IMG/VR virus record: IMGVR_UViG_3300037827_000551
Location: 1-64,000 of that record
DNA from: a virus
Reading direction: 5' to 3' (one strand)
Length of the DNA: 64,000 nucleotides
The translations under genes were made by a program, and so were the position numbers. The notes under the pieces were generated by a model. That model saw only the letters and a program-made list of their open reading frames with translations, made no database searches and had not been told where the DNA came from. Below, piece by piece: positions 1 to 64,000 of the stretch (position 1 is its first letter; each line of letters opens with the position of its first letter).

Positions 1-17
1 AACCCGGAGACTAAGCC

Positions 18-617
18 ATGTCCAAAGTTCAAATTATGCCTGATCGCCTCGAACGATTTGCATCTGTCCATCTTCGCAAGGGGAAGGGTGAAGGTGGAAA
101 TGGCCACATCGATGTCTGCGCCATGCAAGCTGCCGACTGGCTCGCTGGTGGAGATGGGAAAACCGACGCTCCTGAATGCGTGTGCCCCGTAATTGGGGCA
201 TACGTGATGAAGCTCAACGACTCAGAATTATTCGAGCATCACCGCGATGACTTGAAGCCGTTTATTCCGAGGATCATCGGGACGAGGGGTGATCTGGCGT
301 GCATGGTTGCAAGAGCGGAAATTGCCGCCAAGCATGTTGCCAAGCACGCCGAGTCCGCCGCCTGGTCCGCCAAGTTCGCCACCGAGTCCGCCGCTTGGTA
401 CGCCACCAAGTGTGCCCAGTACGCCGCCATGTGTGCCACGTCCGCCACCGAGTCCACCGCTTGGTACGCCACCGAGTCCGCCGAGTACGCCGCCCGGTAC
501 GCCTTCGAGTGTGCCAAGTGCGCCGCCGAGTCCACCGCCAAGATTCTGGTCAATTGTCTCGAATGCCTTGAGGAAATGATTCAGGTTGGAGGTGAATCCA
601 ATGCCCACAATCGTTGA
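18..617 (+). CDS. Alanine-repeat protein, unknown function
   Basis: Function unknown; 199 residues. Residues 1-95 are mixed sequence with the block MKLNDSELFEHH. Residues about 100-175 are a low-complexity alanine-rich tract of short units such as ESAAWYAT and ESAEYAAR, likely a long helix. The end reads NCLECLEEMIQVGG. ATG 18 follows GGAGA. A close relative lies on the other strand at 26351-26857 with a different number of repeat units and a different N-terminus, so the pair arose by inverted duplication. The repeat DNA is GCC-rich and open in several frames; this frame is chosen because the unique flanking sequence is conserved between the two copies and it has a ribosome-binding site. Confidence 0.75.
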   Translation: MSKVQIMPDRLERFASVHLRKGKGEGGNGHIDVCAMQAADWLAGGDGKTDAPECVCPVIGAYVMKLNDSELFEHHRDDLKPFIPRIIGTRGDLACMVARAEIAAKHVAKHAESAAWSAKFATESAAWYATKCAQYAAMCATSATESTAWYATESAEYAARYAFECAKCAAESTAKILVNCLECLEEMIQVGGESNAHNR

Positions 618-1551
618 TAGTACCGGTAACGAACTCGACTGCGGCCGAATCGATGTGCTGACAATTCCACCGCATGGCATTCTGGTCGACTGGAGCAAAA
701 ACATTGGCCGTGGCGGTGTTCGCCCACCGGTAAACGACTCGCTCATTGCCTTGGCCAAGGACATGCTGCCCAAGCGAAAGGCTGGCGACACCGAGGACGG
801 CTCCAGCGGTCAACTGGAACCCGTGATCTGCCGCCGCCTGAAAAGCAAGCAAGTCCAGATCGTCAGCGGTTACAGGCGGCTCGCGGCGGCCCTGGAGTTG
901 GTCGACGGAGGGGTGTGCCCCGATTTCAAGCTCAAGTGCTCGGTTTCGGAGATGTCCGACGGCGAAGCCGCCTTGGTCAACATCGCCGAGAACCTGCTCC
1001 GCGAAGATCCAGAGCCCGTCCAAACCGGTCACGCCGTGCGAATGTTGATCGAGGACTACGGATTCACGTTGGTCCAGGTTGCCAATCGGCTCAAGCAGAC
1101 CGAGGACAGACTCAGTAAATGGGTTAAACTCACGGCACTTTCAAGTAGAATCCAGAGCACTGTAACCAACGGTGACATGTCGGTTCACGCGGCCCTGGAA
1201 TTAGCCGAGATCCCTTCCGGTGAGCAGTCCCAGGTGTTTGAGGAGCTGAAGTCCAAGGGTAAGGTGACGGCCAAGAAGGTGCGGGAGAAGCGCAGGGAGA
1301 AGACAAAAATCCACGACATGGTCGAAGGGTTGCCAACCGGAAAGCAATTAGCCAATAGCCTTGGTTCTATCCACCGCACCCCCCGAGAGTTAGCCGCATT
1401 CATCGAGCTAAAAACCGGCCCGCTTGAACCAGGGAGTTCGCTGGCCTGCTCATTGATCGATTACCTTGATGGGAAGATTGATGACGACGAAATTAGTCGG
1501 GCGTGGGACGAAAGCTTTTATCGAATGGCGGAAGAGGAGGTGGGACTGTGA
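601..1551 (+). CDS. ParB/Spo0J-like DNA-binding protein
   Basis: 316 residues. The N-terminal third has the ParB nuclease-like fold signature: LEPVICRRL, then SGYRRLAAALEL (the GxRR-like box) and VNIAENLLRED (the ENxxRE box). A helix-turn-helix follows (GFTLVQVANRLKQTEDRLSKWVKL), as in ParB/Spo0J/RepB proteins, which bind centromere-like sites; phage members may also regulate transcription or nick DNA. ATG 601 is preferred over an in-frame TTG at 586 because GGAGGTG lies just before it. It starts within the last codons of the Ala-repeat gene. No ParA partner is seen in the window, so plasmid-style partition is not supported. Confidence 0.85.
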   Translation: MPTIVDSTGNELDCGRIDVLTIPPHGILVDWSKNIGRGGVRPPVNDSLIALAKDMLPKRKAGDTEDGSSGQLEPVICRRLKSKQVQIVSGYRRLAAALELVDGGVCPDFKLKCSVSEMSDGEAALVNIAENLLREDPEPVQTGHAVRMLIEDYGFTLVQVANRLKQTEDRLSKWVKLTALSSRIQSTVTNGDMSVHAALELAEIPSGEQSQVFEELKSKGKVTAKKVREKRREKTKIHDMVEGLPTGKQLANSLGSIHRTPRELAAFIELKTGPLEPGSSLACSLIDYLDGKIDDDEISRAWDESFYRMAEEEVGL

Positions 1552-1739
1552 GGCTGTACCAAGTCGCCGAAAATAGCATCATTAATCTCGATTTTATGAC
1601 CGGCGCTAATCGAGAGGAATCTATCGACGAAATTCGTGTCGTGATTTTCTTTGGAAAAGACGAATTTGTAGTTTTCGGTTACAACGCGATAGTTTTCTGG
1701 TCATTCCTCCTTCGTCAATGCAAGGATGGCAAATCATGA
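1548..1739 (+). CDS. Small protein, unknown function
   Basis: 63 residues starting VRLYQVAENS. GTG 1548 overlaps the stop of the ParB-like gene (GTGA) and follows GAGGAGGTGG, so it is translationally coupled. It is hydrophobic and beta-rich with an IRVVIFFGKDEFVVFGYN stretch. No family recognised. Confidence 0.65.
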   Translation: MRLYQVAENSIINLDFMTGANREESIDEIRVVIFFGKDEFVVFGYNAIVFWSFLLRQCKDGKS

Positions 1740-2041
1740 TGAATCAGCGCGACTTCGACGACAAGGTCTCTGGATTACGGGCTGCAAAAGAAGATTCTGC
1801 CGCGATTGACCCAAAACGATCCACCAGGGCATTCATCGCGGCCACCGAACGGCACTTTGGCGGCGAGCCGAGTTTTGTTTATGGCGAATGGGAGCCGTCG
1901 GGCAAGAAGTGTCCTGATCGGCCTGGCGGATCGTTTCTGGTCGCCGAACGATCCGTGACGACCACTGATGGCATCTTGGTTCAAACCGAATGCAGGTGCC
2001 TGGCCTGTGGAACGACCTGGATTGATTGGGAGGAGGAATGA
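1736..2041 (+). CDS. Small protein with C-terminal cysteine motif
   Basis: 101 residues, start ATG 1736 overlapping the previous stop (ATGA). The C-terminal part has Cys in KKCPDRPGG and then CRCLACGTTW, a possible incomplete zinc ribbon. Function unknown. An upstream in-frame ATG at 1718 has no better ribosome-binding site. Confidence 0.65.
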   Translation: MMNQRDFDDKVSGLRAAKEDSAAIDPKRSTRAFIAATERHFGGEPSFVYGEWEPSGKKCPDRPGGSFLVAERSVTTTDGILVQTECRCLACGTTWIDWEEE

Positions 2042-2042
2042 G

Positions 2043-2477
2043 ATGGGAATGATTCCGATAACCCAGTCCCGCGTGAAACTCTTGGCCGGTGTCGACGAGC
2101 GCGGCGTCTACGGAACAGCCCCCAGTTGGAAATTCTACTGGGCGATCATCCGAACAGTCGGCGGTAATTACCGACTTGAAGAGAAGTTGGTCCGCGACGA
2201 CGGTGAACCCATCGTTCAGCGGAACGGAAAATTGCGCAGGACTCGTGACAAGGTATCGAAATATCGAGCCATGACGATGATCGAGGACGAGATCTTGTTT
2301 CATTTGGCCGGCGATATGTGGTACTCGATCTTCGGCAGCGTGCGGGAGTGGGAGGCTAGCCGGCCCTGGAATGGTGATTCTGGACCATGCGAGGCTCAGG
2401 GCGAGGTGGAAATTACCGAGGTCGATCCTGTTTCGGCTTTGCCTGAAGATGGCTTAGAATTGACCGTAGAACCCTAG
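2043..2477 (+). CDS. Hypothetical protein
   Basis: 144 residues beginning MGMIPITQSRVKLL. ATG 2043 follows GGAGGAGGA one base after the previous stop. Charged, no recognised domain. It lies directly before the cytosine methyltransferase. Confidence 0.6.
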   Translation: MGMIPITQSRVKLLAGVDERGVYGTAPSWKFYWAIIRTVGGNYRLEEKLVRDDGEPIVQRNGKLRRTRDKVSKYRAMTMIEDEILFHLAGDMWYSIFGSVREWEASRPWNGDSGPCEAQGEVEITEVDPVSALPEDGLELTVEP

Positions 2478-2497
2478 AATAGAAAGGAGGTGATTTC

Positions 2498-3263
2498 GTG
2501 AAGTTTGGCAGTCTCTTTGCTGGAATCGGCGGCTTTTGATTTGGGACTAGAGAAAGCGGGGATGACCTGTGAGTGGCAAGTCGAAATCGACCCGTTCTGT
2601 CGACGAGTCCTCGAAAAGCATTGGCCCACTGTTCGGCGCCATGAGGACATCCGATCATTTCCCTCCGATGGAGACTGGGGAGTCGATCTCATCTGCGGAG
2701 GATTTCCATGCCAGGACATTAGCCTCGCGGGGAACATGGCGGGAATCCAGGCGGACCGATCCGGACTGTGGAGCGAATACTTCCGAATCGTTAGCGTTTT
2801 ACGACCGCGAGTCATTGTCGTGGAGAACGTATCAGCTCTCCTTTTTAACGGGATTGACCGAGTTTGCGGAGACCTGGCCACGATCGGCTATGACGCGGAA
2901 TGGGAAGTTATTTCGGCGTGCATGTTCGGTGCCCCACATTCACGGGAAAGACTGTTCGTTATTGCCTACCCTTACGAAGTCGGATGGGACGACAAGAGGA
3001 AATATTTTAACGGACGCCATGAATTACCGCCCCGATGCGACGCATGGAAAGCCTCGCCGAGTCAGAGCGGATGGAAGTTCGTTCAGCGCTGGATTATCCA
3101 GGCTATGGAAACTGGCCTCGGGTTTATCGCTCCCCGCGAACGCAGCGGAATGGCTGATGGGATACCCAGCCAACTGGACCGCATTGGAGCCCTCGGAAAC
3201 GCCGTCGTCCCCCAGATCGCCGAGTGGATCGGACGAATGATCCTGGAATCGGAGCAATCCTAA
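2498..3263 (+). CDS. DNA cytosine-C5 methyltransferase, frame change after codon 13
   Basis: Transfers a methyl group from S-adenosylmethionine to C5 of cytosine. GTG 2498 sits 7 bases after a strong AAAGGAGG. The first 13 codons read VKFGSLFAGIGGF (motif I), then UGA at 2537-2539; the rest of the protein lies in the +1 frame from GAT 2538 (DLGLEKAGM...). Further motifs: GGFPCQDIS (IV, catalytic Cys), ENV (VI), SRERLFVIA (VIII) and IGALGNAVVPQIAEWIG (IX/X). Joined, it is about 254 residues with all core motifs, rather short in the target-recognition region. TTT TGA T has the geometry of the prfB +1 frameshift, but a base insertion or sequencing error in the run of four Ts is equally possible. 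Using TTG 2505 alone would lose motif I. Confidence 0.85.
2536..2540 (+). other. Possible +1 frameshift site in methyltransferase
   Basis: The run TTTTGAT puts UGA directly after a Phe codon; shifting one base forward gives Phe-Asp and restores the conserved GGFDLGLE. This mirrors CUU UGA C of bacterial prfB. No clear AGGGGG-like stimulator is present a few bases upstream (only GGCGGC), so programmed use is unproven. Confidence 0.4.
2569..3240 (+). CDS. Overlapping-frame protein inside the C5 methyltransferase
   Basis: A 223-residue frame, GTG 2569, lying entirely inside the methyltransferase gene in another frame. It resembles a family often encoded beside or across phage C5 methyltransferases: SLSWRTYQLSFL, then FAETWPRSAMTRNGKLF, then SLLPTLTKSDG, and near the end EWLMGYPANWTALEP followed by SETPSSPRSP. 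The last block is read from the same bases that encode LGNAVVPQIAEW in the methyltransferase frame. No function is established. Whether it is translated here is uncertain: there is no good ribosome-binding site at 2569 and a later start is possible. Confidence 0.5.
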   Translation: MSGKSKSTRSVDESSKSIGPLFGAMRTSDHFPPMETGESISSAEDFHARTLASRGTWRESRRTDPDCGANTSESLAFYDRESLSWRTYQLSFLTGLTEFAETWPRSAMTRNGKLFRRACSVPHIHGKDCSLLPTLTKSDGTTRGNILTDAMNYRPDATHGKPRRVRADGSSFSAGLSRLWKLASGLSLPANAAEWLMGYPANWTALEPSETPSSPRSPSGSDE

Positions 3264-3283
3264 CCCTAGAAAGGAATTCCCAA

Positions 3284-3784
3284 ATGTCCGACGAAGAAAT
3301 CAAGTCCCTCTGCTTGGCCATGGCGAAACGTGGTGTCAAACTCAGCCGCAAGGCCCTGTTTCAACAAGGTGTTCCTCCTTGTGGCGGGCGACTCCAGAAA
3401 ATCATTTACGAAGTTCGGGCTGAGCTGAAGCTTCGCGGGGCCAAGCGACCACCGGTCAGAAGTACACGAGAGGTTCTTGATGCAATCGAGGTCATTGATA
3501 CCGAGCCGGAGCTTGACGAGGATTCTCGCGACGCGATCGATGCCCGAATCAGGGCGGCACACGCAGCCAAACGGGCCGCCTTCGAGAAAGGCCACCGCGA
3601 TCGCAAGAATGCGGGGTCGCACTATCATGCCCGGTTCAGCGATCCGGTCGAATCTTGTCAGGGTCAAGTGAGCAGGGTTCAAAAAAGATCACTGGATTGC
3701 GCTTTACGCCGACTGTCAGTGGGCGAGGGACATTACCAAGTGGGGGCTGGGTACTACCATTTTCGCGGAGGGGAATCAGAGTGA
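3284..3784 (+). CDS. Possible DNA-binding protein
   Basis: 166 residues; ATG 3284 follows AGAAAGGA. The N-terminus MSDEEIKSLCLAMAKRG with KLSRKALFQQGV resembles the helix-turn-helix of KfrA-like proteins; the middle is acidic then Lys/Arg/Ala-rich and helical (RIRAAHAAKRAAFEKGHR). DNA binding is inferred only. The stop overlaps the next start (GTGA). Confidence 0.6.
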   Translation: MSDEEIKSLCLAMAKRGVKLSRKALFQQGVPPCGGRLQKIIYEVRAELKLRGAKRPPVRSTREVLDAIEVIDTEPELDEDSRDAIDARIRAAHAAKRAAFEKGHRDRKNAGSHYHARFSDPVESCQGQVSRVQKRSLDCALRRLSVGEGHYQVGAGYYHFRGGESE

Positions 3785-4221
3785 AGATCGCATTCGATAT
3801 TGGCGGTGTAATTAGCCGCTATCCACGCCAAATGGAGCGACTGATTTACTGGTTTCGGACGGTCTATGCCGACATTTATATACTTACGGATATGAATCCA
3901 GGTGACGCACGATCCGCTCTCAGGGAAAACGGACTACTTGGGTGCTTCTCGGATAATCGAATACTTTCCGCCGATTGGTCCAAGCATGGAGATCGGTGCA
4001 AATCCATCCTGATGGCTGAACACAGGATCGACATCTTGATCGATGACCGGCCTGATTACTGCGCCGAGGGCGATTTCATCGGCCTGGTGCTTTCTCCTCG
4101 GCCGAGCGTACCGTATTACCATCCGGCATGGGTGAATAAGTCGACTCCGGCCGTTTGTGTTCCGCCAGAAGAGTACGAGGAATTCAAGAGGTGGAAATCC
4201 TCCCAAGAGGTGGAAAAATGA
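3781..4221 (+). CDS. HAD-like phosphatase or nucleotidase
   Basis: 146 residues from GTG 3781, preceded by GGAGGGG. It begins VKIAFDIGGVIS, the motif I Asp of the haloacid dehalogenase superfamily with the second acid replaced by Gly, followed by YILTDMN (motif II) and DILIDDRPDY (motif IV). Its small size, with no large cap, fits phage 5'-nucleotidase-like members, which may act on nucleotides; the substrate cannot be read. The missing second Asp means it might bind rather than hydrolyse. Confidence 0.65.
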   Translation: MKIAFDIGGVISRYPRQMERLIYWFRTVYADIYILTDMNPGDARSALRENGLLGCFSDNRILSADWSKHGDRCKSILMAEHRIDILIDDRPDYCAEGDFIGLVLSPRPSVPYYHPAWVNKSTPAVCVPPEEYEEFKRWKSSQEVEK

Positions 4222-4451
4222 ACCCGAGAGCCATCCTCTTTTACGCGGCCTTTCCGATAACCGGAATGCTGTTCATCGTCGCCCTGATCATGTACGTGAG
4301 CGGATTCCTATCCCATCACGCGGCAAACGTATTTGATGCTACCGGTGATCTCATTGATAACTATTTGCTTTGGTGGGGGAATTGGTGCTTTCGGAAGAGG
4401 GGCGGCTATGAACTCCGAATCACAGGGGAACGAGATGACGCTCGGCGATAA
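4218..4451 (+). CDS. Small membrane protein
   Basis: 77 residues, ATG 4218 after AAGAGGTGG and overlapping the previous stop. One hydrophobic segment (ILFYAAFPITGMLFIVALIM) predicts a single membrane helix near the N-terminus, followed by a charged tail. Role unknown. Confidence 0.6.
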   Translation: MNPRAILFYAAFPITGMLFIVALIMYVSGFLSHHAANVFDATGDLIDNYLLWWGNWCFRKRGGYELRITGERDDARR

Positions 4452-4644
4452 ACCAGAAGAGACGATCGACAGGTCACCGTTAACCCTCAACGATCTTACT
4501 CAGATCGCCGACCTTTTGTTCTGCGCCCTCGACAAAGAAGAGGAAGAAGGATGGAAATGGATTCCAACTCCCAAGTGCGGAAATTTTGTTGCGGTTTGTA
4601 AAATTGGGTTACCCAAGGAGGACCAGGATGGCGCTCGGCGATAA
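4408..4644 (+). CDS. Small acidic protein
   Basis: 78 residues from ATG 4408 (AAGAGGGG upstream); an alternative ATG 4435 (MTLGDKPEE) also has a ribosome-binding-like AGGGG. It overlaps the membrane-protein gene by 44 bases. It contains GWKWIPTPKCGNFVAV, a block echoed by KCGDFVAV in the 9537-10016 protein, suggesting related small phage proteins. Confidence 0.5.
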   Translation: MNSESQGNEMTLGDKPEETIDRSPLTLNDLTQIADLLFCALDKEEEEGWKWIPTPKCGNFVAVCKIGLPKEDQDGARR

Positions 4645-5050
4645 ACTTACGCCCGAGGAACTGGCCGTGTTCGATCGAGCTAAGCCCGGAAGGGCGAATA
4701 AATACAGGGCGGTTCGCACTGAGTACAATGGCAGGAAGTGGCCGTCGAAGGCCCACGCCGAACACGCGGCAAACCTGGATAGCCTTGTGCTCGCTGGCGA
4801 AGTTGCCTGGTATCTGATTGAGGTGCCGATTTCGTTGGGGGTGCCCGAGAACAGGTATGTCGTAGACTTTCTTGTTGGCATCAGGTATATGGTCAATACT
4901 TACTATATTCACGCCGAAGAGGTCAAGGGCGTCGAGACCGCCAAATTCCGGCGGGACAAGCGCCTGTGGAAAAGCTACGGACCGTTCCCCTTGAAGGTTT
5001 TTTACAGAGACCACGTCGAAATCATTGGACCCGAAAGGAGAAGGACGTGA
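4628..5050 (+). CDS. DUF1064 PD-(D/E)XK nuclease-like protein
   Basis: 140 residues from ATG 4628, preceded by AAGGAGG. It carries the DUF1064 pattern found in many phages: KYRAVRTEYNGRKWPSKAHAEH (conserved Glu), then RYVVDFLV (Asp) and EEVKGVET (E-x-K), matching the PD-(D/E)XK catalytic set. Members are thought to cut branched DNA or act in recombination; activity is inferred from the fold. Its position in the DNA-metabolism block fits. Confidence 0.8.
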   Translation: MALGDKLTPEELAVFDRAKPGRANKYRAVRTEYNGRKWPSKAHAEHAANLDSLVLAGEVAWYLIEVPISLGVPENRYVVDFLVGIRYMVNTYYIHAEEVKGVETAKFRRDKRLWKSYGPFPLKVFYRDHVEIIGPERRRT

Positions 5051-5232
5051 AGCCACTCATAGTTTTCATGAGCGGGCACCCATGTGATCCAAATGGATTT
5101 AACACATCCGAAGAATTAAAAGAGTTCTTGAATAGGGCAACAAACCCGAGGGAGTGGACGGTTTACATCAGGATGGACGATGTATGGGGGAGCAACTTGG
5201 GTCGAACTGCCGAGAGGAGCGAAAAATCATGA
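5047..5232 (+). CDS. Small protein, unknown function
   Basis: 61 residues from GTG 5047, coupled to the upstream stop (GTGA) with AAAGGAG before it. Sequence VKPLIVFMSGHPCDPNGF. No family recognised. Confidence 0.5.
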   Translation: MKPLIVFMSGHPCDPNGFNTSEELKEFLNRATNPREWTVYIRMDDVWGSNLGRTAERSEKS

Positions 5233-6521
5233 TCGAGCCATGGAATGAGGAAAATCAGGCCGAGATGCGGCGGTACGCCAAGGACGACAAGCCGTGTGCC
5301 GCCGCGATGGCGGAGATCGACCGGCTGGAAAAAGCCCTCGAAGTGGCACGCCTGACGTACACCAATCTCAGTAAAACAGCAGGGAGTCGCATCGAGGAAC
5401 TAAAATCGGAGGCCGAGTGGATGAACAATGCCTTGGCCGAGAAAGGTAACTGCTTGGATTACTGGAAAGTCATGGCTGATGTCCGCTGGACAGAAATCGA
5501 AACCCTTGAAGCTCAACTCGCCGCCCGCGACCAGCATGGCCAGAGTGGTTTAACACGAGAGAAAGGTGGCGAGATGGAGTACAGTGTAGGAGACAGGATA
5601 GACATGAGCACGGCACGCACGATACTCGAAGCGTATGCGCCCGATTACAACATCCACGAACGCGCCGTGGCAACCCGCGCCGCTCTGGCCGAGATTGATC
5701 GGTTGACTGGCGAGCTTATAAAGGCGGCCACTACTCGTGACAACTGGGCGAGAATAGCGGAAATTAATAGAGTCGACGTCGAACGGCTGACAAAAGCTCT
5801 GGCCGAAGAGGAGAACAAGGTTCGCGACCTCACAGCGGCACGAGATGACCAACTGAAAGCCAAGGATGCCGAGATCGAACGGCTGACAAAAGTTGGCAAC
5901 GGACTGTTGGGTTCCTACCGTGCGATGGAATCGGAACTCGCCTCGCTCAAGACTCAACTCGCCGCCCGCGAACAGCCGGCGAAGGAGACGCCGGGTTACG
6001 TCGTGAAAAGCATCAATGAAGCTCTCGCTATACTGAACGAACATCGATTCGGAGGTGGTGTTGGATGGGCTCCATGGAGTTACGGCTCGATTCACAACGC
6101 GGAAGATCCTGTCCAGGTCGGTCGATGTCATGACATGACCATGAGTCCAGAATTAGCGATTTGGATTGCTGCTGGACTCCGCGACAACGCGCCGCCGGCC
6201 AAGGAGATGTCTCCAGAAGAGATTGTCGATGTTTTAAACCAATTCTCGTGGCGAGGAGAGTCTCGATGGGTTGTTTCCAAAACCTTTAAAGGCGGATGGT
6301 TGGCCAATATTTTCGGTGGTCCATGCGCAGGTCCAATAGATGCCCGCCTTGCCGCCGAGAAACTGCTCCGGGGTGACGCGGTGAAATCCAAGGTCACGGC
6401 TGATTCGGTCACGATGACCAGCGTCGACGTTTTGGCTGAACGAATAGAGAGGAGCGAGGCTCGAATCACAGTTCTCGAAACCGCCGTTGCCGCAATCGAT
6501 CGGCGAGGAGTAAAGACGTGA
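5229..6521 (+). CDS. Coiled-coil protein
   Basis: 430 residues from ATG 5229 (GAGAGGAG upstream). Two long coiled-coil segments (about residues 20-110 and 150-250) contain repeated phrases AEIDRLEKAL, EAQLAARDQ, AEIERLTKV and TQLAAREQP, so the gene probably grew by internal duplication. A non-coiled domain follows (about 265-390: GGGVGWAPWSYGSIHNAEDP and SRWVVSKTFKGGW), then a short C-terminal coil (ERSEARITVLETAVAAIDRR). Function unknown; a scaffold or structural role is possible. Confidence 0.7.
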   Translation: MIEPWNEENQAEMRRYAKDDKPCAAAMAEIDRLEKALEVARLTYTNLSKTAGSRIEELKSEAEWMNNALAEKGNCLDYWKVMADVRWTEIETLEAQLAARDQHGQSGLTREKGGEMEYSVGDRIDMSTARTILEAYAPDYNIHERAVATRAALAEIDRLTGELIKAATTRDNWARIAEINRVDVERLTKALAEEENKVRDLTAARDDQLKAKDAEIERLTKVGNGLLGSYRAMESELASLKTQLAAREQPAKETPGYVVKSINEALAILNEHRFGGGVGWAPWSYGSIHNAEDPVQVGRCHDMTMSPELAIWIAAGLRDNAPPAKEMSPEEIVDVLNQFSWRGESRWVVSKTFKGGWLANIFGGPCAGPIDARLAAEKLLRGDAVKSKVTADSVTMTSVDVLAERIERSEARITVLETAVAAIDRRGVKT

Positions 6522-7021
6522 CCATTATCCTTCTTTGGCTATTCCTGCGCCCAATACCCGAGCCCTACGCCCATCTGGTCGCGGGCCTCGATCACCGCCG
6601 CTACGTGATTCGCGAGGCATGCTCCTCTGTCTTGGACCGCAAGATGCGAGAACAAGGTCGAGAAGCCGCCTGGTGGACCTGGGTAGCCTCGCTGCGAGCT
6701 AGGTCACCCGAGGCGCGATGGCGACTCTATGCTTTGCTGTCGAGCGAAGAGAGCCCCGCCGTGAGACTATGCCAGGTCTGCGGCGGACCACGGCACTGCA
6801 AGATATGGACACCATACTGTGTGATCTGTGGAGCGACACGATGGCCGACGGTCGAAGTCGGTGGGGGACTGATCGCCATGTGCGACAGCCCCGATCGCGG
6901 TCATACGCCGAAGCTAGCCAATGGGTGCAAGGACTGCGGGGTCGATCACGGGGCATTGCCGAATGGCCAGAGGATTTGTTGGAATTGCCATGGGGCCGGG
7001 TTTCGATTTTACCGGAGGTGA
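6518..7021 (+). CDS. Zinc-ribbon protein
   Basis: 167 residues, GTG 6518 overlapping the previous stop. A short hydrophobic N-terminus (IILLWLFL) is followed by a basic helical stretch, then CQVCGG with CVICGA, and CKDCGVDHG with CWNCHGAG: two CxxC pairs that could bind two zinc ions. Phages often carry such miniproteins as regulators; nothing more specific can be said. Confidence 0.6.
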   Translation: MTIILLWLFLRPIPEPYAHLVAGLDHRRYVIREACSSVLDRKMREQGREAAWWTWVASLRARSPEARWRLYALLSSEESPAVRLCQVCGGPRHCKIWTPYCVICGATRWPTVEVGGGLIAMCDSPDRGHTPKLANGCKDCGVDHGALPNGQRICWNCHGAGFRFYRR

Positions 7022-7022
7022 T

Positions 7023-7250
7023 ATGAATGATCCGGAACAGCCATTCCAGTCCATTGAGATCATGCGATGCCCCTCATGTCGCGGTATGGGGGACCGCAAG
7101 ATTTTTCAGCTACTCTCCTGCCTTGGAGACAAAAACAGGAGTGAACTTCATGTGAAATGTCCGGTCGAGTGGTGCAAGCGGGTGTTTGTCGTTGAACTCT
7201 TAAGCCTTTTTGAATCGCCGCCTTGTGACCCGATCGAGAAGAACCCATGA
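7023..7250 (+). CDS. Small zinc-finger-like protein
   Basis: 75 residues, ATG 7023 behind GGAGGTG. MRCPSCRGMG near the start and CPVEWCKRVF later give two CxxC/CxxxxC pairs. Likely metal binding; role unknown. Confidence 0.55.
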   Translation: MNDPEQPFQSIEIMRCPSCRGMGDRKIFQLLSCLGDKNRSELHVKCPVEWCKRVFVVELLSLFESPPCDPIEKNP

Positions 7251-7519
7251 GTCGTGCTCAGTCCTGGACAAGATTCCGATTCAAGACGCGGTCCTATCCG
7301 GATATGCGGCCCGTCATCTTTCCGCCACCAGGCCCATGGTGGTGCTCGGGACGTGCCAGTGATGATAGTTATGCGATCATCATTTTTTGGTGCCCAAGCA
7401 AAACCAGAATCACGAGATACTGGCCCGACGCATTTGATATCGAGCCCGACGAGAACGTCGGACCGCCGCAATGGACCGATCGATTCCCGAAACCCGATTG
7501 GTGGGAGGCAACCCCGTGA
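7247..7519 (+). CDS. Small conserved phage protein, unknown function
   Basis: 90 residues, ATGA overlap with the previous stop. Rich in Trp, Tyr and Pro (PPPGPWWCSG, SYAIIIFWCP, TDRFPKPDWWE). The pattern 'RxY...PPPGPWW.SG...Y..I' resembles short phage proteins of unknown function often seen near methyltransferases. Confidence 0.55.
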   Translation: MSRAQSWTRFRFKTRSYPDMRPVIFPPPGPWWCSGRASDDSYAIIIFWCPSKTRITRYWPDAFDIEPDENVGPPQWTDRFPKPDWWEATP

Positions 7520-7555
7520 CCAACCCCGAACCCGAAAATCGGAAAAGAGTGAACC

Positions 7556-7852
7556 ATGATCCTCAAGATTGAGCAAAAGCACATTGACAAGGGATGTCAG
7601 TTCCGGCCATGGGAGTGCCCAGTTGCCCTGGCGTTTCTTGAAGAAAATCCAGGCTGCCGTGTTTCGGTCGGACCATGGACCATGGAAGTGTTTGAGTCGA
7701 GTGGATCGGAAAACTATGTCCAATTTGAGTTCCCCAAAATTCTCAGGGACTGGATCGAGAAATTCGATTTCCATGGAATAGCCGAGCCGATCACCGTTGA
7801 AATCCACAAGGTTTATGACAGCAGACTTGAAGTTGGCGGGGGCAAGCCATGA
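7556..7852 (+). CDS. Small protein, unknown function
   Basis: 98 residues from ATG 7556 beginning MILKIEQKHIDKG. The block CPVALAFLEENPG with VSVGPWTMEVF looks like a compact alpha/beta protein. Its stop overlaps the start of the methyltransferase (ATGA), so the two are probably co-translated. Confidence 0.55.
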   Translation: MILKIEQKHIDKGCQFRPWECPVALAFLEENPGCRVSVGPWTMEVFESSGSENYVQFEFPKILRDWIEKFDFHGIAEPITVEIHKVYDSRLEVGGGKP

Positions 7853-8868
7853 GTCACTTATTGTTACAAGGCCGAGCCGAACGAATGCCGTTGCCCGACG
7901 CCTCGGTTGACTTGGTTTTCGGAAGTCCCCCATATATCGACAGTCGCCTGTATCTCGAAGATGGCGAGGACCTCGGGATTTCGATGGCCGTTGACAAGTG
8001 GGTTCCTTGGATGATGAAGATTAGCAAGGAAGCCGTCAGGGTAAGTCGTGGCGCCGTTCTGTGGGTCGTGTCTGGAAACACGCGAGATCGCAATTATCGC
8101 CCCGCTGCCGAAGGATTGATCTGGGAATGGTATAAGTCGGGTGGATTCCAGGAGTGCCCCTGCTATTGGCATCGAGTTGGCATTGCTGGGTCGGGCGGTG
8201 ATCAATGGTTTCGCAAGGACGTCGAGTACGTGATCGCATTCAAGCGGAAACCAAAGCTTGACTGGAGTGACAATACGGCGTGTGGACATGAGCCGAAGTG
8301 GGCGCCGGGAGGCGACATGTCGCATCGCTTGAGCGATGGAACACGCCGCAATCAATGGGGTTCGGGAGAAAAGTCAGGTTTCCACAGGAAAAAAGACGGA
8401 GGTCGACAAGAGACTGGGCGCCCGTCACATAGAATGCATACTAAAATGGAATTGGATGGCTTAATGCGAGAACAGGGATATCTCGCTCCAGCCGTCGCGA
8501 ACCCTGGGAATTACTTGTCAATCGACGAATCTAACGTTATTCACATTCCTGTTGGTGGTGGCTTACTAGGCCACGATCTCGCCCACGAGAACGAGGCTCC
8601 GTTTCCAGAGAAGTTGGCCGAGTTTTTCGTCAAGTCACTCTGTCCACCTAGTGGAACCGTCCTTGATCCGTTCTCGGGATCGGGAACCACGGTCGCTGTC
8701 GCCGATCGTCTCGGCCGAATTGGCATTGGCATGGATCTCAGGATGAGCCAGGCCCGGATCGCAATGCAACGGCTAACTCATCCTCACGCCGAAATCCAAA
8801 AGAAGCCCAAGAAGGAAGAATTCCACCCCCTCTTCGATGGAGTTGAAAATGTACTCGACCGGACCTGA
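7849..8868 (+). CDS. DNA methyltransferase, beta class (probably N4-cytosine)
   Basis: 339 residues. Order of motifs is permuted as in beta-class amino-methyltransferases: catalytic GSPPY (motif IV) near residue 25, a long target-recognition region, then FPEKLAEFFVKSLCPPSG (motif X) and LDPFSGSGTTVAVADRLGR (motif I, AdoMet binding) near residue 265. SPPY rather than DPPY favours N4-cytosine over N6-adenine, by family knowledge. Coupled to the upstream gene. No restriction partner is seen, so it is an orphan enzyme that probably protects phage DNA. Confidence 0.9.
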   Translation: MSHLLLQGRAERMPLPDASVDLVFGSPPYIDSRLYLEDGEDLGISMAVDKWVPWMMKISKEAVRVSRGAVLWVVSGNTRDRNYRPAAEGLIWEWYKSGGFQECPCYWHRVGIAGSGGDQWFRKDVEYVIAFKRKPKLDWSDNTACGHEPKWAPGGDMSHRLSDGTRRNQWGSGEKSGFHRKKDGGRQETGRPSHRMHTKMELDGLMREQGYLAPAVANPGNYLSIDESNVIHIPVGGGLLGHDLAHENEAPFPEKLAEFFVKSLCPPSGTVLDPFSGSGTTVAVADRLGRIGIGMDLRMSQARIAMQRLTHPHAEIQKKPKKEEFHPLFDGVENVLDRT

Positions 8869-9157
8869 TACTCGTCGTTCTTGTACTGGCCCGTTTTACC
8901 AGATCGTCCTGGTCAAGCCATGTGGTCGGTTTTACCAGGGGAAGGCCTACTTGGCCACGGCCGAAGATCCCGAGGAGGCCGAACGGCAATACGAAAATCC
9001 AGTGTACAAGACGCTGCCGGAGTGGCGCCAACCCAAGCCTGTGGCCGGCGTGGGCTTGGTGGTTTGGAACCCCAAGCATGAGCGCTGGGACGTCGTCAAG
9101 CAACGCGAGGCGAGACCAGGGGAATTCGAGGAGGTGGCAGATGACTCAGGATATTAG
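8849..9157 (+). CDS. Hypothetical protein
   Basis: 102 residues from ATG 8849 (TGGAG upstream); an in-frame ATG lies at 8837. It overlaps the methyltransferase C-terminus by 20 bases. Contains FYQIVLVKPCGRFYQGKAYL, EDPEEAERQYENP and VVWNPKHERWDVVK, compact alpha/beta look. No family recognised. Confidence 0.55.
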   Translation: MYSTGPDTRRSCTGPFYQIVLVKPCGRFYQGKAYLATAEDPEEAERQYENPVYKTLPEWRQPKPVAGVGLVVWNPKHERWDVVKQREARPGEFEEVADDSGY

Positions 9158-9335
9158 AATTTATATGATCTGCCCAAACTGTAATGGAACCGGCCAAGTC
9201 AACAACGACAAAGCGAAGGCATTGCAAATTACTCTGGCGTGCCGGGAATGCGAGCATTTGCGGGTTGTACCGGTGCCAAGGCATGGTGAAATCGCGGCCC
9301 TGGTGAGCGAGGTTATCGAGAAGAAAGGCGAATAG
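9141..9335 (+). CDS. Zinc-finger miniprotein
   Basis: 64 residues, ATG 9141 behind GAGGAGGTGGC. CPNCNGTGQV and CRECEHLRV give a four-cysteine zinc site; CNGTGQV resembles the DnaJ-type CxxCxGxG unit. Function unknown. Confidence 0.6.
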   Translation: MTQDIRIYMICPNCNGTGQVNNDKAKALQITLACRECEHLRVVPVPRHGEIAALVSEVIEKKGE

Positions 9336-9336
9336 C

Positions 9337-9540
9337 ATGGACCAGCAAACTTACGACCAAAACCGCAAAACCCTGGATGACCTCAAGGCCGAGATTGTTG
9401 GTGTTCCAAGCGACAAACTGCTCCGCATGCACAATCGTGCGTCCACTTCCACTTTTGGTGACGTGCACATGGAAATCATAGCGTTTTACGTGCGGAGAGA
9501 ACTCATGAGACGCGGATTTAACCCCAATGGTGATTTATGA
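9337..9540 (+). CDS. Small helical protein
   Basis: 67 residues from ATG 9337 (GAAAGGCG upstream). Helical and charged (KTLDDLKAEIVG, VRRELMRRGFNPN). No family recognised. The stop overlaps the next start (ATGA). Confidence 0.55.
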   Translation: MDQQTYDQNRKTLDDLKAEIVGVPSDKLLRMHNRASTSTFGDVHMEIIAFYVRRELMRRGFNPNGDL

Positions 9541-10016
9541 GCGAAGGCCAAGAATTGAGCAAAGAGCTCAGGGACACCATAGATGCGATCGGAGTCGCTC
9601 TCGGGGAAACCCCAGGAGAACCGGAATTCCCGATAACCGTCTACTCCATCGAGTACGGTGGACCACCCCCGCTTTTGCCTCCGAAGCGTGGCAAGTGTGG
9701 CGATTTTGTCGCGGTTCGTCCGGTCGGGAATAAGTACGGCGACAAAACTTACCTTGGGGTCATGCTGGGAGATCTCGCCATATCTCTCGGTTACGACTTC
9801 AATCGTACAGCCGGAATCATGACGATTCGACGTGGATTTCACAACCCGGCCATGTTTGTCCCTGATCTCGGTGAGGTGATCCAGGGGTGCCAATCGTGGT
9901 GGTCCCTGATTAAAAAGCCAGAGGATCTTGAACAAATCACCGATAGGGACATCGATAATATCTGGTACGTCAAGGCCCTAAAGAAATTAAAGGAGGCTGA
10001 TCTTGACGGGGGTTGA
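9537..10016 (+). CDS. Hypothetical protein
   Basis: 159 residues, coupled ATGA start. Contains a Pro-rich stretch (GGPPPLLPPKRGKCGDFVAV) followed by YLGVMLGDLAISLGYDF, the latter resembling a short module seen in small phage proteins around GDF/GDL motifs. Function unknown. Confidence 0.55.
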   Translation: MSEGQELSKELRDTIDAIGVALGETPGEPEFPITVYSIEYGGPPPLLPPKRGKCGDFVAVRPVGNKYGDKTYLGVMLGDLAISLGYDFNRTAGIMTIRRGFHNPAMFVPDLGEVIQGCQSWWSLIKKPEDLEQITDRDIDNIWYVKALKKLKEADLDGG

Positions 10017-10086
10017 CGGCCATGCGATTCTAGAGTTATCAACGTAAGTATTGTTTTGTAGCCAGTCAGCTAGTCGAAAGACGCCC

Positions 10087-10716
10087 GTGAGAAGGAGAAA
10101 TCATGCTCCACTAGATCGTCAGCGAGGCCGTGGCTATTCCCCACAGAAGTGCGTTCAAATGTGGGTTCGGGCCCAACGCCCCGACCAGTCCACCAAGAAG
10201 ATCGCCGAGGCCGAGGGGATCTCTGAGAGTTACGCACGCAAGCTAATCGCCAGGGGTCATGATCACGCGGTCCAAGGCAAGATACCAAGGATGCTGACGA
10301 TTATGAACGGCCAGCCGATGATTAACGGTGTACCCAATTGCAAGCACGGGAGGCCGATATTGCCGGGTGAGCCGCTGAACTGTGTTGACTGCGACAAATC
10401 CGGCAACGACCATTTGATTGCCATGCGGCCGATCCTGGACAAGAAGCCAAAAGCCAAAGAACCACCGAGGTTTCAGCCTAACATCAAGGACCAGAAGGCG
10501 AAAATTGTGAGCCCAAGCGAATGGATTGTGGCGTTGCCCAACGGAAAGATTCACCAAGTCAGGGCCAGAACCAAAGATGAGGCCAAGGTGATACTGAGGA
10601 AAATTCTCAACCTCAAGCCAAAGGAGAACGTTCCTCGGGGCACCGTATTCCAGAGGGCGATTGATGGGGTGGCGAAGGCGGTTAAGGCCAAGGTTGCGGG
10701 AAAGGGAAGGCCGTGA
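10087..10716 (+). CDS. Helix-turn-helix protein
   Basis: About 209 residues. A helix-turn-helix (TKKIAEAEGISESYARKLIARG, about residues 40-60) is followed by Cys-containing NCKHGRPILPGEPLNC and a basic C-terminal domain (WIVALPNGKIHQVRARTKDEA). Probably binds nucleic acid. The start is unclear: the frame is open from TTG 10051, GTG 10087 has only a weak GAAAG, and a strong AAGGAG lies in front of an out-of-frame ATG at 10103 that stops after three codons. Confidence 0.6.
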   Translation: MRRRNHAPLDRQRGRGYSPQKCVQMWVRAQRPDQSTKKIAEAEGISESYARKLIARGHDHAVQGKIPRMLTIMNGQPMINGVPNCKHGRPILPGEPLNCVDCDKSGNDHLIAMRPILDKKPKAKEPPRFQPNIKDQKAKIVSPSEWIVALPNGKIHQVRARTKDEAKVILRKILNLKPKENVPRGTVFQRAIDGVAKAVKAKVAGKGRP

Positions 10717-10892
10717 GTGAATACAAGGTCGATCTTCAGTATTTGATTTTGGAATGGACTGCGATTGAAGCGGAGGAGCGCGAGAAAGGAAGGTCTGACT
10801 ACCTAAAGCTTGTGAATGCGACCATCAACAGGCTATTGGAGTCCGCCACCTACGAAGAACTCCAAAAATTTGGAAAAATTACCCAGGCATGA
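10713..10892 (+). CDS. Small helical protein
   Basis: 59 residues, GTG 10713 overlapping the previous stop (GTGA) with AAAGGGAAGG before it. Sequence VSEYKVDLQYLILEWTAIEA, acidic and helical. Function unknown. Confidence 0.5.
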   Translation: MSEYKVDLQYLILEWTAIEAEEREKGRSDYLKLVNATINRLLESATYEELQKFGKITQA

Positions 10893-11080
10893 ATTCTGGA
10901 TGGGCACACGGAAAAGCCATGACAAAACGCCAAAAGAGAAGAGAGCGGCTTGCTCAAACTTGCGAGGGGATCGCCAAGCGAGGCAATCCTGAGATGGGGA
11001 TCAAGCCATGGAGGAGCGAGATTGCAATGGAATTGCGAGCGACGAATCGTAGGATTGAGATGAAGAAATCACGAGCGTAA
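10889..11080 (+). CDS. Small basic protein
   Basis: 63 residues, ATGA overlap; a second in-frame ATG at 10919 (MTKRQKRRERLAQ) is an alternative start. Very basic, possibly nucleic-acid binding. Confidence 0.45.
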   Translation: MNSGWAHGKAMTKRQKRRERLAQTCEGIAKRGNPEMGIKPWRSEIAMELRATNRRIEMKKSRA

Positions 11081-11178
11081 ACCGACCTCGGAAAGACCTC
11101 ATGAACGCCTACAGTCGTTACCGTATTGACTGGGCTCGTGCTGGCAACTTGGAACCAACCCTAACCCGAAAGGACCCC

Positions 11179-11421
11179 ATGAACCCCGATCTCCTCGCCG
11201 AACTCGAAAAGCTCCCAACGTTCGCCTCGCTTCCCGCCGAGGTCAAGACCGCCGTTGTCGACAAGGTTACGGCCACGGTGACTCATCATTATCCCAACAT
11301 GGGCGCCGCTGCCGTTAATTGGGCGGCGATCCTCCAGATTATCGAGGCTGTGCTCGCGGCGGTTGCTCCGCTGATTCCCGCAAAGGCAGCGCCGGCACCC
11401 ACTCCGGCACCGGCCGCATGA
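11179..11421 (+). CDS. Small protein with Pro-Ala tail
   Basis: 80 residues from ATG 11179 (GAAAGGA upstream); an in-frame ATG 11101 behind GGAAAGA would add 26 residues. Helical N-terminal half (LLAELEKLPTFASLPAEV), a hydrophobic stretch (ILQIIEAVLAAVAPLI) that may enter a membrane, and a tail of Ala-Pro repeats. It precedes a 27-residue membrane peptide, so a lysis-related role is conceivable but unproven. Confidence 0.5.
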   Translation: MNPDLLAELEKLPTFASLPAEVKTAVVDKVTATVTHHYPNMGAAAVNWAAILQIIEAVLAAVAPLIPAKAAPAPTPAPAA

Positions 11422-11501
11422 GCAGTTTTAATCCGGGACCAATACTTGTTGCAATTGGATTTATTATTTTGATTGGGTCTTTCAGGAGAAAATGCCCGTG
11501 A
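11418..11501 (+). CDS. Tiny membrane peptide
   Basis: 27 residues, ATGA overlap with the previous gene and overlapping the next start. Sequence is essentially one membrane helix (ILVAIGFIILIGSF) with a basic end (RRKCP). No ribosome-binding site of its own, so expression would depend on coupling. Confidence 0.4.
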   Translation: MSSFNPGPILVAIGFIILIGSFRRKCP

Positions 11502-12607
11502 AGTTTGCGAGACTTAGATTTGGCCGAAATCGTCCCAAGACGCTGCCTCGTTGGCATTTCCACAATTACACCACCAGGGGACTCCTTGCCGCTCCGCCCG
11601 CAACCGAGGACTGGTCAGCGGCGGCGACGGCGTCATTGAGCAATATCTATCTGAACGATCAACTCGGCAACTGCGTGATCGCAGGTGGATATCATCAGGT
11701 CGGCCTTTGGACCGGCAATGCGGGCGATCTATTTCTAGCTACTGACGCTCAGATCATAAGCGATTACTCGGCCATCGGCGGTTACGTCCCAGGAAATCCG
11801 GCAACCGACCAGGGCTGTAACGAGCAGACCGCCCTCGGCTACTGGACATCAACCGGATTCGCGGATGGGTCGAAGCTTGCGGGATGGATGGGTGTCGACG
11901 CGACCCAGCCAACTTTGATTCAGCAGGGCATCTACCTTTTCGAGTCGAGTTACTACGGCCTCGAATTGCCAGACGAGTGGACCAATCCCATGCCGCAGCA
12001 AAGCGGCTTCATCTGGGACGTGGCTGGAGAACCAAACCCCGAGCAAGGCCATGCCATCATGGCGATTGGCTACACGGCTGAAGGTGTCGTGGTTGACTCG
12101 TGGGGCATGACTGGCCTCGTGACATGGGCGGCACTGGCCAAGTACATGGTTACGTCAGCCGGCGGCGAAGCGTACGTCTTGGTGAGCGAGGACCAACTCA
12201 ATAAAGCCCAGGCCAAGGCGCCAAATGGTTTTGACTGGACGACCCTGATCTCGGATTTCGATAGTCTCGGCGGTAATCTCCCGGTGCCGAATCCAACGCC
12301 AGTGCCTACACCGGTGCCTCCAGCGCCAACACCAAGCCCCACGCCGACTCCAGTGAATCCGCCAACGCCGATTCCGCCCGGCCCAGTGCCAATACCGACG
12401 CCAACGCCAACGCCCGTTGTGGTCCCCGACATCGGCATCTTTTTGGCGTCCAAGACAATCCAGTTGAATGCACCGCTGAGCCCAACGGGGGCGCCATGGG
12501 TGATCGAGGATAACGAGAACCCCCTGTACAAAAACCTAGTGAGAGTCAACCTTTCTCGGCGAGCCGTCGTGGTTCCCGAAGGGTGGGAAGCGGCCAAGAA
12601 ACCCTGA
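11492..12607 (+). CDS. Papain-like cysteine-peptidase-fold protein with Pro/Thr linker
   Basis: 371 residues; ATG 11492 follows TTCAGGAGAA. Residues 50-250 have the papain-like layout: LNDQLGNCVIAGG (Cys about 61), EQGHAIMAIGY (His about 187) and VVVDSWGMTG (Asp/Ser about 202). A linker of (P)TPxP repeats (about 265-315) leads to a C-terminal 60-residue domain ending VVPEGW. A related gene with the same plan follows at 12981-14195. Possible roles are a virion-associated or injected peptidase or a host-surface protein; none is shown. No signal peptide is apparent. Confidence 0.7.
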   Translation: MPVKFARLRFGRNRPKTLPRWHFHNYTTRGLLAAPPATEDWSAAATASLSNIYLNDQLGNCVIAGGYHQVGLWTGNAGDLFLATDAQIISDYSAIGGYVPGNPATDQGCNEQTALGYWTSTGFADGSKLAGWMGVDATQPTLIQQGIYLFESSYYGLELPDEWTNPMPQQSGFIWDVAGEPNPEQGHAIMAIGYTAEGVVVDSWGMTGLVTWAALAKYMVTSAGGEAYVLVSEDQLNKAQAKAPNGFDWTTLISDFDSLGGNLPVPNPTPVPTPVPPAPTPSPTPTPVNPPTPIPPGPVPIPTPTPTPVVVPDIGIFLASKTIQLNAPLSPTGAPWVIEDNENPLYKNLVRVNLSRRAVVVPEGWEAAKKP

Positions 12608-12661
12608 TCCAAGAGCGTTCTGGTGGGCCACCGACCGGCCCGGAGAAGCGGTGGCGCCCAC
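12605..12661 (+). ncRNA. Repeated hairpin element, copy 1
   Basis: Begins exactly at the stop codon of the preceding gene with TGATCCAAGAGCG, then CTGGTGGGCCACCGACC. It folds into an 11-bp stem, GTGGGC-CACCG (12623-12633) with CGGTG-GC-GCCCAC (12649-12661), leaving only a two-base bulge. Copy 2 at 14710-14776 shares the primary sequence and the GCCACC/GGTGGC pairing. There is no T-run, so it is not a simple terminator. Confidence 0.5.
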
Positions 12662-12674
12662 ACTGGAAGCAAGT

Positions 12675-12697
12675 CCTCCGCATCTGAGAGGCGGAGG
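12675..12697 (+). ncRNA. GC-rich hairpin
   Basis: CCTCCGC (12675-12681) pairs with GCGGAGG (12691-12697) around a 9-base loop. Part of the densely folded 12605-12960 intergenic region. Confidence 0.4.
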
Positions 12698-12701
12698 CAC
12701 C

Positions 12702-12805
12702 GGCGAGGGTTTTGGGAGCCTACGGGGGTGACGAAATCGACTCTCTATTGGCTTGAGGCGAAGATTAGACTACCCGTGCTGCCGGTTCGACTCCGGCACT
12801 CGCCG
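12702..12805 (+). ncRNA. tRNA-like structure with canonical T-arm
   Basis: GGCGAGG (12702-12708) pairs with the 3' ACTCGCC (12798-12804; six of seven pairs). Directly before it lies a perfect T-arm, GCCGG-TTCGACT-CCGGC (12781-12797). ACGGG (12722-12726) pairs with CCCGT (12773-12777), closing a long middle arm instead of normal D and anticodon arms. At 104 bases it is too long for an ordinary tRNA and too short for tmRNA. No anticodon can be assigned with confidence. Confidence 0.4.
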
Positions 12806-12867
12806 ATTTATCGGAAGCGGCGTGGCGATATGACACGCGGAATGTATGGTGCCAGCCTGATGACTTC

Positions 12868-12953
12868 CTGGTGTGGCCCGTAAGCGGACATCGCAACCGA
12901 CAGTGAGCCAAGATTGCAACTTGGCGAGAACACACCAGCCGGGCTAGGACCGG
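12868..12953 (+). ncRNA. Multi-stem RNA upstream of second papain-like gene
   Basis: CTGGTGTG (12868-12875) pairs perfectly with CACACCAG (12931-12938). Inside are CCG-TAAG-CGG (12878-12887) and GCCAAG-ATTGCAA-CTTGGC (12907-12925), giving a three-way layout. It is followed at once by GCCGG-GCTAGGA-CCGGC (12937-12953). The next gene starts 28 bases later, so a leader or regulatory role is plausible. Confidence 0.45.
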
Positions 12954-12980
12954 CCTTCCGAGAAAACTATAAGCAAAACT

Positions 12981-14195
12981 ATGTCGCTCCAAACTATTCA
13001 CATCCCTGGCCTCAACACCGACGTTCGCGTTCAGGATCGCGCCTCGCTGCGATCGACACAGAAGACGCGGAAACAGATCATTCCGGTTCACAAAGTCGTC
13101 TCGATGCCATCTGTGGCACTAGGGGCCATCTATTCAGATATGGCAGCATGGCCAACGGCCCCAACTTCATTCATGTGGGCACCGTCCGCCGTTTACGGTC
13201 TCGATGGCAATGGAACTTACGGCAACTGCCAGCTCTGTGCGGGGATACACAGCGACCAGTTGATGACCTTGGCGGCGACCGGCGTTGAATCGCAATTCGA
13301 TCAAGCGGCGATCATCGCCCAGTACCTGCAAGTTACTGGTGGCCTGGACATCGGATGGAACGAATTCAATCTTGTCTATCAGTGGGAAAACATAGGTCTT
13401 GGCGGTAATCCGGACGCCCTGATTCTCGACTCGATGGATATCGATCCGACGGACACAGAAACCGTCAAGGCCGCATTGTGGTTCTTCGGCTCGGTCATCT
13501 GGAACGGGCAACTTGCGCCGCAGTGGCTGACGGGATTTAAACCAGGGGAGACATGGAATGCTGGAGCGGGGATCGATACCAACCCGAACCTCGGACACGC
13601 TGTCATTCTCACTGGAGTACAACCAAATGGAAATTACGGGATGGCGACCTGGGGAGCCAGTGGGTATTTTGAACCTGCCGCTGTCGCGATTAGTGACCCC
13701 GACATCTTCGTCAACTTGTCCTGGCGGTGGTTCAACCGCCAGGGATACGCTCCCAACGGAGCCCACTACACGGCCGTTTCTCCTCTCTGGACGGCATTGG
13801 GCGGCCGAGTGCTTCCCGCAAGCCCGTTCCCGCCGCCGAGCCCGACTCCAGTCCCTACACCGACTCCAACGCCTCCAGCAACCGTAGATGTGGGCGTATT
13901 CGTCGGGCCCAAGCAAGTGCACATTGCTGGCTCGGGTTGGACGATGACAGACAATGTCCCATTGGATCAGGGTAGACTGATCAAGATTAACTGCGGGGCA
14001 CGTACGGTGCACGGCCAGAAAGGCTGGACCCAAACGGCCACGGCCACCGGATTCGATGTTGGAATCGATATCGCGGGTCAAAAGGTTCAAGTGCCTAACG
14101 GGTGGAGTTTTAGCCCCGTGGCGCCGGCGGGAACCGTAGTCATTTATTATGAGGTCAATCATGTGCAAGCACCTCTAGGATGGATCAAATCATGA
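12981..14195 (+). CDS. Papain-like cysteine-peptidase-fold protein, second copy
   Basis: 404 residues from ATG 12981, without a clear ribosome-binding site. Layout as in the gene at 11492: GTYGNCQLCAG (Cys about 83), NLGHAVILTGV (His about 206), NYGMATWGAS, then a Pro/Thr linker (about 277-293) and a C-terminal domain with repeats DVGVFVGPKQVHIAG / DVGIDIAGQKVQVPNGW, similar to DIGIFLASKTIQL of the first copy. Sequence identity between the copies is low, so they are old paralogues or two family members acquired together. Substrate and location unknown. Confidence 0.7.
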   Translation: MSLQTIHIPGLNTDVRVQDRASLRSTQKTRKQIIPVHKVVSMPSVALGAIYSDMAAWPTAPTSFMWAPSAVYGLDGNGTYGNCQLCAGIHSDQLMTLAATGVESQFDQAAIIAQYLQVTGGLDIGWNEFNLVYQWENIGLGGNPDALILDSMDIDPTDTETVKAALWFFGSVIWNGQLAPQWLTGFKPGETWNAGAGIDTNPNLGHAVILTGVQPNGNYGMATWGASGYFEPAAVAISDPDIFVNLSWRWFNRQGYAPNGAHYTAVSPLWTALGGRVLPASPFPPPSPTPVPTPTPTPPATVDVGVFVGPKQVHIAGSGWTMTDNVPLDQGRLIKINCGARTVHGQKGWTQTATATGFDVGIDIAGQKVQVPNGWSFSPVAPAGTVVIYYEVNHVQAPLGWIKS

Positions 14196-14308
14196 GTACC
14201 CATGAAATCCTAAAGTGGATGGGGTGGGAAAAACAGTTCGGCTCGCGTTCCCATGGATTTGATGGAGCGTGGACCAAGTGTTTGGACGTATCAAGACGTA
14301 ACTTCTGA
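14192..14308 (+). CDS. Small protein, translationally coupled
   Basis: 38 residues beginning MSTHEILKWMGWEKQFG, ATGA overlap with the previous stop. Tryptophan-rich, unknown. Confidence 0.4.
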   Translation: MSTHEILKWMGWEKQFGSRSHGFDGAWTKCLDVSRRNF

Positions 14309-14415
14309 CTCGGTTTTAACGGGAGATCGCAGTGCCAAAACCCAGACCTCCCAAGCATGTTCCGCATCGACCCTGTGCTTTATACCTCCGTTTCCGAAAA
14401 GAGAAAGGCCGCCAC

Positions 14416-14712
14416 ATGAGCACCGCCATCGCAACCGCAAGCCCGGTCATATCAGGTGACCAGGTCACATCGCGAGGATTTTTCTTCACCCAGAACGCCA
14501 ACGTTCTCCCAGTGGTAACCGTCGGCCCCACGTCGAACACGGCTTCGATTCCCTGTGTTCCTGGCGACGCCATCACATTTTACGTGATTGATACCAACGT
14601 GAACGGGCCATCCGTCGCGTCAAACGTGGTCAGCTCAACCGACCCATTCCCGCCGCCCACCGGCGTTCCGACAACGCCGACTGCGTTAACCCTGACATTT
14701 ACCGACCCTTGA
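14416..14712 (+). CDS. Small beta-sandwich-like protein
   Basis: 98 residues from ATG 14416 (GAGAAAGG upstream). An alternative GTG 14332 behind GGGAGA would add 28 basic, Pro-rich residues. The sequence alternates Ser/Thr/Val with short strands (GDAITFYVIDTNVNG), like phage Ig/fibronectin-type domains. Its stop codon begins copy 2 of the hairpin element. Confidence 0.55.
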   Translation: MSTAIATASPVISGDQVTSRGFFFTQNANVLPVVTVGPTSNTASIPCVPGDAITFYVIDTNVNGPSVASNVVSSTDPFPPPTGVPTTPTALTLTFTDP

Positions 14713-14776
14713 TCCAAGAGCGGGACCTGGTGGGCCACCGACCATGCCGTGAGTTGGACTCGGCAAAACTGGTGGC
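14710..14776 (+). ncRNA. Repeated hairpin element, copy 2
   Basis: Starts at the stop codon of the preceding gene with the same TGATCCAAGAGCG and CTGGTGGGCCACCGACC as copy 1. The outer stem is GCCACC (14734-14739) with GGTGGC (14771-14776); an inner stem TGCCG/CGGCA (14745-14749, 14761-14765) differs in sequence from copy 1. Conserved outer pairing with a changed inner arm suggests an RNA under selection. Confidence 0.5.
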
Positions 14777-14801
14777 ATCTATCAATTAACTGAGGTTTTA
14801 A

Positions 14802-15107
14802 ATGGGTGTGGATATCCCCGATCTCCCTGGATGGCGAAAAGGCAAGCCACCATACCAGGGTTGCTGGTTCGTGAAATCCAAGGACGGATCGGTCGACATC
14901 GCCTATTTACAGGGCGACCTCTGGATTCACAGTTACGCCAGGAACTGGCTAGACAGATCGGTCGACATCACCTATTTACAGGACGCCCCCGCGATTTCCG
15001 AGGACGATCCAGTCGTCTACTTGCTGAAGACCGGAAGACTTGGGTTGATCTCGGAAATCATCGCCTTCGCTCCAATCCAATGGCCAGATGGGGAGCCACC
15101 GGAATGA
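14802..15107 (+). CDS. Hypothetical protein with internal repeat
   Basis: 101 residues from ATG 14802 (TGAGG upstream). Contains two copies of the phrase GSVDIAYLQGD / RSVDITYLQDA, reflected as a direct DNA repeat near 14887 and 14957. Function unknown. Confidence 0.55.
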   Translation: MGVDIPDLPGWRKGKPPYQGCWFVKSKDGSVDIAYLQGDLWIHSYARNWLDRSVDITYLQDAPAISEDDPVVYLLKTGRLGLISEIIAFAPIQWPDGEPPE

Positions 15108-15108
15108 C

Positions 15109-15957
15109 ATGGGAGTGGATACCACTGTGAGTGAATTACCAGAATACAGCCAAACTCAATATGAAGTGAACTTGTTGCGACACGAAGTGAACTTATTGCG
15201 ACACGAAGTGAACTTATTGCGACATCAACGCGACAGAGCGCTGGCCATGCTAGCCCGAACCGAGAAGGAGCGCGAAGAGATTCGGAAAGAGTTAGCTGAA
15301 TCAATGGAGGGTGATGTGTCGCTCATCTCGGATTACGCGGATATTCGCACGGCTCACATCCAATCGTTGGCTGAAATCGAGATGCGCGACCGAGAGATTG
15401 CCAACCTGGCCAAGCAGCTCGAAAGCGAGCGAGAGTGCCGTCAGTCCAAGCTCGTCATTATTGAAGAACAGCAACTCAACGCCAAGCAGGCTGAGCGGAT
15501 CGCGGGGCTGCTCGGGACGATCAAAGCGGCAGTCGAGTCGCTGGGTCGAGTGCGGGAATTTTACAGTAAGACCGGATTGCCGTTTTCGTTTCCAGCGACA
15601 TGCGAATCAGTACGACAAATTCTCAAAGCCGAGTTGGGCCGCAAGGTGGGCGCGGAGATCTTGCGGCGGCGTGATCTGATTGACCCACCAGTAAACCTCA
15701 AATCCGATCGACTTAAGCTCTCGGTGGACTGGGCACGAGACGGAGAGGACGAGAGCGTGTTTCTGGTCACGGCGACATTGGACAACAACACAACCAGAGT
15801 ACTCGCAACTGGGTCTTTCCCGGCGGATGCCTTGACTGTTAGCGAGGAGTCACGCAACCCAATCACTGGCAACCCGGCCGGAACTGACACAGAAATGGTA
15901 AGGTTGCCAGACGGAGTGCTAGTGCAAGAGTGTCATGACAAGGAATCGCACCGATGA
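15109..15957 (+). CDS. Coiled-coil protein with tandem NLLRHEV repeats
   Basis: 282 residues from ATG 15109; GTG 15127 is an alternative. Three tandem 21-bp units encode NLLRHEV NLLRHEV NLLRHQR, a perfect heptad pattern, and the coil runs to about residue 150. The C-terminal part is globular (SVDWARDGEDESVFLVTATL). A structural or tethering role is likely, but nothing identifies the partner. Confidence 0.65.
   Translation: MGVDTTVSELPEYSQTQYEVNLLRHEVNLLRHEVNLLRHQRDRALAMLARTEKEREEIRKELAESMEGDVSLISDYADIRTAHIQSLAEIEMRDREIANLAKQLESERECRQSKLVIIEEQQLNAKQAERIAGLLGTIKAAVESLGRVREFYSKTGLPFSFPATCESVRQILKAELGRKVGAEILRRRDLIDPPVNLKSDRLKLSVDWARDGEDESVFLVTATLDNNTTRVLATGSFPADALTVSEESRNPITGNPAGTDTEMVRLPDGVLVQECHDKESHR
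15162..15225 (+). repeat. 21-bp tandem repeat, three copies
   Basis: Units of GAAGTGAACTTATTGCGACA with minor differences repeat three times in frame, encoding the heptads of the coiled-coil protein. Recent expansion is suggested by near identity. Confidence 0.8.
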
Positions 15958-16268
15958 ACGTCCCCGCAAAGCCATCTGTCCGAATCCACTTCTACGCCAA
16001 GCCCGGTATGGTCGACGGCAGCAAGCACTGCACGGTTGAGTTGAGTTGGGTTAACCGCCAGGACAATGTCCAAGTGCGGAATGTCGCCGTGACAACCAAC
16101 ACCGATCTAACACTCCACTTTGGCTTGTCGCCCAATCAGTACCATTGGTCATTTGCATGTGAAGTCGGTGACGTGATCTCAGTCGAAGTCATCGATTCCA
16201 ACCGTGAAGGCGACTCGGAACCAGGGCAGGCCGTTGAGACTTGTCCAGAAAGGACCAGCAATGAGTGA
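15954..16268 (+). CDS. Small beta-sandwich-like protein
   Basis: 104 residues, ATGA overlap. Alternating strands (RIHFYAKPG, CTVELSWVN, VISVEVIDSN) resemble an Ig/fibronectin-like fold; related in style to the 14416 protein. Function unknown. Confidence 0.55.
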   Translation: MNVPAKPSVRIHFYAKPGMVDGSKHCTVELSWVNRQDNVQVRNVAVTTNTDLTLHFGLSPNQYHWSFACEVGDVISVEVIDSNREGDSEPGQAVETCPERTSNE

Positions 16269-16318
16269 GTGGCGAATTCAGTTCATCAGTCATTCGCGAG
16301 ATCGACGGAGGATAGAAC

Positions 16319-16558
16319 GTGAGCAATCCCCGAGCTATGGTCGTAGCCCTGGACACATCCGCCGAGGATGAGCGGTACGACGTATTTGTTTTCCATGGTG
16401 ATTATGGTCCAGCATACCAGGAGGCCCAGAATTTCTATGTGATGCGGATGATGACTGCAAAGGATAAAAATTCTGTCAATTTGTATCGCATTGGGGAATG
16501 GTTTGAAAAAACAGTGAATCAAGAGAAAGCACCGCACAGTGCTGGAAATGATGGATAA
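16319..16558 (+). CDS. Small protein, unknown function
   Basis: 79 residues from GTG 16319 with GGAGGATA before it. Sequence begins VSNPRAMVVALDTSAEDE; compact alpha/beta character. No family recognised. Confidence 0.55.
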   Translation: MSNPRAMVVALDTSAEDERYDVFVFHGDYGPAYQEAQNFYVMRMMTAKDKNSVNLYRIGEWFEKTVNQEKAPHSAGNDG

Positions 16559-16675
16559 TCCGTTTGGTGGTGCACCAGAAAACTCGCCATCTCCTGGCCA
16601 CTTGGACCGTGAGGAAAAGTGGAATCTTGATCAAGACTGGTGTTTGTCGGAGCCAGCCTGTAGGGAAATCTGACT

Positions 16676-16695
16676 CGTCGTGTGCTCAGACGACG
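16676..16695 (+). ncRNA. Hairpin preceding tRNA-like gene
   Basis: CGTCGT (16676-16681) pairs with ACGACG (16690-16695), loop GTGCTCAG, followed by TTAAATAAA. May be a weak terminator or processing signal. The rest of 16559-16715 holds a small TGGTG/CACCA hairpin near 16568 and no gene that I can support. Confidence 0.35.
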
Positions 16696-16715
16696 TTAAA
16701 TAAACAGGGCGTTAT

Positions 16716-16811
16716 GGGGTGCTGGCGAAATGGCAAACGCTACCTTTACCAAAAGGGTGTCCGGAAAACCGGCCGGTGTAAAACTTCCTCGTTCGAGTCG
16801 AGGTCGCCCCA
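16716..16811 (+). tRNA. tRNA-like gene, possible anticodon CCA, long variable arm
   Basis: A full cloverleaf can be drawn: acceptor GGGGTGC/TCGCCCC (six of seven pairs), TG at positions 8-9, D-stem GCG/CGC around AAATGGCAAA, anticodon stem ACCTT/AGGGT with loop TACCAAA, a 28-base variable region with CCGG-AAAA-CCGG, and T-arm CCTCG-TTCGAGT-CGAGG, ending CCCCA. The loop centre reads CCA (Trp), but position 33 is A instead of U, and a long variable arm belongs to Leu/Ser-type tRNAs; the D-arm looks like tRNA-Leu. It may be a decayed or specialised tRNA. CCA is not encoded. Confidence 0.5.
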
Positions 16812-16876
16812 TTTGCTTGTACGGATATCTTCGGTTACACCCATAGCCGAGGGGCAGACTACCCGTGCAAACAAGC

Positions 16877-16961
16877 CCCCGCATTGAGGTCTGTGGGTTC
16901 CCGTATGTGCACTGCGTGGTCTCTGGGAACTAAATAGGCACAGATTTGTGTCAATGCGGGG
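16877..16961 (+). ncRNA. Rod-like nested hairpin before 16983 gene
   Basis: CCCCGCATTGA (16877-16887) pairs perfectly with TCAATGCGGGG (16951-16961), enclosing TCTGTG/CACAGA (16890-16895, 16939-16944) and GTTCCC/GGGAAC (16897-16902, 16925-16930). It ends in GGGGTTTATATATA, 22 bases before the ATG of the next gene, so it may be a leader, an attenuator or a stable RNA. Confidence 0.6.
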
Positions 16962-16982
16962 TTTATATATACGAGGTGAACA

Positions 16983-17435
16983 ATGGCAGAGATTAACGCC
17001 AGTATGCGGGTTGCGGCCTACGCATCCGATAGCGGAAAGCCGCTTATGGGTATTAAGGTATCAGCCCCCGGATTCCTCGGTGGCGATGTGATTCCTCCTG
17101 GGATGACCGATGACGAAGGTCAATGTACACTTCGTTGGCATGGTGACAATCATGGGGCTAGAGTGTTCAATGGCGAGGTCTTTTTCGTTGATTCCCGCTA
17201 TCACTTCCGACAGACTTCGATCGAAGTAAGCCAAACCGAAGAAAACGACCCAGAAGTCTTTGCGGCGACACTTGAACCAATCGTGAGACCAACATCTCCA
17301 ACGAAGACGGTCCAATTTGTCTTCTCGGTCGACGACGCCCGCAAACTTCTGGCCTCGCTCGCCACGAGCACGCCGTTGGCACCGGAAGTGGCCAAGAGAA
17401 TTTGCCTGATGATTGGGTCGAGGTTACCAGAATGA
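16983..17435 (+). CDS. Carboxypeptidase-regulatory-like beta-sandwich protein
   Basis: 150 residues, ATG 16983 behind GAGGTGAAC. The N-terminal 90 residues read like a carboxypeptidase D regulatory/PEGA-type sandwich (SGKPLMGIKVSAPG, TDDEGQCTLRWHG). The C-terminal part is helical (DARKLLASLATSTPLAPEVA). It sits directly after the rod-like RNA. Extracellular or virion role possible; function unknown. Confidence 0.6.
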   Translation: MAEINASMRVAAYASDSGKPLMGIKVSAPGFLGGDVIPPGMTDDEGQCTLRWHGDNHGARVFNGEVFFVDSRYHFRQTSIEVSQTEENDPEVFAATLEPIVRPTSPTKTVQFVFSVDDARKLLASLATSTPLAPEVAKRICLMIGSRLPE

Positions 17436-17557
17436 CTATCAATGGATCATGGCTCGATGTCGCCTACGAGGCTTTTGACTTGGCCTGTCACCGCTACGCG
17501 TCTCCACTTGAATTGGAATGGCTGTGCGGACAGGAATACGAGGTGGCAGAATCATGA
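17432..17557 (+). CDS. Small coupled protein
   Basis: 41 residues (MTINGSWLDVAYEAFDLAC...), ATGA overlap upstream and ATGA overlap with the next gene. Helical, unknown. Confidence 0.45.
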   Translation: MTINGSWLDVAYEAFDLACHRYASPLELEWLCGQEYEVAES

Positions 17558-17850
17558 ATCGCCGTAAATTCTTCGCCATGGCCTCGGTGCCGGCAGTCAC
17601 ACCGCTCCCGAGGATTGCGTCCGATCGAGCACGGTGGCGAAATACCAAGGACCGTTGGGAGCTGCTCGACCCCAATGGCGACCTTCTTGGAATCGTGAGC
17701 CATCCGACGCAGTACGGCTTCCACGTGGCAGCGACGACCCGTGAACCGGCTGTGTGCCGCTATGATTTTAGGGATTGCCGTGAGGCCAAGCGGTGGCTTG
17801 TGAAACAGATCTGGTATCCTGGGTGCAAGCCGCCGCTGGAGGGGATATGA
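17554..17850 (+). CDS. Small protein with twin-arginine-like N-terminus
   Basis: 98 residues from ATG 17554, with GAGGTGGCAG before it. It starts MNRRKFFAMASVPAVTPLP, which resembles a Tat signal (RR followed by hydrophobic residues), although the hydrophobic stretch is short. The remainder (DRWELLDPNGDLLG, CREAKRWLVKQIWYPG) is compact. Two other small proteins in the window begin with the same NRR motif (31177 and 40498). Confidence 0.6.
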   Translation: MNRRKFFAMASVPAVTPLPRIASDRARWRNTKDRWELLDPNGDLLGIVSHPTQYGFHVAATTREPAVCRYDFRDCREAKRWLVKQIWYPGCKPPLEGI

Positions 17851-17866
17851 AGGACAAGGAGAACTC

Positions 17867-18190
17867 GTGAACCCAATTGTGCCGCCCACCGCCGAGATGT
17901 CGTGGCAGCAAGTTGCCGTCTGGATTGGCTTTTATGTCACGCAAGCGCTGATCGCCTGGATGATGTACAATAACCACAAATTGATGAACTCAAGGCTCTC
18001 TGAACTCCAAGAAGAGACCAAGAAAGCCTCGCACGCCGAGGGAATGGCCCAAGGAACCGAGATCGAACGCCTGCGTTCCGGGGACATGTTGGCCGCGAAA
18101 GTCGTCCCGGTTCCCGAAGTCACACAGATCATCGAACGGCACGGCAATGGTCCAAATGAACGCCACGAGGAAATCAAGGGGGAAGCATGA
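17867..18190 (+). CDS. Membrane-anchored coiled-coil protein, spanin- or holin-like
   Basis: 107 residues from GTG 17867. A seven-codon reading frame (17847-17870, MKDKENS) carries AAGGAG and overlaps both neighbours, probably coupling translation. One membrane helix (VAVWIGFYVTQALIAWMMY, about 16-34) is followed by a charged coil (SRLSELQEETKKASHAEG). This topology fits inner-membrane spanins or small phage membrane proteins; with the two-helix protein next to it, a lysis role is plausible but unproven. Confidence 0.6.
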   Translation: MNPIVPPTAEMSWQQVAVWIGFYVTQALIAWMMYNNHKLMNSRLSELQEETKKASHAEGMAQGTEIERLRSGDMLAAKVVPVPEVTQIIERHGNGPNERHEEIKGEA

Positions 18191-18402
18191 TATCAGTCAG
18201 CACGGCAGTCTGGGTGGTCGTTTACCTCATTGTCGGCGGCATCGTGTTCGGCCTGCTCAACCTGCTGGTTGACCGGGCTCCGTTCATGCCCGAGGGCTGG
18301 AAGCCGATCGCGAAGTATATTCTGTTGGTCTTGGCAGTCCTGGTGCTGATCGGGATTTTGGTTTCGCTCTTTGGTGGCGGAGGTCCGATCTTTCGGGCGT
18401 GA
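18187..18402 (+). CDS. Two-helix membrane protein, holin candidate
   Basis: 71 residues, ATGA overlap. Two strong membrane helices (VWVVVYLIVGGIVFGLLNLLV and YILLVLAVLVLIGILVSLF) joined by a short charged turn. The pattern matches a widespread family of small bacterial and phage membrane proteins (Thivi_2564-like), some of which sit in lysis cassettes. Holin function is inferred from size, topology and neighbours only. Confidence 0.6.
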   Translation: MISVSTAVWVVVYLIVGGIVFGLLNLLVDRAPFMPEGWKPIAKYILLVLAVLVLIGILVSLFGGGGPIFRA

Positions 18403-18409
18403 CGATGGA

Positions 18410-18551
18410 GGTGTTGCCGCCAGCAAGATTTTCGGCAATACTAATGATCTGACAAACAGAGCCTGACCAGGACTCGCGATCCCAGTCAGACTCCTGACGA
18501 CCCGCTTTCACGGGCCGCTACTGAGTTGATCAGGAACCCAGCAACAACACC
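18410..18551 (+). ncRNA. Multi-branched RNA between membrane-protein genes
   Basis: GGTGTTG (18410-18416) pairs with CAACACC (18545-18551), enclosing TCTG-ACAAA-CAGA (18448-18460), CTGAC/GTCAG (18463-18467, 18485-18489), TCCTGA/TCAGGA (18492-18497, 18530-18535) and CCCG-CTTTCA-CGGG (18501-18514). Alternative pairing TTGCCG/CGGCAA (18414-18419, 18433-18438) competes with the closing stem, as in switch-like leaders. The next gene starts 49 bases later. No known riboswitch consensus is recognised. Confidence 0.5.
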
Positions 18552-18599
18552 GAAATAGCGGCTCTCTGATTAGAACCGTAATCCGGGAGGGCCGACGAC

Positions 18600-18878
18600 A
18601 TGACCCCGCAGGAAGCCCAAGATTGGGCTCAAGTTTTCTCGTTTTTGGCATACCTGCTGCTAGATGTATTTGTAAAGATTCGACGCGCTCTCAGAGACGA
18701 GGACATCAATGCCCATGCAAATCAACCTGGACGGGGGATCGAGTCTCGAAATGGCGGCGATCCCGTACAGTCGGGAGGAGACAATGTACACGCAAGCAGT
18801 GAACCCGCAAAGCCTTCGGGCTGCGCCCCAAGCATCAATGCCAAGCCGAATCTTCCGCATTCTAGCCAAGCGCCCTGA
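18600..18878 (+). CDS. Small membrane-type protein
   Basis: 92 residues from ATG 18600 with GGGAGGG upstream. One hydrophobic helix (FSFLAYLLLDVFVKI) near the N-terminus and a disordered Ser/Pro/Asn-rich tail. It overlaps the next gene by 95 bases in another frame, an arrangement reminiscent of nested spanin pairs, though no lipobox is present. Confidence 0.5.
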   Translation: MTPQEAQDWAQVFSFLAYLLLDVFVKIRRALRDEDINAHANQPGRGIESRNGGDPVQSGGDNVHASSEPAKPSGCAPSINAKPNLPHSSQAP

Positions 18879-19029
18879 TATTCTGATCACGCTCGCCCTC
18901 GGCCTGATCGTTTTGATTTGCTCGGTCATGAGCGTGGTCGTCAATCGGGCCAAGCACGCCAAGCTCCAGGGCGAGATTACCCGGATCGAGCAGCGACTGG
19001 ATTCGCATCCGGCGGCGAGCCATCACTGA
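18784..19029 (+). CDS. Small membrane protein with helical tail
   Basis: 81 residues from ATG 18784 behind GGGAGGAG. One membrane helix (ILITLALGLIVLICSVMSVV, about 33-52) and a short coil (AKLQGEITRIEQRLDSH). Inner-membrane spanin-like topology; overlaps the 18600 gene. Function inferred only from topology. Confidence 0.55.
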   Translation: MYTQAVNPQSLRAAPQASMPSRIFRILAKRPDILITLALGLIVLICSVMSVVVNRAKHAKLQGEITRIEQRLDSHPAASHH

Positions 19030-19148
19030 TTCACAGAGGCTGGACACTCGCCTCGTGAGCCCTCTCTCGGATAATCCGTAGCGTGACGAGAATGAGGGTG
19101 CGGATTGCAACCTACGGTCCATGGTGATTTTTCATGGTTGCTTGCTCC

Positions 19149-19187
19149 GGGAGGCGAGAGGCCCGAAACCCTCGCCTCCATTTTTTT
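19149..19187 (+). terminator. Rho-independent terminator
   Basis: GGAGGCGAG (19150-19158) pairs with CTCGCCTCC (19171-19179), followed by A and seven Ts (19181-19187). The T-run passes directly into AAGGATATCAGT, the ribosome-binding site of the 19200 gene, so the terminator lies inside that gene's leader. Confidence 0.8.
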
Positions 19188-19199
19188 AAGGATATCAGT

Positions 19200-19424
19200 A
19201 TGTTTCCGAACTTTCGCATTATCTCTGATGGTCCGCTCACCGGCACGACTTCATTTATCTCAAATGAAGCCTTGTATTCATTTCGATTGGGGAAACCTGA
19301 TTTGCCAGTGGTGTCTCCAACGGAAACAACACAAAGCTCGCGTTTTGCTGGACAAGATGTTTTAGTTCCAGAATCTGAAGTGACCGAGCAAGCCACTGAC
19401 GAGAATTTGACGAGTGAACCGTGA
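19200..19424 (+). CDS. Small protein, unknown function
   Basis: 74 residues from ATG 19200 (AAGGA upstream, immediately after the terminator T-run). Begins MFPNFRIISDGPLTGTT. Ser/Thr/Glu-rich C-terminus. No family recognised. Confidence 0.5.
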   Translation: MFPNFRIISDGPLTGTTSFISNEALYSFRLGKPDLPVVSPTETTQSSRFAGQDVLVPESEVTEQATDENLTSEP

Positions 19425-19453
19425 GGGCCGCTCCATTTTTTAGGATGGGGCTT

Positions 19454-19861
19454 ATGACGGCAAAAGAGATTTTGGATAAAGCGAGGGCGGCGAACATGGA
19501 TTTACCTCCGGTTACTCCTGGTCCGACTGGAGCAGGGCCAATGGGTCAATCAGGTGTAAGCCCGTCGTCCACGATCAGGGAGGCCGCCGAGCGAGAATTC
19601 ATGGGACGTGGCGGACCTCCTGTTACGGTTCCTCGGAAACTCGACCAGGCCGAGCATGGCGGATGCACCCCACCAGTGTTGCCGCTCCACGATCACTACG
19701 ACGACTTAATCAAGGCTCTCGATGATCATATCGAGAGCCTCAAGCGATCCCTAGAGACCCAGGGACGGACTATTGACCTCTTGTCCCAAATCATTGACCG
19801 GATGACCCAGCAAGAAGAAAGCGCCGACGATGTGGAGCCGGCGAATAAGAGGAGTTTGTGA
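19454..19861 (+). CDS. Hypothetical protein with C-terminal coiled coil
   Basis: 135 residues from ATG 19454 (AGGATGG upstream); an in-frame GTG at 19421 overlaps the previous stop. The Gly/Pro-rich first half is disordered; the second half forms a coil (DDHIESLKRSLETQGRTIDL). Function unknown. Confidence 0.5.
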   Translation: MTAKEILDKARAANMDLPPVTPGPTGAGPMGQSGVSPSSTIREAAEREFMGRGGPPVTVPRKLDQAEHGGCTPPVLPLHDHYDDLIKALDDHIESLKRSLETQGRTIDLLSQIIDRMTQQEESADDVEPANKRSL

Positions 19862-20193
19862 GGGAAATTATCAAATGCCTCAAATGCGGCCATGACATGA
19901 ACGAAGAAGGGATAAGCTTCAATGGTTATCCTAGATTTGTTTGTGGGAATTGCCACGAAGCAATTGCAATTATGGATGGACCAACCACAAAAGAAGTCAC
20001 TGAATCCAAGTCGTCGATTTGGCCTCCGCTCATGTTTTTCGCGGACAGGATGTTTAGCGACGAGGTTCGTGTAATCATGAAGGAAAGCATCCTTCGGGGA
20101 ATTAACAACGGCTTTTTTATCATCGATGCCTCGACCGATGTTTTTCAGATGGTCGATGGCAGGTGGTCTCGGATTCGGGAGAAGCCAGAGTGA
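19858..20193 (+). CDS. Zinc-ribbon protein
   Basis: 111 residues, GTG 19858 behind AAGAGGAG, GTGA overlap. N-terminal zinc ribbon CLKCGHDM...FVCGNCHEA, then an alpha/beta region. Possibly a small regulator. Confidence 0.55.
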   Translation: MREIIKCLKCGHDMNEEGISFNGYPRFVCGNCHEAIAIMDGPTTKEVTESKSSIWPPLMFFADRMFSDEVRVIMKESILRGINNGFFIIDASTDVFQMVDGRWSRIREKPE

Positions 20194-20312
20194 CTATCAA
20201 TGAAGCCAGGATCACGGCGAAGATTGACCTTCTCTCGAATCTCTTGGTATTCTCTAGGGTTGTGAATCGTTACCAGCAATTGCCATTGCTATTGGTTTAT
20301 AGCCAGAGTTAA
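20190..20312 (+). CDS. Small coupled protein
   Basis: 40 residues, GTGA overlap, beginning VTINEARITAKIDLLSNLLV. Hydrophobic helical. Unknown. Confidence 0.4.
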   Translation: MTINEARITAKIDLLSNLLVFSRVVNRYQQLPLLLVYSQS

Positions 20313-20314
20313 CC

Positions 20315-20578
20315 ATGATTGACATCGCGATCGAAACGATCATATCTCTCAAGGATGCCGCGAAACGATTTCCACCAGGTCGCGGAGGGCGTCCAACCCA
20401 TCACTCTACGCTTTGCCGCCTAATTCAAGAGCGCAAACTCGAAGGCATTCGCATGGGAAGCCATTGGTGTACCAGCGTAGAAGCTCTTCAGCGGTACGCA
20501 GACCGAGAGACTGCAATAGCTTTAGGAAACAAACCCGTTAGGCGACCCTACTGGAGTCACAATGAAGACGGTGAATGA
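20315..20578 (+). CDS. DUF1580-type excisionase-like DNA-binding protein
   Basis: 87 residues from ATG 20315. The pattern ISLKDAAKRFPPGRGG...THHSTLCRLIQERKL...SHWCTSVEALQRYADR is that of DUF1580, a winged-helix/excisionase-like family known mainly from planctomycetes and their mobile elements. Likely binds DNA, either in excision control or transcription. No integrase gene is visible near it. This is the best single host clue in the left half. Confidence 0.75.
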   Translation: MIDIAIETIISLKDAAKRFPPGRGGRPTHHSTLCRLIQERKLEGIRMGSHWCTSVEALQRYADRETAIALGNKPVRRPYWSHNEDGE

Positions 20579-20765
20579 AGCGATCGCTGCTCTTCGGGAA
20601 GCCCAGGAGAAGGCTGATATAGCGAAAGCGGCCCATGATGAGGCCGCTACTATTTTTCGCAAAGCCGGCGAGATATTCGAGACCAAAAAATTCGACTACC
20701 GAGAGGCCATGCAGGAGATCAAGCGAGCCGAAGATGCGTGTCTTGAAGCCATCAGGTGGAATTGA
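20562..20765 (+). CDS. Small helical protein
   Basis: 67 residues from ATG 20562, overlapping the previous gene by 17 bases. Entirely helical and charged (ALREAQEKADIAKAAHDEAA), probably a short coiled coil. Unknown. Confidence 0.5.
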   Translation: MKTVNEAIAALREAQEKADIAKAAHDEAATIFRKAGEIFETKKFDYREAMQEIKRAEDACLEAIRWN

Positions 20766-20778
20766 GAGAGGCTGTCAA

Positions 20779-21132
20779 ATGAAATCACCCCCCACCTACA
20801 AGCCACGTTGGATGCCGTCCGCCAAGGAGGTCAAGGCTGATCGTGACAGCCAATATGATCGTACGCGGCGAGATCGCGAGGCCAAGGCGTTTTATAACTC
20901 TCAGGCGTGGAAGGCGTTGGCGAAGTTAGTGTTGGCCAAGCGTCCCTACTGCGAGTGCGAGGAGTGCACCAAGGCTGAGCTTTACACTCCGGCAACCCTG
21001 GTGCACCATGTGCGGGAGTTGTCAGAGTGCCCGGAACTAGGGTTGAATGAGGAGAACCTACGGAGCTATAGCCAGCGATGTCATTCCAGGGAACACTTCA
21101 GGAGGGGAAGGCATCAGTCTACTCAAGGATGA
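20779..21132 (+). CDS. HNH endonuclease
   Basis: 117 residues from ATG 20779 (GAGAGG upstream). FYNSQAWKALAKLVLAKRPYC, then CEECTKAELYTPATLVHHVRELSE (HH core), then RSYSQRCHSREH: the standard small phage HNH layout with two zinc-binding Cys pairs, one position substituted. Phage HNH proteins of this type nick DNA and often assist the terminase at packaging sites. It is the last gene of the left rightward block and precedes palindrome copy 1. Confidence 0.85.
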   Translation: MKSPPTYKPRWMPSAKEVKADRDSQYDRTRRDREAKAFYNSQAWKALAKLVLAKRPYCECEECTKAELYTPATLVHHVRELSECPELGLNEENLRSYSQRCHSREHFRRGRHQSTQG

Positions 21133-21145
21133 AATGGCCTACCAC

Positions 21146-21173
21146 ATAAAAGCATGCTTAAGCATGCTTTTAT
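21146..21173 (+). repeat. 28-bp perfect palindrome, copy 1
   Basis: ATAAAAGCATGCTT and its exact inverse. In RNA this forms a 12-bp stem with a TTAA loop followed by TTTTAT, so it can act as a two-way terminator; it sits 13 bases after the HNH gene. It is part of a 64-bp direct repeat (21143-21206) identical to 21664-21727. Confidence 0.85.
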
Positions 21174-21281
21174 ACGTATACATCTCTACGTTTATCAAAG
21201 TAATCCATGCACCTACCCACATGAACGATCAAACATGTAAGATTAATTAATTTTGAGTGCATGCAAATCCGCACCTGCCAT

Positions 21282-21309
21282 ATAAAAGCATGCTTAAGCA
21301 TGCTTTTAT
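21282..21309 (+). repeat. 28-bp perfect palindrome, copy 2
   Basis: Identical core to copy 1 and extended by one pair on each side. Lies between the HNH gene and the leftward ribbon-helix-helix gene, where two converging transcripts would end. Confidence 0.85.
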
Positions 21310-21399
21310 AGTATGTCTATACTGGGGTTTCACGACATGTTCCTGCCTTGGGTTTACCACCTCTTTCGATAGGTGCATTCAATAACTCCATGCATGCAC

Positions 21400-21615
21400 C
21401 TACGTCACATCCTCGTCTCTCGTCTCGCCCAACTGCTCGCATGCAATCCTGGCTGCATAGCGGATCGCCGCACTGAAACTAGCTACATCCGGAGCTTCGG
21501 CTTCAATGCGGGCTAGTCGGTCGATCGTATCTTGGTCCAGGGTAATGGTTTTGGTCTGATTGAATCGCGTAGCTCGGCCTTGCTTGGTTCGTTCGGTTGT
21601 CACTGTCTCGCTCAT
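21400..21615 (-). CDS. Ribbon-helix-helix DNA-binding protein
   Basis: 71 residues from ATG 21615 (GGAGTG upstream on the minus strand). KTITLDQDTIDRLARIEAE followed by SFSAAIRYAARIACEQL fits the short strand plus two helices of CopG/Arc-type repressors. It stands alone between palindrome copies 2 and 3, with no toxin gene beside it, so a phage regulator is more likely than an antitoxin. Confidence 0.65.
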   Translation of the reverse strand: MSETVTTERTKQGRATRFNQTKTITLDQDTIDRLARIEAEAPDVASFSAAIRYAARIACEQLGETRDEDVT

Positions 21616-21663
21616 GGTCGCACTCCACTGTAAAAGATTTTGGTTTCACCACGAATGCCCTGT

Positions 21664-21727
21664 CACATAAAAGCATGCTTAAGCATGCTTTTATACGTAT
21701 ACATCTCTACGTTTATCAAAGTAATCC
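21664..21727 (+). repeat. 64-bp direct repeat with palindrome copy 3
   Basis: Identical to 21143-21206; contains the 28-bp palindrome at 21667-21694. Weaker similarity continues afterwards (TTTGAGTGCATGCA at about 21252 and 21808), so a segment of roughly 170 bases was duplicated on either side of the ribbon-helix-helix gene. Confidence 0.85.
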
Positions 21728-21862
21728 GCACATTTATCCACTTGTGCACCCATGCACCTACTATGCACCTATACCAATAAACCATCAAACATATAAGCCA
21801 AACAGGATTTGAGTGCATGCACATTTGAACCTGCTCTACACCTACGTCAATGCGTGCACTTG

Positions 21863-21908
21863 GAATGCATCCATGCGAAGCAGTAGAATGCATCCATGCG
21901 AAGCCATA
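21863..21908 (+). repeat. 23-bp tandem repeat, two copies
   Basis: AATGCATCCATGCGAAGC occurs twice in tandem with a 23-base period. The stretch 21616-22238 holds no gene that I can support; besides these repeats it contains the palindrome ATGGAT-TCG-ATCCAT near 21989 and several GCATGCA motifs. Confidence 0.7.
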
Positions 21909-22169
21909 GATCAATACCGGTTTACACGTAATCAGAAATTACCCCAAAATAGCGGAAAATATAGGATTTTAGCGGCCTCTAGATTGCCATGGATTCGATC
22001 CATGTATCATGCCTCACCGGTCGATCGACTAGTCGTTCCGACTCGTCCTAAAGCCCGCTAGCCCTTGGAAGCCACAGGATGCCGCAGGGGAAATCCTTGG
22101 CTCGGTATCGATTCCACGCTGGCTGCGCCATCTCGACGCCTAGTCGCTCATCGTAAGACCGTAAACGCG

Positions 22170-22210
22170 AAAAAGGTCAGCGCCTCGCCTGATGGCGAAT
22201 CGCTGACCTT
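22170..22210 (-). terminator. Terminator of the leftward operon
   Basis: AAGGTCAGCG (22173-22182) pairs with CGCTGACCTT (22201-22210), with an inner TCGCC-TGAT-GGCGA. Read leftward, the stem is followed by a T-run (complement of AAAAA at 22170-22174), placing a rho-independent terminator just after the last gene of the leftward operon. Confidence 0.75.
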
Positions 22211-22238
22211 AGGGTATGTTCTGGTGGTGGCCCGTACG

Positions 22239-22496
22239 CTAGGCCGAGGCTTGGACCCGAGTCACTAGCTCAGATCCACATGTCGTCTCGTGCTCGCTCT
22301 GAAATTTCCGGACTCGGACGGTAACTGGCCAGGACGTACATCTACTTATAGTACACCGGCACTCGCAGCATTGATATACCGTTCTTCGGGCGCCAGTGTG
22401 AATTATTCCAACAACATTTTTTCGTCGCAGGCGAGGATAGGCTATCCGGATAGCCTGCGCTATGGTCATTGGTTCTGATTGGGTGATTGTAGTCAT
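22239..22496 (-). CDS. Hypothetical protein, last of leftward operon
   Basis: 85 residues from ATG 22496. Contains a Cys cluster (QCCECRCTISRC) possibly binding metal, and MTIAQAIRIAYPRLRRK near the start. Function unknown. Confidence 0.55.
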   Translation of the reverse strand: MTTITQSEPMTIAQAIRIAYPRLRRKNVVGIIHTGARRTVYQCCECRCTISRCTSWPVTVRVRKFQSEHETTCGSELVTRVQASA

Positions 22497-22532
22497 GGTT
22501 TTTCCTCGAGTTTCTTGGATTCGCGAAACGAT

Positions 22533-22745
22533 TCAGAAAGCAGCCTGGACACAGCCATGCGACATCTCCTCTTTAGAGTTTCGCTCCACTCTCGGGAGAC
22601 GTCGAACCGCTCGGCATCCCCTAGAAAGGGCAGTCCAAGCTCCCCAATGCGCTCGACAATCGGAATAACGTTCGGTAAAATGTCGCCCCGATTCGTCGCG
22701 GACCGTGAGGCGGGAAAGCGCAAAAACTCGGGATTCGAGCGTCAT
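22533..22745 (-). CDS. Small protein, unknown function
   Basis: 70 residues from ATG 22745, chosen because GGAGATCTAACG precedes it as in neighbouring genes. Sequence MTLESRVFALSRLTVRDE. A competing TTG-initiated frame (22493-22723) lacks such a site. Confidence 0.5.
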   Translation of the reverse strand: MTLESRVFALSRLTVRDESGRHFTERYSDCRAHWGAWTALSRGCRAVRRLPRVERNSKEEMSHGCVQAAF

Positions 22746-22788
22746 CGTTAGATCTCCAAAAGTGTGATTGGATGCAATGCCACGCCGA

Positions 22789-23148
22789 TCAGCGTGGATA
22801 CCAATCGTCGTCCAGTGCAAGCCCTGTCGGCTCAAGCTTCTCGGCCAACTCGTCGGCGTCGCCGACATTGGTCTCAAACCACGCTTCCCAGTCGCCGCTC
22901 TCGCGCGCGTTCTCGACATCTTCGTCGCTCTCCGTCCCTGTACTGGACGTCGACCAGACAGTCACGGTATGCGGCTGGTTGCCGTAATACTCCCCCTCGC
23001 TCCAGCATGGAGACGCTTCAAGGTCACTGTAAACGTCGCCGTTCGGGGTTACCCGCACGGCGTGCCATCCGGGGCACGTCATGGATTTCAGCAAGGCTTC
23101 TCGGATCTCTTCGAGGATCTTTTTTTTGCTCACAGTCGCGGTCATCAT
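22789..23148 (-). CDS. Small acidic protein
   Basis: 119 residues from ATG 23148 behind GGAGACTTGACC. SKKKILEEIREALLKS helix, then HAVRVTPNGDVYSDLEAS and a very acidic end. N-terminus and plan recall the 25668-26015 protein (MTATKTEIQNL), so they may be distant relatives. Function unknown. Confidence 0.6.
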   Translation of the reverse strand: MMTATVSKKKILEEIREALLKSMTCPGWHAVRVTPNGDVYSDLEASPCWSEGEYYGNQPHTVTVWSTSSTGTESDEDVENARESGDWEAWFETNVGDADELAEKLEPTGLALDDDWYPR

Positions 23149-23229
23149 GGTCAAGTCTCCATTCGTGGTTCGGTGCGGGTTTGGGATTTTGGTGTGCGGG
23201 TAATGTGTTGTCCGTGGCTCGCCTGGTGG

Positions 23230-23460
23230 TCAGATTCGTTTCCCGGAATTTTGGTCGATCAAAATTCCGGATGGATTGGTTCCTCCGAAAGTCACGATTT
23301 CGATGGCTTTCCGGGCCAACTCGAAAGTGGGATAGCCGATGCCCCAAAATATCGTAATCCGCCTTTCCGCCCCGCGCGGACCATGGTCGATCTGGTCCGA
23401 AAACGGACAGAAAAGACCATCGATCACAGCGATTTTCGGTTTCTCGTTTTCGGTCTTCAT
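23230..23460 (-). CDS. Small protein, unknown function
   Basis: 76 residues from ATG 23460 behind GGAGACCGAG. Begins MKTENEKPKIAVIDGLF. No family recognised. Confidence 0.55.
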   Translation of the reverse strand: MKTENEKPKIAVIDGLFCPFSDQIDHGPRGAERRITIFWGIGYPTFELARKAIEIVTFGGTNPSGILIDQNSGKRI

Positions 23461-23521
23461 CTCGGTCTCCATTCGTGGAAGATAGCCATGGCTTGGCCAG
23501 GGCTTTTGTTTGTGCCTGGCT

Positions 23522-23851
23522 TCAATACTCGATCTGATGGTTGTCGTCGAATCCGAGTCCACCTGGCTCATACTCGGGAAGCGCTTCAAGCCGTTTCCAC
23601 TCGGTGTGGAATTCGGATTCGCCACTCGCTCCGCTGTAGGTCGTACACCACGTGTTGTGGCTGGAACCGGGTGAATGATCGTTGGCGAACGTACCCTCCC
23701 AGATTTGGCCAAACACTTCATCAATCACGAACCATTGGCCAGAAAGGCCATCGGGGCTATCGGGTTCCTGATTCCGGTACTCGATTGTATCGATGAGATC
23801 GTCTGGAATTTCGGGAAAATCCGGTTCGTAGCCCTGAATGGTGGTTGTCAT
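23522..23851 (-). CDS. Small acidic protein
   Basis: 109 residues from ATG 23851 behind GAGGAG. Rich in Asp/Glu/Pro with several aromatic residues (DGLSGQWFVIDEVFGQIWEG). No family recognised. Its upstream spacer resembles that of the 24437 gene (TGTTGATG, run of As). Confidence 0.55.
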   Translation of the reverse strand: MTTTIQGYEPDFPEIPDDLIDTIEYRNQEPDSPDGLSGQWFVIDEVFGQIWEGTFANDHSPGSSHNTWCTTYSGASGESEFHTEWKRLEALPEYEPGGLGFDDNHQIEY

Positions 23852-23927
23852 CGTTTGTACTCCTCGAATTTGTGTGTGTTGATGCGTAAAAAACCGTGAA
23901 ATAGGCGGAATTAACTCCGAAAAACCG

Positions 23928-24437
23928 TCAGTTGATCAGGCCGACCTTGCGAGCCATTCGCTCGATTTCGTCAAGGTCGCTGGGGAGCGATTTCCGAAGA
24001 CCGAAGAACTTCGCATAAGCATTTGCTTTTTCGATGTATTCGCGAGCCGCGACAAGATAAATATCCTTGTATTTCGTTGTTCGCTTTGCCTTGCCAGCAT
24101 TCTCCCGAATTTGATCCATGTAGTGTCGCCAGTTCCAGTTGTGGTCGTTGGCGGACCGAGGATCGACGTTCGGCACAGTGAACGTCTGCACGTCTAATCC
24201 GCAGACTGCGGATTGCGCGGCCTGAACATGGCATGACGTCGTGACTGAGTAGCGGCGAGAGGTGAAGAGCACGGCGCGCGATTTCTTCGAGGTGTGAAAT
24301 CGAGCTACTTCTGTCGCGTAGCTAAGGTAAGAGGGACCGTGAAATGACACGTTTCCAGCGCTGCCCGATTTCTTGGTGGATTGTTGTGCCCATGCATGGG
24401 CCACATCGTATCGCGATGTGATTCGAGCGGTTCTCAT
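23928..24437 (-). CDS. Conserved phage protein of unknown function
   Basis: 169 residues from ATG 24437 behind GGAGACATGAACC. SFHGPSYLSYATEVARFHTS followed by VLFTSRRYSVTTSCHVQAA matches a widely spread phage/plasmid early protein family in which the phrase Y(S)YxxxIA...RxYSxTTxxHxxxxxxA recurs. No function is established for it. Confidence 0.65.
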   Translation of the reverse strand: MRTARITSRYDVAHAWAQQSTKKSGSAGNVSFHGPSYLSYATEVARFHTSKKSRAVLFTSRRYSVTTSCHVQAAQSAVCGLDVQTFTVPNVDPRSANDHNWNWRHYMDQIRENAGKAKRTTKYKDIYLVAAREYIEKANAYAKFFGLRKSLPSDLDEIERMARKVGLIN

Positions 24438-24509
24438 GGTTCATGTCTCCGTGTGTTGATGGGTGAAAAAGCCTGAAAATAACCCTGAAATAGCGGAAAT
24501 AAACTCGAA

Positions 24510-25220
24510 TTAGCTGGGAAAGATTTCGAGTTTACCGTTGTCATTGGGAAGGATCGTGGTCTCGCCGAAAGCTTTGGACGCGGCGGTCAGCCTGGCTGCT
24601 CTAGGCTCTACCCAGTCACCATCCCAAAAACCGGCTCCGTGACCATTTCGGGTGAGCCAAAAATCATGGCCAGCGCGTTCGCTGTCCGAGAACCTCAGAT
24701 TAGTCGCGACGCAACCATAGCGAATATCGCCAATATTCGCATCAAAGAATGATCTGCATTCGTCTGTAATCAGCTGCATGGCTTCTGGCGTGAAGTCGTC
24801 GGTGGAGTAATAATCATCGAGAGCTTCTCCAGTGTCCATATCCACCGACGACCATAGAGCGCAATCGAGGTAAGCTTGCAGGAATTCGTCGAAGTCCGGC
24901 TCGAATGTGTCATCATCGGGCTCAGGGGGTAGCGGATCGTTGGGACGGATTGCGGCATCGCACCCGAAGCGCCCAGCGTAAGATTCGAGGTCTCCCAACA
25001 GTTCGGCTTCACTGTGATAATGCGGCCCTATCCGTGGCGCTTCTCCGTTAATTCGAGGCGTGCTCAAATCAACAATTCTCCATAGTCCACGAACTTCACA
25101 TAGGTAACCGAGTTCGACGAATCGGGTTTTGCGAACCACGTGCGTGACTCCGAGAAAAAAACGTTGGATGCGAGACCTGAATGACCGACGCAACCGGACA
25201 GGGATCTTAGCGATGATCAT
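24510..25220 (-). CDS. Conserved phage protein, unknown function
   Basis: 236 residues from ATG 25220. The C-terminal 150 residues carry a pattern common in phages of many hosts: ALWSSVDMDTGEALDDYYS, FTPEAMQLITDECRSFFDAN and ERAGHDFWLTRNGHGAGFWD. The basic N-terminus (RLRRSFRSRIQRFFLG) is specific to this copy. Function unknown; such genes sit in early or DNA-metabolism regions. Confidence 0.7.
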   Translation of the reverse strand: MIIAKIPVRLRRSFRSRIQRFFLGVTHVVRKTRFVELGYLCEVRGLWRIVDLSTPRINGEAPRIGPHYHSEAELLGDLESYAGRFGCDAAIRPNDPLPPEPDDDTFEPDFDEFLQAYLDCALWSSVDMDTGEALDDYYSTDDFTPEAMQLITDECRSFFDANIGDIRYGCVATNLRFSDSERAGHDFWLTRNGHGAGFWDGDWVEPRAARLTAASKAFGETTILPNDNGKLEIFPS

Positions 25221-25405
25221 GTGCGTGACTCCGTGATCTGGTTGTAGATGTGGTGGCCAGCAACGCGGAAAATCACCATGAGGGTGATTCCACCGACGAT
25301 AACCGCGATCGTGAATGCCGGAATCCCGAGCACTCCATTTACACATCCAATAATGACCATCGTTTCGAGAGTCGCTTGGATGATTTGGCGGGTGGCGGCT
25401 GTCAT
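25217..25405 (-). CDS. Small membrane protein
   Basis: 62 residues from ATG 25405 behind ACGGAGACCTAACC; its stop overlaps the next gene's start. Two hydrophobic stretches (TLETMVIIGCVNGVLGIP and FTIAVIVGGITLMVIFRV) predict membrane insertion. Confidence 0.6.
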   Translation of the reverse strand: MTAATRQIIQATLETMVIIGCVNGVLGIPAFTIAVIVGGITLMVIFRVAGHHIYNQITESRT

Positions 25406-25407
25406 GG

Positions 25408-25623
25408 TTAGGTCTCCGTTCGTGGTCCGCTCGCGACTTCGACTAAATCCAGCCATTCGGGTGGCGATCCAGCGTTTTTCAGGATCGCGAGGACCAAGCA
25501 AGTCTCCGCGTCGGTAACATAAGAGTTCAGGCCGACTGCGGCTTGGCCGGAATCGACATCGGACCGAATTCCGGCCTTCTGAAGTTCCACACGCGCCCAA
25601 TCGCTGGCAAATCTCGTTCTCAT
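25408..25623 (-). CDS. Small protein, unknown function
   Basis: 71 residues from ATG 25623 behind ACGGAGACCGAG. Begins MRTRFASDWARVELQKAG. No family recognised. Confidence 0.5.
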   Translation of the reverse strand: MRTRFASDWARVELQKAGIRSDVDSGQAAVGLNSYVTDAETCLVLAILKNAGSPPEWLDLVEVASGPRTET

Positions 25624-25667
25624 CTCGGTCTCCGTTCGGGGTTCGGGGTTTGGGGTCAAAATGCGGG

Positions 25668-26015
25668 TCAATCCTCGATATCCGAGACCAACCTTCGATG
25701 CAGTTCTTTCAGTTCGTCCTCGACGTCGCCGTTTTCGCAGCAATCTATGATCACCTCCGCGTCGTCGAGGTCCTCACAATCCCAGCCGGTACGGCACCAT
25801 GTCGTGTCTATGTTCCCGATGCCCGGGCAGCGAGCGGTAACGATCGGGCGCTCGTTGGGATCGATCTCAGCCCCCACAGAGTTGCCGATGTGCACGGACC
25901 CGTCAGCATAAAGGCCGAGAACCCATCCCCATGGAGCGGTCAGAAATTGGGCGAGTTCGGCCGGTCCCACGTTGTCTTGGATTAGGTTTTGGATCTCCGT
26001 TTTCGTCGCGGTCAT
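25668..26015 (-). CDS. Small acidic protein
   Basis: 115 residues from ATG 26015 behind ACGGAGACCGAACG. MTATKTEIQNLIQDNVGPAE then WGWVLGLYADGSVHIGNSVG and an acidic C-terminus. Possibly related to the 22789 protein. Unknown. Confidence 0.55.
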   Translation of the reverse strand: MTATKTEIQNLIQDNVGPAELAQFLTAPWGWVLGLYADGSVHIGNSVGAEIDPNERPIVTARCPGIGNIDTTWCRTGWDCEDLDDAEVIIDCCENGDVEDELKELHRRLVSDIED

Positions 26016-26047
26016 CGTTCGGTCTCCGTTCGGGGTTTAGGTATGGG

Positions 26048-26320
26048 TCAGGATTCCGTCGGCGTGAACTCCCAATGCCAGTCGATCGGACCGTCCGAAC
26101 CTGGGGCATCCTCGTCAGTAAAATCGCCTGACGTGTCGCCCTGGCGAAGCTCCATCTCTATCACGTCGCATGGCTCTGGCGAAAGCACGATATCACCGCA
26201 GGCAAACACCTCGCCTTGAACCGAGTCATCCTCGACATAGAGTCCCAGGTAGATGCGATCATACCCAGGATGGGTCAGGCGGATCGTTCCGTCAGGAATT
26301 CGAGTTAGATTGGTGCTCAT
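26048..26320 (-). CDS. Small acidic protein
   Basis: 90 residues from ATG 26320. DGTIRLTHPGYDRIYLGLYV suggests a small beta fold; acidic C-terminus. Unknown. Confidence 0.5.
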   Translation of the reverse strand: MSTNLTRIPDGTIRLTHPGYDRIYLGLYVEDDSVQGEVFACGDIVLSPEPCDVIEMELRQGDTSGDFTDEDAPGSDGPIDWHWEFTPTES

Positions 26321-26350
26321 GATCTGGTCTTCCCTTCGGGGTTCGGGGTT

Positions 26351-26857
26351 TCAGGCTCCAACCTGAATCATTTTTTCAAGGCATTCGAGACAGTTGGCCC
26401 GGATCTCGGCGGAGGACGTGGCGGACTCGGCGTCGCCCTTGGCACACTCGGTGGCGTACCAGGCGGCGCACTTGGCGGCGTACTCGGCGGAATTGGTGGT
26501 GTACTCGGCGTACTCGGCGGACTTGGCGGACTCGGCGGCGTACTTGGCACACTTGGTGGCGTACTTGGTGGCGTACTCGGCGGCGGACTCGGCGGCGGAC
26601 TCGGCACACTTGGCGTACTTGGCGGACTCGGCGGCGTGCTCGGCCGCGTACTCGGCCGCAATTTCCGCTCTTGCAACCATGCACGCCAGATCACACCTTG
26701 TCCCGACGATTCGCGGAATAAACGGCTTCAAGTCATCGCGGTGATTCGCGAATAATTCCGAGTCGTTGAGCTGAGTTACGTATACCCCGATTACAGGGCA
26801 TACGCTCCCATCTCCACCAGCGAGCCGGTCGTCAGTCTGGCTTTTGATCGTCGTCAT
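26351..26857 (-). CDS. Alanine-repeat protein, second copy
   Basis: 168 residues from ATG 26857 behind ACGGAGACCGAACGCG. From residue 20 it matches the 18-617 protein closely (LNDSELFANHRDDLKPFIPR, MVARAEIAAEYAAEH, NCLECLEKMIQVG) with a rearranged repeat tract (about residues 85-150). Its first residues MTTIKSQ instead match the next gene (26900-27112), so the N-terminus was exchanged. Function unknown. Confidence 0.75.
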   Translation of the reverse strand: MTTIKSQTDDRLAGGDGSVCPVIGVYVTQLNDSELFANHRDDLKPFIPRIVGTRCDLACMVARAEIAAEYAAEHAAESAKYAKCAESAAESAAEYATKYATKCAKYAAESAKSAEYAEYTTNSAEYAAKCAAWYATECAKGDAESATSSAEIRANCLECLEKMIQVGA

Positions 26858-26899
26858 CGCGTTCGGTCTCCGTTCGGGGTTCGGGGTTCGTGGTGAGTT

Positions 26900-27112
26900 T
26901 CAAAGTCCCAAAAATCCGTCCTTGAACCGCACTTTGTACTGCGAGCTGATCGCCCGTGCCCGGAAGATCAGGTTTCCCAGGATGACGGCGTGATTGTTGC
27001 GATCAGTGGCCGACCGGTCCGCGTCCTGGGAAACCTGATTCGCGAATTCGATCCGGCTTCTAAGGCTCGCGATGGCTTTCAGTGCGTCGGCCTGGCTTTT
27101 GATCGTCGTCAT
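26900..27112 (-). CDS. Small protein sharing MTTIKSQ leader
   Basis: 70 residues from ATG 27112 behind AAAGGACCGAACG. MTTIKSQADALKAIASLRSR, helical. It is first behind promoter 27156-27184. Function unknown. Confidence 0.55.
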   Translation of the reverse strand: MTTIKSQADALKAIASLRSRIEFANQVSQDADRSATDRNNHAVILGNLIFRARAISSQYKVRFKDGFLGL

Positions 27113-27155
27113 CGTTCGGTCCTTTGTTTGCGGTTTGCGTTTGCCTTACACTTAC

Positions 27156-27184
27156 AATATACCTGGTCTCTATGTATAAGTCAA
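27156..27184 (-). promoter_or_regulatory. Sigma70-like promoter, leftward
   Basis: On the minus strand: TTGACT, 17 bases, TATATT, then a T/A-rich stretch upstream resembling an UP element. It lies 44 bases before ATG 27112. Close to consensus in both boxes and spacing. Confidence 0.75.
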
Positions 27185-27250
27185 CCTCTTTCTCGGGATT
27201 TTCGGAAAATAATTTTCGAGGGTGAAAATGGCCGTCCATGGCCGTTGCGA

Positions 27251-27691
27251 TCAGACCGTGTGAACAAAATGATATTGCGGCCGGACCGAGAGGGTCGCGT
27301 CGACCAGCTCGTTCGCCGCTACGATGCGTGGGTCGAAAGCCTGGACTAGATCGCACCGGCTGAGAAGATGACGATGGCTGGCCATGAGAGCGCTATGGAA
27401 GTCATCCAGGGTGCCGGAGTAGCCTTTCGCGGATAGGGTCGCGAAGACGTCGTTTATCCACGCCTTTGAGCCGCTGGCGAGCGGCGTGGACTGCGTGGCA
27501 TTCAGGATGATCGCGTCACTGAGCTCGCTGATCGACGGATACAAGATCGGGTCTAGGTCGGTGTTTAGATCGTATAATCGCGCCATCGTGTCCTCATACT
27601 CGCTGGCCGACATCGTGTCGCCTTCGCGACGAAGGTAGGAGACCAGGCTAGCCTTCTCGCTTTTCAGGCTTTCGAGTCTCGCGTTCGTCAT
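27251..27691 (-). CDS. Hypothetical protein, first of leftward operon
   Basis: 146 residues from ATG 27691 behind ACGGAGACAAGAAC. Helical and charged at the start (ARLESLKSEKASLVSYLRRE). Function unknown; its position as the first early gene behind a strong promoter suggests a regulator or anti-host protein, which is only inference. Confidence 0.55.
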   Translation of the reverse strand: MTNARLESLKSEKASLVSYLRREGDTMSASEYEDTMARLYDLNTDLDPILYPSISELSDAIILNATQSTPLASGSKAWINDVFATLSAKGYSGTLDDFHSALMASHRHLLSRCDLVQAFDPRIVAANELVDATLSVRPQYHFVHTV

Positions 27692-27745
27692 GTTCTTGTC
27701 TCCGTGGTTCGTGCCCAGTGTGCTTTCTGTGTGCTCTCTACATAC

Positions 27746-27773
27746 AGTATACGCACTCCGAACCGAAAGTCGA
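27746..27773 (-). promoter_or_regulatory. Sigma70-like promoter, leftward
   Basis: On the minus strand: TCGACT, 16 bases, TATACT, with a T-rich upstream block (TTTTTTCAAAATAG region on the plus strand) aligned with that of the 27156 promoter. Drives the 27691 gene. Confidence 0.65.
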
Positions 27774-28309
27774 CAACATTTTTCGGAATTTTTTCAAAAT
27801 AGTTTTTTGGATGCATGCAATGAAGTGGGGTGGGCGAGTCGCTATCCTTATATACTGTGAGCCGATAGCCTACGTGGTGCATGCCGTCCCACGGACGCAC
27901 CACCAGTCCCTAGCGTGGGCCGGCGATGCACCATCAGACCATGGCTAGACACCGGGCTGACGCCGGCCCATGTCGCGAGCTATTGGCTCACTCCATGCTT
28001 GCGGGCTAGTCTTTACCTAACATGCGTTCACGAATGATGCATGCATGACATTAATGGCATCACATAAAGGTCCATCGTAGGTGTTATTCATAAGCGTATG
28101 ATGATTTGAGAGTGCATGCATGGTATAGGGGGTTGATTTTCTGGATGGGTGCAACCACGACCGCTTGCCCCCCACTTACACATTTTTGTGGTCATTTTTC
28201 GTACCTTGACTCCAGAAATTGACATTGACAAGCCCCTTGCGGCCGACCTAGAACCGTGATAACCTGAACCAGAATCGTCCGATCCAATCCTATTTTTTCG
28301 AGGACTCCA
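27774..28309. promoter_or_regulatory. Divergent control region without genes
   Basis: No gene that I can support lies between the leftward promoter and the small terminase. It contains GCTATC/GATAGC (27841, 27864), GTGGTGC/GCACCAC (27874-27880, 27897-27903), a 10-bp inverted repeat TGGGCCGGCG/CGCCGGCCCA (27916-27925, 27961-27970) and GCATGCA motifs near 27810, 28041 and 28110. A rightward TTGACA near 28224 has no good -10 box. Operators or an origin are possible. Confidence 0.5.
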
Positions 28310-28729
28310 ATGGCTGTCCGAGGCCAGAAACTCCGATCCGCCGACAATGGCGCGGAACTAACTGTGGACGCAATCAATCATGAAAAACTTGATTCCCCGA
28401 TCAAGCTTTCCAAGGAAGCAAAGGTCGAATACGAAAGGCTTTGCAAGGTTCTCATCGCCCGAGCAACCATCGGTCGCGTCGACCTGTCCGTGATAGCGGA
28501 ATGCGCCAGAATCAAAGACTTGCTCAATCGGGCTCACAAGATGTGCGATCTCAGTCTCGATGCCAAGAACGTTTCAATGGTACGCCAATTCACAGCCCAA
28601 CTCCGTGGTCTGCTTCGCGAACTGGGGCTTACAACCACACCGTCGCGAAACGTTGTTCGGACCATCGCCAAGTCGGGAGCACCGGCCGAGGCCATTGCCG
28701 GCATGATCAAAATTTCGGAGACAGCCTGA
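28310..28729 (+). CDS. terS: Terminase small subunit (P27-like)
   Basis: 139 residues from ATG 28310 (CGAGGACT upstream). The layout LSKEAKVEYERLCKVLI, RVDLSVIAECARIKDLLNRA, then VRQFTAQLRGLLRELGLT with a C-terminal RNVVRT is that of P27-family small terminases, which recognise packaging DNA and recruit the large subunit. It heads the rightward late block, three genes before the large terminase. Confidence 0.75.
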   Translation: MAVRGQKLRSADNGAELTVDAINHEKLDSPIKLSKEAKVEYERLCKVLIARATIGRVDLSVIAECARIKDLLNRAHKMCDLSLDAKNVSMVRQFTAQLRGLLRELGLTTTPSRNVVRTIAKSGAPAEAIAGMIKISETA

Positions 28730-29055
28730 TGGACGCGGCTTCCAGACTTCGTGAAATACTGGCGGGAATGACTCGGCAAGAACGATTCAAGATGATGTGC
28801 ATGTCCGGAATCCCCAAGATAATCGAAACCGAAATGCTCGATATCGGCCTCGATGAATTCCATGCGATCCTCGTCGCCATGAACACTCGCGACCGGATTG
28901 GGATGGCAATCCGAGAAAATCCAACCGTGGCCAAGGAGATCCTCAAGGAGATCGATCAAGAGGAGGCCCTGGTCAAGCAATTCACCGACCTCGCAAAATC
29001 CCCCGACACCCGCTCCGGCCACTGGCGGTACGCCGCTGATTCGGAGGATAGATGA
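28729..29055 (+). CDS. Hypothetical protein
   Basis: 108 residues from ATG 28729, sharing one base with the previous stop (TGATG); GGAG lies upstream. Helical (MDAASRLREILAGMTRQERF). Unknown; may assist packaging given its place. Confidence 0.55.
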   Translation: MDAASRLREILAGMTRQERFKMMCMSGIPKIIETEMLDIGLDEFHAILVAMNTRDRIGMAIRENPTVAKEILKEIDQEEALVKQFTDLAKSPDTRSGHWRYAADSEDR

Positions 29056-29056
29056 C

Positions 29057-29356
29057 ATGAGATGCTGCGACAAGGAGGCAAAGTACCAAGTTACTCCGGA
29101 ACATGTCCTCGAATACGTCTACAGTCGCCGCGCCACCATGACCGTCATTGAGTTTCAAGACCAAGTCATAGCCTCGGTTAGCGTCTTGGACGGACTGATC
29201 AATGCCCATGAAATTGGTATCTTTGGGGCTGTGGAGTCCTGTCTAAAGCAGGAGGCCACCCTTATCGCCCAGGGCAAGATCACAGGTGGGACATCGGTTG
29301 GCGATCGGATTTTGGCTGATCATCGGGATATGCCGAAGCTGGAGGTGGTCTCGTGA
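29057..29356 (+). CDS. Small protein, unknown function
   Basis: 99 residues from ATG 29057 behind GGAGGATAG. Begins MRCCDKEAKYQVTPEH; helical. No family recognised. Confidence 0.55.
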   Translation: MRCCDKEAKYQVTPEHVLEYVYSRRATMTVIEFQDQVIASVSVLDGLINAHEIGIFGAVESCLKQEATLIAQGKITGGTSVGDRILADHRDMPKLEVVS

Positions 29357-29739
29357 TCCCATTCGCCATTTTCGCCACAATCTCATTCGCCGTCTGGTTA
29401 ACCCTCTGGGGCCTCGATCGCTTGCCATGGCGGCGATCCGCCATCCCAGATCCAAAGGTTGATCCAGGGCCATCGATCTCGCTGACGCTCAGTGGGGCGA
29501 CGACATCTTGGACTAACGACACCCGCTTCACAGTCACGGGCCTTACCTCGGCGGTAATGACAATAAAGACGAGTGATACGGGATTCACGATTCTAAAGCC
29601 GGACCCGATCACGCCGGCCCCATTTTTCGGTGACGGCCGCACGATCAATCATGTCCGCGATGGTGATACACCTACGACGATCCCGGGATGGGCGTCGACA
29701 CCGTTCTACCTCGGCGGTAATGACAATAAAGACGAGTGA
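29353..29739 (+). CDS. Membrane-anchored beta protein
   Basis: 128 residues, GTGA overlap. N-terminal membrane helix (FAIFATISFAVWLTLWGL) then a Ser/Thr-rich strand region. The last ten codons and stop come from a 36-bp direct repeat (29544-29579 and 29707-29742) read in two different frames, so the present C-terminus was created by duplication. Confidence 0.55.
   Translation: MIPFAIFATISFAVWLTLWGLDRLPWRRSAIPDPKVDPGPSISLTLSGATTSWTNDTRFTVTGLTSAVMTIKTSDTGFTILKPDPITPAPFFGDGRTINHVRDGDTPTTIPGWASTPFYLGGNDNKDE
29544..29579 (+). repeat. 36-bp direct repeat, copy 1
   Basis: Identical to 29707-29742. Begins TACCTCGGCGGTAATGACAA. In this copy it is read as TSAVMTIKTSDT; copy 2 is read one base out of phase as YLGGNDNKDE and stop. 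Confidence 0.85.
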
Positions 29740-29742
29740 TAC
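29707..29742 (+). repeat. 36-bp direct repeat, copy 2
   Basis: Perfect copy of 29544-29579, 163 bases downstream; supplies the stop codon of the 29353 gene and the GTG of the next frame. Confidence 0.85.
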
Positions 29743-30065
29743 TTTGTGGTAAACCCGCCAGGTTTATCGGGCGCAGGAACCGGATCGAGATCTGGGCGTG
29801 CGACTCGTCCGGTTGCTTGGCCGAGAAATTTGAGGTTCTAGACCCGGCGAGCACTCAGTGTACAAGCGACAAAAATCTTGTACACTTAGCGGCAACGGAA
29901 AATTTTGATTTAATAAAGAGACCTGCCACCAAAAGCGAACACGCCCGGTGTAAACGGGCGTGCTGCCTTGAGTTGATTCCAGGATTGGCGTCCTGGAAGG
30001 CGGCAGGTGGACACGATTCCTTAGCCTACAAGGACCGAATCCGTGAAACCAATCGTACCCCCTGA
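29736..30065 (+). CDS. Doubtful small gene overlapping a folded RNA
   Basis: 109-residue frame with GTGA-type overlap. The first 50 residues (CGKPARFIGRRNRIEIWACD) could be a small zinc protein, but the second half coincides with strong RNA stems at 29858-30008, so either the gene is real and structured or only the 5' part is coding. Confidence 0.35.
   Translation: MILCGKPARFIGRRNRIEIWACDSSGCLAEKFEVLDPASTQCTSDKNLVHLAATENFDLIKRPATKSEHARCKRACCLELIPGLASWKAAGGHDSLAYKDRIRETNRTP
29858..30008 (+). ncRNA. Hairpin plus three-way-junction RNA
   Basis: GTGTACAAG (29858-29866) pairs perfectly with CTTGTACAC (29877-29885). Then ACCTGCC (29921-29927) with GGCAGGT (30002-30008) encloses CACGCCCG-GTGTAAA-CGGGCGTG (29940-29962) and CCAGGA-TTGGCG-TCCTGG (29979-29996). 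It ends 35 bases before the start of the replication-type gene. Hammerhead core bases are absent; no known family recognised. Confidence 0.5.
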
Positions 30066-31092
30066 CAAGGGAAACGGCAAGTCCACACCACGAAAGATCA
30101 GGTATCCCTTCGACCCGATCCCGAGGCTTGTCGCCGATTTGGTGGCGAAGAGAACACTTCGGGCGATGGACACCCAAGTCCTGACCCTCCTGCTACGCTA
30201 CAGATCGCGCCTGCACGATTCGTGCTGGACGACGCTCGGTCGGCTTGTCGAGGGCGTAGGACGGTCTGAGGCAACCGTTAAGCGATCTCTCCGCCGACTC
30301 AGGGACGCCGGTGTGATCCTGCATGTCCAGGTTGCCAGTCCCGATCCCGACGAACCTCGCAATCGGACCGGGTGGCGGTTCTACTTCCCATTCATGCAAT
30401 CGGATGCCTCGCACGCGTGTGCGCGTAATTTGGGGGTCAATCCCGACCCCCCCCAGAGTGCAGAAATGACCCCCCCTGGGGATCAAGAATGGCCCCCCCC
30501 TGGGGTCAATTTTGACCCCCAAATAGAAACAGAAGGAATTCCCTCCCCTTTGGGGTTAGACAAAATCAACACGACTACGACCTCAGAACCGGAGTCGTCG
30601 TTGTGTGATTCTCCTTCGGATGAAGAAAAAACCACCGAGGAAGAGCAGGCGGAACTGACTTTCAAGGCCGAGAAGCGGTTCAACGCCGAGGGGCTCGATT
30701 GGCAGATCGCCAGCCTCTTGAAAAAGTATCCACGCCATTGGGTGGCGGACGCGCTCAAACGGCCAGGAACCACCACGATGGGTGGCGTCCGCAACACGCT
30801 GGAGGAGTACGTGGAGGGAGGGCGATCGAGGAAACCATCGGCGCCGAAGCGGGTGGAGTTTGACTCGGCCAAGTTCATTGCGACCCTGGATAAACTCGGC
30901 TGGCGGCTGGAGTGGGACAACAAGCTCGGGCCTGATGGCGGCTTGCGGTGGTCGAAAACCCGGAAGGATGCCGAAAAGCCAAGCCCGGAACTCAAGTCTG
31001 AGTATGACACCAACTGGCGCGACATCGCGACATTTGTGCAATCGTCCCATGATTACCTATGCGTGGCGCCGAAGCTGAGAGTGGTCTCGTGA
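30043..31092 (+). CDS. HTH replication-initiator-like protein
   Basis: 349 residues from GTG 30043 (AAGGACC upstream). Residues 38-105 form a winged-helix of the HTH_36 type used by phage replication proteins (LTLLLRYRSRLHDSCWTTLG, RSEATVKRSLRRLRDAGVI). A low-complexity middle (about 130-210, PPPG, TTTTSEPESS, EEEQ) separates it from a C-terminal helical domain. The middle DNA contains iteron-like repeats (30427-30524), as in lambda O. It lies between small and large terminase. Role in initiation is inferred. Confidence 0.65.
   Translation: MKPIVPPDKGNGKSTPRKIRYPFDPIPRLVADLVAKRTLRAMDTQVLTLLLRYRSRLHDSCWTTLGRLVEGVGRSEATVKRSLRRLRDAGVILHVQVASPDPDEPRNRTGWRFYFPFMQSDASHACARNLGVNPDPPQSAEMTPPGDQEWPPPGVNFDPQIETEGIPSPLGLDKINTTTTSEPESSLCDSPSDEEKTTEEEQAELTFKAEKRFNAEGLDWQIASLLKKYPRHWVADALKRPGTTTMGGVRNTLEEYVEGGRSRKPSAPKRVEFDSAKFIATLDKLGWRLEWDNKLGPDGGLRWSKTRKDAEKPSPELKSEYDTNWRDIATFVQSSHDYLCVAPKLRVVS
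30427..30524 (+). repeat. Iteron-like G/C-run repeats inside replication gene
   Basis: A 13-bp inverted repeat, ATTTGGGGGTCAA (30428-30440) and TTGACCCCCAAAT (30512-30524), brackets two further CCTGGGG(A)TCAA units (30476-30486, 30500-30508). This could be a replication origin bound by the encoded protein. Confidence 0.55.
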
Positions 31093-31176
31093 CAAAAAAT
31101 CCAAAACTGCTCTTGCACTCCTTGTGCCGATCGCTCAATATCTTAATAGACTCCCAAAATCCCCAGGTTTCACCCT

Positions 31177-31278
31177 GTGACCAATCGCCGCAACTTCCTC
31201 GAAAAAGCCAGCGTGGCGATAGTCACGCCGACTTATACCGACGGCGAAATCGCTAGTCTCCTCATCACAACCCTTTGA
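31177..31278 (+). CDS. Tiny protein with twin-arginine-like N-terminus
   Basis: 33 residues from GTG 31177: VTNRRNFLEKASVAIVTPTY. Its stop overlaps the TTG start of the large terminase. The NRRNFL start resembles a Tat motif and recurs in the proteins at 17554 and 40498; note the shared phrase ASVAIVTP / ASVPAVTP with 17554. Confidence 0.45.
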   Translation: MTNRRNFLEKASVAIVTPTYTDGEIASLLITTL

Positions 31279-32894
31279 CCACTTCCGCCACAAAGCCGAA
31301 GCCTAAAAGCCGCGAACCAAAGTCGACGCCGAACCCCGCTGTCGACTTTATTAACGCCCTTCATCACACCGGGGATTTCCACGGCCAGCCGTTCGGCCTT
31401 CGTCCATGGCAAGAACACGGCATCATCAGGAAGATCTTCGACGACAAGGGAAAGCCTAAATACAAAGAGGTATTCATAGGTATTCCAAGAAAATGCGGGA
31501 AAACCGAAATTCTTGGCGCTATCGTCGACTACCTCTTGTTTGGGACCGGGAAACGCTCCCAGCAAATTTACTCAGCTTCCGGTGATCACAAGCAAGCCGC
31601 TCTGATTTACAATGCCGCGACATCCATGATTCGCCAGAGCGAGGCCCTCTCGAACGTCGCCCAGATCTACAAATCGACCAAGCGGATCGAGTGCAATCCG
31701 ACCGACAGTTTCTACGAAGCACTGTCATCTGAGCATGCACTTAAATACGGATTGCGCCCAAGCGTTATCATATTTGACGAGATGTGGGTCTTTCCCAACC
31801 GGGATCTCTATAAGGCTCTCACGTCAGCTTTTGGTGCCACGATCAACCCACTGACGATCACGATCACCACGGCGGGTTGGGACCGCTCCTCGCTTTGCTG
31901 GGAGCAGTGGAAATACGCCACCGATGTCCGCGATGGCCTTGTCGATGACCCGAACTTCCTGCCGATTATTTATGCCGCCGATCCAGAGGACGACTGGACT
32001 TCTGAAGAGACGTGGCGGAAAGCCATGCCGGCTCTTGGCGACTTTTGTCAACTCGACTTCATCAAAAGTGAGTGCAGGAAGGCGCAGCAAATCCCGGCTT
32101 ACGAGAACAGTTTCAAGCAACTTTATCTCAATGTCTGGACCGACCAGGAACAAAAGTGGCTCTCCACCGAAGAGTGGGCCGCATGCAAGGGCGAATTCGA
32201 CAGAATCGTGCTTCCCAACGGTACTCCCTGTGTCGAGCACCTCTATGGCCAGCCGTGCTATGCCGGCCTGGATATGGGCATCACGGGTGACATGGCCTGC
32301 TACTGGATGGTATTCCCCCAGCCTGATGGCAAGGTTCATATTATCGGTCACGGATGGGTCCCATTTGACGGAAAGTGGCGAGATGAGCTTCGTAACAAGG
32401 ATCGGTATATCGAGTGGGAGCGGATGGGGTATCTGACCTTCACCAAAGGTCCTGGCTCTGGCCCGTATCGAGTGGTCGACGAGGATCACATCAAGCGCGA
32501 CATCATCGCGTGGCACCAGAAATACCCGGTTCGCGCTCTTTATGCCGACCGAGCTTATGCAATGGCTTTGATCATCGACCTATTTAACCGCGAAAGCATC
32601 AATATCAAGGGTATTCCCCAGGGAGCCGTCACGCTCAACGAAGCGTGTGTAACCCTTGAGGAAATGATACTGGGCAGACTGATATGTCATGATGGGAATC
32701 CGATCATGAATTGGAACATCGCCAACGCCTCACTGATCCGCACGGTTACCGGCCTAATTTTCCCCAACAAGTCCTCGTCCACCGAGCGCATCGACGGCCT
32801 CGCCGCCCTGATCAACGCCCTGACGGCATACAAGGATGACCCCGAGAATCACGGTGACTCTTACTACAACAATAACCCGATCATGATCTTGTAA
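31275..32894 (+). CDS. terL: Terminase large subunit
   Basis: 539 residues, start TTG 31275 coupled to the tiny upstream gene. Packaging ATPase: Walker A-like GIPRKCGKTE (about residue 69), Walker B VIIFDEMWVF (about 164), then the RNase H-like nuclease with GLDMGITGDMACYW (about 332) and a C-terminal GLAALINALTAY. Overall pattern matches Terminase_1 of HK97-type siphoviruses. Length is typical. It cuts concatemers and drives DNA into the prohead. Confidence 0.95.
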   Translation: MTTSATKPKPKSREPKSTPNPAVDFINALHHTGDFHGQPFGLRPWQEHGIIRKIFDDKGKPKYKEVFIGIPRKCGKTEILGAIVDYLLFGTGKRSQQIYSASGDHKQAALIYNAATSMIRQSEALSNVAQIYKSTKRIECNPTDSFYEALSSEHALKYGLRPSVIIFDEMWVFPNRDLYKALTSAFGATINPLTITITTAGWDRSSLCWEQWKYATDVRDGLVDDPNFLPIIYAADPEDDWTSEETWRKAMPALGDFCQLDFIKSECRKAQQIPAYENSFKQLYLNVWTDQEQKWLSTEEWAACKGEFDRIVLPNGTPCVEHLYGQPCYAGLDMGITGDMACYWMVFPQPDGKVHIIGHGWVPFDGKWRDELRNKDRYIEWERMGYLTFTKGPGSGPYRVVDEDHIKRDIIAWHQKYPVRALYADRAYAMALIIDLFNRESINIKGIPQGAVTLNEACVTLEEMILGRLICHDGNPIMNWNIANASLIRTVTGLIFPNKSSSTERIDGLAALINALTAYKDDPENHGDSYYNNNPIMIL

Positions 32895-32915
32895 TTCACA
32901 TCAAGGGGGAATCCC

Positions 32916-33569
32916 ATGCCTTTGCAAACCAATACGACCGGTGTGTCATTTGTCTACAACAACCTGTCGGCCAGTGTGCAGGCCAACGTCAACGGCAACA
33001 CCAATGCGGTCATTGCCCTGCCGACGGTCACGCAACTCGACACCCAGTCCGCCACGATGATAAGCGGCCGTGTTCCTGGGGGCAGCGCTTTCCGCACCGA
33101 CACGAATGGTGTTGGACCGAACTTCAATTCCGGCGTCGTCATGTTGGACGGCTTTGAAATTCAGGCGGCCCGGCTAACTGGCAGCCAGATCGTCAATGGT
33201 GCCACCAAGTCGGGAGTGTTTTTTGTTATCCTGTCCGGCACCAATGCGGTGACGGTCCCCTTGACCAATACGAGCACCAACACCAACGGCGCGGCGGGCG
33301 ATAACGTTTTTGCCAAATACTACGAAGTTACCCTGTACAATCTCTCTGGCCTCGATGGAAACAATTCCGCGAGCATGACCGTCGGCCCATCGGGAACGAA
33401 CGGCAACAAACTCCAGATGCCACTCACGAACTCAACTCTCACTATCGACGGGGCTTCGGCCCACATACTAAAATCAGTCAACGGCGTCGTGATCAATGCG
33501 GCTAATACGGCGATCACGATCACACCGACCGCCAATTCAACGTTTGCCTGTATTGTCGTGGGAGCGTAA
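32916..33569 (+). CDS. Virion structural protein, beta-rich
   Basis: 217 residues from ATG 32916 (AAGGGGGAATCCC upstream). Thr/Asn/Val-rich strands throughout, no membrane helix; likely a capsid decoration or other virion protein by composition and position between terminase and portal. Not assigned to a family. Confidence 0.55.
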   Translation: MPLQTNTTGVSFVYNNLSASVQANVNGNTNAVIALPTVTQLDTQSATMISGRVPGGSAFRTDTNGVGPNFNSGVVMLDGFEIQAARLTGSQIVNGATKSGVFFVILSGTNAVTVPLTNTSTNTNGAAGDNVFAKYYEVTLYNLSGLDGNNSASMTVGPSGTNGNKLQMPLTNSTLTIDGASAHILKSVNGVVINAANTAITITPTANSTFACIVVGA

Positions 33570-33573
33570 GCCA

Positions 33574-33813
33574 GTGAAAACCAGGTCTCTCAAAATCGCC
33601 GCCGACCTTTGGATTGGTATTCTGATGTACCAAAAACCACAGGTTTTCCGTGTCATAAAAAACGCTCTCCCCGAAGACGCCAAATGCGTCGGTCTTGAAT
33701 TTGACCCGTTAGCGAACGTCGTGACAATCAAGATTTCCAGTACCGTTTTTCAAGACAGCGACCCCGACGAACTTCCTCCAGTTCAATTTGAAACATTCCC
33801 GAAAGGACAGTAA
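33574..33813 (+). CDS. Small protein, unknown function
   Basis: 79 residues from GTG 33574; ATG 33625 (MYQKPQVFRVIKNAL) is an alternative. Compact alpha/beta protein. Unknown. Confidence 0.5.
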   Translation: MKTRSLKIAADLWIGILMYQKPQVFRVIKNALPEDAKCVGLEFDPLANVVTIKISSTVFQDSDPDELPPVQFETFPKGQ

Positions 33814-33814
33814 C

Positions 33815-34228
33815 ATGGGCGACATGCTCCAAAAACAAGGCAAAATGACCGGCACCGGCGGCATGGTGTCACCTCAGCGAGTTCCGATGGAATGGATGAA
33901 AGAAAAACTGCCCATGACCAAGGAAAGCCCGCAAGGCCCCGAGGTAACGTCAAAGCCCACGATGCGATCATTGGCCACCGGAGCCGAGTCGCGAGCACTG
34001 GCTCCAATCCCCGGTGATGTGGTGTCAGCCCTCCAAGTCGGCGACCAGGGCGGCTTCCTGGCTGGTGTTCTGGCCAGCCGCCCCAGTGCCGCGACCAGAA
34101 CAGCTCCTGGCGACGACGGCAACCTCTCGATCGGGGCTCAGGGCGAGGAAAAGATAGCCAAGGGCTCGGCGTCACGGACGACGGGTATCCCGGTCAAGGG
34201 CGAAACAATGGGCAAGGGGATGATTTGA
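33815..34228 (+). CDS. Hypothetical disordered protein
   Basis: 137 residues from ATG 33815 (GAAAGGACAG upstream). Gly/Met/Pro/Thr-rich, low in hydrophobic residues, so probably disordered; sits in the head region. Confidence 0.5.
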   Translation: MGDMLQKQGKMTGTGGMVSPQRVPMEWMKEKLPMTKESPQGPEVTSKPTMRSLATGAESRALAPIPGDVVSALQVGDQGGFLAGVLASRPSAATRTAPGDDGNLSIGAQGEEKIAKGSASRTTGIPVKGETMGKGMI

Positions 34229-34357
34229 ATGTGGTGGGCACCCCATCTCCGAATTCCTGGAGTCAGCGTCAGTTGGCTCCAGGATGAATCCGGCCACGGC
34301 GTCTCAGAGATCATCGTTGAGCCGAGTTATTGGGTCGTGAGCGAGATCATTGCATGA
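34229..34357 (+). CDS. Small protein, unknown
   Basis: 42 residues, ATG immediately after the previous stop and ATGA overlap with the next gene. MWWAPHLRIPGVSVSWL, beta character. Confidence 0.45.
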   Translation: MWWAPHLRIPGVSVSWLQDESGHGVSEIIVEPSYWVVSEIIA

Positions 34358-34563
34358 TCAACCACGAAATCGCCGCATTGTGGGCCAGCATTTGCCCGAC
34401 TCCGAAATTAAAGCGTCGACTCAAGATCGAGTTCAAGTGCGGTGTACAGTGCGACGAACCGGGCCATTATTGTACTCATGCCACCCGCGAAGGGGCCGTA
34501 TTTCACATCGAGGCCACGAATGCGGGAATGCCTCGGAGGATTTTTACGGAGGGCTGTCACTGA
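34354..34563 (+). CDS. Small cysteine-containing protein
   Basis: 69 residues, ATGA overlap. Cys/His spaced as CGVQCDEPGHYCTHA could bind metal. Unknown. Confidence 0.45.
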   Translation: MINHEIAALWASICPTPKLKRRLKIEFKCGVQCDEPGHYCTHATREGAVFHIEATNAGMPRRIFTEGCH

Positions 34564-34564
34564 C

Positions 34565-34798
34565 ATGAGCGATTCCTGGGAAATTAAGCCGCTTCAGTGG
34601 TCTCCTGAAGATCTCGAATTCATTCGGTTGCGAGACGATCTCGACCGCAGAGCGTCTCACGCCAAGACGATCGGCGGGATTTACGGCGTTTCTCCTGTAG
34701 TTTTTGCATGGCACGCAATAGCAGTTGGCTATGCATGCGAAGCAGTTTTCGCCCAACTTGTTGCCAATTCGATGCCGAGACAATCCAGAGGTGAGTAA
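34565..34798 (+). CDS. Small protein, unknown
   Basis: 77 residues from ATG 34565 with GGAGGG upstream. Helical; VVFAWHAIAVGYACEAVFAQ is moderately hydrophobic. Confidence 0.45.
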   Translation: MSDSWEIKPLQWSPEDLEFIRLRDDLDRRASHAKTIGGIYGVSPVVFAWHAIAVGYACEAVFAQLVANSMPRQSRGE

Positions 34799-34946
34799 TC
34801 CCCGCTCATCTCCCGAGGAGCAACGACTTGAGCGAGAGCGGTTCGCTGTTCTCGCTCAAGCGTTCGAGCGGGCCAAGGCCGAAATAATTGAGCCGGCTCA
34901 TGCCGCTGTTGCCGCGATGGGTGATTTGGTGAAAAACATCAAGTGA
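34791..34946 (+). CDS. Small helical protein
   Basis: 51 residues from GTG 34791, overlapping the previous stop. EEQRLERERFAVLAQAFERA, amphipathic helix. Unknown. Confidence 0.4.
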   Translation: MSNPRSSPEEQRLERERFAVLAQAFERAKAEIIEPAHAAVAAMGDLVKNIK

Positions 34947-35155
34947 AACGCCAGCAACTTCGCGACAACCCGAAGAACCGGCACGATTTCAAGATTGGAG
35001 ACCGGGTCAAGCTTTTGCCATGGGATGACACGTTAGGAACGGTCTATCGAATACCAAGGCGAATCCACGACAGGGTTGACGTTCGGTTTTTCGTCAACGG
35101 GGTTCCCGAGGTTTTCGCAGAATCTATCCCGGTACGCAGACTAGTCAAAATTTGA
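34943..35155 (+). CDS. Small basic protein
   Basis: 70 residues, GTGA overlap. FKIGDRVKLLPWDDTLGTVY suggests an SH3-like small barrel. The stop overlaps the portal start. Confidence 0.5.
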   Translation: MKRQQLRDNPKNRHDFKIGDRVKLLPWDDTLGTVYRIPRRIHDRVDVRFFVNGVPEVFAESIPVRRLVKI

Positions 35156-36528
35156 GTAAACATGTCCCCTCAATCCTGAAAAAATCCCAAAGCAGGAGTA
35201 TCGCCAAGAGGCAATATCAAGCCGCTGCCACCCTGAGCGCTCCCGGCTTCACCGCCAGCCTGACAACGCCGTCGATCGCTGGGATACTCGTCACACCTCA
35301 GACCGCCCTTACCTTCTCGGCCTATTACGCCGGGGTCAGGGTGATCACGGAGGACTTGGCCTCGCTCCCATTTTGTACGTTCCAGCGAATACCCAACGGC
35401 GGGTCGAAGGCGGTTCCGTCGCATCCCGTGTCGGTGCTATGGAATAGATCGCCTGATGGTGAGTCTACTTCCATGAATTGGCGGGAGGCATGGACGGGAC
35501 ACTGCTTAGGTTGGGGCAATGCTTTTGCCGAGATCTTCTTTGACGACGCGGGCTACCCCGAACGCCTGTCGATGATACATCCATCCATAATTATCCCAAA
35601 GAGATTCCGTGATGGACGCCTATATTACGAATTGCAGACCAGCATCGGGTCCAACGCATCAGGCCGATACCGCATTATCCCCCCATGGAAAATCCTCCAC
35701 CTGGCGGGACTCGGCTTCAACGGTCTTGTGGGTTACTCCCCGGTCGCTCTCGCAAGGGAATCTATTGGGTTGGGTAAAGCGGCCGAACAGTTCGGTGCCA
35801 GCCTCTTTGGAAACGGTGCGATACCACACGGGGTCTTACAGTACCCAGGAGTCCTAAAGGACGAGGCCCGCAAGAACCTCCGTGAAGGATGGAATCAGGT
35901 CCACCAGGGTTCAGCGAGCGCTAATCGTATCGCCGTCCTAGAACAGGGTGTTACCTGGGTTCAGACCCAGATTCAGCCCGAAGACGCCCAATTCCTCGCC
36001 GCCAGACAGTTCCAGGTCGTCGAAATCGCCCGAATTCTCCGCCTCGCCCCGCACAAAATCGGCGACTTCAGTCAGGCTCACTTAGCCAACATCGAGGCCG
36101 CGAACGACGACCACATCATCTCGTGCATACGTCCTTGGGCCATAAGATTTGAACAATGTTCTGATCTGAAACTTTTTACCAGGGAAGAATACGACGCCGG
36201 ATTTTATACCAAGCACGACTTTCGGCCATTGCTGCTCAAATTAGCCAAGGATCGGGCGGATTACTACAGGAAGATGTTCGAGATTGGCGTATACACAGTC
36301 AATGAAATCAGGGAATTAGAAGGCTTGAATCCAATCAGTGACGCGGACGGTGGTAATCTCCGCTTCAGACCGGCCAACGAGATGGGACTCACGTCACCGG
36401 ACAAAGCCATCGAAGAGGGACTGATGAGGAAGGGTGAGGAGGCCACATCGGACAAGACCCCCCGTGGCCTCATGGAATTGATGCACGACCGGAGCGTCAT
36501 GAACGGAAATGGCTATCACGCAGCCTAA
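35152..36528 (+). CDS. Portal protein, HK97 type
   Basis: 458 residues, TTG 35152. Pattern typical of Phage_portal: FSAYYAGVRVITEDLASLPF near residue 60, then HPVSVLWNRSPDGE, GNAFAEIFFD, ILHLAGLGFNGLVGYSP, and ARQFQVVEIARILRLAPHKIGD with SQAHLANIE (about 300). The dodecameric portal is the DNA entry gate and tail joint. Position after terminase fits. Confidence 0.95.
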   Translation: MSKHVPSILKKSQSRSIAKRQYQAAATLSAPGFTASLTTPSIAGILVTPQTALTFSAYYAGVRVITEDLASLPFCTFQRIPNGGSKAVPSHPVSVLWNRSPDGESTSMNWREAWTGHCLGWGNAFAEIFFDDAGYPERLSMIHPSIIIPKRFRDGRLYYELQTSIGSNASGRYRIIPPWKILHLAGLGFNGLVGYSPVALARESIGLGKAAEQFGASLFGNGAIPHGVLQYPGVLKDEARKNLREGWNQVHQGSASANRIAVLEQGVTWVQTQIQPEDAQFLAARQFQVVEIARILRLAPHKIGDFSQAHLANIEAANDDHIISCIRPWAIRFEQCSDLKLFTREEYDAGFYTKHDFRPLLLKLAKDRADYYRKMFEIGVYTVNEIRELEGLNPISDADGGNLRFRPANEMGLTSPDKAIEEGLMRKGEEATSDKTPRGLMELMHDRSVMNGNGYHAA

Positions 36529-36625
36529 AAAGCCCCCAAAACGAGAAAATTTCACAAAAATCGACCCGTTGGCGCTCACGGATTACCAAGTCGTGGATCT
36601 GGGAAAAGAGTGCGATCAGAAATGA
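36509..36625 (+). CDS. Possible small gene after portal
   Basis: 38 residues from ATG 36509 within the portal's end, MAITQPKKPPKRENFTKIDP. Weak ribosome-binding site. The remaining 36626-36713 shows only very short frames. Confidence 0.3.
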   Translation: MAITQPKKPPKRENFTKIDPLALTDYQVVDLGKECDQK

Positions 36626-36713
36626 CCAGCGAACGTCTCATGCTTGGATCGAGGAATTTCTCAGTGGCTTGAGGAAAAATACTGATGGTGGGTACAAGAA
36701 AATCGGTGGCTGA

Positions 36714-37232
36714 ATGAGCATAATCGCGGCTAAGATTCACGCGGATTACTACGAAATTGCAGCAGATTCGATCAGTGTACTTGGGCATAGCCAAAGAAAG
36801 GACATGGACAAGGCCAAACTCCTGGAAGTCAACGGGATTATCGTAGGTGGAACCGGGACCGCCCAAGAAACATCTTTGCTTGAAACCTTCCTTCGTACGC
36901 ATAAGCCAAGTGAATCAAAAGACTCCTCGGTGCTCGAATGTTTCATCGAGTTTGCCTCCTGGAAGAAAGAGCGAACCACCAAGTACGAGATAGAAAACGA
37001 CTATTTGGTAGGTTTTGATGGCAAAGTCTGGCTGATCGAGGGATTTTACGTGTGTCAGGTGACCAAATTTCACGCCATTGGAGCTGGGGCCAATTTTGCG
37101 ACCGCCGCAATGTTCCTGGGTCACGATGTCACCAAGGCGGTCGAAACAGCGATCGAGTTATCAATTTACTGCGAATCACCCGTCGTTAAATTCAGGCGAA
37201 ACATGCGAGACCAAAATAGTGAACGTGCTTGA
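36714..37232 (+). CDS. Proteasome-like (HslV-type) Ntn-hydrolase fold protein
   Basis: 172 residues from ATG 36714. It begins MSIIAAKIHADYYEIAADS, like the proteasome/HslV start in which residue 2 becomes the nucleophile and xxAADS follows, then KLLEVNGIIVGGTGTA, YLVGFDGKVWLI, and FHAIGAGANFATAAMFLGHD near the end. Ser replaces Thr at position 2. Located just before the prohead protease, so it might help process head proteins or defeat a host system; activity is not shown. Confidence 0.65.
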   Translation: MSIIAAKIHADYYEIAADSISVLGHSQRKDMDKAKLLEVNGIIVGGTGTAQETSLLETFLRTHKPSESKDSSVLECFIEFASWKKERTTKYEIENDYLVGFDGKVWLIEGFYVCQVTKFHAIGAGANFATAAMFLGHDVTKAVETAIELSIYCESPVVKFRRNMRDQNSERA

Positions 37233-37374
37233 TCAGTACGAAGTCAGCATCGCCGCCATCGATTCCGACGCCCAAAACCCGGCAAATATCGCGAAAATCC
37301 GCCTGATTTTGCCCAAAAACAGCGAAAAACTCGAAAAAACAGCGGTCGCATTGGTAAAAAACGCCGGAAATTGA
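37219..37374 (+). CDS. Small protein, unknown
   Basis: 51 residues from GTG 37219 overlapping the previous gene's end. Begins VNVLDQYEVSIAAIDSDA. Weak start signal. Confidence 0.4.
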   Translation: MNVLDQYEVSIAAIDSDAQNPANIAKIRLILPKNSEKLEKTAVALVKNAGN

Positions 37375-37381
37375 GGCAAAA

Positions 37382-38596
37382 ATGTCAGTCTACATGAATT
37401 ACGACGGCTTCAGATCTTGCCGGGGAATGATCGATCACGGCAAAGTCAGCGAGGAGCCGCTCAACCTGTCCGCCGAGGATGAAGCCCGAATGCTCGGCCC
37501 TGAAGGCACTGACGTCCACGAGCACGCCAAGCATCACCTGGGCGTCGACGAGGACAAGGTGTGGACTGATCCCAAGCGAAATAAGTACCCATTCGCCAAA
37601 GAGGGTCGCGCCCACATCCCCGCTCTTCACGATATCCGCAATAAAGCCGCCGAAAACGGCCACGAGGACGTCAAGGATGCCGCCAGTATGCTCTTGGGTC
37701 ACTTCAAGACCAAGCATAAGCCTGATGAGCGATCCGAACGATCACTGACCTTGGTGGAGATCCTGGACCCCGAGGAGCGTCGGATTGTCAAAAAGACAGA
37801 CGGCTACCACGTGATGTCCGAGGATGGACAGAAGCATCTCGGGGGGCCATACAAGACTAAAGAGGAAGCCCTCAAGAGGTTGGGCGAGGTGGAATATTTC
37901 AAGCACGAGGGCAAATCACAGATTCTATCCCCGGAAAAGCGTGTTCTCCCCTTTAATTTCGCCGATTTCCGGGTCAAGGACGGCGGCGACGGTTCTGATC
38001 GGAAACTGGTTGGTTACGCGGCCAAGTTCGACAAATTGAGCCAAAACCTCGGTGGTTTCCAGGAGAAGATCAACAAGGGGGCCTTCGACGAAGTCTTGAA
38101 GACGGCCGACGTTCGGGGCCTTCGCAATCACGATCCAGACAAGATTCTGGCTCGCACCGCCTCGGGGACCATGCGAATCGGAACCGATGACGTCGGCCTC
38201 TGGTATGAAATGTCGTTCCGCAATACGCAACTCTGGCGTGACACGCTCAGCGACATCGAATCCAAGGACATGGATGGTTCCAGCTTCAGTTTCACGGCCG
38301 ACGAGAAGGCTGGTGACGACGAGTGGGACGAGACGACGAATCCGCCGACTCGGACACTAAAGCGGGTTCGCGATCTCTTTGACGTCGGCCCCGTATCCTA
38401 TCCCGCCTATCTCGACACGACGGCCCATGCCCGCCAATGCCGGTCATACCAACGGTTCCTGGCCTCTCCCGCCCGCGAAGAGATGAACCGCATTCGCGAG
38501 GAGGAGGAAAAAAAGGCGGCCGCGCAGTTGCGGCGAAAGAAAATCCTTGAATTCAAGCTGGGGTTAGCCCCCGGCTTTCTCACGGTGACCACCTGA
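37382..38596 (+). CDS. Prohead protease (S78) with N-terminal extension
   Basis: 404 residues from ATG 37382. Residues about 205-350 are the HK97 prohead protease: LVGYAAKFDKLSQNLGG, LRNHDPDKILART (catalytic His), DGSSFSFTADE (Ser) and VGPVSYPAYLDTTA. The first 200 residues are an extension holding an EHAKHHLGVDEDKVWTDPKR block and a GPYKTKEEALKRLGEVEYF motif seen in other phage head proteins. It cleaves scaffold and capsid delta domains during maturation. Confidence 0.9.
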   Translation: MSVYMNYDGFRSCRGMIDHGKVSEEPLNLSAEDEARMLGPEGTDVHEHAKHHLGVDEDKVWTDPKRNKYPFAKEGRAHIPALHDIRNKAAENGHEDVKDAASMLLGHFKTKHKPDERSERSLTLVEILDPEERRIVKKTDGYHVMSEDGQKHLGGPYKTKEEALKRLGEVEYFKHEGKSQILSPEKRVLPFNFADFRVKDGGDGSDRKLVGYAAKFDKLSQNLGGFQEKINKGAFDEVLKTADVRGLRNHDPDKILARTASGTMRIGTDDVGLWYEMSFRNTQLWRDTLSDIESKDMDGSSFSFTADEKAGDDEWDETTNPPTRTLKRVRDLFDVGPVSYPAYLDTTAHARQCRSYQRFLASPAREEMNRIREEEEKKAAAQLRRKKILEFKLGLAPGFLTVTT

Positions 38597-38604
38597 AACC
38601 TACG

Positions 38605-38898
38605 ATGGCACAAAACATTCGCATTCGCCCGACCCCTACCCGCGATGGCCTCGCCGTTTTCGAGTTCACGGTAACCATCGAGGACGTCGAACTCGGGTCC
38701 TGGGAAGTCTCGCGGCGCCTTCGTAGGCAGTGCGACGATGTTTCGGTTTTGTGGAGCAACGGCGTAACTTCTCTGGCCTTCGCTCGTGCTGGCATCAGCT
38801 CATTTTCCGCTCTTGATAGTGCGTTAAATGACATCATTGCAGCCGGCATCGGTGGCCGAGTCTGTCACGGCCAAGATGCTCACTTGCAGCCCCGGTAA
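38605..38898 (+). CDS. Small protein, unknown
   Basis: 97 residues from ATG 38605. Strand-rich (VFEFTVTIEDVELGSWEV). Lies between protease and capsid; may be a head accessory protein. Confidence 0.5.
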   Translation: MAQNIRIRPTPTRDGLAVFEFTVTIEDVELGSWEVSRRLRRQCDDVSVLWSNGVTSLAFARAGISSFSALDSALNDIIAAGIGGRVCHGQDAHLQPR

Positions 38899-38986
38899 GC
38901 GTACTCAGACTTCAGTTCTTTCTCAATTCGATTCGCAGTTACCCAAGGCCCGGCTTTGCCGAGCATACCACGAAAGGTAATTACAC

Positions 38987-40486
38987 ATGCCTGCAATGGC
39001 AAAGCCGAAATTGACCGTACCCGAGTTGCTCCGCAAGAAGTCGGAGCGCCAGGGAGAACTCCAAAAGCTGTCTAACGAGTGGACCAAGGATGGCCGAGAG
39101 ACCACCGATGAAGAGATGGCCACTCTTCAAGAAATCTCGCTTGAAGTCTGCGAACGGGGCTTCTGGGATACGCAGATCGACGCCCGCAAGAAGTGGGACG
39201 TGATCGACAATAGCTTGAAGGGCGGCAAACGCGAGTCAGATCACACCTATGACCATGGCCTGATGCCGCACAACGACGTCATCAACACTCGCAACGGACG
39301 CTACGAGTACAGCTTCTTGAAGGTTCTCCGCCACCAATCCGACCCTCGCCGCTGGCCGTTGGATGGCATCGAGGGCGAAGTCGATACCGAGATGAAAAAG
39401 GCTCGATCGGTACAAATGCTCCCTTCGGCTAGAGGAACCCAAGTTCCTTTGGACCTGCCGATCGACCTGGGTCAATCCCTTCGTTTTGCTCAACGGAATG
39501 GCTTCGGTCGTTCGACGCTCACCCAGATGGCCTTGACTCGCAATAAAATGCGAGCCTTGGTCGGTGACGACGGCACCGAGTCGCGAACCTTGGACACCAA
39601 TGCTGGTGGGGGTAGCATCCCGACAATTCTCGACACGACGATGATCGAGATTTTGCGTGCGCGCATGGTTACGTTTAACCTTGGTGCGCGAGTGATGACT
39701 GATATGCAGGGGCTATTCGCCATCCCTCGGCAAGCGACGGCGTCAACCTTTTATATGGTTGGCCAGGGCTCGGCAGTCACCGGGTCAAACCAGACGATAG
39801 ACCAAGTCCAGTTCTCGCCGCACACGGGCGGCGTTTACACGACCTATACTCGCCAATTTTTGGAGCAGACTAATCAGGACGCCGAGATGTTCGTCCGCGA
39901 GGATCAAGCGGCGGTTGTTGCCCGTGGCGTTGAGACCCAGGCCCTGAACGGCCAGGGCAACAACGGCTATCCGCTCGGTCTCTTGAACAACCCCGAGATC
40001 GGCGTATATGCCATCGGTGCCAATGGCGGAGCTCCGACGTGGACGCAGCTTGTTGCCCAGGAAGCATACGTGGCATTCTTCAATGCCGACGTGGGATCGC
40101 TCGGATACGTGACCGATGCCCTTGTTCGTGGCACACTGAAGACCACGACCAAGATCTCCGCCTCGACCTTTCCGATTTACCTCTGGAATACGGAAGCCCC
40201 TGATTTCCCGGTCAACGGCTACCCGTGTGCCGTGACGAATTTGCTGCCTCAGAATATCACCAAGGGCAGTGGCACGAACTTGCACGCCATGATCTTCGGT
40301 AACTGGGAAGATCTCATCTACGCCTTCTGGAGCGGCATGGACGTGATCATCGACCCGTACACCGCCGCAAGCCAAGGTGCGGTCAACGTTGCTACACTAC
40401 AAGATTTTGATGTGAACGTACGTCACTATCAGAGCTTCGCCAACTGCACGGACATCATTTCCAGCATCGCGGCACCGAATACTTGA
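38987..40486 (+). CDS. Major capsid protein, HK97 fold
   Basis: 499 residues from ATG 38987 (GAAAGG upstream). N-terminal 130 residues are a helical delta-type domain (LLRKKSERQGELQKLSNEW) followed by the capsid: GGGSIPTILDTTMIEILRAR, GLFAIPRQATASTFYMVGQG, FLEQTNQDAEMFVREDQAA, GNNGYPLGLLNNPEIGVY, SALVRG-type TDALVRGTLKTT and GNWEDLIYAFWSGMDVIIDPY near the end. It forms the icosahedral shell; the delta domain is presumably removed by the upstream protease. Confidence 0.95.
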   Translation: MPAMAKPKLTVPELLRKKSERQGELQKLSNEWTKDGRETTDEEMATLQEISLEVCERGFWDTQIDARKKWDVIDNSLKGGKRESDHTYDHGLMPHNDVINTRNGRYEYSFLKVLRHQSDPRRWPLDGIEGEVDTEMKKARSVQMLPSARGTQVPLDLPIDLGQSLRFAQRNGFGRSTLTQMALTRNKMRALVGDDGTESRTLDTNAGGGSIPTILDTTMIEILRARMVTFNLGARVMTDMQGLFAIPRQATASTFYMVGQGSAVTGSNQTIDQVQFSPHTGGVYTTYTRQFLEQTNQDAEMFVREDQAAVVARGVETQALNGQGNNGYPLGLLNNPEIGVYAIGANGGAPTWTQLVAQEAYVAFFNADVGSLGYVTDALVRGTLKTTTKISASTFPIYLWNTEAPDFPVNGYPCAVTNLLPQNITKGSGTNLHAMIFGNWEDLIYAFWSGMDVIIDPYTAASQGAVNVATLQDFDVNVRHYQSFANCTDIISSIAAPNT

Positions 40487-40497
40487 TAGGAGTCACC

Positions 40498-40755
40498 ATG
40501 AATCGCCGCAGTCTCTTCGGCGTGATCCCGGCAATTTTCGCGGTGCCGATTTTGAGTAGGATGGCAGCAATGTTTTCACGGAAGCCCTTAGATCGGGATC
40601 ACGTCAGATACTCGAAACGGAAAAAGGAGATCGCGGGGTCCATGTGTGATTCGTGGAACAAGATGTTTTTGGACGACCAAATCGGCGACAAAGGTCGCCG
40701 TAGGATCATGACCCCGCTTACTCATGAAGAATACCAAGAGAGATTCCATGCCTGA
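40498..40755 (+). CDS. Small protein with twin-arginine-like N-terminus
   Basis: 85 residues from ATG 40498 behind AGGAGTCACC. MNRRSLFGVIPAIFAVPILS is an RR motif plus hydrophobic helix. The rest is basic and helical. Third member of the NRR-starting set (with 17554 and 31177); membrane or export targeting is inferred. Confidence 0.55.
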   Translation: MNRRSLFGVIPAIFAVPILSRMAAMFSRKPLDRDHVRYSKRKKEIAGSMCDSWNKMFLDDQIGDKGRRRIMTPLTHEEYQERFHA

Positions 40756-41203
40756 TAACCCCATCAGCCCTGATTCAATGAAAAAGGGCGTCGCGTCGAT
40801 CCAAAAGCCAACGGAACCTCTACGGCTTGGGCATTCGGAAGAGAGGTTGCCCGGTTCGGGCTACAGCCCGAAGAACCTCTGTTTCTACGAGCATGTTTCG
40901 CCAAAGTCGATTATGATCGGCGGTCGAGTCGTCGCGACCGGCGAAGTGATTGCGATCACATCGGAAAAGGAAATCCCCAGCAAATTCTCGCTACAGCCCG
41001 ACTACCTTTCCACGAGCCGGGCGAGCGAATTGATCAAAGGGAAGTTCGGCCGCGAACATCCAGGCCCGGCGACGGTCTCGATTCGCAGGCCAGATGTTGA
41101 GGATGTGCTCAAGAGTTACGGGTTCCAGCCCAAGAGCCTGATGGGCAATCGCATGACCGTCGCACCCCCGGAGGCCGTGAAACAGAAAGCGGGGGCGTTT
41201 TGA
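40748..41203 (+). CDS. Hypothetical head-region protein
   Basis: 151 residues from ATG 40748 (GAGAGA upstream). GRVVATGEVIAITSEKEIPS suggests a small beta domain. Position after the capsid gene suggests a head accessory or connector role. Confidence 0.55.
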   Translation: MPDNPISPDSMKKGVASIQKPTEPLRLGHSEERLPGSGYSPKNLCFYEHVSPKSIMIGGRVVATGEVIAITSEKEIPSKFSLQPDYLSTSRASELIKGKFGREHPGPATVSIRRPDVEDVLKSYGFQPKSLMGNRMTVAPPEAVKQKAGAF

Positions 41204-41451
41204 TGAGTGTGAATTGTGGCAAAGTTCTGCCGCTTGGTTCGGTTCACCACTCTATCCACACCGATTACTGGTTCGGCGACACAGTCTATCTCAGGGTTCG
41301 CTCCGATCGCCACAAGGGGATGATCATCGGCATCCGTCTTTGGCCCGACGGCCTGGCTTACAATGTCACGTGGGGTTACAGTGGAGCCGAAACGCCGCAT
41401 TATGGGATGGAGTTGACCTCGGAGTTCGAGTCGGATTTGGGGGTTATTTGA
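41203..41451 (+). CDS. Small conserved phage protein
   Basis: 82 residues. WFGDTVYLRVRSDRHKGMIIG...LAYNVTWG resembles short phage head-region proteins with a small beta barrel (FxFGDxVYLRxxP..KGMVTGI). Function unknown. Stop overlaps the next ATG. Confidence 0.5.
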   Translation: MSVNCGKVLPLGSVHHSIHTDYWFGDTVYLRVRSDRHKGMIIGIRLWPDGLAYNVTWGYSGAETPHYGMELTSEFESDLGVI

Positions 41452-41720
41452 TGCCAGGGAATGGACCAGCGCCAACAGGGCAAAAGCCGTCGCCGCCGCC
41501 AGCACCGCCATTGCCGAAGAATTTGACCTATGGGATTCAAGTGACGAACCGAGAAATCAACGCTGTGCCAGCAACGCCTCCTGCCCAATCATGGAAGCCC
41601 ATGGCTCGTTTGCCGCAGATCGACCCGATGGTTATGCTGGAGTTATTGAAGGCCGGCGTGATGACCAAGGACGAGGTTCGGGAGAGGCTGGGGCTGTCGA
41701 AAGAGAGCGAGAAGTCATGA
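41451..41720 (+). CDS. Small Pro-rich protein
   Basis: 89 residues, TGATG overlap. N-terminal Pro-rich segment, C-terminal helix (MLELLKAGVMTKDEVRERLG). The first 38 bases recur with one mismatch inside the leftward gene at 62564-62935 (positions 62677-62714). Unknown function. Confidence 0.5.
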   Translation: MPGNGPAPTGQKPSPPPAPPLPKNLTYGIQVTNREINAVPATPPAQSWKPMARLPQIDPMVMLELLKAGVMTKDEVRERLGLSKESEKS

Positions 41721-42040
41721 CGACCATCAATCAAATGCGAGTCGGCTTTGGCTACCAGACAGTCCCTGGTGGCGACCGAGAAATCTCAAAAGGCGGGTTC
41801 CGCATGGGCGACAAGCCGCTTGAAATGTTTGATGTCAGCCCGTCGCCCTACCCGGCGTACCACAGTGCGTTAATTGGGGCTACTGACGCCGACGCCGAGC
41901 AGTACGTCCACGAGGACGCCGCCAGGTTCTTAGCGGAAATCAAGACCACGATCGATGCTCCGCCGAGTCCGGAACGAACATGGCAACTTCAGGTTTATAG
42001 TTGGCTCTATGCGATCATCAAGGGCAAGGTGAAGTTGTGA
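41717..42040 (+). CDS. Hypothetical protein
   Basis: 107 residues, ATGA overlap. GKx-type strand start (QMRVGFGYQTVPGG), later helical (AARFLAEIKTTI). Unknown. Confidence 0.5.
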   Translation: MTTINQMRVGFGYQTVPGGDREISKGGFRMGDKPLEMFDVSPSPYPAYHSALIGATDADAEQYVHEDAARFLAEIKTTIDAPPSPERTWQLQVYSWLYAIIKGKVKL

Positions 42041-42267
42041 GCTTCGATATCAAGGGCATCGATTTCAATTACGCAACCCAAGAATACATGACTGAGGTCA
42101 TGGTTCGGATTTTGGTCGAGATTCGCGATGGGCAGAACGAGCAAATCGCTGAGATGGCCGAGGCGAACGAACTGCTCCGGAAGTTGATCGAAGTGACCGG
42201 AAATCTCGGTCCTGATATTTGGGATATAGCTGAGCGGATTACACACGTGGAAAAACTCGTTCGCTAG
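42037..42267 (+). CDS. Small helical protein
   Basis: 76 residues, GTGA overlap. Acidic coil (EIRDGQNEQIAEMAEANELL). Unknown. Confidence 0.5.
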   Translation: MSFDIKGIDFNYATQEYMTEVMVRILVEIRDGQNEQIAEMAEANELLRKLIEVTGNLGPDIWDIAERITHVEKLVR

Positions 42268-42275
42268 GTGAAGCC

Positions 42276-42344
42276 ATGAGCGAAAACAAGTTCAAGGTTC
42301 CTGTCAGGACATGGCCAGAACCCGAGGCCGCTTCCACTAAATGA
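42276..42344 (+). CDS. 22-residue coupled peptide
   Basis: MSENKFKVPVRTWPEPEAAS from ATG 42276 with AGGTGAAG upstream and ATGA overlap with the connector. Probably real because of both signals; function unknown, may serve coupling. Confidence 0.4.
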   Translation: MSENKFKVPVRTWPEPEAASTK

Positions 42345-43342
42345 CCTGGCCTGGACTACCATCAGGATTCCAGCAAAACTACTGGCGGATCAATCAGCTT
42401 ATTCCGCCCGCCCAAGAGCCGGTCACGCTCTCTGATGCTAAAAATTTCGCCCGCATTGAATTTGACAACGACGACGCGACGGTCACCGACCTGATCACAG
42501 CCGCGAGGGAATACGCCGAAGTAGCCCAGAAGCGGGCTATTCCGACCCAAGTATTCCAGATGTACATGATGGGGTTTTCGTGGTCGGGTGGATATTATGA
42601 CCGAATCATACGTTCAATAGGTCCCAGCCCGTGGTGGCTACCATCGGCCCAAGGGATCATGACCATTCCTCACCCGAACGTTCAGATGGTGCTCTCGGTC
42701 CAATACATCGACCCTTCAAGTGGATTATGGGATTATGTACAGCCTAGCACTTATACATTTAGCTACAATAGTACGCCAGGCCGCATATCCCCTATTGAGG
42801 GGGCGGTTTGGCCGTTGCCTCGACCTCAGCAGGACAACGTTATCATCACGTTTGTGTCCGGTTACGGTCCAACCGCTCAAGGCTCGGCTCAGAGTCAAAC
42901 CCTCGCCGTCCAGGGTGTGGCGACGTCGGGCACCTTCGTCTTGAGTTGGAATGGCGACACAACCACGAACCTCAACTGGAACTGTCAAAGCAGCGACATC
43001 CAGACCGCCTTGCAGGCCCTGGGAAACATCGGGGCAAACAACGTCACCTGCATAGGCGGTCCCTTCCCTGTCGCTCCAATTATCGCTACGTGGGCGGGAA
43101 CGCTCGCTTCCGGGTATCAACCGCTAATCACAGCGACGAGCAATCTGAGCGGAATCGCAACCAGTCAGCCCTCGGTGCTTACAAATATCGCTCCGCTGAT
43201 GCCGTCGAGCACTCGCACAGCCTTGAAACAAATCGTCGCGGACACATACGAGAACCGTGAAGCGAGTATGGATATCACACTCAAGATTACCCCAACGAGC
43301 AATCGGATGTTGCAACCAGAGATGTGGGGTAGTTACGTATGA
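42341..43342 (+). CDS. Head-tail connector (gp6-like) with inserted domain
   Basis: 333 residues, ATGA overlap. Residues 25-175 match the gp6/QLRG-type connector: EPVTLSDAKNFARIEFDNDD, ITAAREYAEVAQKRAI and VSGYG near 187. Then a domain of about 105 residues is inserted (QTLAVQGVATSGTFVLSWNG ... TALQALGNIGANNVTCIGGP), of a type common in phage and surface proteins. The connector C-terminus resumes at SSTRTALKQIVADTYENRE. It forms the ring below the portal. Confidence 0.8.
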   Translation: MTWPGLPSGFQQNYWRINQLIPPAQEPVTLSDAKNFARIEFDNDDATVTDLITAAREYAEVAQKRAIPTQVFQMYMMGFSWSGGYYDRIIRSIGPSPWWLPSAQGIMTIPHPNVQMVLSVQYIDPSSGLWDYVQPSTYTFSYNSTPGRISPIEGAVWPLPRPQQDNVIITFVSGYGPTAQGSAQSQTLAVQGVATSGTFVLSWNGDTTTNLNWNCQSSDIQTALQALGNIGANNVTCIGGPFPVAPIIATWAGTLASGYQPLITATSNLSGIATSQPSVLTNIAPLMPSSTRTALKQIVADTYENREASMDITLKITPTSNRMLQPEMWGSYV

Positions 43343-43370
43343 TTAATTCTATTTATTTTACAGGGAACGC

Positions 43371-44981
43371 ATGAGCGACGCAATCGACTCGATCGACCCC
43401 GAAGAAATGACCGTTCGTCAACTTGTTGATGAGGTTCGCCGATCGCGGGGAACTCCTGTTCAGCCAATGGAGTCGATCCCACCAAAATACAGCATTGTGA
43501 TCATGTACCCCAACGCGGGCTATCTGATGCCGTGTGCCTTCGCGTCGTCGCACGGAGCCTCATTCAAGCATCGAGTCAGTGTCTTCCCATTACAATTTGG
43601 TGATATCGAACACAATTTCAACATGATGCTTTGTTCGTCATACAGCGAGAGAAAAGACAAAGAGTTAACCCACATCGCCATGGCCCACAGCGACATCGGA
43701 GCCCAATCAGGTTGGCTCGACGTTCTCCTGGAAGAAATGGACCGACTCGACGCCGATATCATGACCACGGTACTGCCTATCAAGGATGAGCGAGGCTTGA
43801 CGACTACCGGTATCCGCTACCCCGAAGTCTGGGGAACCCGCCGGCTGACGATGCACGAGATTGCCCGGCTCCCCGAAACCTTTTCGATCGACGACACCGA
43901 CGAGCCAAGGGGCACCCTGGCAATCAACACAGGGCTCTGGGTCGCTCGGTTTGACGAACGCTCACGAATACCGTGGCATCGCTTTGAGGGCTTTCACCCC
44001 AAGCACAAGATCGATTGGTCAGACCCCGAGAACCCACAGGCGTGGTTCGATTCGGAAGACTGGCTTTTTTCAGACTGGTTAGCCAAAGAAGGCATCAAAG
44101 CCTACGCCACTCGCAAGCCGGTCGCTTTCCATCGCGGAGGCCAGGATTTCGGCAACCAAGGTACATGGGGCACATGGGACAGAGAATTACAGCGGCCTCA
44201 ACGTCCGGTCGACGAGCGGATCTCGACCCTTCCCAAGCCGAACCTGACGATCGAGACCGAGCACCCAGTCGCGGTCGATAGCCTCGATCACACGCAGCCG
44301 CTTGGCACGGCTCTGGACAATTTCTTCAGCTTGGCCTTCAATCGCAAACTCTATGAATTGATCCCTGCCAAGGAAGTCCGTCTCCTCGATCTCGGATGTG
44401 CCGGCGGTGGCCTTGTACGCTCAATCCTGGAAGACGGCGGGTTCGCAGTCGGGGTTGAAGGCAGCGACTTCAGCAAGGAGCGACAACGGGCCGAGTGGGC
44501 GACGATACCGGAGTGGCTGTTTACCGCCGACGTGACCGAGCCGTTCGCGATCAAGAATTGTGCGACGGCTGATCCGCTCAAGTTCAATGTGATTACGGGC
44601 TGGGAATTCTTCGAGCACATCGCCGAGGATAAACTCGAAGCCCTCTGGGCGAACATCCTTAAACACGCCACCAACGACGCGATCCTGATTGGCACCATCT
44701 CGCCACGAGAGGAACCGCATCACGTGACGGCAAAGCCAAAGAATTGGTGGATCGACAAGATGGCCGAAGCCTCGCTTCAAGCCGATTGCGAGCATGTCAT
44801 GTGGGTCGGTCACGCTCCCGAGATCGAGGAGCACTTCGGCACTGATCTTGTTCGCCAAATTGCTCAGGGTAACACTGGATCGTTCGCGTTTGGGATGAGG
44901 ATAGTGGAAGGCGGCGGCCGATTCAGCAACAGGATCTCGAACGCGATCAAAGCCAGTGCTTTCGCAAGATCAAAAGCCTGA
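43371..44981 (+). CDS. Glycosyltransferase-methyltransferase fusion protein
   Basis: 536 residues from ATG 43371 behind AGGGAACGC. Residues 40-300 look like a GT-A glycosyltransferase (LTHIAMAHSDIGAQSGWLDV, MTTVLPIKDERGL). Residues 330-490 form a class I methyltransferase (VRLLDLGCAGGGLVRSILED, VITGWEFFEHI). It sits between connector and head-closure genes, an unusual place for an enzyme, so it is probably a moron. It could modify virion proteins or host glycans; the substrate is not readable. Confidence 0.8.
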   Translation: MSDAIDSIDPEEMTVRQLVDEVRRSRGTPVQPMESIPPKYSIVIMYPNAGYLMPCAFASSHGASFKHRVSVFPLQFGDIEHNFNMMLCSSYSERKDKELTHIAMAHSDIGAQSGWLDVLLEEMDRLDADIMTTVLPIKDERGLTTTGIRYPEVWGTRRLTMHEIARLPETFSIDDTDEPRGTLAINTGLWVARFDERSRIPWHRFEGFHPKHKIDWSDPENPQAWFDSEDWLFSDWLAKEGIKAYATRKPVAFHRGGQDFGNQGTWGTWDRELQRPQRPVDERISTLPKPNLTIETEHPVAVDSLDHTQPLGTALDNFFSLAFNRKLYELIPAKEVRLLDLGCAGGGLVRSILEDGGFAVGVEGSDFSKERQRAEWATIPEWLFTADVTEPFAIKNCATADPLKFNVITGWEFFEHIAEDKLEALWANILKHATNDAILIGTISPREEPHHVTAKPKNWWIDKMAEASLQADCEHVMWVGHAPEIEEHFGTDLVRQIAQGNTGSFAFGMRIVEGGGRFSNRISNAIKASAFARSKA

Positions 44982-45044
44982 TTGGTGCTTGGTACGAATT
45001 GACAGCCAAAGGAGAGACGGCTTTGGCGGAGATCATGGGCATCC

Positions 45045-45452
45045 GTGGTTAGACCAGTAAAATCCGGGCGAAGCAGGCAGCGAGTGCTCCTCTTCGATGT
45101 TCCAGAAAGTGGTGTCGATTCATTCGGACAGCCATCGCAGAGCACGGTCCAGATCACGAATACGGCGGCTACCGACGGCGGCTTCTGGGCCGAAGTGATT
45201 CCACTTCAGGGCAACGAAATGCTGAATGTTAGAACCGTGTGGCCAACGGCTAGCCATATCGTTCACATGCGTTGGCTTGGATCGGTTATTCCATCATCTC
45301 CCGATAATCCCAACGGCCTACTTGTTCCAAATATGAAGCTACAGCTCCTTTTGGACAATTCGATTCTAAATATGCTGTTCTGTGACAATGTCGAGAAAAG
45401 AAACCGCCAGTGGACTCTGACCTGCGAGGAGCACATTAATGCCACCTCTTGA
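45045..45452 (+). CDS. Head closure/head-tail joining protein
   Basis: 135 residues from GTG 45045. SGVDSFGQPSQSTVQITNTA, FWAEVIPLQGNEMLNVRTV and SHIVHMRWLGS follow the phage head-tail joining (SPP1 gp16-like) pattern. It seals the portal channel. The start is uncertain; no strong ribosome-binding site. Confidence 0.7.
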   Translation: MVRPVKSGRSRQRVLLFDVPESGVDSFGQPSQSTVQITNTAATDGGFWAEVIPLQGNEMLNVRTVWPTASHIVHMRWLGSVIPSSPDNPNGLLVPNMKLQLLLDNSILNMLFCDNVEKRNRQWTLTCEEHINATS

Positions 45453-45464
45453 TGCGGAGATATC

Positions 45465-45857
45465 ATGAGTACCCAAGCCACCGTCACTCGCGGCCTGCAA
45501 ACAATCCCGTCGTACCCCTCGATCAGTGGCTACACGCAATCCGTCGGCGGAGTCAATTCGGCGCCGATCTCATATGGGCCCACGGGATTCGCCGCGAACA
45601 CAAACGCATCCCTGATTAACGCCGTGATAACGCATGCCACGGTTCAAGAAGTGGTTCTGTGGAGCGACAAGGGAATTACGCTGAATTTCGGCAATGCCAC
45701 CAATGGTACTCCGAGCATTATTCTTCAGCCGGGCTCGGTTTTCGAGTGGAATTCAAGTGACGGCTATTTCGCGAACCCGTTTTCCACGAACACGAACACG
45801 ATCTATGTGAGCTGCAACGCGGCCTCAAGGCTCTCCATGTTTATACTCCAAGCCTGA
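45465..45857 (+). CDS. Small structural protein
   Basis: 130 residues from ATG 45465. Ser/Thr/Asn-rich strands, QEVVLWSDKGITLNFGNATN near the middle. Likely virion-associated by composition and place. Confidence 0.55.
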   Translation: MSTQATVTRGLQTIPSYPSISGYTQSVGGVNSAPISYGPTGFAANTNASLINAVITHATVQEVVLWSDKGITLNFGNATNGTPSIILQPGSVFEWNSSDGYFANPFSTNTNTIYVSCNAASRLSMFILQA

Positions 45858-45860
45858 TCC

Positions 45861-46292
45861 ATGACCAAAGTCAAAATCATAGTCACTGGAATCCCGGAAA
45901 TCGATCGCCGCCTTCGCACGCTTCCTTACCGCGTTCAGCGGAAAGTCGTCATGCAGAGCATGAGAAAAGGCATGAAGATCGTTCTATCCGAAGCCAAGAA
46001 GCAGGTTCCTGTTGATAGTGGGTTGACCAAGGCCAATATCAAACTCCGTGTATTCAAGTTCAGAAAGCGCGACGAACAGGGGCTTCAGGTCTCCGTGATG
46101 TCCAATCCGGGATTCATCCGGGTCACCAAGGCTGGTATTCGCTATTGGTATCCGGCCATCGTCGAATTTGGGGCGAAAAACAGGAAAGCCAATCCGTTCC
46201 TCCGCAGGACGTACACATCAATGGGTCCAATGGCCCGCAATATCGCCATGATCGCGCTCCGCGATGGGGTTATAAGAGAAGCCGGATGGTAA
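45861..46292 (+). CDS. HK97 gp10-like tail completion protein
   Basis: 143 residues from ATG 45861. VMQSMRKGMKIVLSEAKKQV, PVDSGLTKANIKLRV, YWYPAIVEFGAKNRKANPFL and RRTYTS are the HK97 gp10 family marks. It helps join head and tail. Confidence 0.85.
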   Translation: MTKVKIIVTGIPEIDRRLRTLPYRVQRKVVMQSMRKGMKIVLSEAKKQVPVDSGLTKANIKLRVFKFRKRDEQGLQVSVMSNPGFIRVTKAGIRYWYPAIVEFGAKNRKANPFLRRTYTSMGPMARNIAMIALRDGVIREAGW

Positions 46293-46299
46293 CTACTAA

Positions 46300-49200
46300 A
46301 TGAGCTGGGTTTTCGTACAGCACGCATTCCAGGGTGGCACCGCCTCGCAGGCATCGGTCACGCTCGCTATGACCAGTGTCGTCGTCGGCGATCTTCTGAT
46401 TGCCACGGTCTCGTTCTTCACCGGCACCCACACACCGTATTCGCTCAGTGATTCGAGCGGTAAGAACACGTGGACCGCCGGAGTTCTCCAGGGCATAACG
46501 ACAAACGTGTGCGTCCAGGAATGGACAACCATTGTCCAGTCCGGTGGCGGCGGATCGATCAACGTCGAGGTCCAGACGGCATCCAGTACCGACTTCATGG
46601 GCTTGAACGTCGACGAATATTCCTTCCTCCAGGGCGCCACGATCACACTCGGGACGCTCGCCCATGCAACCGGCGCCTCACCCACGGCGATCTCCAGTGG
46701 CAACGTGAGTTGGACCGGAACCGGCAATTTCCTCCTGTGGGGGGCGGCGGCATCCGCGAACGCGACGGCCACGTGGTCCGCCGGCACCAATTTCAACCTT
46801 CGCTGCAATCAACCGCATGCCACGGGCTACGAAGCCCTGATGACCGAGGATCAACTCAATCTCACGTCGGCCGCATCGCCGATCCCAATCACAGCCGGGT
46901 CAACGGCGACTTCCGGAGACTGGGTGGCGATCGGCCTCGCATTTTTAGAAACGCCAGCGATCGCGATTACACCGGCCACCGTCCCCGCCAACCATTCCGG
47001 GCACATCACGCTCACCCTGGTCGGAACGGGGACGTCGTGGCTTGGCAGTCCGACCTGGACCGTCACTGGGGCCGGAACCTCGTATGTCGCCGGGTCGGCA
47101 ATCGTTACCACGAATACGGCCGCGACGATCAAGGTGACGACGTCTGGCTCGACGGGGCTCGCGACGGTCTCTGACGGCACGTTTTCCGGTCAGTTCACCG
47201 TCGCCACGGCAACCCTCTCTGTCGTGCCGGCGGCCGTTGGGACAAGTGTGACAACCAGTCTTACGTTAACCGGAACGAACACGCTCTGGACAACCGAGAC
47301 GGCGTCAACCCTGTTCTCGGCGTCAGGCGTCTCGGGAACATCGATCACTGGGGCGAGTATCACTGTCTCGTCCAATACGGCCGCCACAGCCAATCTCGTC
47401 AGCGGTTCGACTGTCGGCACCGCGACGATCACCGACAATAGCACGACAGCCACGGATACGGTTGTTGTCGAGGCCAATTTCCCAACGATCACGCCGAGTC
47501 CGACGATTGTTCCCGTGGGCATCGGCACAACGAATTACGCAACTTTGCCCAGCAGCTTGGCATCGTCGCCTGTTCTGGTCACCCTGGTCGGATTCAACAC
47601 GGGCTGGACCGGCGGCACGACATTCACCGTTTCTGGGGTTGCTGGCTGCTCGGTCGTCGCGGCATCGACAGTTATTACCTCGGCGACCCTGGCTTCGTTC
47701 TGGCTCGAAACGGCTAAGGCTACGGGCACGCTTACGATCACCGACGGCTCCTATGAGTGCACAATCCAGGTCGTTCCCGGAGCGATTGTCGGGCAGGCTT
47801 ATGTATGCCGAAGTGCCGAGACCTTATATTTCTTTACCTATCCGGCAACCGACGCTCCGCTGACGCTTGCTGGCACCTCATCAAGTCAGTCGCTAACCTA
47901 TGCCATCGTCAATACGACGACCACTAACGGCGGCACTGGTTACACCAGCCCCATCGCCTCGATCGTCGGCGGCGTTTCGATCACTCTGACGGCTGGCGGC
48001 ACAGGCTATGGTTCGGCTCCGACCGTGGAAATCACCGGTGGTGGCGGCACGGGCGCCAGTGCGACCGCCCTGATCTCGGATGGAGCCGTCTCTGGATTCA
48101 CGGTTACGCCTGGAACTGGCTATCAGTCGGGCATGCCGATCACGATCACCATGATCGGCGTCGGCACGGGGGCGGCAGCCACGGCGACAGTTATTGCCAA
48201 TGGCGGTACTGGATGCCAACTGGGCACACCGATCGTGTCCGCCGGAGTCATCACTGGGATTCCAGTTGTAACGACCGGCAGCGGTTATACGGGCGCTCCG
48301 TCAATCACGATCACTGATTCGACAGGAGTGGGAGCCACAGCGACACCGATCTTGGGGGGCAATCCACTCCTGATCACGGGCGGCACCATGAACCCGGCCG
48401 CTCCGATCACCGCGATCAACGGCGTACCCACGATCAAGGTCAATGGCAATTCCGTCGAAGTGCCTTTGTATATTAACTCTTATCCCATCAGCAATCCCGG
48501 AACGGCTTACGCTTCAGCTCCAATTGTAACCGTATCTGGGGGCACGGGCACCGGGGCGGCATGCACGGCGGCGATCACGGTAGCAGGCCAAGCCAGCCTC
48601 CTGCTGACCAATGGCGGTAGCGGGTATACGACTCCGCCAATCGTCACCCTGAATGCCAGTTCGTCCGGCTCCCCGGCTGTGGTTCAGACCTTCATCGCTG
48701 GTGGCGCGGTCGTCGGCTTCCGCGTCACTCAGTCGGGCACCTACGCTACGACACCGACAGTGACGATCACGGGTGGTGGCGGTGGCACGGGACTGGCCAT
48801 TACCGCATCAAACGCCGTGGGCTGCGTTTATTCAATCACGGCGTCATGTATCGGAAGTAATTATCTATCGACGGACACGATCACAGTCTCGGTGGCCGCC
48901 GGGGCGGGCACAACAGCCGTGGCGAACTCGCTCATTGGGCCGATCTGGGGAAGCCAGTCCCTGAGTGCCCCATTCGTGGCCTATCAGACCATGTGCGGCG
49001 GCGTGGCGTCTATCGTAGTTCAAGCCGGAGGTAGCGGTTACACCAATCCCACGGCGACGGCCAGTGGAGGCGGAGGAACCGGTCTCGTACTGGGAACGCC
49101 AATCATCGCTGACGGCGTGATCACCTCAGTTTTGGTGTCGGGAACTGGACCTGTTTCCAATCAAGTCGGCATCGTCGATGCCAATGGGACGGGCAGCGGG

Positions 49201-52200
49201 TTCGTTGGCTATTACAACAGTGTCGCCAATTCAATCACTTCGGTCACGATCGAGAATGGTGGAGCAAATTACTCGGCTTCGGGTAGCCTGACCGCCAAGT
49301 CGATCACCTCGAATACGAGCCAGGGTGACGTCGCATCGAACCCAGTTTATAGCACCGTTACCCCATCCAACGGTGTGATCGTCTCAATCCCCGTACTGTC
49401 TCCCGGAATTGGGTACACCTCGGCCCCGACGATCACTATCACCGACCCCGGCGGAAGCGGTTCAGGGGCCGTCGTCGTGCCGATTATGACCGGGCCGGCG
49501 GCGACCGATACGGTCACGTACTCGGCCCCAGCGGGATGGCTATCCACATCGGTCGGTACGGTGCCGGCAGCGACGAATGCCCCGGTTTACAATTTTGGCG
49601 GATCGCTTGAGCCCGCATTTTCGCAAGCCCCTGAAACCATGCTCATGGGCATGAACATTAACCCACTCTATGGTTACGGGGCCGGCAAGAATATCAATCA
49701 AAGCTGGCTCAAATGGGCTCTTAACTGGACCGGAGCAACGGCTCCGATTTCGGCGACGACACAGCTAAGCGGGGCACTCTACTCGATCGCTGGAGCCACA
49801 ACCACAACCGGAACCCCGACGACGCTCACGTTCGCGTCAGCTCCGACAGTCAGTATCGTCAACCACTACGTTTGGTTCCCTGGAGATTCGTCAGGCGGAA
49901 TCTACTTGATCGCGTCAGGATCAGGGACCTCGTACACGATCTCGCCCGGATTTGGCGGTAGTGCTGGCCTTTCTGGAATCACCTGCCAGATCGTGCCAGC
50001 AACTTCACTGGCGGTCTACAACGGGGCATCCGACACGGCGGGCGGTGGCGCGATTATCACGGCGACTGTCAATGGATCAGGGGTGATCACCAGCTATACG
50101 GTTCTCTATGGTGGCTCGGGATACACAGCGACACCAAAGATATTTGTGCCGCCTCCGGTTTCCGGGGGAACCCAAGGTTCGGCGACGGCGACCATGTCGG
50201 GTGGGTCGGTGACGGCGGTCGCGGTCAACACAGCGGGAGCCGGGTACACGAATTCAATGCTCAGTAGTTATCCGATGGCAATCGCCACGGTTGTTAGCGG
50301 ATCGGCGACCGTCACGTTTTCGGCATCTCAGGCCAGCCTTATCGGCAACTACATCTGGTTTTCGGGCGATTCGAGCGGAAGCCTTTATTCGGTTACGGCG
50401 GGCAGCGGCTACTCCTGGACGATTAGTCCGGTATTCGCTGGCAATTCCGTCGCGGAGACACAGGCTTTTATCTCCCCCAAGACCAACATCGTGGCCTATA
50501 ACGCGGCCTCGGATATCACGGGTGCGGGGGCCATCATCGCGGCGACCGTGAGCAGTGCCGGAGCAATCACTGGGTTTACGATCCAATCGGGCGGTGGCAA
50601 TTACACGACGGCTCCGTCGATTCAACTACCGGCACCGGCATCGGGCGGATCGCAGGCTTCGGCGGGAACGGTGACCGTTTCAGGCGGCGGGATTACAAAC
50701 ATCGCGGCCGGCACGCCTGGTTCTGGCTATGCGGGATCGACGGTCGATGGCCACCCGATCGCAATCAACGGAACTACGAATCCACAAGGAGCCGCATCAA
50801 CTCCAACGGCTTACACGGTATTCGCCGATACGGGTCACTCGCAAACCACGGGAACCACGGCGGCTCCATTGCCAGATCTCTCGGGGGTCTGGACATTCAC
50901 CGCCAGCGAATCGAATCCCAGTTCTCCAATGACGGCGACGGTCTACTCGGGAACAACGCCGATCACGGCGGTTCCGGTGAGTGGACCGAATATCGGTGGT
51001 GTCGTCAGCAAGACATGGCAATTTACGGTTCCAAGGAATATCCCTGGATTCTCACTTGTTCTTCTGACTGAAGGCTCTGGATATACCGGCACGCCGACAG
51101 CCGCATTCACGGGCGGCGGTGGCACCGGAATGACCGCCACAGTGCTGACAAATGCGGCCGGAAATGTGATCGGCCTAAAATTAACCTCGATCGGCACCGG
51201 GTACACGTCGGCTCCAAGTGTGGCGATCTCGGGGGCTGGAACCGGAGCGACCGCCCAAGTCTTGGCTTTGGGAAACTCGCAGCTCAATCTCTCGCTGGCG
51301 ATTGCCGGGCCATCGGCCGGGGCAGGTTCGGCCTACACACTCTCTAATGAGTTAATGGTCGCCCCTGTTCGCGGTACGGGAGCGGCGGCGGTTCCAAATC
51401 AGTCGAACCTGATGGCGCCCGACGTCAACATGGTGTCGTGGTTGTCGTTGCCCAATGGTTCGGGAGCGGCAACTCTTCGTTGCTGGCCGATGCAGAACAA
51501 CGCCTGGTACACGAATGTTGTTGATGTCAGTGATCTTCGTCCAGAAAACGATTTCACGTGGGCCGATGGAACTCAAAGGAATACCGCATTCACGGTCACG
51601 GCGATCAGGCAGTACCAAGTTTCCACGTCTCCTTATGTGTTCACGTCGAATAGCGGATATGCTCCAGCGAATACCACGGGCTATCCCGGCACGATGAGCA
51701 GTTCCGGCATCGCTGGAGCACCACTTTCCAATTGCTGGACGCCAGCGAATATCCAGTGGGCCGGATTCGGGTTTAGCGGCAACACTTGCATCGTCGCCGA
51801 GTTCGTCACCGCAGCGGCACACGGACTTCGCACCGGTCAGGTCATCACGTTTCCGGGCACTCCTTGGCTTGCGACACTGCCGGTATTTGATGCCAATTTC
51901 AACTCGGGGGCAGGGCGGAATATCGTCACCTCGCTTTCGGGAATCACTGTGACAGCCTTTGTGACCGGTGCCAACACGTTCGCCATTGGATTTAGTGCCA
52001 GTGCCAGCGTGATCACATCGGGTACTAATTCGGCCTACGTGATCGGCAATATTCCGTGCAACTTCGATGTGTCGATGGTATTCGAGCCGTTCTTCGAGGC
52101 TCCCCCTGTCGAAGCGTTCGTCGGCCTCTGTAACGCGGTTCCTGGTTGTGCTCTGCATATTTTTGTGCCCGACTTCGCGACCGACGCCTGTACGGCGGCG

Positions 52201-53436
52201 ATGGCTCAGCGGATTCGCGACTCGCTCGACGTCGGCCGTGATGTTTATATCGAGACCCATAACGAGCACTGGAATTCGGGCGGCTACTTCGTGCAGTATA
52301 TGGCCGCTTTCCAGATGGCCAATCTTTGCTCGGGATTCGCCTCAATCATTGGGTCGACCGGCAATGCGAACAACGATTTCTACACCTATGACTCGGCCCA
52401 CAAGCAGCAAATTTTCATAAACGTATTCAATCAAGAGGATATCAACGGCAATACCAATCGCGGCGACTCGATCGTGGGCGTTTTCGGAGCTCAGGCCACG
52501 GCGTCAAGCTCGGCCACGGCAATGGTTGCTTACGCCAACCGATTTAACGCCACGTCACCCGCGACCCCCGTGCAGATCGACGCCATCATGGCGGCCCCGT
52601 ATTACAATATTCCGACGGACCTGCCGATCGCCCAAGTGGCGGCGATGACCTATTCCAACTACCAGGGGAGCCTTCAGTATCAGTGTCTGACGCCATGGAC
52701 GATCGGTATGTATATCGACTTGTTCAGACACTATGCGCTCTATTGCTTGGCGGATAATATCGCGTCCCCGGCGAGCGCAATCCCGAATTACAATCTCAGT
52801 TTGGTTCCTGGACAGACCGTCCCCCCATTCATGATGTGCTATGAGGCCAGCGTTCAAATCCTGGTCTACACCCCGGTTTCAGTCACCGACTGGAGCATGC
52901 GAGGATATGTTGCCCACGACATGTATTTTCACCCCTACTTCGCTGACTTGAACCAAGCCTTTTATTTAGGCGTTCAGCAATCCGGAGCGAAAATCATGTG
53001 CTGCTTCGAGTTGTGCGCCCAGCGGTTCGCCGAAAACACGAACACGGCATTCACGCTCGTCCAGGGCGTACCAGACGGCTTTGGAGCGACCGTCGCCTGG
53101 GGCTTCGTCACCTGGGAAGGTATGGCTGCCGGTCGCGGAGATGGGACGCTCGACGAGAACGGTAATGCGACCGTCAATCAGTTTTTCAACAACGGCAACA
53201 ACACGGGTGGCATCGCCCAGGACCTGGACAACGTCTCGCCAAAGCTTCAGAGTTGGCGGAATTTCGCCGAAGCGGCCAACCCGATACCACCTCCTCCAGC
53301 GGGAAGCGGTGGCGGCGGCATCGCGGGACCTACCGAGGCTCAGCTCGCCATGGTGGCCTATCTGGGCAACATGCCACGGCGACGGCGGAAGAAATTCGGC
53401 GGCAAGATTCGGGGCGGGATGACCTTCTACGAATGA
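46300..53436 (+). CDS. Giant tail protein with glycosidase-like C-terminal domain
   Basis: 2378 residues from ATG 46300. Residues 1-210 form a beta domain, 210-500 Ig-like repeats, 540-1650 many copies of a [24 protein letters not shown] repeat probably forming a long beta fibre, and 1700-1900 mixed strands. The C-terminal 1930-2320 region resembles a TIM-barrel glycoside hydrolase: [18 protein letters not shown] (N-E dyad near 1988-1989) with [11 protein letters not shown] later, as in planctomycetal glycosidase-like proteins. It likely binds or degrades host surface polysaccharide. Its place, upstream of the tail terminator, is atypical for a fibre. Confidence 0.75.
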
Positions 53437-53894
53437 GCCAATTCTTTGAACAGGCCCTTGTCGCCAAACTCCAGGCAATCCCCGAACTGGCCGCAATCCT
53501 CGGGGCCTGGAATAACGCGGCGGCGATTTTTAAGACCAGCGTACCGCAGACCTACGACTACGGCCGCAATGGACCCGCGCTCACGTATTTCGTTGCCGAG
53601 AAGCCCATGGGCCACGTGCTCACCGGATCTGATGGGACGGCTGTGGCGAATACCATGCTGGCGGTCTCAAGCTACAGTTACGGTCAATCCAAGACAGCGA
53701 TCGAGGCGATCTGGAACGACATCGACGGCGTGCCCGGACAATGGGGCGATGGGACCTGCGAGATTATCAGTGTGGTCCAACAAGACGACTCCGATCAAGT
53801 GACCGAACCCAAGGCGGGATCGGATCAATGGCTATATGCTTGTGTATGCGAATATCGGATTTTTTACAGGGTGTCTATCCCTTCTCTCGTTTGA
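53433..53894 (+). CDS. Tail terminator-like protein, copy 1
   Basis: 153 residues, ATGA overlap. [38 protein letters not shown] and [13 protein letters not shown] give the DUF3168/gp11-like tail completion pattern. A second copy follows at 54024. Confidence 0.7.
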
Positions 53895-53901
53895 GGTTTA
53901 A

Positions 53902-54018
53902 ATGGCAGTCGGACTCGCGGTGAACATTGCGCTCGCTCAATTCAATACCCAGGCAGGTGCCGAGACCATCGACACTGGCGTCCATCAACGGCGATCATCC
54001 CCCAAGTTTAACGAGTAG
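53902..54018 (+). CDS. Small gene between tail terminator copies
   Basis: 38 residues from ATG 53902 (TGAGGTTTAA upstream). MAVGLAVNIALAQFNTQAGA. May be a relic left by the duplication of its neighbours. Confidence 0.35.
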   Translation: MAVGLAVNIALAQFNTQAGAETIDTGVHQRRSSPKFNE

Positions 54019-54023
54019 TCAAT

Positions 54024-54500
54024 TTGCCGGCCGCCTTCCAGTTATTCGAGGAGGCCCTTAAAGCGAAGCTGAACGCGACGCTGGGGCTCACGGCACTTCT
54101 GGGTGTAATTCCCGGCGGAGCACCGGCGATCTTCGTCGCGGCGGTTCCGCAGACTTATGATTTTGGGCGAAACGGAGCGGCGCTGACGTATCTGGTGCCT
54201 ACCAAGCCGCGAGGTCACGTTTTGACCGGCTCTGACGGCACAGCCGTGGCACGGGTCCAATTCGACGCCTGGGGATACCAAGAAGGCATCGTCAAGCAAA
54301 TCATCGAGGCGATCAGGCAGGCCATTGATGGGGTCCCGGTCAACCCGTGGGGGACGGGCTACGTAAATATCGTGTCCGTGGTTCAGCAGAACGACTTGGA
54401 TCTGGATGAACCGCCCAAGGCGGGGACGGATCAGTGGGTCTACCGCACAATGAGTGAATATAACGTAATGTACCGCACGGGTTTGCCCACGCTCAACTGA
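54024..54500 (+). CDS. Tail terminator-like protein, copy 2
   Basis: 158 residues, TTG 54024. Shares with copy 1 VPQTYD(F)GRNG.ALTY, the phrase [13 protein letters not shown] and a KAGTDQWVY ending, so the two arose by tandem duplication. One may end the tail tube and the other serve a different ring. Confidence 0.7.
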   Translation: MPAAFQLFEEALKAKLNATLGLTALLGVIPGGAPAIFVAAVPQTYDFGRNGAALTYLVPTKPRGHVLTGSDGTAVARVQFDAWGYQEGIVKQIIEAIRQAIDGVPVNPWGTGYVNIVSVVQQNDLDLDEPPKAGTDQWVYRTMSEYNVMYRTGLPTLN

Positions 54501-54518
54501 GCCGAAAGAGAGGAAGCT

Positions 54519-54767
54519 ATGCCGCACTCCGAGGTGACATTGGGCATGGGGAGAACCTATGCGATCGTCCTTCATGACCGGGTTGTCGATATCGTTGGTC
54601 CGATCAAGGGGCCGGGCAAGTCGGCCTACGATCATGACCGGATCGTGGATATCACGTGGCGGCCCGACATCAAGGTTGGGGATACTTGGCCATGGCTGAA
54701 TCTGAAGGATTTGGCGGAAAAACAAGCCAAGGAGAAGGCCGAATCGGAACCTCCCAATACCACGTAA
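54519..54767 (+). CDS. Small tail-region protein
   Basis: 82 residues from ATG 54519 (GAGAGGAAG upstream). DRVVDIVGPIKGPGKSAYDH and DRIVDITWRP form an internal repeat. Unknown. Confidence 0.5.
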   Translation: MPHSEVTLGMGRTYAIVLHDRVVDIVGPIKGPGKSAYDHDRIVDITWRPDIKVGDTWPWLNLKDLAEKQAKEKAESEPPNTT

Positions 54768-54786
54768 TAGAAGGGAAATATAAATA

Positions 54787-55236
54787 ATGGCAACCGTGTG
54801 GGGTTCACAGGGCACCACGCTAGGCGTCGACGAACTGTCAGGCGCCTCAAATTCATTTACGTTGATCAGCAACGTGACCTCGCTCACCGCTGTTGGAGGC
54901 GGCTCTGTCACGCAGGCTCTTACCACGGCGCTTGCATCTACCGTGCACACCTTCAGGGCAACGATCAAGAAGCCATCTGAAGTATCTTTTGATGTGTGGT
55001 ACGATCCGACTGATTCGGCCCACAAGTTCATCCGCAACCTGTGTGACACGCCGTCGAACGGGCCAAATTACTGGCTCGCGACCTACAACACGGGCAACAC
55101 AAATTCCACCTGCCAGTTCTTGGGATCGGGCATTTCCAACTTCGACGGTTATTCCACGGCCGACGTCGAAGACAACCTGATGACGACCTTCGCGGTACAA
55201 CAGACCGGCCTGCCAACCTGGGTGAATGCAACATGA
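54787..55236 (+). CDS. Major tail (tube) protein
   Basis: 149 residues from ATG 54787. FTLISNVTSLTAVGGGSV, TIKKPSEVSFDVWYDPTDSA and DNLMTTFAVQQTGLPTW match the small tube proteins of HK97-like siphoviruses, which have this beta-sandwich with PxxVSFDVWY. Precedes the chaperone, as expected. Confidence 0.75.
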   Translation: MATVWGSQGTTLGVDELSGASNSFTLISNVTSLTAVGGGSVTQALTTALASTVHTFRATIKKPSEVSFDVWYDPTDSAHKFIRNLCDTPSNGPNYWLATYNTGNTNSTCQFLGSGISNFDGYSTADVEDNLMTTFAVQQTGLPTWVNAT

Positions 55237-55604
55237 GCGAGATTGGTGAAAAGTTCCTGGCGAAAGCCAGGGCATGGAAGCCCACGTACGAACCGATGGA
55301 CGTACCAGGAATTGGGACCGTCCACATTAAGCGACTTGATGCGGGCGAACGGGACCGGTACGAATGGGCTTCCAAGAAATACGATAGCAACACAAGCCGC
55401 TCGCTTGTTCTGGTGCACTTCCTATTTGACGGCGAGCGAGGGTCCAGGCTGTTCAGGGATGAGGATTGTGCCGACCTGGACCACCTCGATCCCGCAATGA
55501 TCGATCCCGTCGTTGCCCGAGCCCTGACATTCAACGGCTATACCGAAGCCGAGCGTGAGGAACTCGTAAAAAACTTGAACGGCCAGCCCGCCAATTTATC
55601 CTGA
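55233..55604 (+). CDS. Tail assembly chaperone G
   Basis: 123 residues, ATGA overlap. IKRLDAGERDRYEWASKKYD, VHFLFDGERGSRLF and DPVVARALTFNGYTEAE resemble short G proteins. It is the unshifted product; a -1 shift near its end gives the GT fusion. It prepares the tape measure for tube assembly. Confidence 0.8.
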   Translation: MSEIGEKFLAKARAWKPTYEPMDVPGIGTVHIKRLDAGERDRYEWASKKYDSNTSRSLVLVHFLFDGERGSRLFRDEDCADLDHLDPAMIDPVVARALTFNGYTEAEREELVKNLNGQPANLS

Positions 55605-55843
55605 AGCTGGCCAGGGATCTCCATAAGTTCCCGTGCGAAGTCGAGGCACTTGACGCGGCGGAGTTTGATGAGCTGCAACTCTACTACAATCAAAATCCAC
55701 CGGCAGACCTCGTGTACATGATCGCCCAGCTTTGCTCGATCACGTACAACGCCAATCGCGGCAAGGGGCCAGCGAGGGGTATCGATTACTTTATTCCGAA
55801 GGTGGTCGAAGTACCGGCCCATCTGCGGAAGAAACAAAGGTAG
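55233..55843 (+). CDS. Tail assembly chaperone GT (-1 frameshift product)
   Basis: Reads 55233-55574 in the G frame, then 55574-55843 in the -1 frame, about 203 residues. The T part starts LERPARQFILKLARDLHKFP and contains YYNQNPPADLVYMIAQLC and RGIDYFIPKVVEVP. The slippery heptamer A AAA AAC is at 55568-55574 in the correct phase. The T region has no start of its own and ends just before the tape measure, exactly as in lambda gpGT. Confidence 0.85.
55568..55612 (+). promoter_or_regulatory. -1 ribosomal frameshift signal
   Basis: Slippery A-AAA-AAC (55568-55574), a 6-base spacer, then GGCCAGC (55581-55587) pairing with GCTGGCC (55606-55612): a 7-bp perfect stem with an 18-base loop. All three elements are in textbook position. 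Confidence 0.85.
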
Positions 55844-55846
55844 CCA

Positions 55847-57340
55847 ATGGCGATTATTGGCCGAATCTCGATCCTGATGGCCCTGAACGCGGCGGGTCTA
55901 ACTAAAGGTGTCGGCTTGGTCCGCGCCGAGTTGAACATGATGTCTCGGTCATTCGGCGGCCTTGCTCTCGCGGCGGCTGGTTTTGCCGCCGTTACGGTTG
56001 CGGCGATCGGCAAGGCGGTCCTGTCGGCGTCAAATCTTGAAGAACAGACCGACCTGACGCGAGATCAGTTTGGCAAGTTCGCGAGCCAAGTCATCGATCA
56101 ATCAAATTTGTTAGCCGATGCCTTTGGAATGACCAAAGCCAAAACCCTGGAAGCAGCCTCGGCGTTTTCCGGGATGTTCGAGGGGGCTGGATTCGCCGGG
56201 AAGGCCGTTGCGGACCTGAGCGTCCACTTTGTGAAGCTTGGTGCCGATCTCTCGCGAGCCCGGAATATTGACATAGACGAAGCTCTTCTCAAGCTTCAGA
56301 GCGGACTCTCCGGTGAAGAGGAACCCCTCAGGCGATACGGCATTGACTTGCACGAGACCCACGTAAAATCCGTCGCCGCCGCCAACGGAATCGGACACCT
56401 CGGCCAAATGCTTACCGAGTCCGAAAAAAAAACGGCCCGCATGATCATTATCAATGAGGGGCTTACCAAGTCGTGGGGCAATATGGCCAAGACCGGCGAT
56501 AAGACGGCGGGCGCCATTCAGGGGCTTCAGGGTCGCACCGAGAACGCCTTCGCGGCAATTGGTGAATCTATGCTCCATATCGCAGCTCCCGCTCTCGAAG
56601 AACTCCAGATCGGCATTGCGGCCCTTCAGAATTGGTGGCTCAGCTCGGCGGATGCTGGGGTCAGGGCGACAGATTTAACAGTGGCCGGCGTCGACAAGGC
56701 GGGCAACGCCGTCGGTTTTCTCCAGAAGGGCATCGGCAATCTCGCGAACATGTGGCAGGTGGTCCAGATCGCATTTACGGGCATGCAAGGCGTCGTGATC
56801 ACTGGGTTGAATGCGATATTTAAAACGCTAATGTATGTGACTAACCAGTACGTAAAACTTTTGGAATGGGCCACTGGAACCAGGGGGTCAAACGGCAAGT
56901 CCGAAGGAGAATTCGCCCAGTTCGGCAAATGGCTCCAGTCACAGGAGGACGCGACCGCCAAACAGGCGTGGCAGCAACTTTCGGCACCATGGAAGAGCGA
57001 GGATGTCGACAAGGCTTTCGCCGAAGAAAGAAAGAAGCGGGACGAGGCCCGCGCGAAACTATCATCCCAAGGCAAACTGGATATCAACAAGTTCAGGCCA
57101 ACAAATGCCCCTAATGAACTTTTGAAGCCCAAGCACGATAAGCAATTCGCTGACGCCGAGACCTACGGATCAAAAGAGGGTGCCAATATTCTAATTCAGT
57201 CCATGTACGGTGGCACCAAGCCAACTGATGCCGCGATTGCTCAGACGGCCCAGAACACAGCGCGGTCCAACGTGCTCCTGGAGGCAATCCGGCAGCAGTT
57301 CGCACAGCAGGTTGGCATCAATGTACTAAACGGGTTCTAA
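55847..57340 (+). CDS. Tape measure protein
   Basis: 497 residues from ATG 55847. N-terminal hydrophobic helix (GGLALAAAGFAAVTVAAIGK) followed by KFASQVIDQSNLLADAFGMT, GLSGEEEPLRRYGI and SWGNMAKTGDKTAGAIQGLQ, the TP901-like pattern; later hydrophobic helix (MQGVVITGLNAIFKTLMYV) and a charged end. It sets tail length and guides tube growth. At this size a rather short tail is expected. Confidence 0.9.
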   Translation: MAIIGRISILMALNAAGLTKGVGLVRAELNMMSRSFGGLALAAAGFAAVTVAAIGKAVLSASNLEEQTDLTRDQFGKFASQVIDQSNLLADAFGMTKAKTLEAASAFSGMFEGAGFAGKAVADLSVHFVKLGADLSRARNIDIDEALLKLQSGLSGEEEPLRRYGIDLHETHVKSVAAANGIGHLGQMLTESEKKTARMIIINEGLTKSWGNMAKTGDKTAGAIQGLQGRTENAFAAIGESMLHIAAPALEELQIGIAALQNWWLSSADAGVRATDLTVAGVDKAGNAVGFLQKGIGNLANMWQVVQIAFTGMQGVVITGLNAIFKTLMYVTNQYVKLLEWATGTRGSNGKSEGEFAQFGKWLQSQEDATAKQAWQQLSAPWKSEDVDKAFAEERKKRDEARAKLSSQGKLDINKFRPTNAPNELLKPKHDKQFADAETYGSKEGANILIQSMYGGTKPTDAAIAQTAQNTARSNVLLEAIRQQFAQQVGINVLNGF

Positions 57341-57343
57341 TCC

Positions 57344-58474
57344 ATGGGTTTGCCACTTCTAAACTACCCCGCCGTTCTCGGATTCGGCGGTATCATTGAG
57401 TCGATCACCAATATCCAGGGCGAAGGAGGCCAGGGATTAACGTGGGGGATTGACCAGATTGAACAGGCGTGGCAAGGATCACGCCAGTACATGAACACAC
57501 TTCGCATTATCACTAACGGTGCGTATACGGGTCCAATCCAGATTATGGAGGAATTGATCGGATGTGGCGTTGTGATTGGTGCTCCATATGTTTACCCGAT
57601 CCCCGAATTCGGCGTGAATGCGAACCCGGCGTCATTCTTTCCGACGGAGCAAGACACGGGTTCGTTCGTCCAGCGAGTTAATCTCGTTCCCGAGGCCGAA
57701 GACGGCCTTCAGTGGCTTTGCCATATCGAGTATGGTTCGTACTATATCTGGCACGAGTTGGGAACGACCAATGCCACGTTTTGCTCGTTCCTGCCGACGG
57801 ACTTCAAGCCGATAGTCAGGTGGGGAACACAGAAGTACCAGCGATACTATCCGACTGATGCGTTTGGCAATCCCTACGTGAATACGGCCGGTATTGGATT
57901 GATCAATCCGCCGTACCGCGAAGAATCGACGCAAACCCTGACGATCATCATTTGGCAGTCAGAGTACATCGAACCTCTTTTTCAATCGTACCGGGATACA
58001 GTGAATCTCAATCCGTTTTTTACCTTTGACCCCTACCAAGCTAAATGTAGAGACATTGACGGCGAGCGAATCTACACGGCGGATTATGGCTACGTTTGGC
58101 GGGTCAAGTATGAGTTTGAGATGAGGCAGGTCACGATCAATTATACGCCCCAGTCAGGGGGTCCGGCCGTCAAAAATGTGTACGGGTGGCAAGACTTGGT
58201 TCTCAATGCGAGTTATTATGCGTTCGGTGGAGCCACGGGTGCCCTGGGGCCGATTTTGCCGATCCTGGTTAATGGCCAGCCGGTATCGCACCCAATGATC
58301 CTGAATCAAGACGGAACTTGTACTCTTATATCGCCATTCCCCAATGTGGTCGGCACTATTCCGGTTCAGAATTTAAAGGGAAACCAAGCCTTGTTCATTC
58401 CGTTTTATAACTACCCATACTCAGATTTTGATGATTTCAATTTCCCACCAGACATGCTCTCTACTAATCAATAA
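57344..58474 (+). CDS. Distal tail or baseplate protein
   Basis: 376 residues from ATG 57344. Strand- and Tyr-rich (YTADYGYVWRVKYEFEMRQV, IRWGTQ-like VRWGTQKYQRYY). Position right after the tape measure fits a distal tail or hub component; no family recognised. Confidence 0.6.
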   Translation: MGLPLLNYPAVLGFGGIIESITNIQGEGGQGLTWGIDQIEQAWQGSRQYMNTLRIITNGAYTGPIQIMEELIGCGVVIGAPYVYPIPEFGVNANPASFFPTEQDTGSFVQRVNLVPEAEDGLQWLCHIEYGSYYIWHELGTTNATFCSFLPTDFKPIVRWGTQKYQRYYPTDAFGNPYVNTAGIGLINPPYREESTQTLTIIIWQSEYIEPLFQSYRDTVNLNPFFTFDPYQAKCRDIDGERIYTADYGYVWRVKYEFEMRQVTINYTPQSGGPAVKNVYGWQDLVLNASYYAFGGATGALGPILPILVNGQPVSHPMILNQDGTCTLISPFPNVVGTIPVQNLKGNQALFIPFYNYPYSDFDDFNFPPDMLSTNQ

Positions 58475-58481
58475 TTAAATA

Positions 58482-58895
58482 TTGATAGAAATCAATACAC
58501 GAAATACCCTGTTTAGCCCCCGAATGGCCCGTCACGTGGTTGACGGCACCGAGCGAATCGAGGGCCAGTTCTATCCGCTTCTGCCAACTCCACAGCGATT
58601 CGCCTATTGGACTCCGTCGATCGTCGAGGCCGTGGTGACCACGGCGATACCGCCTTTCAATTCATCGACGAATTCCTACGGTATCGGAGCGGCCCAGATC
58701 TACCTCGATGACGCGAATTCGGTGACCCAGGTTGATGCGGCATATTTGCAGCCTGAAGGGGCGAACACGAATTCAGTGGTGGTGCTGAATTGGTTGACAG
58801 GGACTGGCACGATCGCCGTCAACACGCATATTCTGATCGCCCCCCGTAATGGAAACTGGCGACTCGTAACAGGTGATTGCAACAATAGTGGATAG
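58482..58895 (+). CDS. Small virion protein
   Basis: 137 residues from TTG 58482; ATG 58524 (MARHVVDGTERIEG) is an alternative. Strand-rich, ends with NGNWRLVTGDCNN. Likely tail tip or fibre adaptor by position. Confidence 0.5.
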   Translation: MIEINTRNTLFSPRMARHVVDGTERIEGQFYPLLPTPQRFAYWTPSIVEAVVTTAIPPFNSSTNSYGIGAAQIYLDDANSVTQVDAAYLQPEGANTNSVVVLNWLTGTGTIAVNTHILIAPRNGNWRLVTGDCNNSG

Positions 58896-58920
58896 GAGAT
58901 AAGACATCGCCACCCTTCAG

Positions 58921-60855
58921 ATGTATGATCGCACGCGAGAGACTAGTTCTACAAATGGAACCGGCACCATTTCGCTTCTCGGGGCCGTCACGGGGTATCA
59001 GTCCTTCGCGGTGAGCGTGGGCGATGGCAATCAGTCGTATTACACGATCGCGGATCAGACTGGGGGGAACTGGGAGGTTGGGATTGGGACCTACACCCTC
59101 TCTGGATCAACCCTATCCCGCACTACGGTTCTCTCCTCATCCAATTCCAACGCCCTGGTCTCATTCGGATCTAATGTCAAGGATGTCTTCGTCACCTGTC
59201 CCGCCACGATCCTGACTGAGATAGGCACCGGTGGTGGGACTGTCACGTCATTCAACACCGGCGCGGGACTCACTGGTGGTCCTATTACAACAACCGGAAC
59301 CGTCGCCGTTAACTCTAACGGCATCACGGCCGGCCTATTTCGCCAGTCAAATTCATTTAGTCTCGTGGGAAACCCCACGAACGCCACAGCGAACGTCGCC
59401 GATATCTCCCTGGGATCAGGGTTGTCGTTCTCCGGAAATTCCCTGGTTGCGGCTGTCGGCACTGGCACCGTGACCCAAGTCAACACGGGCACCGGGCTTG
59501 TGGGTGGCCCGATCAACACGACGGGAACGATCAGCCTGAATTCACCTGTGGTGGTCGCCAACGGTGGCACGGGTCTCATGACCCTGCCAAATGGGGCGGT
59601 TCTGATCGGCAACGGGACGAGCGTCGTCAACTTCGCCGTCACGGGCACGAACGGCCAACTCCTGATCGATCAGGGCTCAGGCAACAACCCAGCTTTCGAG
59701 CCCATGTCAGGCGATGCGGTTATTGCGAAAACCGGAGCGATCACGGTTAGTAAGACCAATGGAACGTCCTTTGCTCCGTCGGCCACGATTGATGCGACTA
59801 ACGCCGGCAATATCACCAACGGCACCCTTGTTGTCGCCCACGGTGGCACGAGCATTAATTCGACGTCGCCGTACGCCCTTTTGTGCGGTGGAACCAATTC
59901 CACGGCACCTCTTCAGCAGGTCGGCAGCCTCGGCAATTCCGGCTATGTACTGACCTCGAACGGCAATGGGTCGCTTCCAGTCTGGACATCGCCATCATCA
60001 GGGGGCACCGTCACCTCGATCACTGCGGGGACTGGACTAAATGGGGGTACGATCACGACGTCCGGCACGTTCAGCCTGAATTCACCTGTGGTGGTCGCCA
60101 ACGGTGGCACGGGAAATACTAGCCTGACGGCCTACGCGGTTCTTTGCGGCGGCACGAATTCGACGGCGGCCCTTCAGCAAGTGAGTGGATTAGGGACCAA
60201 CGGACAGGTGCTCACATCGGCTGGAGCAGGGGCATTGCCGGCATGGCAGCCCGGCGGTGGCGGATCGGGCACCGTGAACTCGGGGACCACCCCGCAGGTC
60301 GCCTGGTACGCATCCAATGGCACGACCGTCTCAGGTCGAGCTGGACGCTACGCCCTCTTCACGATGACCGCCACGGCGACGGTAGTCAATACGGGCACTG
60401 AAACCACCCTGATCGGCTCGGGTACTGGCTCGCTCACGATTCCAACAGCGGATATTATCGCGGGCAAGACAGTCCGTTTTAGAGCCATGGGCTATTGGTC
60501 GAGTTTGGGGGCGGTCGCGGGTAATGTCACGTTTAACTTCAAGGCTGGCTCGAATGTGCTGGCGACGAGCGGGGCGGTCGCGGTCCCCTTAAGCCTAAGT
60601 AACGACTACTGGGAAGTGACGGCCGAGATCACGATCTACTCAATCGGGGGCTCCGGCACTGTTTGGACCCAAGGGAAATTCCTATCCGAAACCCCGGCAC
60701 TCGGGGCCTTTGTCGCGGGCATGGTGACGACGACGCCATCCAATTTCGCGGGGACTCCGCTCACGAATCCTCTTGATCTCACGATCACGTGGTCGGTGCC
60801 GTCGTCGTCAAACACGATCACTTGCACTAACGTCGCTGTTGACACCATAAACTGA
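58921..60855 (+). CDS. Tail fibre protein with TGAGLTGG repeats
   Basis: 644 residues from ATG 58921. N-terminus YDRTRETSSTNGTGTISLLG, NQSYYTIADQTGGNWEVGIG and NALVSFGSNVKDVFVTCPA is a common phage fibre adaptor domain. Several repeats TGAGLTGGPITTTGTV / TGTGLVGGPINTTGTI with VVANGGTG follow (about 110-420), then a C-terminal beta knob (KTVRFRAMGYWSSLG). AGGAG at 58894-58898 lies 7 bases before an in-frame ATC (58906), which may be the true start (IATLQM). Confidence 0.8.
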   Translation: MYDRTRETSSTNGTGTISLLGAVTGYQSFAVSVGDGNQSYYTIADQTGGNWEVGIGTYTLSGSTLSRTTVLSSSNSNALVSFGSNVKDVFVTCPATILTEIGTGGGTVTSFNTGAGLTGGPITTTGTVAVNSNGITAGLFRQSNSFSLVGNPTNATANVADISLGSGLSFSGNSLVAAVGTGTVTQVNTGTGLVGGPINTTGTISLNSPVVVANGGTGLMTLPNGAVLIGNGTSVVNFAVTGTNGQLLIDQGSGNNPAFEPMSGDAVIAKTGAITVSKTNGTSFAPSATIDATNAGNITNGTLVVAHGGTSINSTSPYALLCGGTNSTAPLQQVGSLGNSGYVLTSNGNGSLPVWTSPSSGGTVTSITAGTGLNGGTITTSGTFSLNSPVVVANGGTGNTSLTAYAVLCGGTNSTAALQQVSGLGTNGQVLTSAGAGALPAWQPGGGGSGTVNSGTTPQVAWYASNGTTVSGRAGRYALFTMTATATVVNTGTETTLIGSGTGSLTIPTADIIAGKTVRFRAMGYWSSLGAVAGNVTFNFKAGSNVLATSGAVAVPLSLSNDYWEVTAEITIYSIGGSGTVWTQGKFLSETPALGAFVAGMVTTTPSNFAGTPLTNPLDLTITWSVPSSSNTITCTNVAVDTIN

Positions 60856-62030
60856 TGCTGGGAATCGCACCCGAATCCGCGACTCCGATTTCCGCTCTCT
60901 GGCCACTGGAAGTTCCTGGCCCGGCTCCGAGCGGTGGCCCTGGCATCGGCTGGCTTGCGTGCGGTTGTTGCGCGGGTGGCTGTTCGGTAACCATTTGCAT
61001 AACCGGCTGCCCGGACGGAACCCCACTCCCTGGCGCCAGCGTTACAGTCTTGAGCGGTGGCATTCCGGTCAGCGATTGTACCACGTCAGTGATCGCCGGT
61101 TGTTGCGTGGTATCGATCCCGTCAAGCGGACTGTACGAGGTCATGATTGCCGCCAGCGGTTATATCACTTATAGTATAACCCAGACCTTGACATGCGGTG
61201 ATTCGTACGTGATCGAGATGACCCCGACCGGGTTGTCGGCCGTCATGTTTTCGATCGGCGGCTGCAATGCGATATTTTCCATGCTCCCCGGCGCGCTCTG
61301 CGAGGTCGCGGGGCAATCCTGCACTACAGACGCACTTGGCCAGTGCACGATCTCGTACGTGCCCGCTGGAACTTATACTTGGACTGTGAGCAAATCTCGT
61401 TATGCCACACAGAGCGGCTCTATTACAGTTTCAGCTTGCGGTACAGGATTCGTAACTCTTAACCTTTTGCCGGCGAGCGGATATGCCTTCGTCTATTCCA
61501 GCCCAGGAATTTGCTGCTACCAGGACCCGGCTCCGACCACGCTTTCGTTGACCGACACAGCAACTGGGGCGTGCGCGATGGCGTACAGTTCCTTGACCCA
61601 GGTCTGGACTGGGTCAGTGACATGGGACTTCCCATCTTACTGCGCTTTATCGGCATCTCCAGGATCTGTGATTACTTACACGTGGCCATCAACTGTCGCT
61701 GGCTATCCTGGTTGCGGAGTTGGAATTAGCATCGCTCCACCGTCGTGTGCCAATGGGCTTGAGGTTAGTAATTTCGCTCCACCGCCGAATCCATGCTGCA
61801 TTAATCAGGTTGGATACTATTTGACCGAATGCTGTGTCGGTGACCCGTCTTGTGGGCCGCAGTCATTGACCCTGAGTGCCGACGTTCCGGTCGACGTCGA
61901 GCAGGTCATGACACCATGTGACCCGACTGGGATTTTCGACGGTGATGGCATCTATATTTGCAGTTGCGGAAACACGGGTGGTTGCTGCTATTCGGCTGGA
62001 GCCGCCAACACAATCACGATCACGGAGTGA
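60855..62030 (+). CDS. Cysteine-rich virion-type protein
   Basis: 391 residues from ATG 60855, sharing one base with the previous stop. About 31 cysteines (ACGCCAGGC, ICCYQDPA, NPCCIN, TECCVGDPSC, GGCCYS), far above its neighbours. Two carboxypeptidase-regulatory-like repeats (PLPGASVTVLSGG, GSITVSACGTG). Likely secreted or on the virion, with disulfides or metal clusters. Function unknown. Confidence 0.65.
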   Translation: MLGIAPESATPISALWPLEVPGPAPSGGPGIGWLACGCCAGGCSVTICITGCPDGTPLPGASVTVLSGGIPVSDCTTSVIAGCCVVSIPSSGLYEVMIAASGYITYSITQTLTCGDSYVIEMTPTGLSAVMFSIGGCNAIFSMLPGALCEVAGQSCTTDALGQCTISYVPAGTYTWTVSKSRYATQSGSITVSACGTGFVTLNLLPASGYAFVYSSPGICCYQDPAPTTLSLTDTATGACAMAYSSLTQVWTGSVTWDFPSYCALSASPGSVITYTWPSTVAGYPGCGVGISIAPPSCANGLEVSNFAPPPNPCCINQVGYYLTECCVGDPSCGPQSLTLSADVPVDVEQVMTPCDPTGIFDGDGIYICSCGNTGGCCYSAGAANTITITE

Positions 62031-62032
62031 TT

Positions 62033-62422
62033 ATGGAGTGGCCCGAGGCTCTTGAATCCGAGGTGGCTCGCACCAAGAATGAACGACTCCGCGAACTGTG
62101 CGGCGAGACACATCCGGATCACGTGGTCCACCGCCAGCGAGTCTTGGCTAAGGCAATAAATGGACCGAAAGCCCTCGCGTATCCGTCATTGCTAGAGCAG
62201 GCGGGAAACGCCATTGGGGCTCTCGGTCGAGTTGCTGGAGCGGCTATTCAGGGGAAACCGGTTCTGGTTGATATTGACGAGAAGAACCGACGGCTGGCGA
62301 TTTGTGACACATGCGAGTTTTTTGATCACGCTCGGGAGCGATGTTCAAAGTGTGGATGTCCCGCCAAGCTCAAGGTGGCACTAGCTACCGAGATTGGGCA
62401 CTGTCCTATCGGACTTTGGTGA
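62033..62422 (+). CDS. Protein with C-terminal zinc-binding domain
   Basis: 129 residues from ATG 62033. The end CDTCEFFDHARERCSKCGCP...HCPIGLW matches a small zinc domain common at the end of phage tail-region proteins. The front is helical. Last gene of the rightward block; it converges with a leftward gene. Confidence 0.65.
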   Translation: MEWPEALESEVARTKNERLRELCGETHPDHVVHRQRVLAKAINGPKALAYPSLLEQAGNAIGALGRVAGAAIQGKPVLVDIDEKNRRLAICDTCEFFDHARERCSKCGCPAKLKVALATEIGHCPIGLW

Positions 62423-62576
62423 TCTGGGGCATGTAATACGGTTCCAGTTTCGGCGAATGGTTCGGTTTCCCCGCATGTAGATCGGGGACCGAGAGCCGCT
62501 CGATGATGAGCGACGCCGCGATAACCGAGGTGGCAAGCACAAGCCCGACGGCAAGGCACTGGATCATTCCACGCAT
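62406..62576 (-). CDS. Small membrane protein
   Basis: 56 residues from ATG 62576 with GAGGAG 8 bases upstream (minus strand). One membrane helix (MIQCLAVGLVLATSVIAASL). Its last 17 bases overlap the end of the zinc-protein gene tail to tail. Confidence 0.6.
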   Translation of the reverse strand: MRGMIQCLAVGLVLATSVIAASLIIERLSVPDLHAGKPNHSPKLEPYYMPQITKVR

Positions 62577-62935
62577 TTCCGATTCTCCTCAATAAGCCCA
62601 AGAGCCGTTCTTAAGCACTCTTCCCCAAGTCTGACACAGTCAAATGAACGTTTCTCGCATTCATTGCATCTCTGGGATGCCAGGGAATGGAACAGCGCCA
62701 ACAGGGCAAAAGCCTCAAATGAACGTTTCTCGCATTCATTGCATCTCTGGGGGCAGACCCAAGATGGGTTACCGATGATCGCGGCTACATCTTGGGCGGT
62801 CGCAGTTTCCAGGTTTAACTGTTCAAGTTTGGCGAAGATGTCATCGCTGCGCTCGTCACCCAGTACTTCAACATCTTGTGGGTACTGCGATTTCCACCGC
62901 GATGCCACCGACCGGACTTGCTCTCGCTCATTCAT
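62564..62935 (-). CDS. Zinc-type protein with 25-residue inserted repeat
   Basis: 123 residues from ATG 62935; GTG 63031 would extend it into the neighbouring gene without a ribosome-binding site. The cysteine block QRCNECEKRSF occurs twice, 25 residues apart, because 75 bases were inserted in frame: 38 bases copied from the 41451 gene start plus a 37-base duplication (62640-62676 and 62715-62751). Without the insert it would read as a plain CxxC zinc protein. Unknown function. Confidence 0.6.
   Translation of the reverse strand: MNEREQVRSVASRWKSQYPQDVEVLGDERSDDIFAKLEQLNLETATAQDVAAIIGNPSWVCPQRCNECEKRSFEAFALLALFHSLASQRCNECEKRSFDCVRLGEECLRTALGLIEENRKCVE
62640..62751 (+). repeat. 37-bp direct repeat flanking a 38-bp copied segment
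   Basis: TCAAATGAACGTTTCTCGCA... occurs at 62640-62676 and 62715-62751; between them 62677-62714 equals 41451-41488 with one mismatch. Looks like a repair or template-switch insertion. Confidence 0.85.
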
Positions 62936-62957
62936 GATTTGCACGCTATCGACTCCA

Positions 62958-63476
62958 TCAAGAACCTGGGTGATCGACCGAAGATTTTCCGATCGGCTTT
63001 TTTCGACCGCCGTCGAGGTGGCATGCGACACAGGCTGATCTTGTCGCTTTGGGGTTGCCTACGGCATTGACGATAACTCCGACGAGTTGATCATTGAGAT
63101 AAAGTTCGTTGGTTATGGGGTCGAAACAATCGAAGCGGATCGCGTCACCGCAAATCGAGCACGACCTCTCTTTTGCAACCGTCATCATAATCCGTCCTAG
63201 TTCTGGTTTTGCCTGAATTTTCGCCCATTCCTTGAAAATCACGTCGGGATCAAAATTCGTATTATTGGCGGCATTGAACCGCACCACGACAGCCTTGATC
63301 TCTCGTTCCCACACTTCATACGATTTGAGAAAGTTGGCTTGGGACACGGGCCAGATCAGGGCGAATAGCTCGGTTTTCACTTGTTCGTGGATTCCGGACA
63401 CCATTGCCACTGGATTGCGATTGAAGCGGAGGAGTGCGAGAAAGGGATCAAACTGAGCGTCGTCGTCGATCCTCAT
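62958..63476 (-). CDS. Zinc-containing protein, unknown function
   Basis: 172 residues from ATG 63476 behind GGAGGAAG (minus strand). Late Cys pairs CSICGD and CVACHLDGG. DNQ-type LYLNDQLVGVIVN near the end. Function unknown. Confidence 0.6.
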   Translation of the reverse strand: MRIDDDAQFDPFLALLRFNRNPVAMVSGIHEQVKTELFALIWPVSQANFLKSYEVWEREIKAVVVRFNAANNTNFDPDVIFKEWAKIQAKPELGRIMMTVAKERSCSICGDAIRFDCFDPITNELYLNDQLVGVIVNAVGNPKATRSACVACHLDGGRKKPIGKSSVDHPGS

Positions 63477-63847
63477 TGCCACTTCCTCCACAAAAGCACC
63501 GCGCTCAATCCAATAGCCCACAGAACCCACGACGATGGTTCGGGAACGCCTCCGCCTTGTGGTGGGCCTGGCGGTGACGAAGACTGCGTCACGTGTCCTG
63601 GAGTCGACGGAGGCGGCTCGCTCGCGACGAGTGACTCCTTGATCCATTCGCCGAGCCGGGGATGATAGTGAGTGAATCGCAGGGGATTGAGTTCGTACCT
63701 GGCCTCGATATAGATCACAAATGGCGTGGACGGTAGGATGTCGCCGTGGGTCTCGCGATAGGCTTCGAGGACCTTGTTTTCGTGGGCCTCAAAACTCCGC
63801 GTGATCCACTCGGGGTTGAATTTGGGTAGCGGGTCAACTCGGGACAT
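63473..63847 (-). CDS. PEP-CTERM-anchored protein
   Basis: 124 residues from ATG 63847 behind GAGGAGACC. C-terminus GGGVPEPSSWVLWAIGLSAV followed by a hydrophobic stretch and RKW is the PEP-CTERM sorting pattern (PEP, membrane helix, basic end), used by exosortase in planctomycetes and some proteobacteria. No N-terminal signal peptide is seen, so classical secretion is doubtful; it may simply be a tail-anchored protein. Confidence 0.65.
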   Translation of the reverse strand: MSRVDPLPKFNPEWITRSFEAHENKVLEAYRETHGDILPSTPFVIYIEARYELNPLRFTHYHPRLGEWIKESLVASEPPPSTPGHVTQSSSPPGPPQGGGVPEPSSWVLWAIGLSAVLLWRKWQ

Positions 63848-63901
63848 TGGGGTCTCCTCAGCAAGAACAAGAGAAATACTTGGCTAGTTTGTCTGGGGCG
63901 A

Positions 63902-63946
63902 TTAGGTTTCCAGGGCGTCAGTCGCCACGGTTCGCTTGTTGCTCAC
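63902..63946 (-). CDS. Possible 14-residue peptide
   Basis: GTG 63946 with GGAAGGATAACCCA upstream, VSNKRTVATDALET, and GTGA overlap with an upstream frame. Very short; signals are good but coding is unproven. Confidence 0.3.
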   Translation of the reverse strand: MSNKRTVATDALET

Positions 63947-64000
63947 TGGGTTATCCTTCCGGGTTTGTCTTCTGCCGCGAAGTCCATTCCAGATCGCAAG
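63943..64000 (-). CDS. Partial gene at window edge
   Basis: Open frame entering from the right edge, last residues DFAAEDKPGRITQ, stop overlapping the next start (GTGA). Too short to identify. Confidence 0.4.
   Translation of the reverse strand, partial: LRSGMDFAAEDKPGRITQ

Follow-up and report, generated by a model that had tools for sequence, protein, structure and literature searches.

Organization of the methyltransferase locus

The stretch of viral DNA analysed here (the window, 64,000 nucleotides) comes from a virus record of 83.5 kb. At the DNA level, the window had no match among the phage genomes with which it was compared. The locus described below is a C5 cytosine methyltransferase gene, alpha, that contains a second ORF, beta, in the +1 phase relative to the methyltransferase frame 2505-3263 (Table 1). 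The main frame of alpha matches Pfam PF00145 (2.1e-37) and phrog_363 (3.7e-65). The match between alpha and M.HhaI ends after motif VIII, and matches to PDB entries end likewise. A preliminary description of this DNA had credited the main frame with the full set of C5 motifs. This is not the case: the frame holds motifs IV-VIII and X, motif IX is absent, and motif I is encoded in the third frame, which breaks at TTTTGA (2534-2539), with the rest of alpha in another frame. The frame change may be an assembly error, an inactivation or a recoding event; relatives with intact alphas exist. In one relative, L042, the alpha frame shifts at a run of 11 G within the gene (approximately 2970-2980), possibly through phase variation or a sequencing error. 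A common recoding site for alpha was considered and is unsupported, as L042 breaks at the 11 G and not at the site seen in the window.

Table 1. Features of the alpha and beta reading frames (positions in the window).
Feature	Position	Strand	Basis or remark
AGGAGG (Shine-Dalgarno-like) and GTG start (2498) of the alpha gene	2485..2500	+	sequence
Alpha motif I fragment VKFGSLFAGIGGF (FGSLFAGIGGF), stops at TGA 2537-2539	2498..2539	+	sequence
Alpha, C5 cytosine methyltransferase main frame, motifs IV-VIII and X, without IX	2505..3263	+	profile matches
Beta, +1-frame ORF, 223 codons from GTG 2569; proposed motif IX subunit	2569..3240	+	
Alpha motif IV, GGFPCQDIS	2697..2723	+	
Beta conserved motif SWRTYQ (family SWKTxQ)	2818..2835	+	
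Beta conserved motif WPRSAMTRNG (family WPRSGMMRNG)	2875..2904	+	
Alpha motif VIII region, GAPHSRER	2928..2951	+	
Beta conserved motif LLPTLTKSDG (family LLPTPTASD, often repeated)	2959..2988	+	
Beta motif IX-like segment LPANAAEWLMGYPANWTAL (family LNPxWVEWLMGFPxGWTDL)	3130..3186	+	
Alpha DGIPSQLDRIGALGNAVVPQ, including motif X	3156..3215	+	synonymous sites fixed by beta (GAT GGG .. CCC; CTG GAC)

The 223-residue ORF reads exactly as the preliminary description quoted it, and in synonymous shuffles it lies far beyond chance. An alternative start at ATG 2641 would give 199 codons. No clear ribosome-binding site is visible in the window upstream of either candidate start. The beta protein matches phrog_1008 (5.8e-21). 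The AlphaFold model of beta alone (alignment-based) is poor, with a pLDDT of 65, and it matched nothing in the PDB. A search of solved structures with the beta profile found nothing, and no known domain was matched by the N-terminal two thirds. The SETPSSPRSP tail of beta is, as had been proposed, dictated by the codons with which alpha encodes LGNAVVPQIAEW. It is not a defining motif, because in several relatives, L118 and L151 among them, beta stops before it, two to four residues after motif IX.

Selection on the +1 frame

Constraint on beta was measured with a shuffle test in which codons are permuted among positions of the same amino acid within the gene, leaving the alpha protein and its codon usage intact. 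The +1 frame of the window scores 212 bits against a beta profile built without the window. Its 1000 synonymous shuffles average 106 bits and peak at 144 (z 8.9), so that none reaches the real score. The frame stays open for up to 224 codons, compared with a shuffled mean of 121 for the longest run, and 8 of the 1000 shuffles have a run as long.

The same test was applied to 80 viral loci fetched by the alpha frame alone. These loci are the ones most closely related to the window's alpha, and some share contigs with the set found through beta; all 80 beat every one of 40 shuffles on the beta profile score (median z 7.6). The median z is 10.7 when the beta profile is rebuilt from 123 sequences. 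In these loci, the longest open +1 run averages 225 codons, compared with 103 after shuffling, while the +2 frame of the same 80 loci, used as a control, gives 64 codons compared with 65 shuffled and thus carries no signal. The shuffles leave shared ancestry unmodelled, yet the beta proteins have 23-43% identity to the window protein and the loci range from 41 to 69% GC.

Individual codons of alpha are frozen as well. Codons were counted in the alpha-selected loci, leaving out those fetched with a pattern that contains a beta motif (half of all loci). The Asp of DGVP in alpha is GAT in 32/32 cases (background 0.46), and the Asp of VDR, a few codons further, is GAC in 43/45 (background 0.54); GAT followed by GAC within one gene is seen in 17 of 18. 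Other frozen codons are GGG (74/77, background 0.23), CCC (57/58, 0.38) and GTG (37/41, 0.28); near motif X, codon choice is fixed at the positions that matter for beta. The stretch RLDEWGGSSNPFR of the +1 frame is near-identical in two phages, one of Microcystis and one of Vibrio, whereas the main frame is less alike. Chance or dictated resemblance is ruled out by the synonymous shuffles, the codon freezing and the +2 control.

The ORF at 2569-3240 is real and selected, and both frames are under selection. The shuffle tests bear out the earlier proposal that a second protein is encoded under constraint beyond that of the methyltransferase frame. Stops in relatives and a lack of excess constraint, the outcomes that would speak against it, were both looked for, and the overlap withstood the search.

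Distribution and annotation of beta

A tblastn search with the +1 protein returned 186 phage records. In the regions inspected, the matches lie inside an annotated C5 methyltransferase, in the +1 phase wherever this was tested. An alignment of nine distant +1 proteins has AEDF.A.T, SWKTxQ, WPRSGxMRNG, LLPTPxASD and LNPxxxEWMMGFPxxWT in common. Bacterial and archaeal genomes, one per species, were scanned with the beta profile, which yielded 80 loci from Pseudomonas, Acinetobacter, Planctomycetota, Actinomycetota, an archaeon and others. In 80/80 of them, alpha overlaps in the identical +1 phase, and no free-standing beta was found among them. Proteins of this kind had been said to occur beside methyltransferases; in the loci examined they are instead encoded inside the gene, in the +1 phase, with no copy apart from alpha.

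Annotation of beta is sparse. In E. coli strain PT62, RefSeq annotates alpha alone, and in plasmid records just the methyltransferase is listed under the beta match. Among the betas tested, none has a match in Pfam or NCBIfam. The PHROG family phrog_1008 matches 96/96 beta proteins and is annotated "DNA methyltransferase". Literature searches found no published account of a phage alpha/beta overlap; the out-of-frame HNH insertions in phage methylases (PMC11855218) are a different phenomenon. The nested beta of many phage and bacterial C5 enzymes, usually unannotated in databases, is most likely a second subunit, and the two-subunit kind of C5 enzyme is apparently far more widespread than annotation shows.

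A further arrangement is found in Mycobacterium phage OfUltron and at least seven phages like it. Here the overlap contains a frame change of one base, so that alpha-N, beta-N/alpha-C and beta-C each occupy a different frame; the annotation lists two "DNA methylase" genes.

Division of motifs IX and X between the frames

The C-terminus of beta, L..P...EWLMGYPANWT, matches motif IX of C5 methyltransferases. A motif scan of both frames placed motif IX in beta only and motif X in alpha only at 207 loci, including the window. Beta supplies the motif that alpha lacks, which the preliminary description had overlooked, and looks like the subunit of an M.EcoHK31I-type enzyme. In true monomers, motifs IX and X are both in the main frame. 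The same scan found a classical motif IX in the main frame of four single-chain enzymes, and three actinophage pairs (Ryadel, Alma and Jinkies) have IX and X both in the second chain. In three single-chain relatives (L170, L171 and L216), a beta-type motif IX is in the main frame, and the beta profile matches it there with i-E values of 3e-10 to 1e-9.

By hhalign, the beta C-terminus aligns to motif IX of the monomers (E about 1e-3); profile-profile comparison of the N-terminal part of beta with the monomers found nothing. An origin of beta by overprinting, as first suggested, fits most of its length. It does not suit the motif IX end, which is homologous to the main-frame motif IX of monomers and is more aptly seen as ancestral sequence that has changed frame. 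In L170, L171 and L216, the +1 frame still encodes the N-terminal part of beta (WPRSGMMRNG, LLPTPTASD). These loci are possibly intermediates, or they may be a sign of a separate role for that part.

A second +1 ORF in single-chain enzymes

A control set of 80 loci was fetched with a profile of monomeric enzymes. In this set, the motif IX beta profile shows little (median z 1.6). In 33 of the control loci (L252, L253, L255 and L264-L339), which encode single-chain enzymes with GHLRGxSRRxVFPI after motif VIII, a different +1 ORF is conserved (SLSDILEEQVDEKYFLS). A profile was made from half of the 33 loci and tried on the held-out rest, where 17/17 loci outscored each of their 30 shuffles, with a median z of 6.1. 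Shuffling shortens the longest +1 run from 184 codons to 73, and synonymous sites are frozen. This ORF contains WGMMSNGKCLTARISESPKTEKECSLSDILEEQVDEKYFLS, which resembles a segment in the main frame of many monomeric enzymes. Given this resemblance, pieces of the small domain may repeatedly move to a second, separately translated chain. Motif IX alone leaves +1 coding unexplained, because L170, L171, L216 and one class of monomers keep +1 ORFs. It is conceivable, and put forward here tentatively, that same-strand +1 overprinting is general to phage and bacterial C5 methyltransferases and not a peculiarity of one two-subunit enzyme.

Proposed enzyme and alternative explanations

Judged from sequence, the locus probably (about 80%) encodes a two-subunit (alpha/beta) C5 cytosine methyltransferase, with both chains encoded by the same DNA in different frames. 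Alpha, in the main frame, would serve as the catalytic chain, having motifs I-VIII and X and lacking IX; it would bind AdoMet and hold the catalytic Cys. Beta, in the +1 frame and nested in alpha, would contribute the C-terminal motif IX together with a small conserved N-terminal part (SWKTxQ, WPRSGMMRNG, LLPTPTASD), and would complete the DNA-recognition domain. Only the complex of alpha and beta would methylate the site, as reported for M.EcoHK31I. We infer that beta is translated, that a heterodimer forms and that beta takes part in recognition. A role in target choice, one of two roles suggested earlier, is plausible because motif IX is part of the DNA-recognition domain; the other, in host interaction, is not supported. 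As for how both chains could be made, alpha and beta of the NELALFAG subclass start at neighbouring ATGs, both within ATGAATGAG and 4 nt apart; of the 80 loci that have this beta ATG, 61 show an SD-like sequence just upstream. The locus in the window falls in a different subclass.

Three other explanations were weighed. That +1 conservation is a by-product of the methyltransferase frame, through alpha conservation, base composition or codon bias, is highly improbable. Resemblance is in part dictated by alpha, since shuffled alphas still score approximately 65 bits with the first profile and the window shuffles average 106 bits. However, 80/80 loci exceed every shuffle and the +2 frame gives no signal, a single gene has synonymous sites frozen in opposite directions (GAT then GAC), and stops are avoided across the whole range of GC content.

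Beta could also be an independent overprinted protein with another job, such as anti-restriction or host interaction, unrelated to methylation. The N-terminal two thirds, which lack a known domain, and the relatives that keep the +1 N-terminal part though their motif IX is in the main frame would suit such a protein. The homology of the beta motif IX, the complementary absence of IX from alpha and the obligate co-occurrence of beta with alpha argue against it, and make it unlikely. Less likely again is that the +1 segment is reached from alpha by programmed frameshifting, giving an alpha-beta fusion and not a protein with its own start. Ryadel 8/7 and Alma 83/82, partly overlapping parts annotated as two genes, are consistent with such a fusion, but a large subclass has the dual start with its SD-like sequence, and motif X remains in the alpha frame.

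If the two-subunit reading is correct, many single "DNA cytosine methyltransferase" genes of phages, prophages and plasmids each specify two proteins; expressed with recoded codons, the annotated frame would yield an inactive half. This would be a concrete reason why the methylation specificity of such genes may defy prediction or reproduction. Among prokaryotic families of long overlapping genes on the same strand, this would be one of the clearer ones, with a dual constraint that can be measured per codon, and its members would be natural split methyltransferases for complementation work.

Comparison with known methyltransferases

Alpha matches the monomers M.HhaI and M.HaeIII from motif I to VIII. 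These enzymes keep motif IX in their single chain, whereas here it is encoded in another frame. The locus agrees with phrog_1008 by profile, and the annotation of that family is silent on an out-of-frame partner.

M.AquI consists of two polypeptides from one locus, with pieces of the small domain in the second chain (PMC3404938). The beta chain of M.AquI holds both IX and X, whereas X stays in alpha in the window. The M.AquI-like cases here are the Ryadel, Alma and Jinkies pairs. In these pairs (L006, L259 and L261, that is, Ryadel 8/7, Alma 83/82 and Jinkies), the first chain ends after motif VIII and the second is in the +1 frame.

M.EcoHK31I is a two-polypeptide C5 methyltransferase that recognizes YGGCCR. 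Lee, Kam and Shaw reportedly described in 1995 that the gene of its large chain also encodes the small chain, in the +1 frame, and that both chains are needed in vitro. The nesting of beta, in the +1 frame within the gene of the large chain, is like this reported arrangement. In a published summary, the large polypeptide has motifs I-VIII, X and a predicted TRD, and the smaller one has motif IX (PMC3404938). Alpha resembles the large chain in having I-VIII and X and lacking IX at the 207 loci, with motif I out of frame in the window, and beta resembles the small chain in having IX. A difference is that beta spans nearly all of alpha in many relatives, with starts 4 nt apart. The likeness described here is one of motif division and nesting. 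The enzyme kind itself is already known; what is new here is its breadth and its missing annotation. Because the division of motifs is identical, a two-subunit enzyme of the M.EcoHK31I kind is the best reading of the locus.
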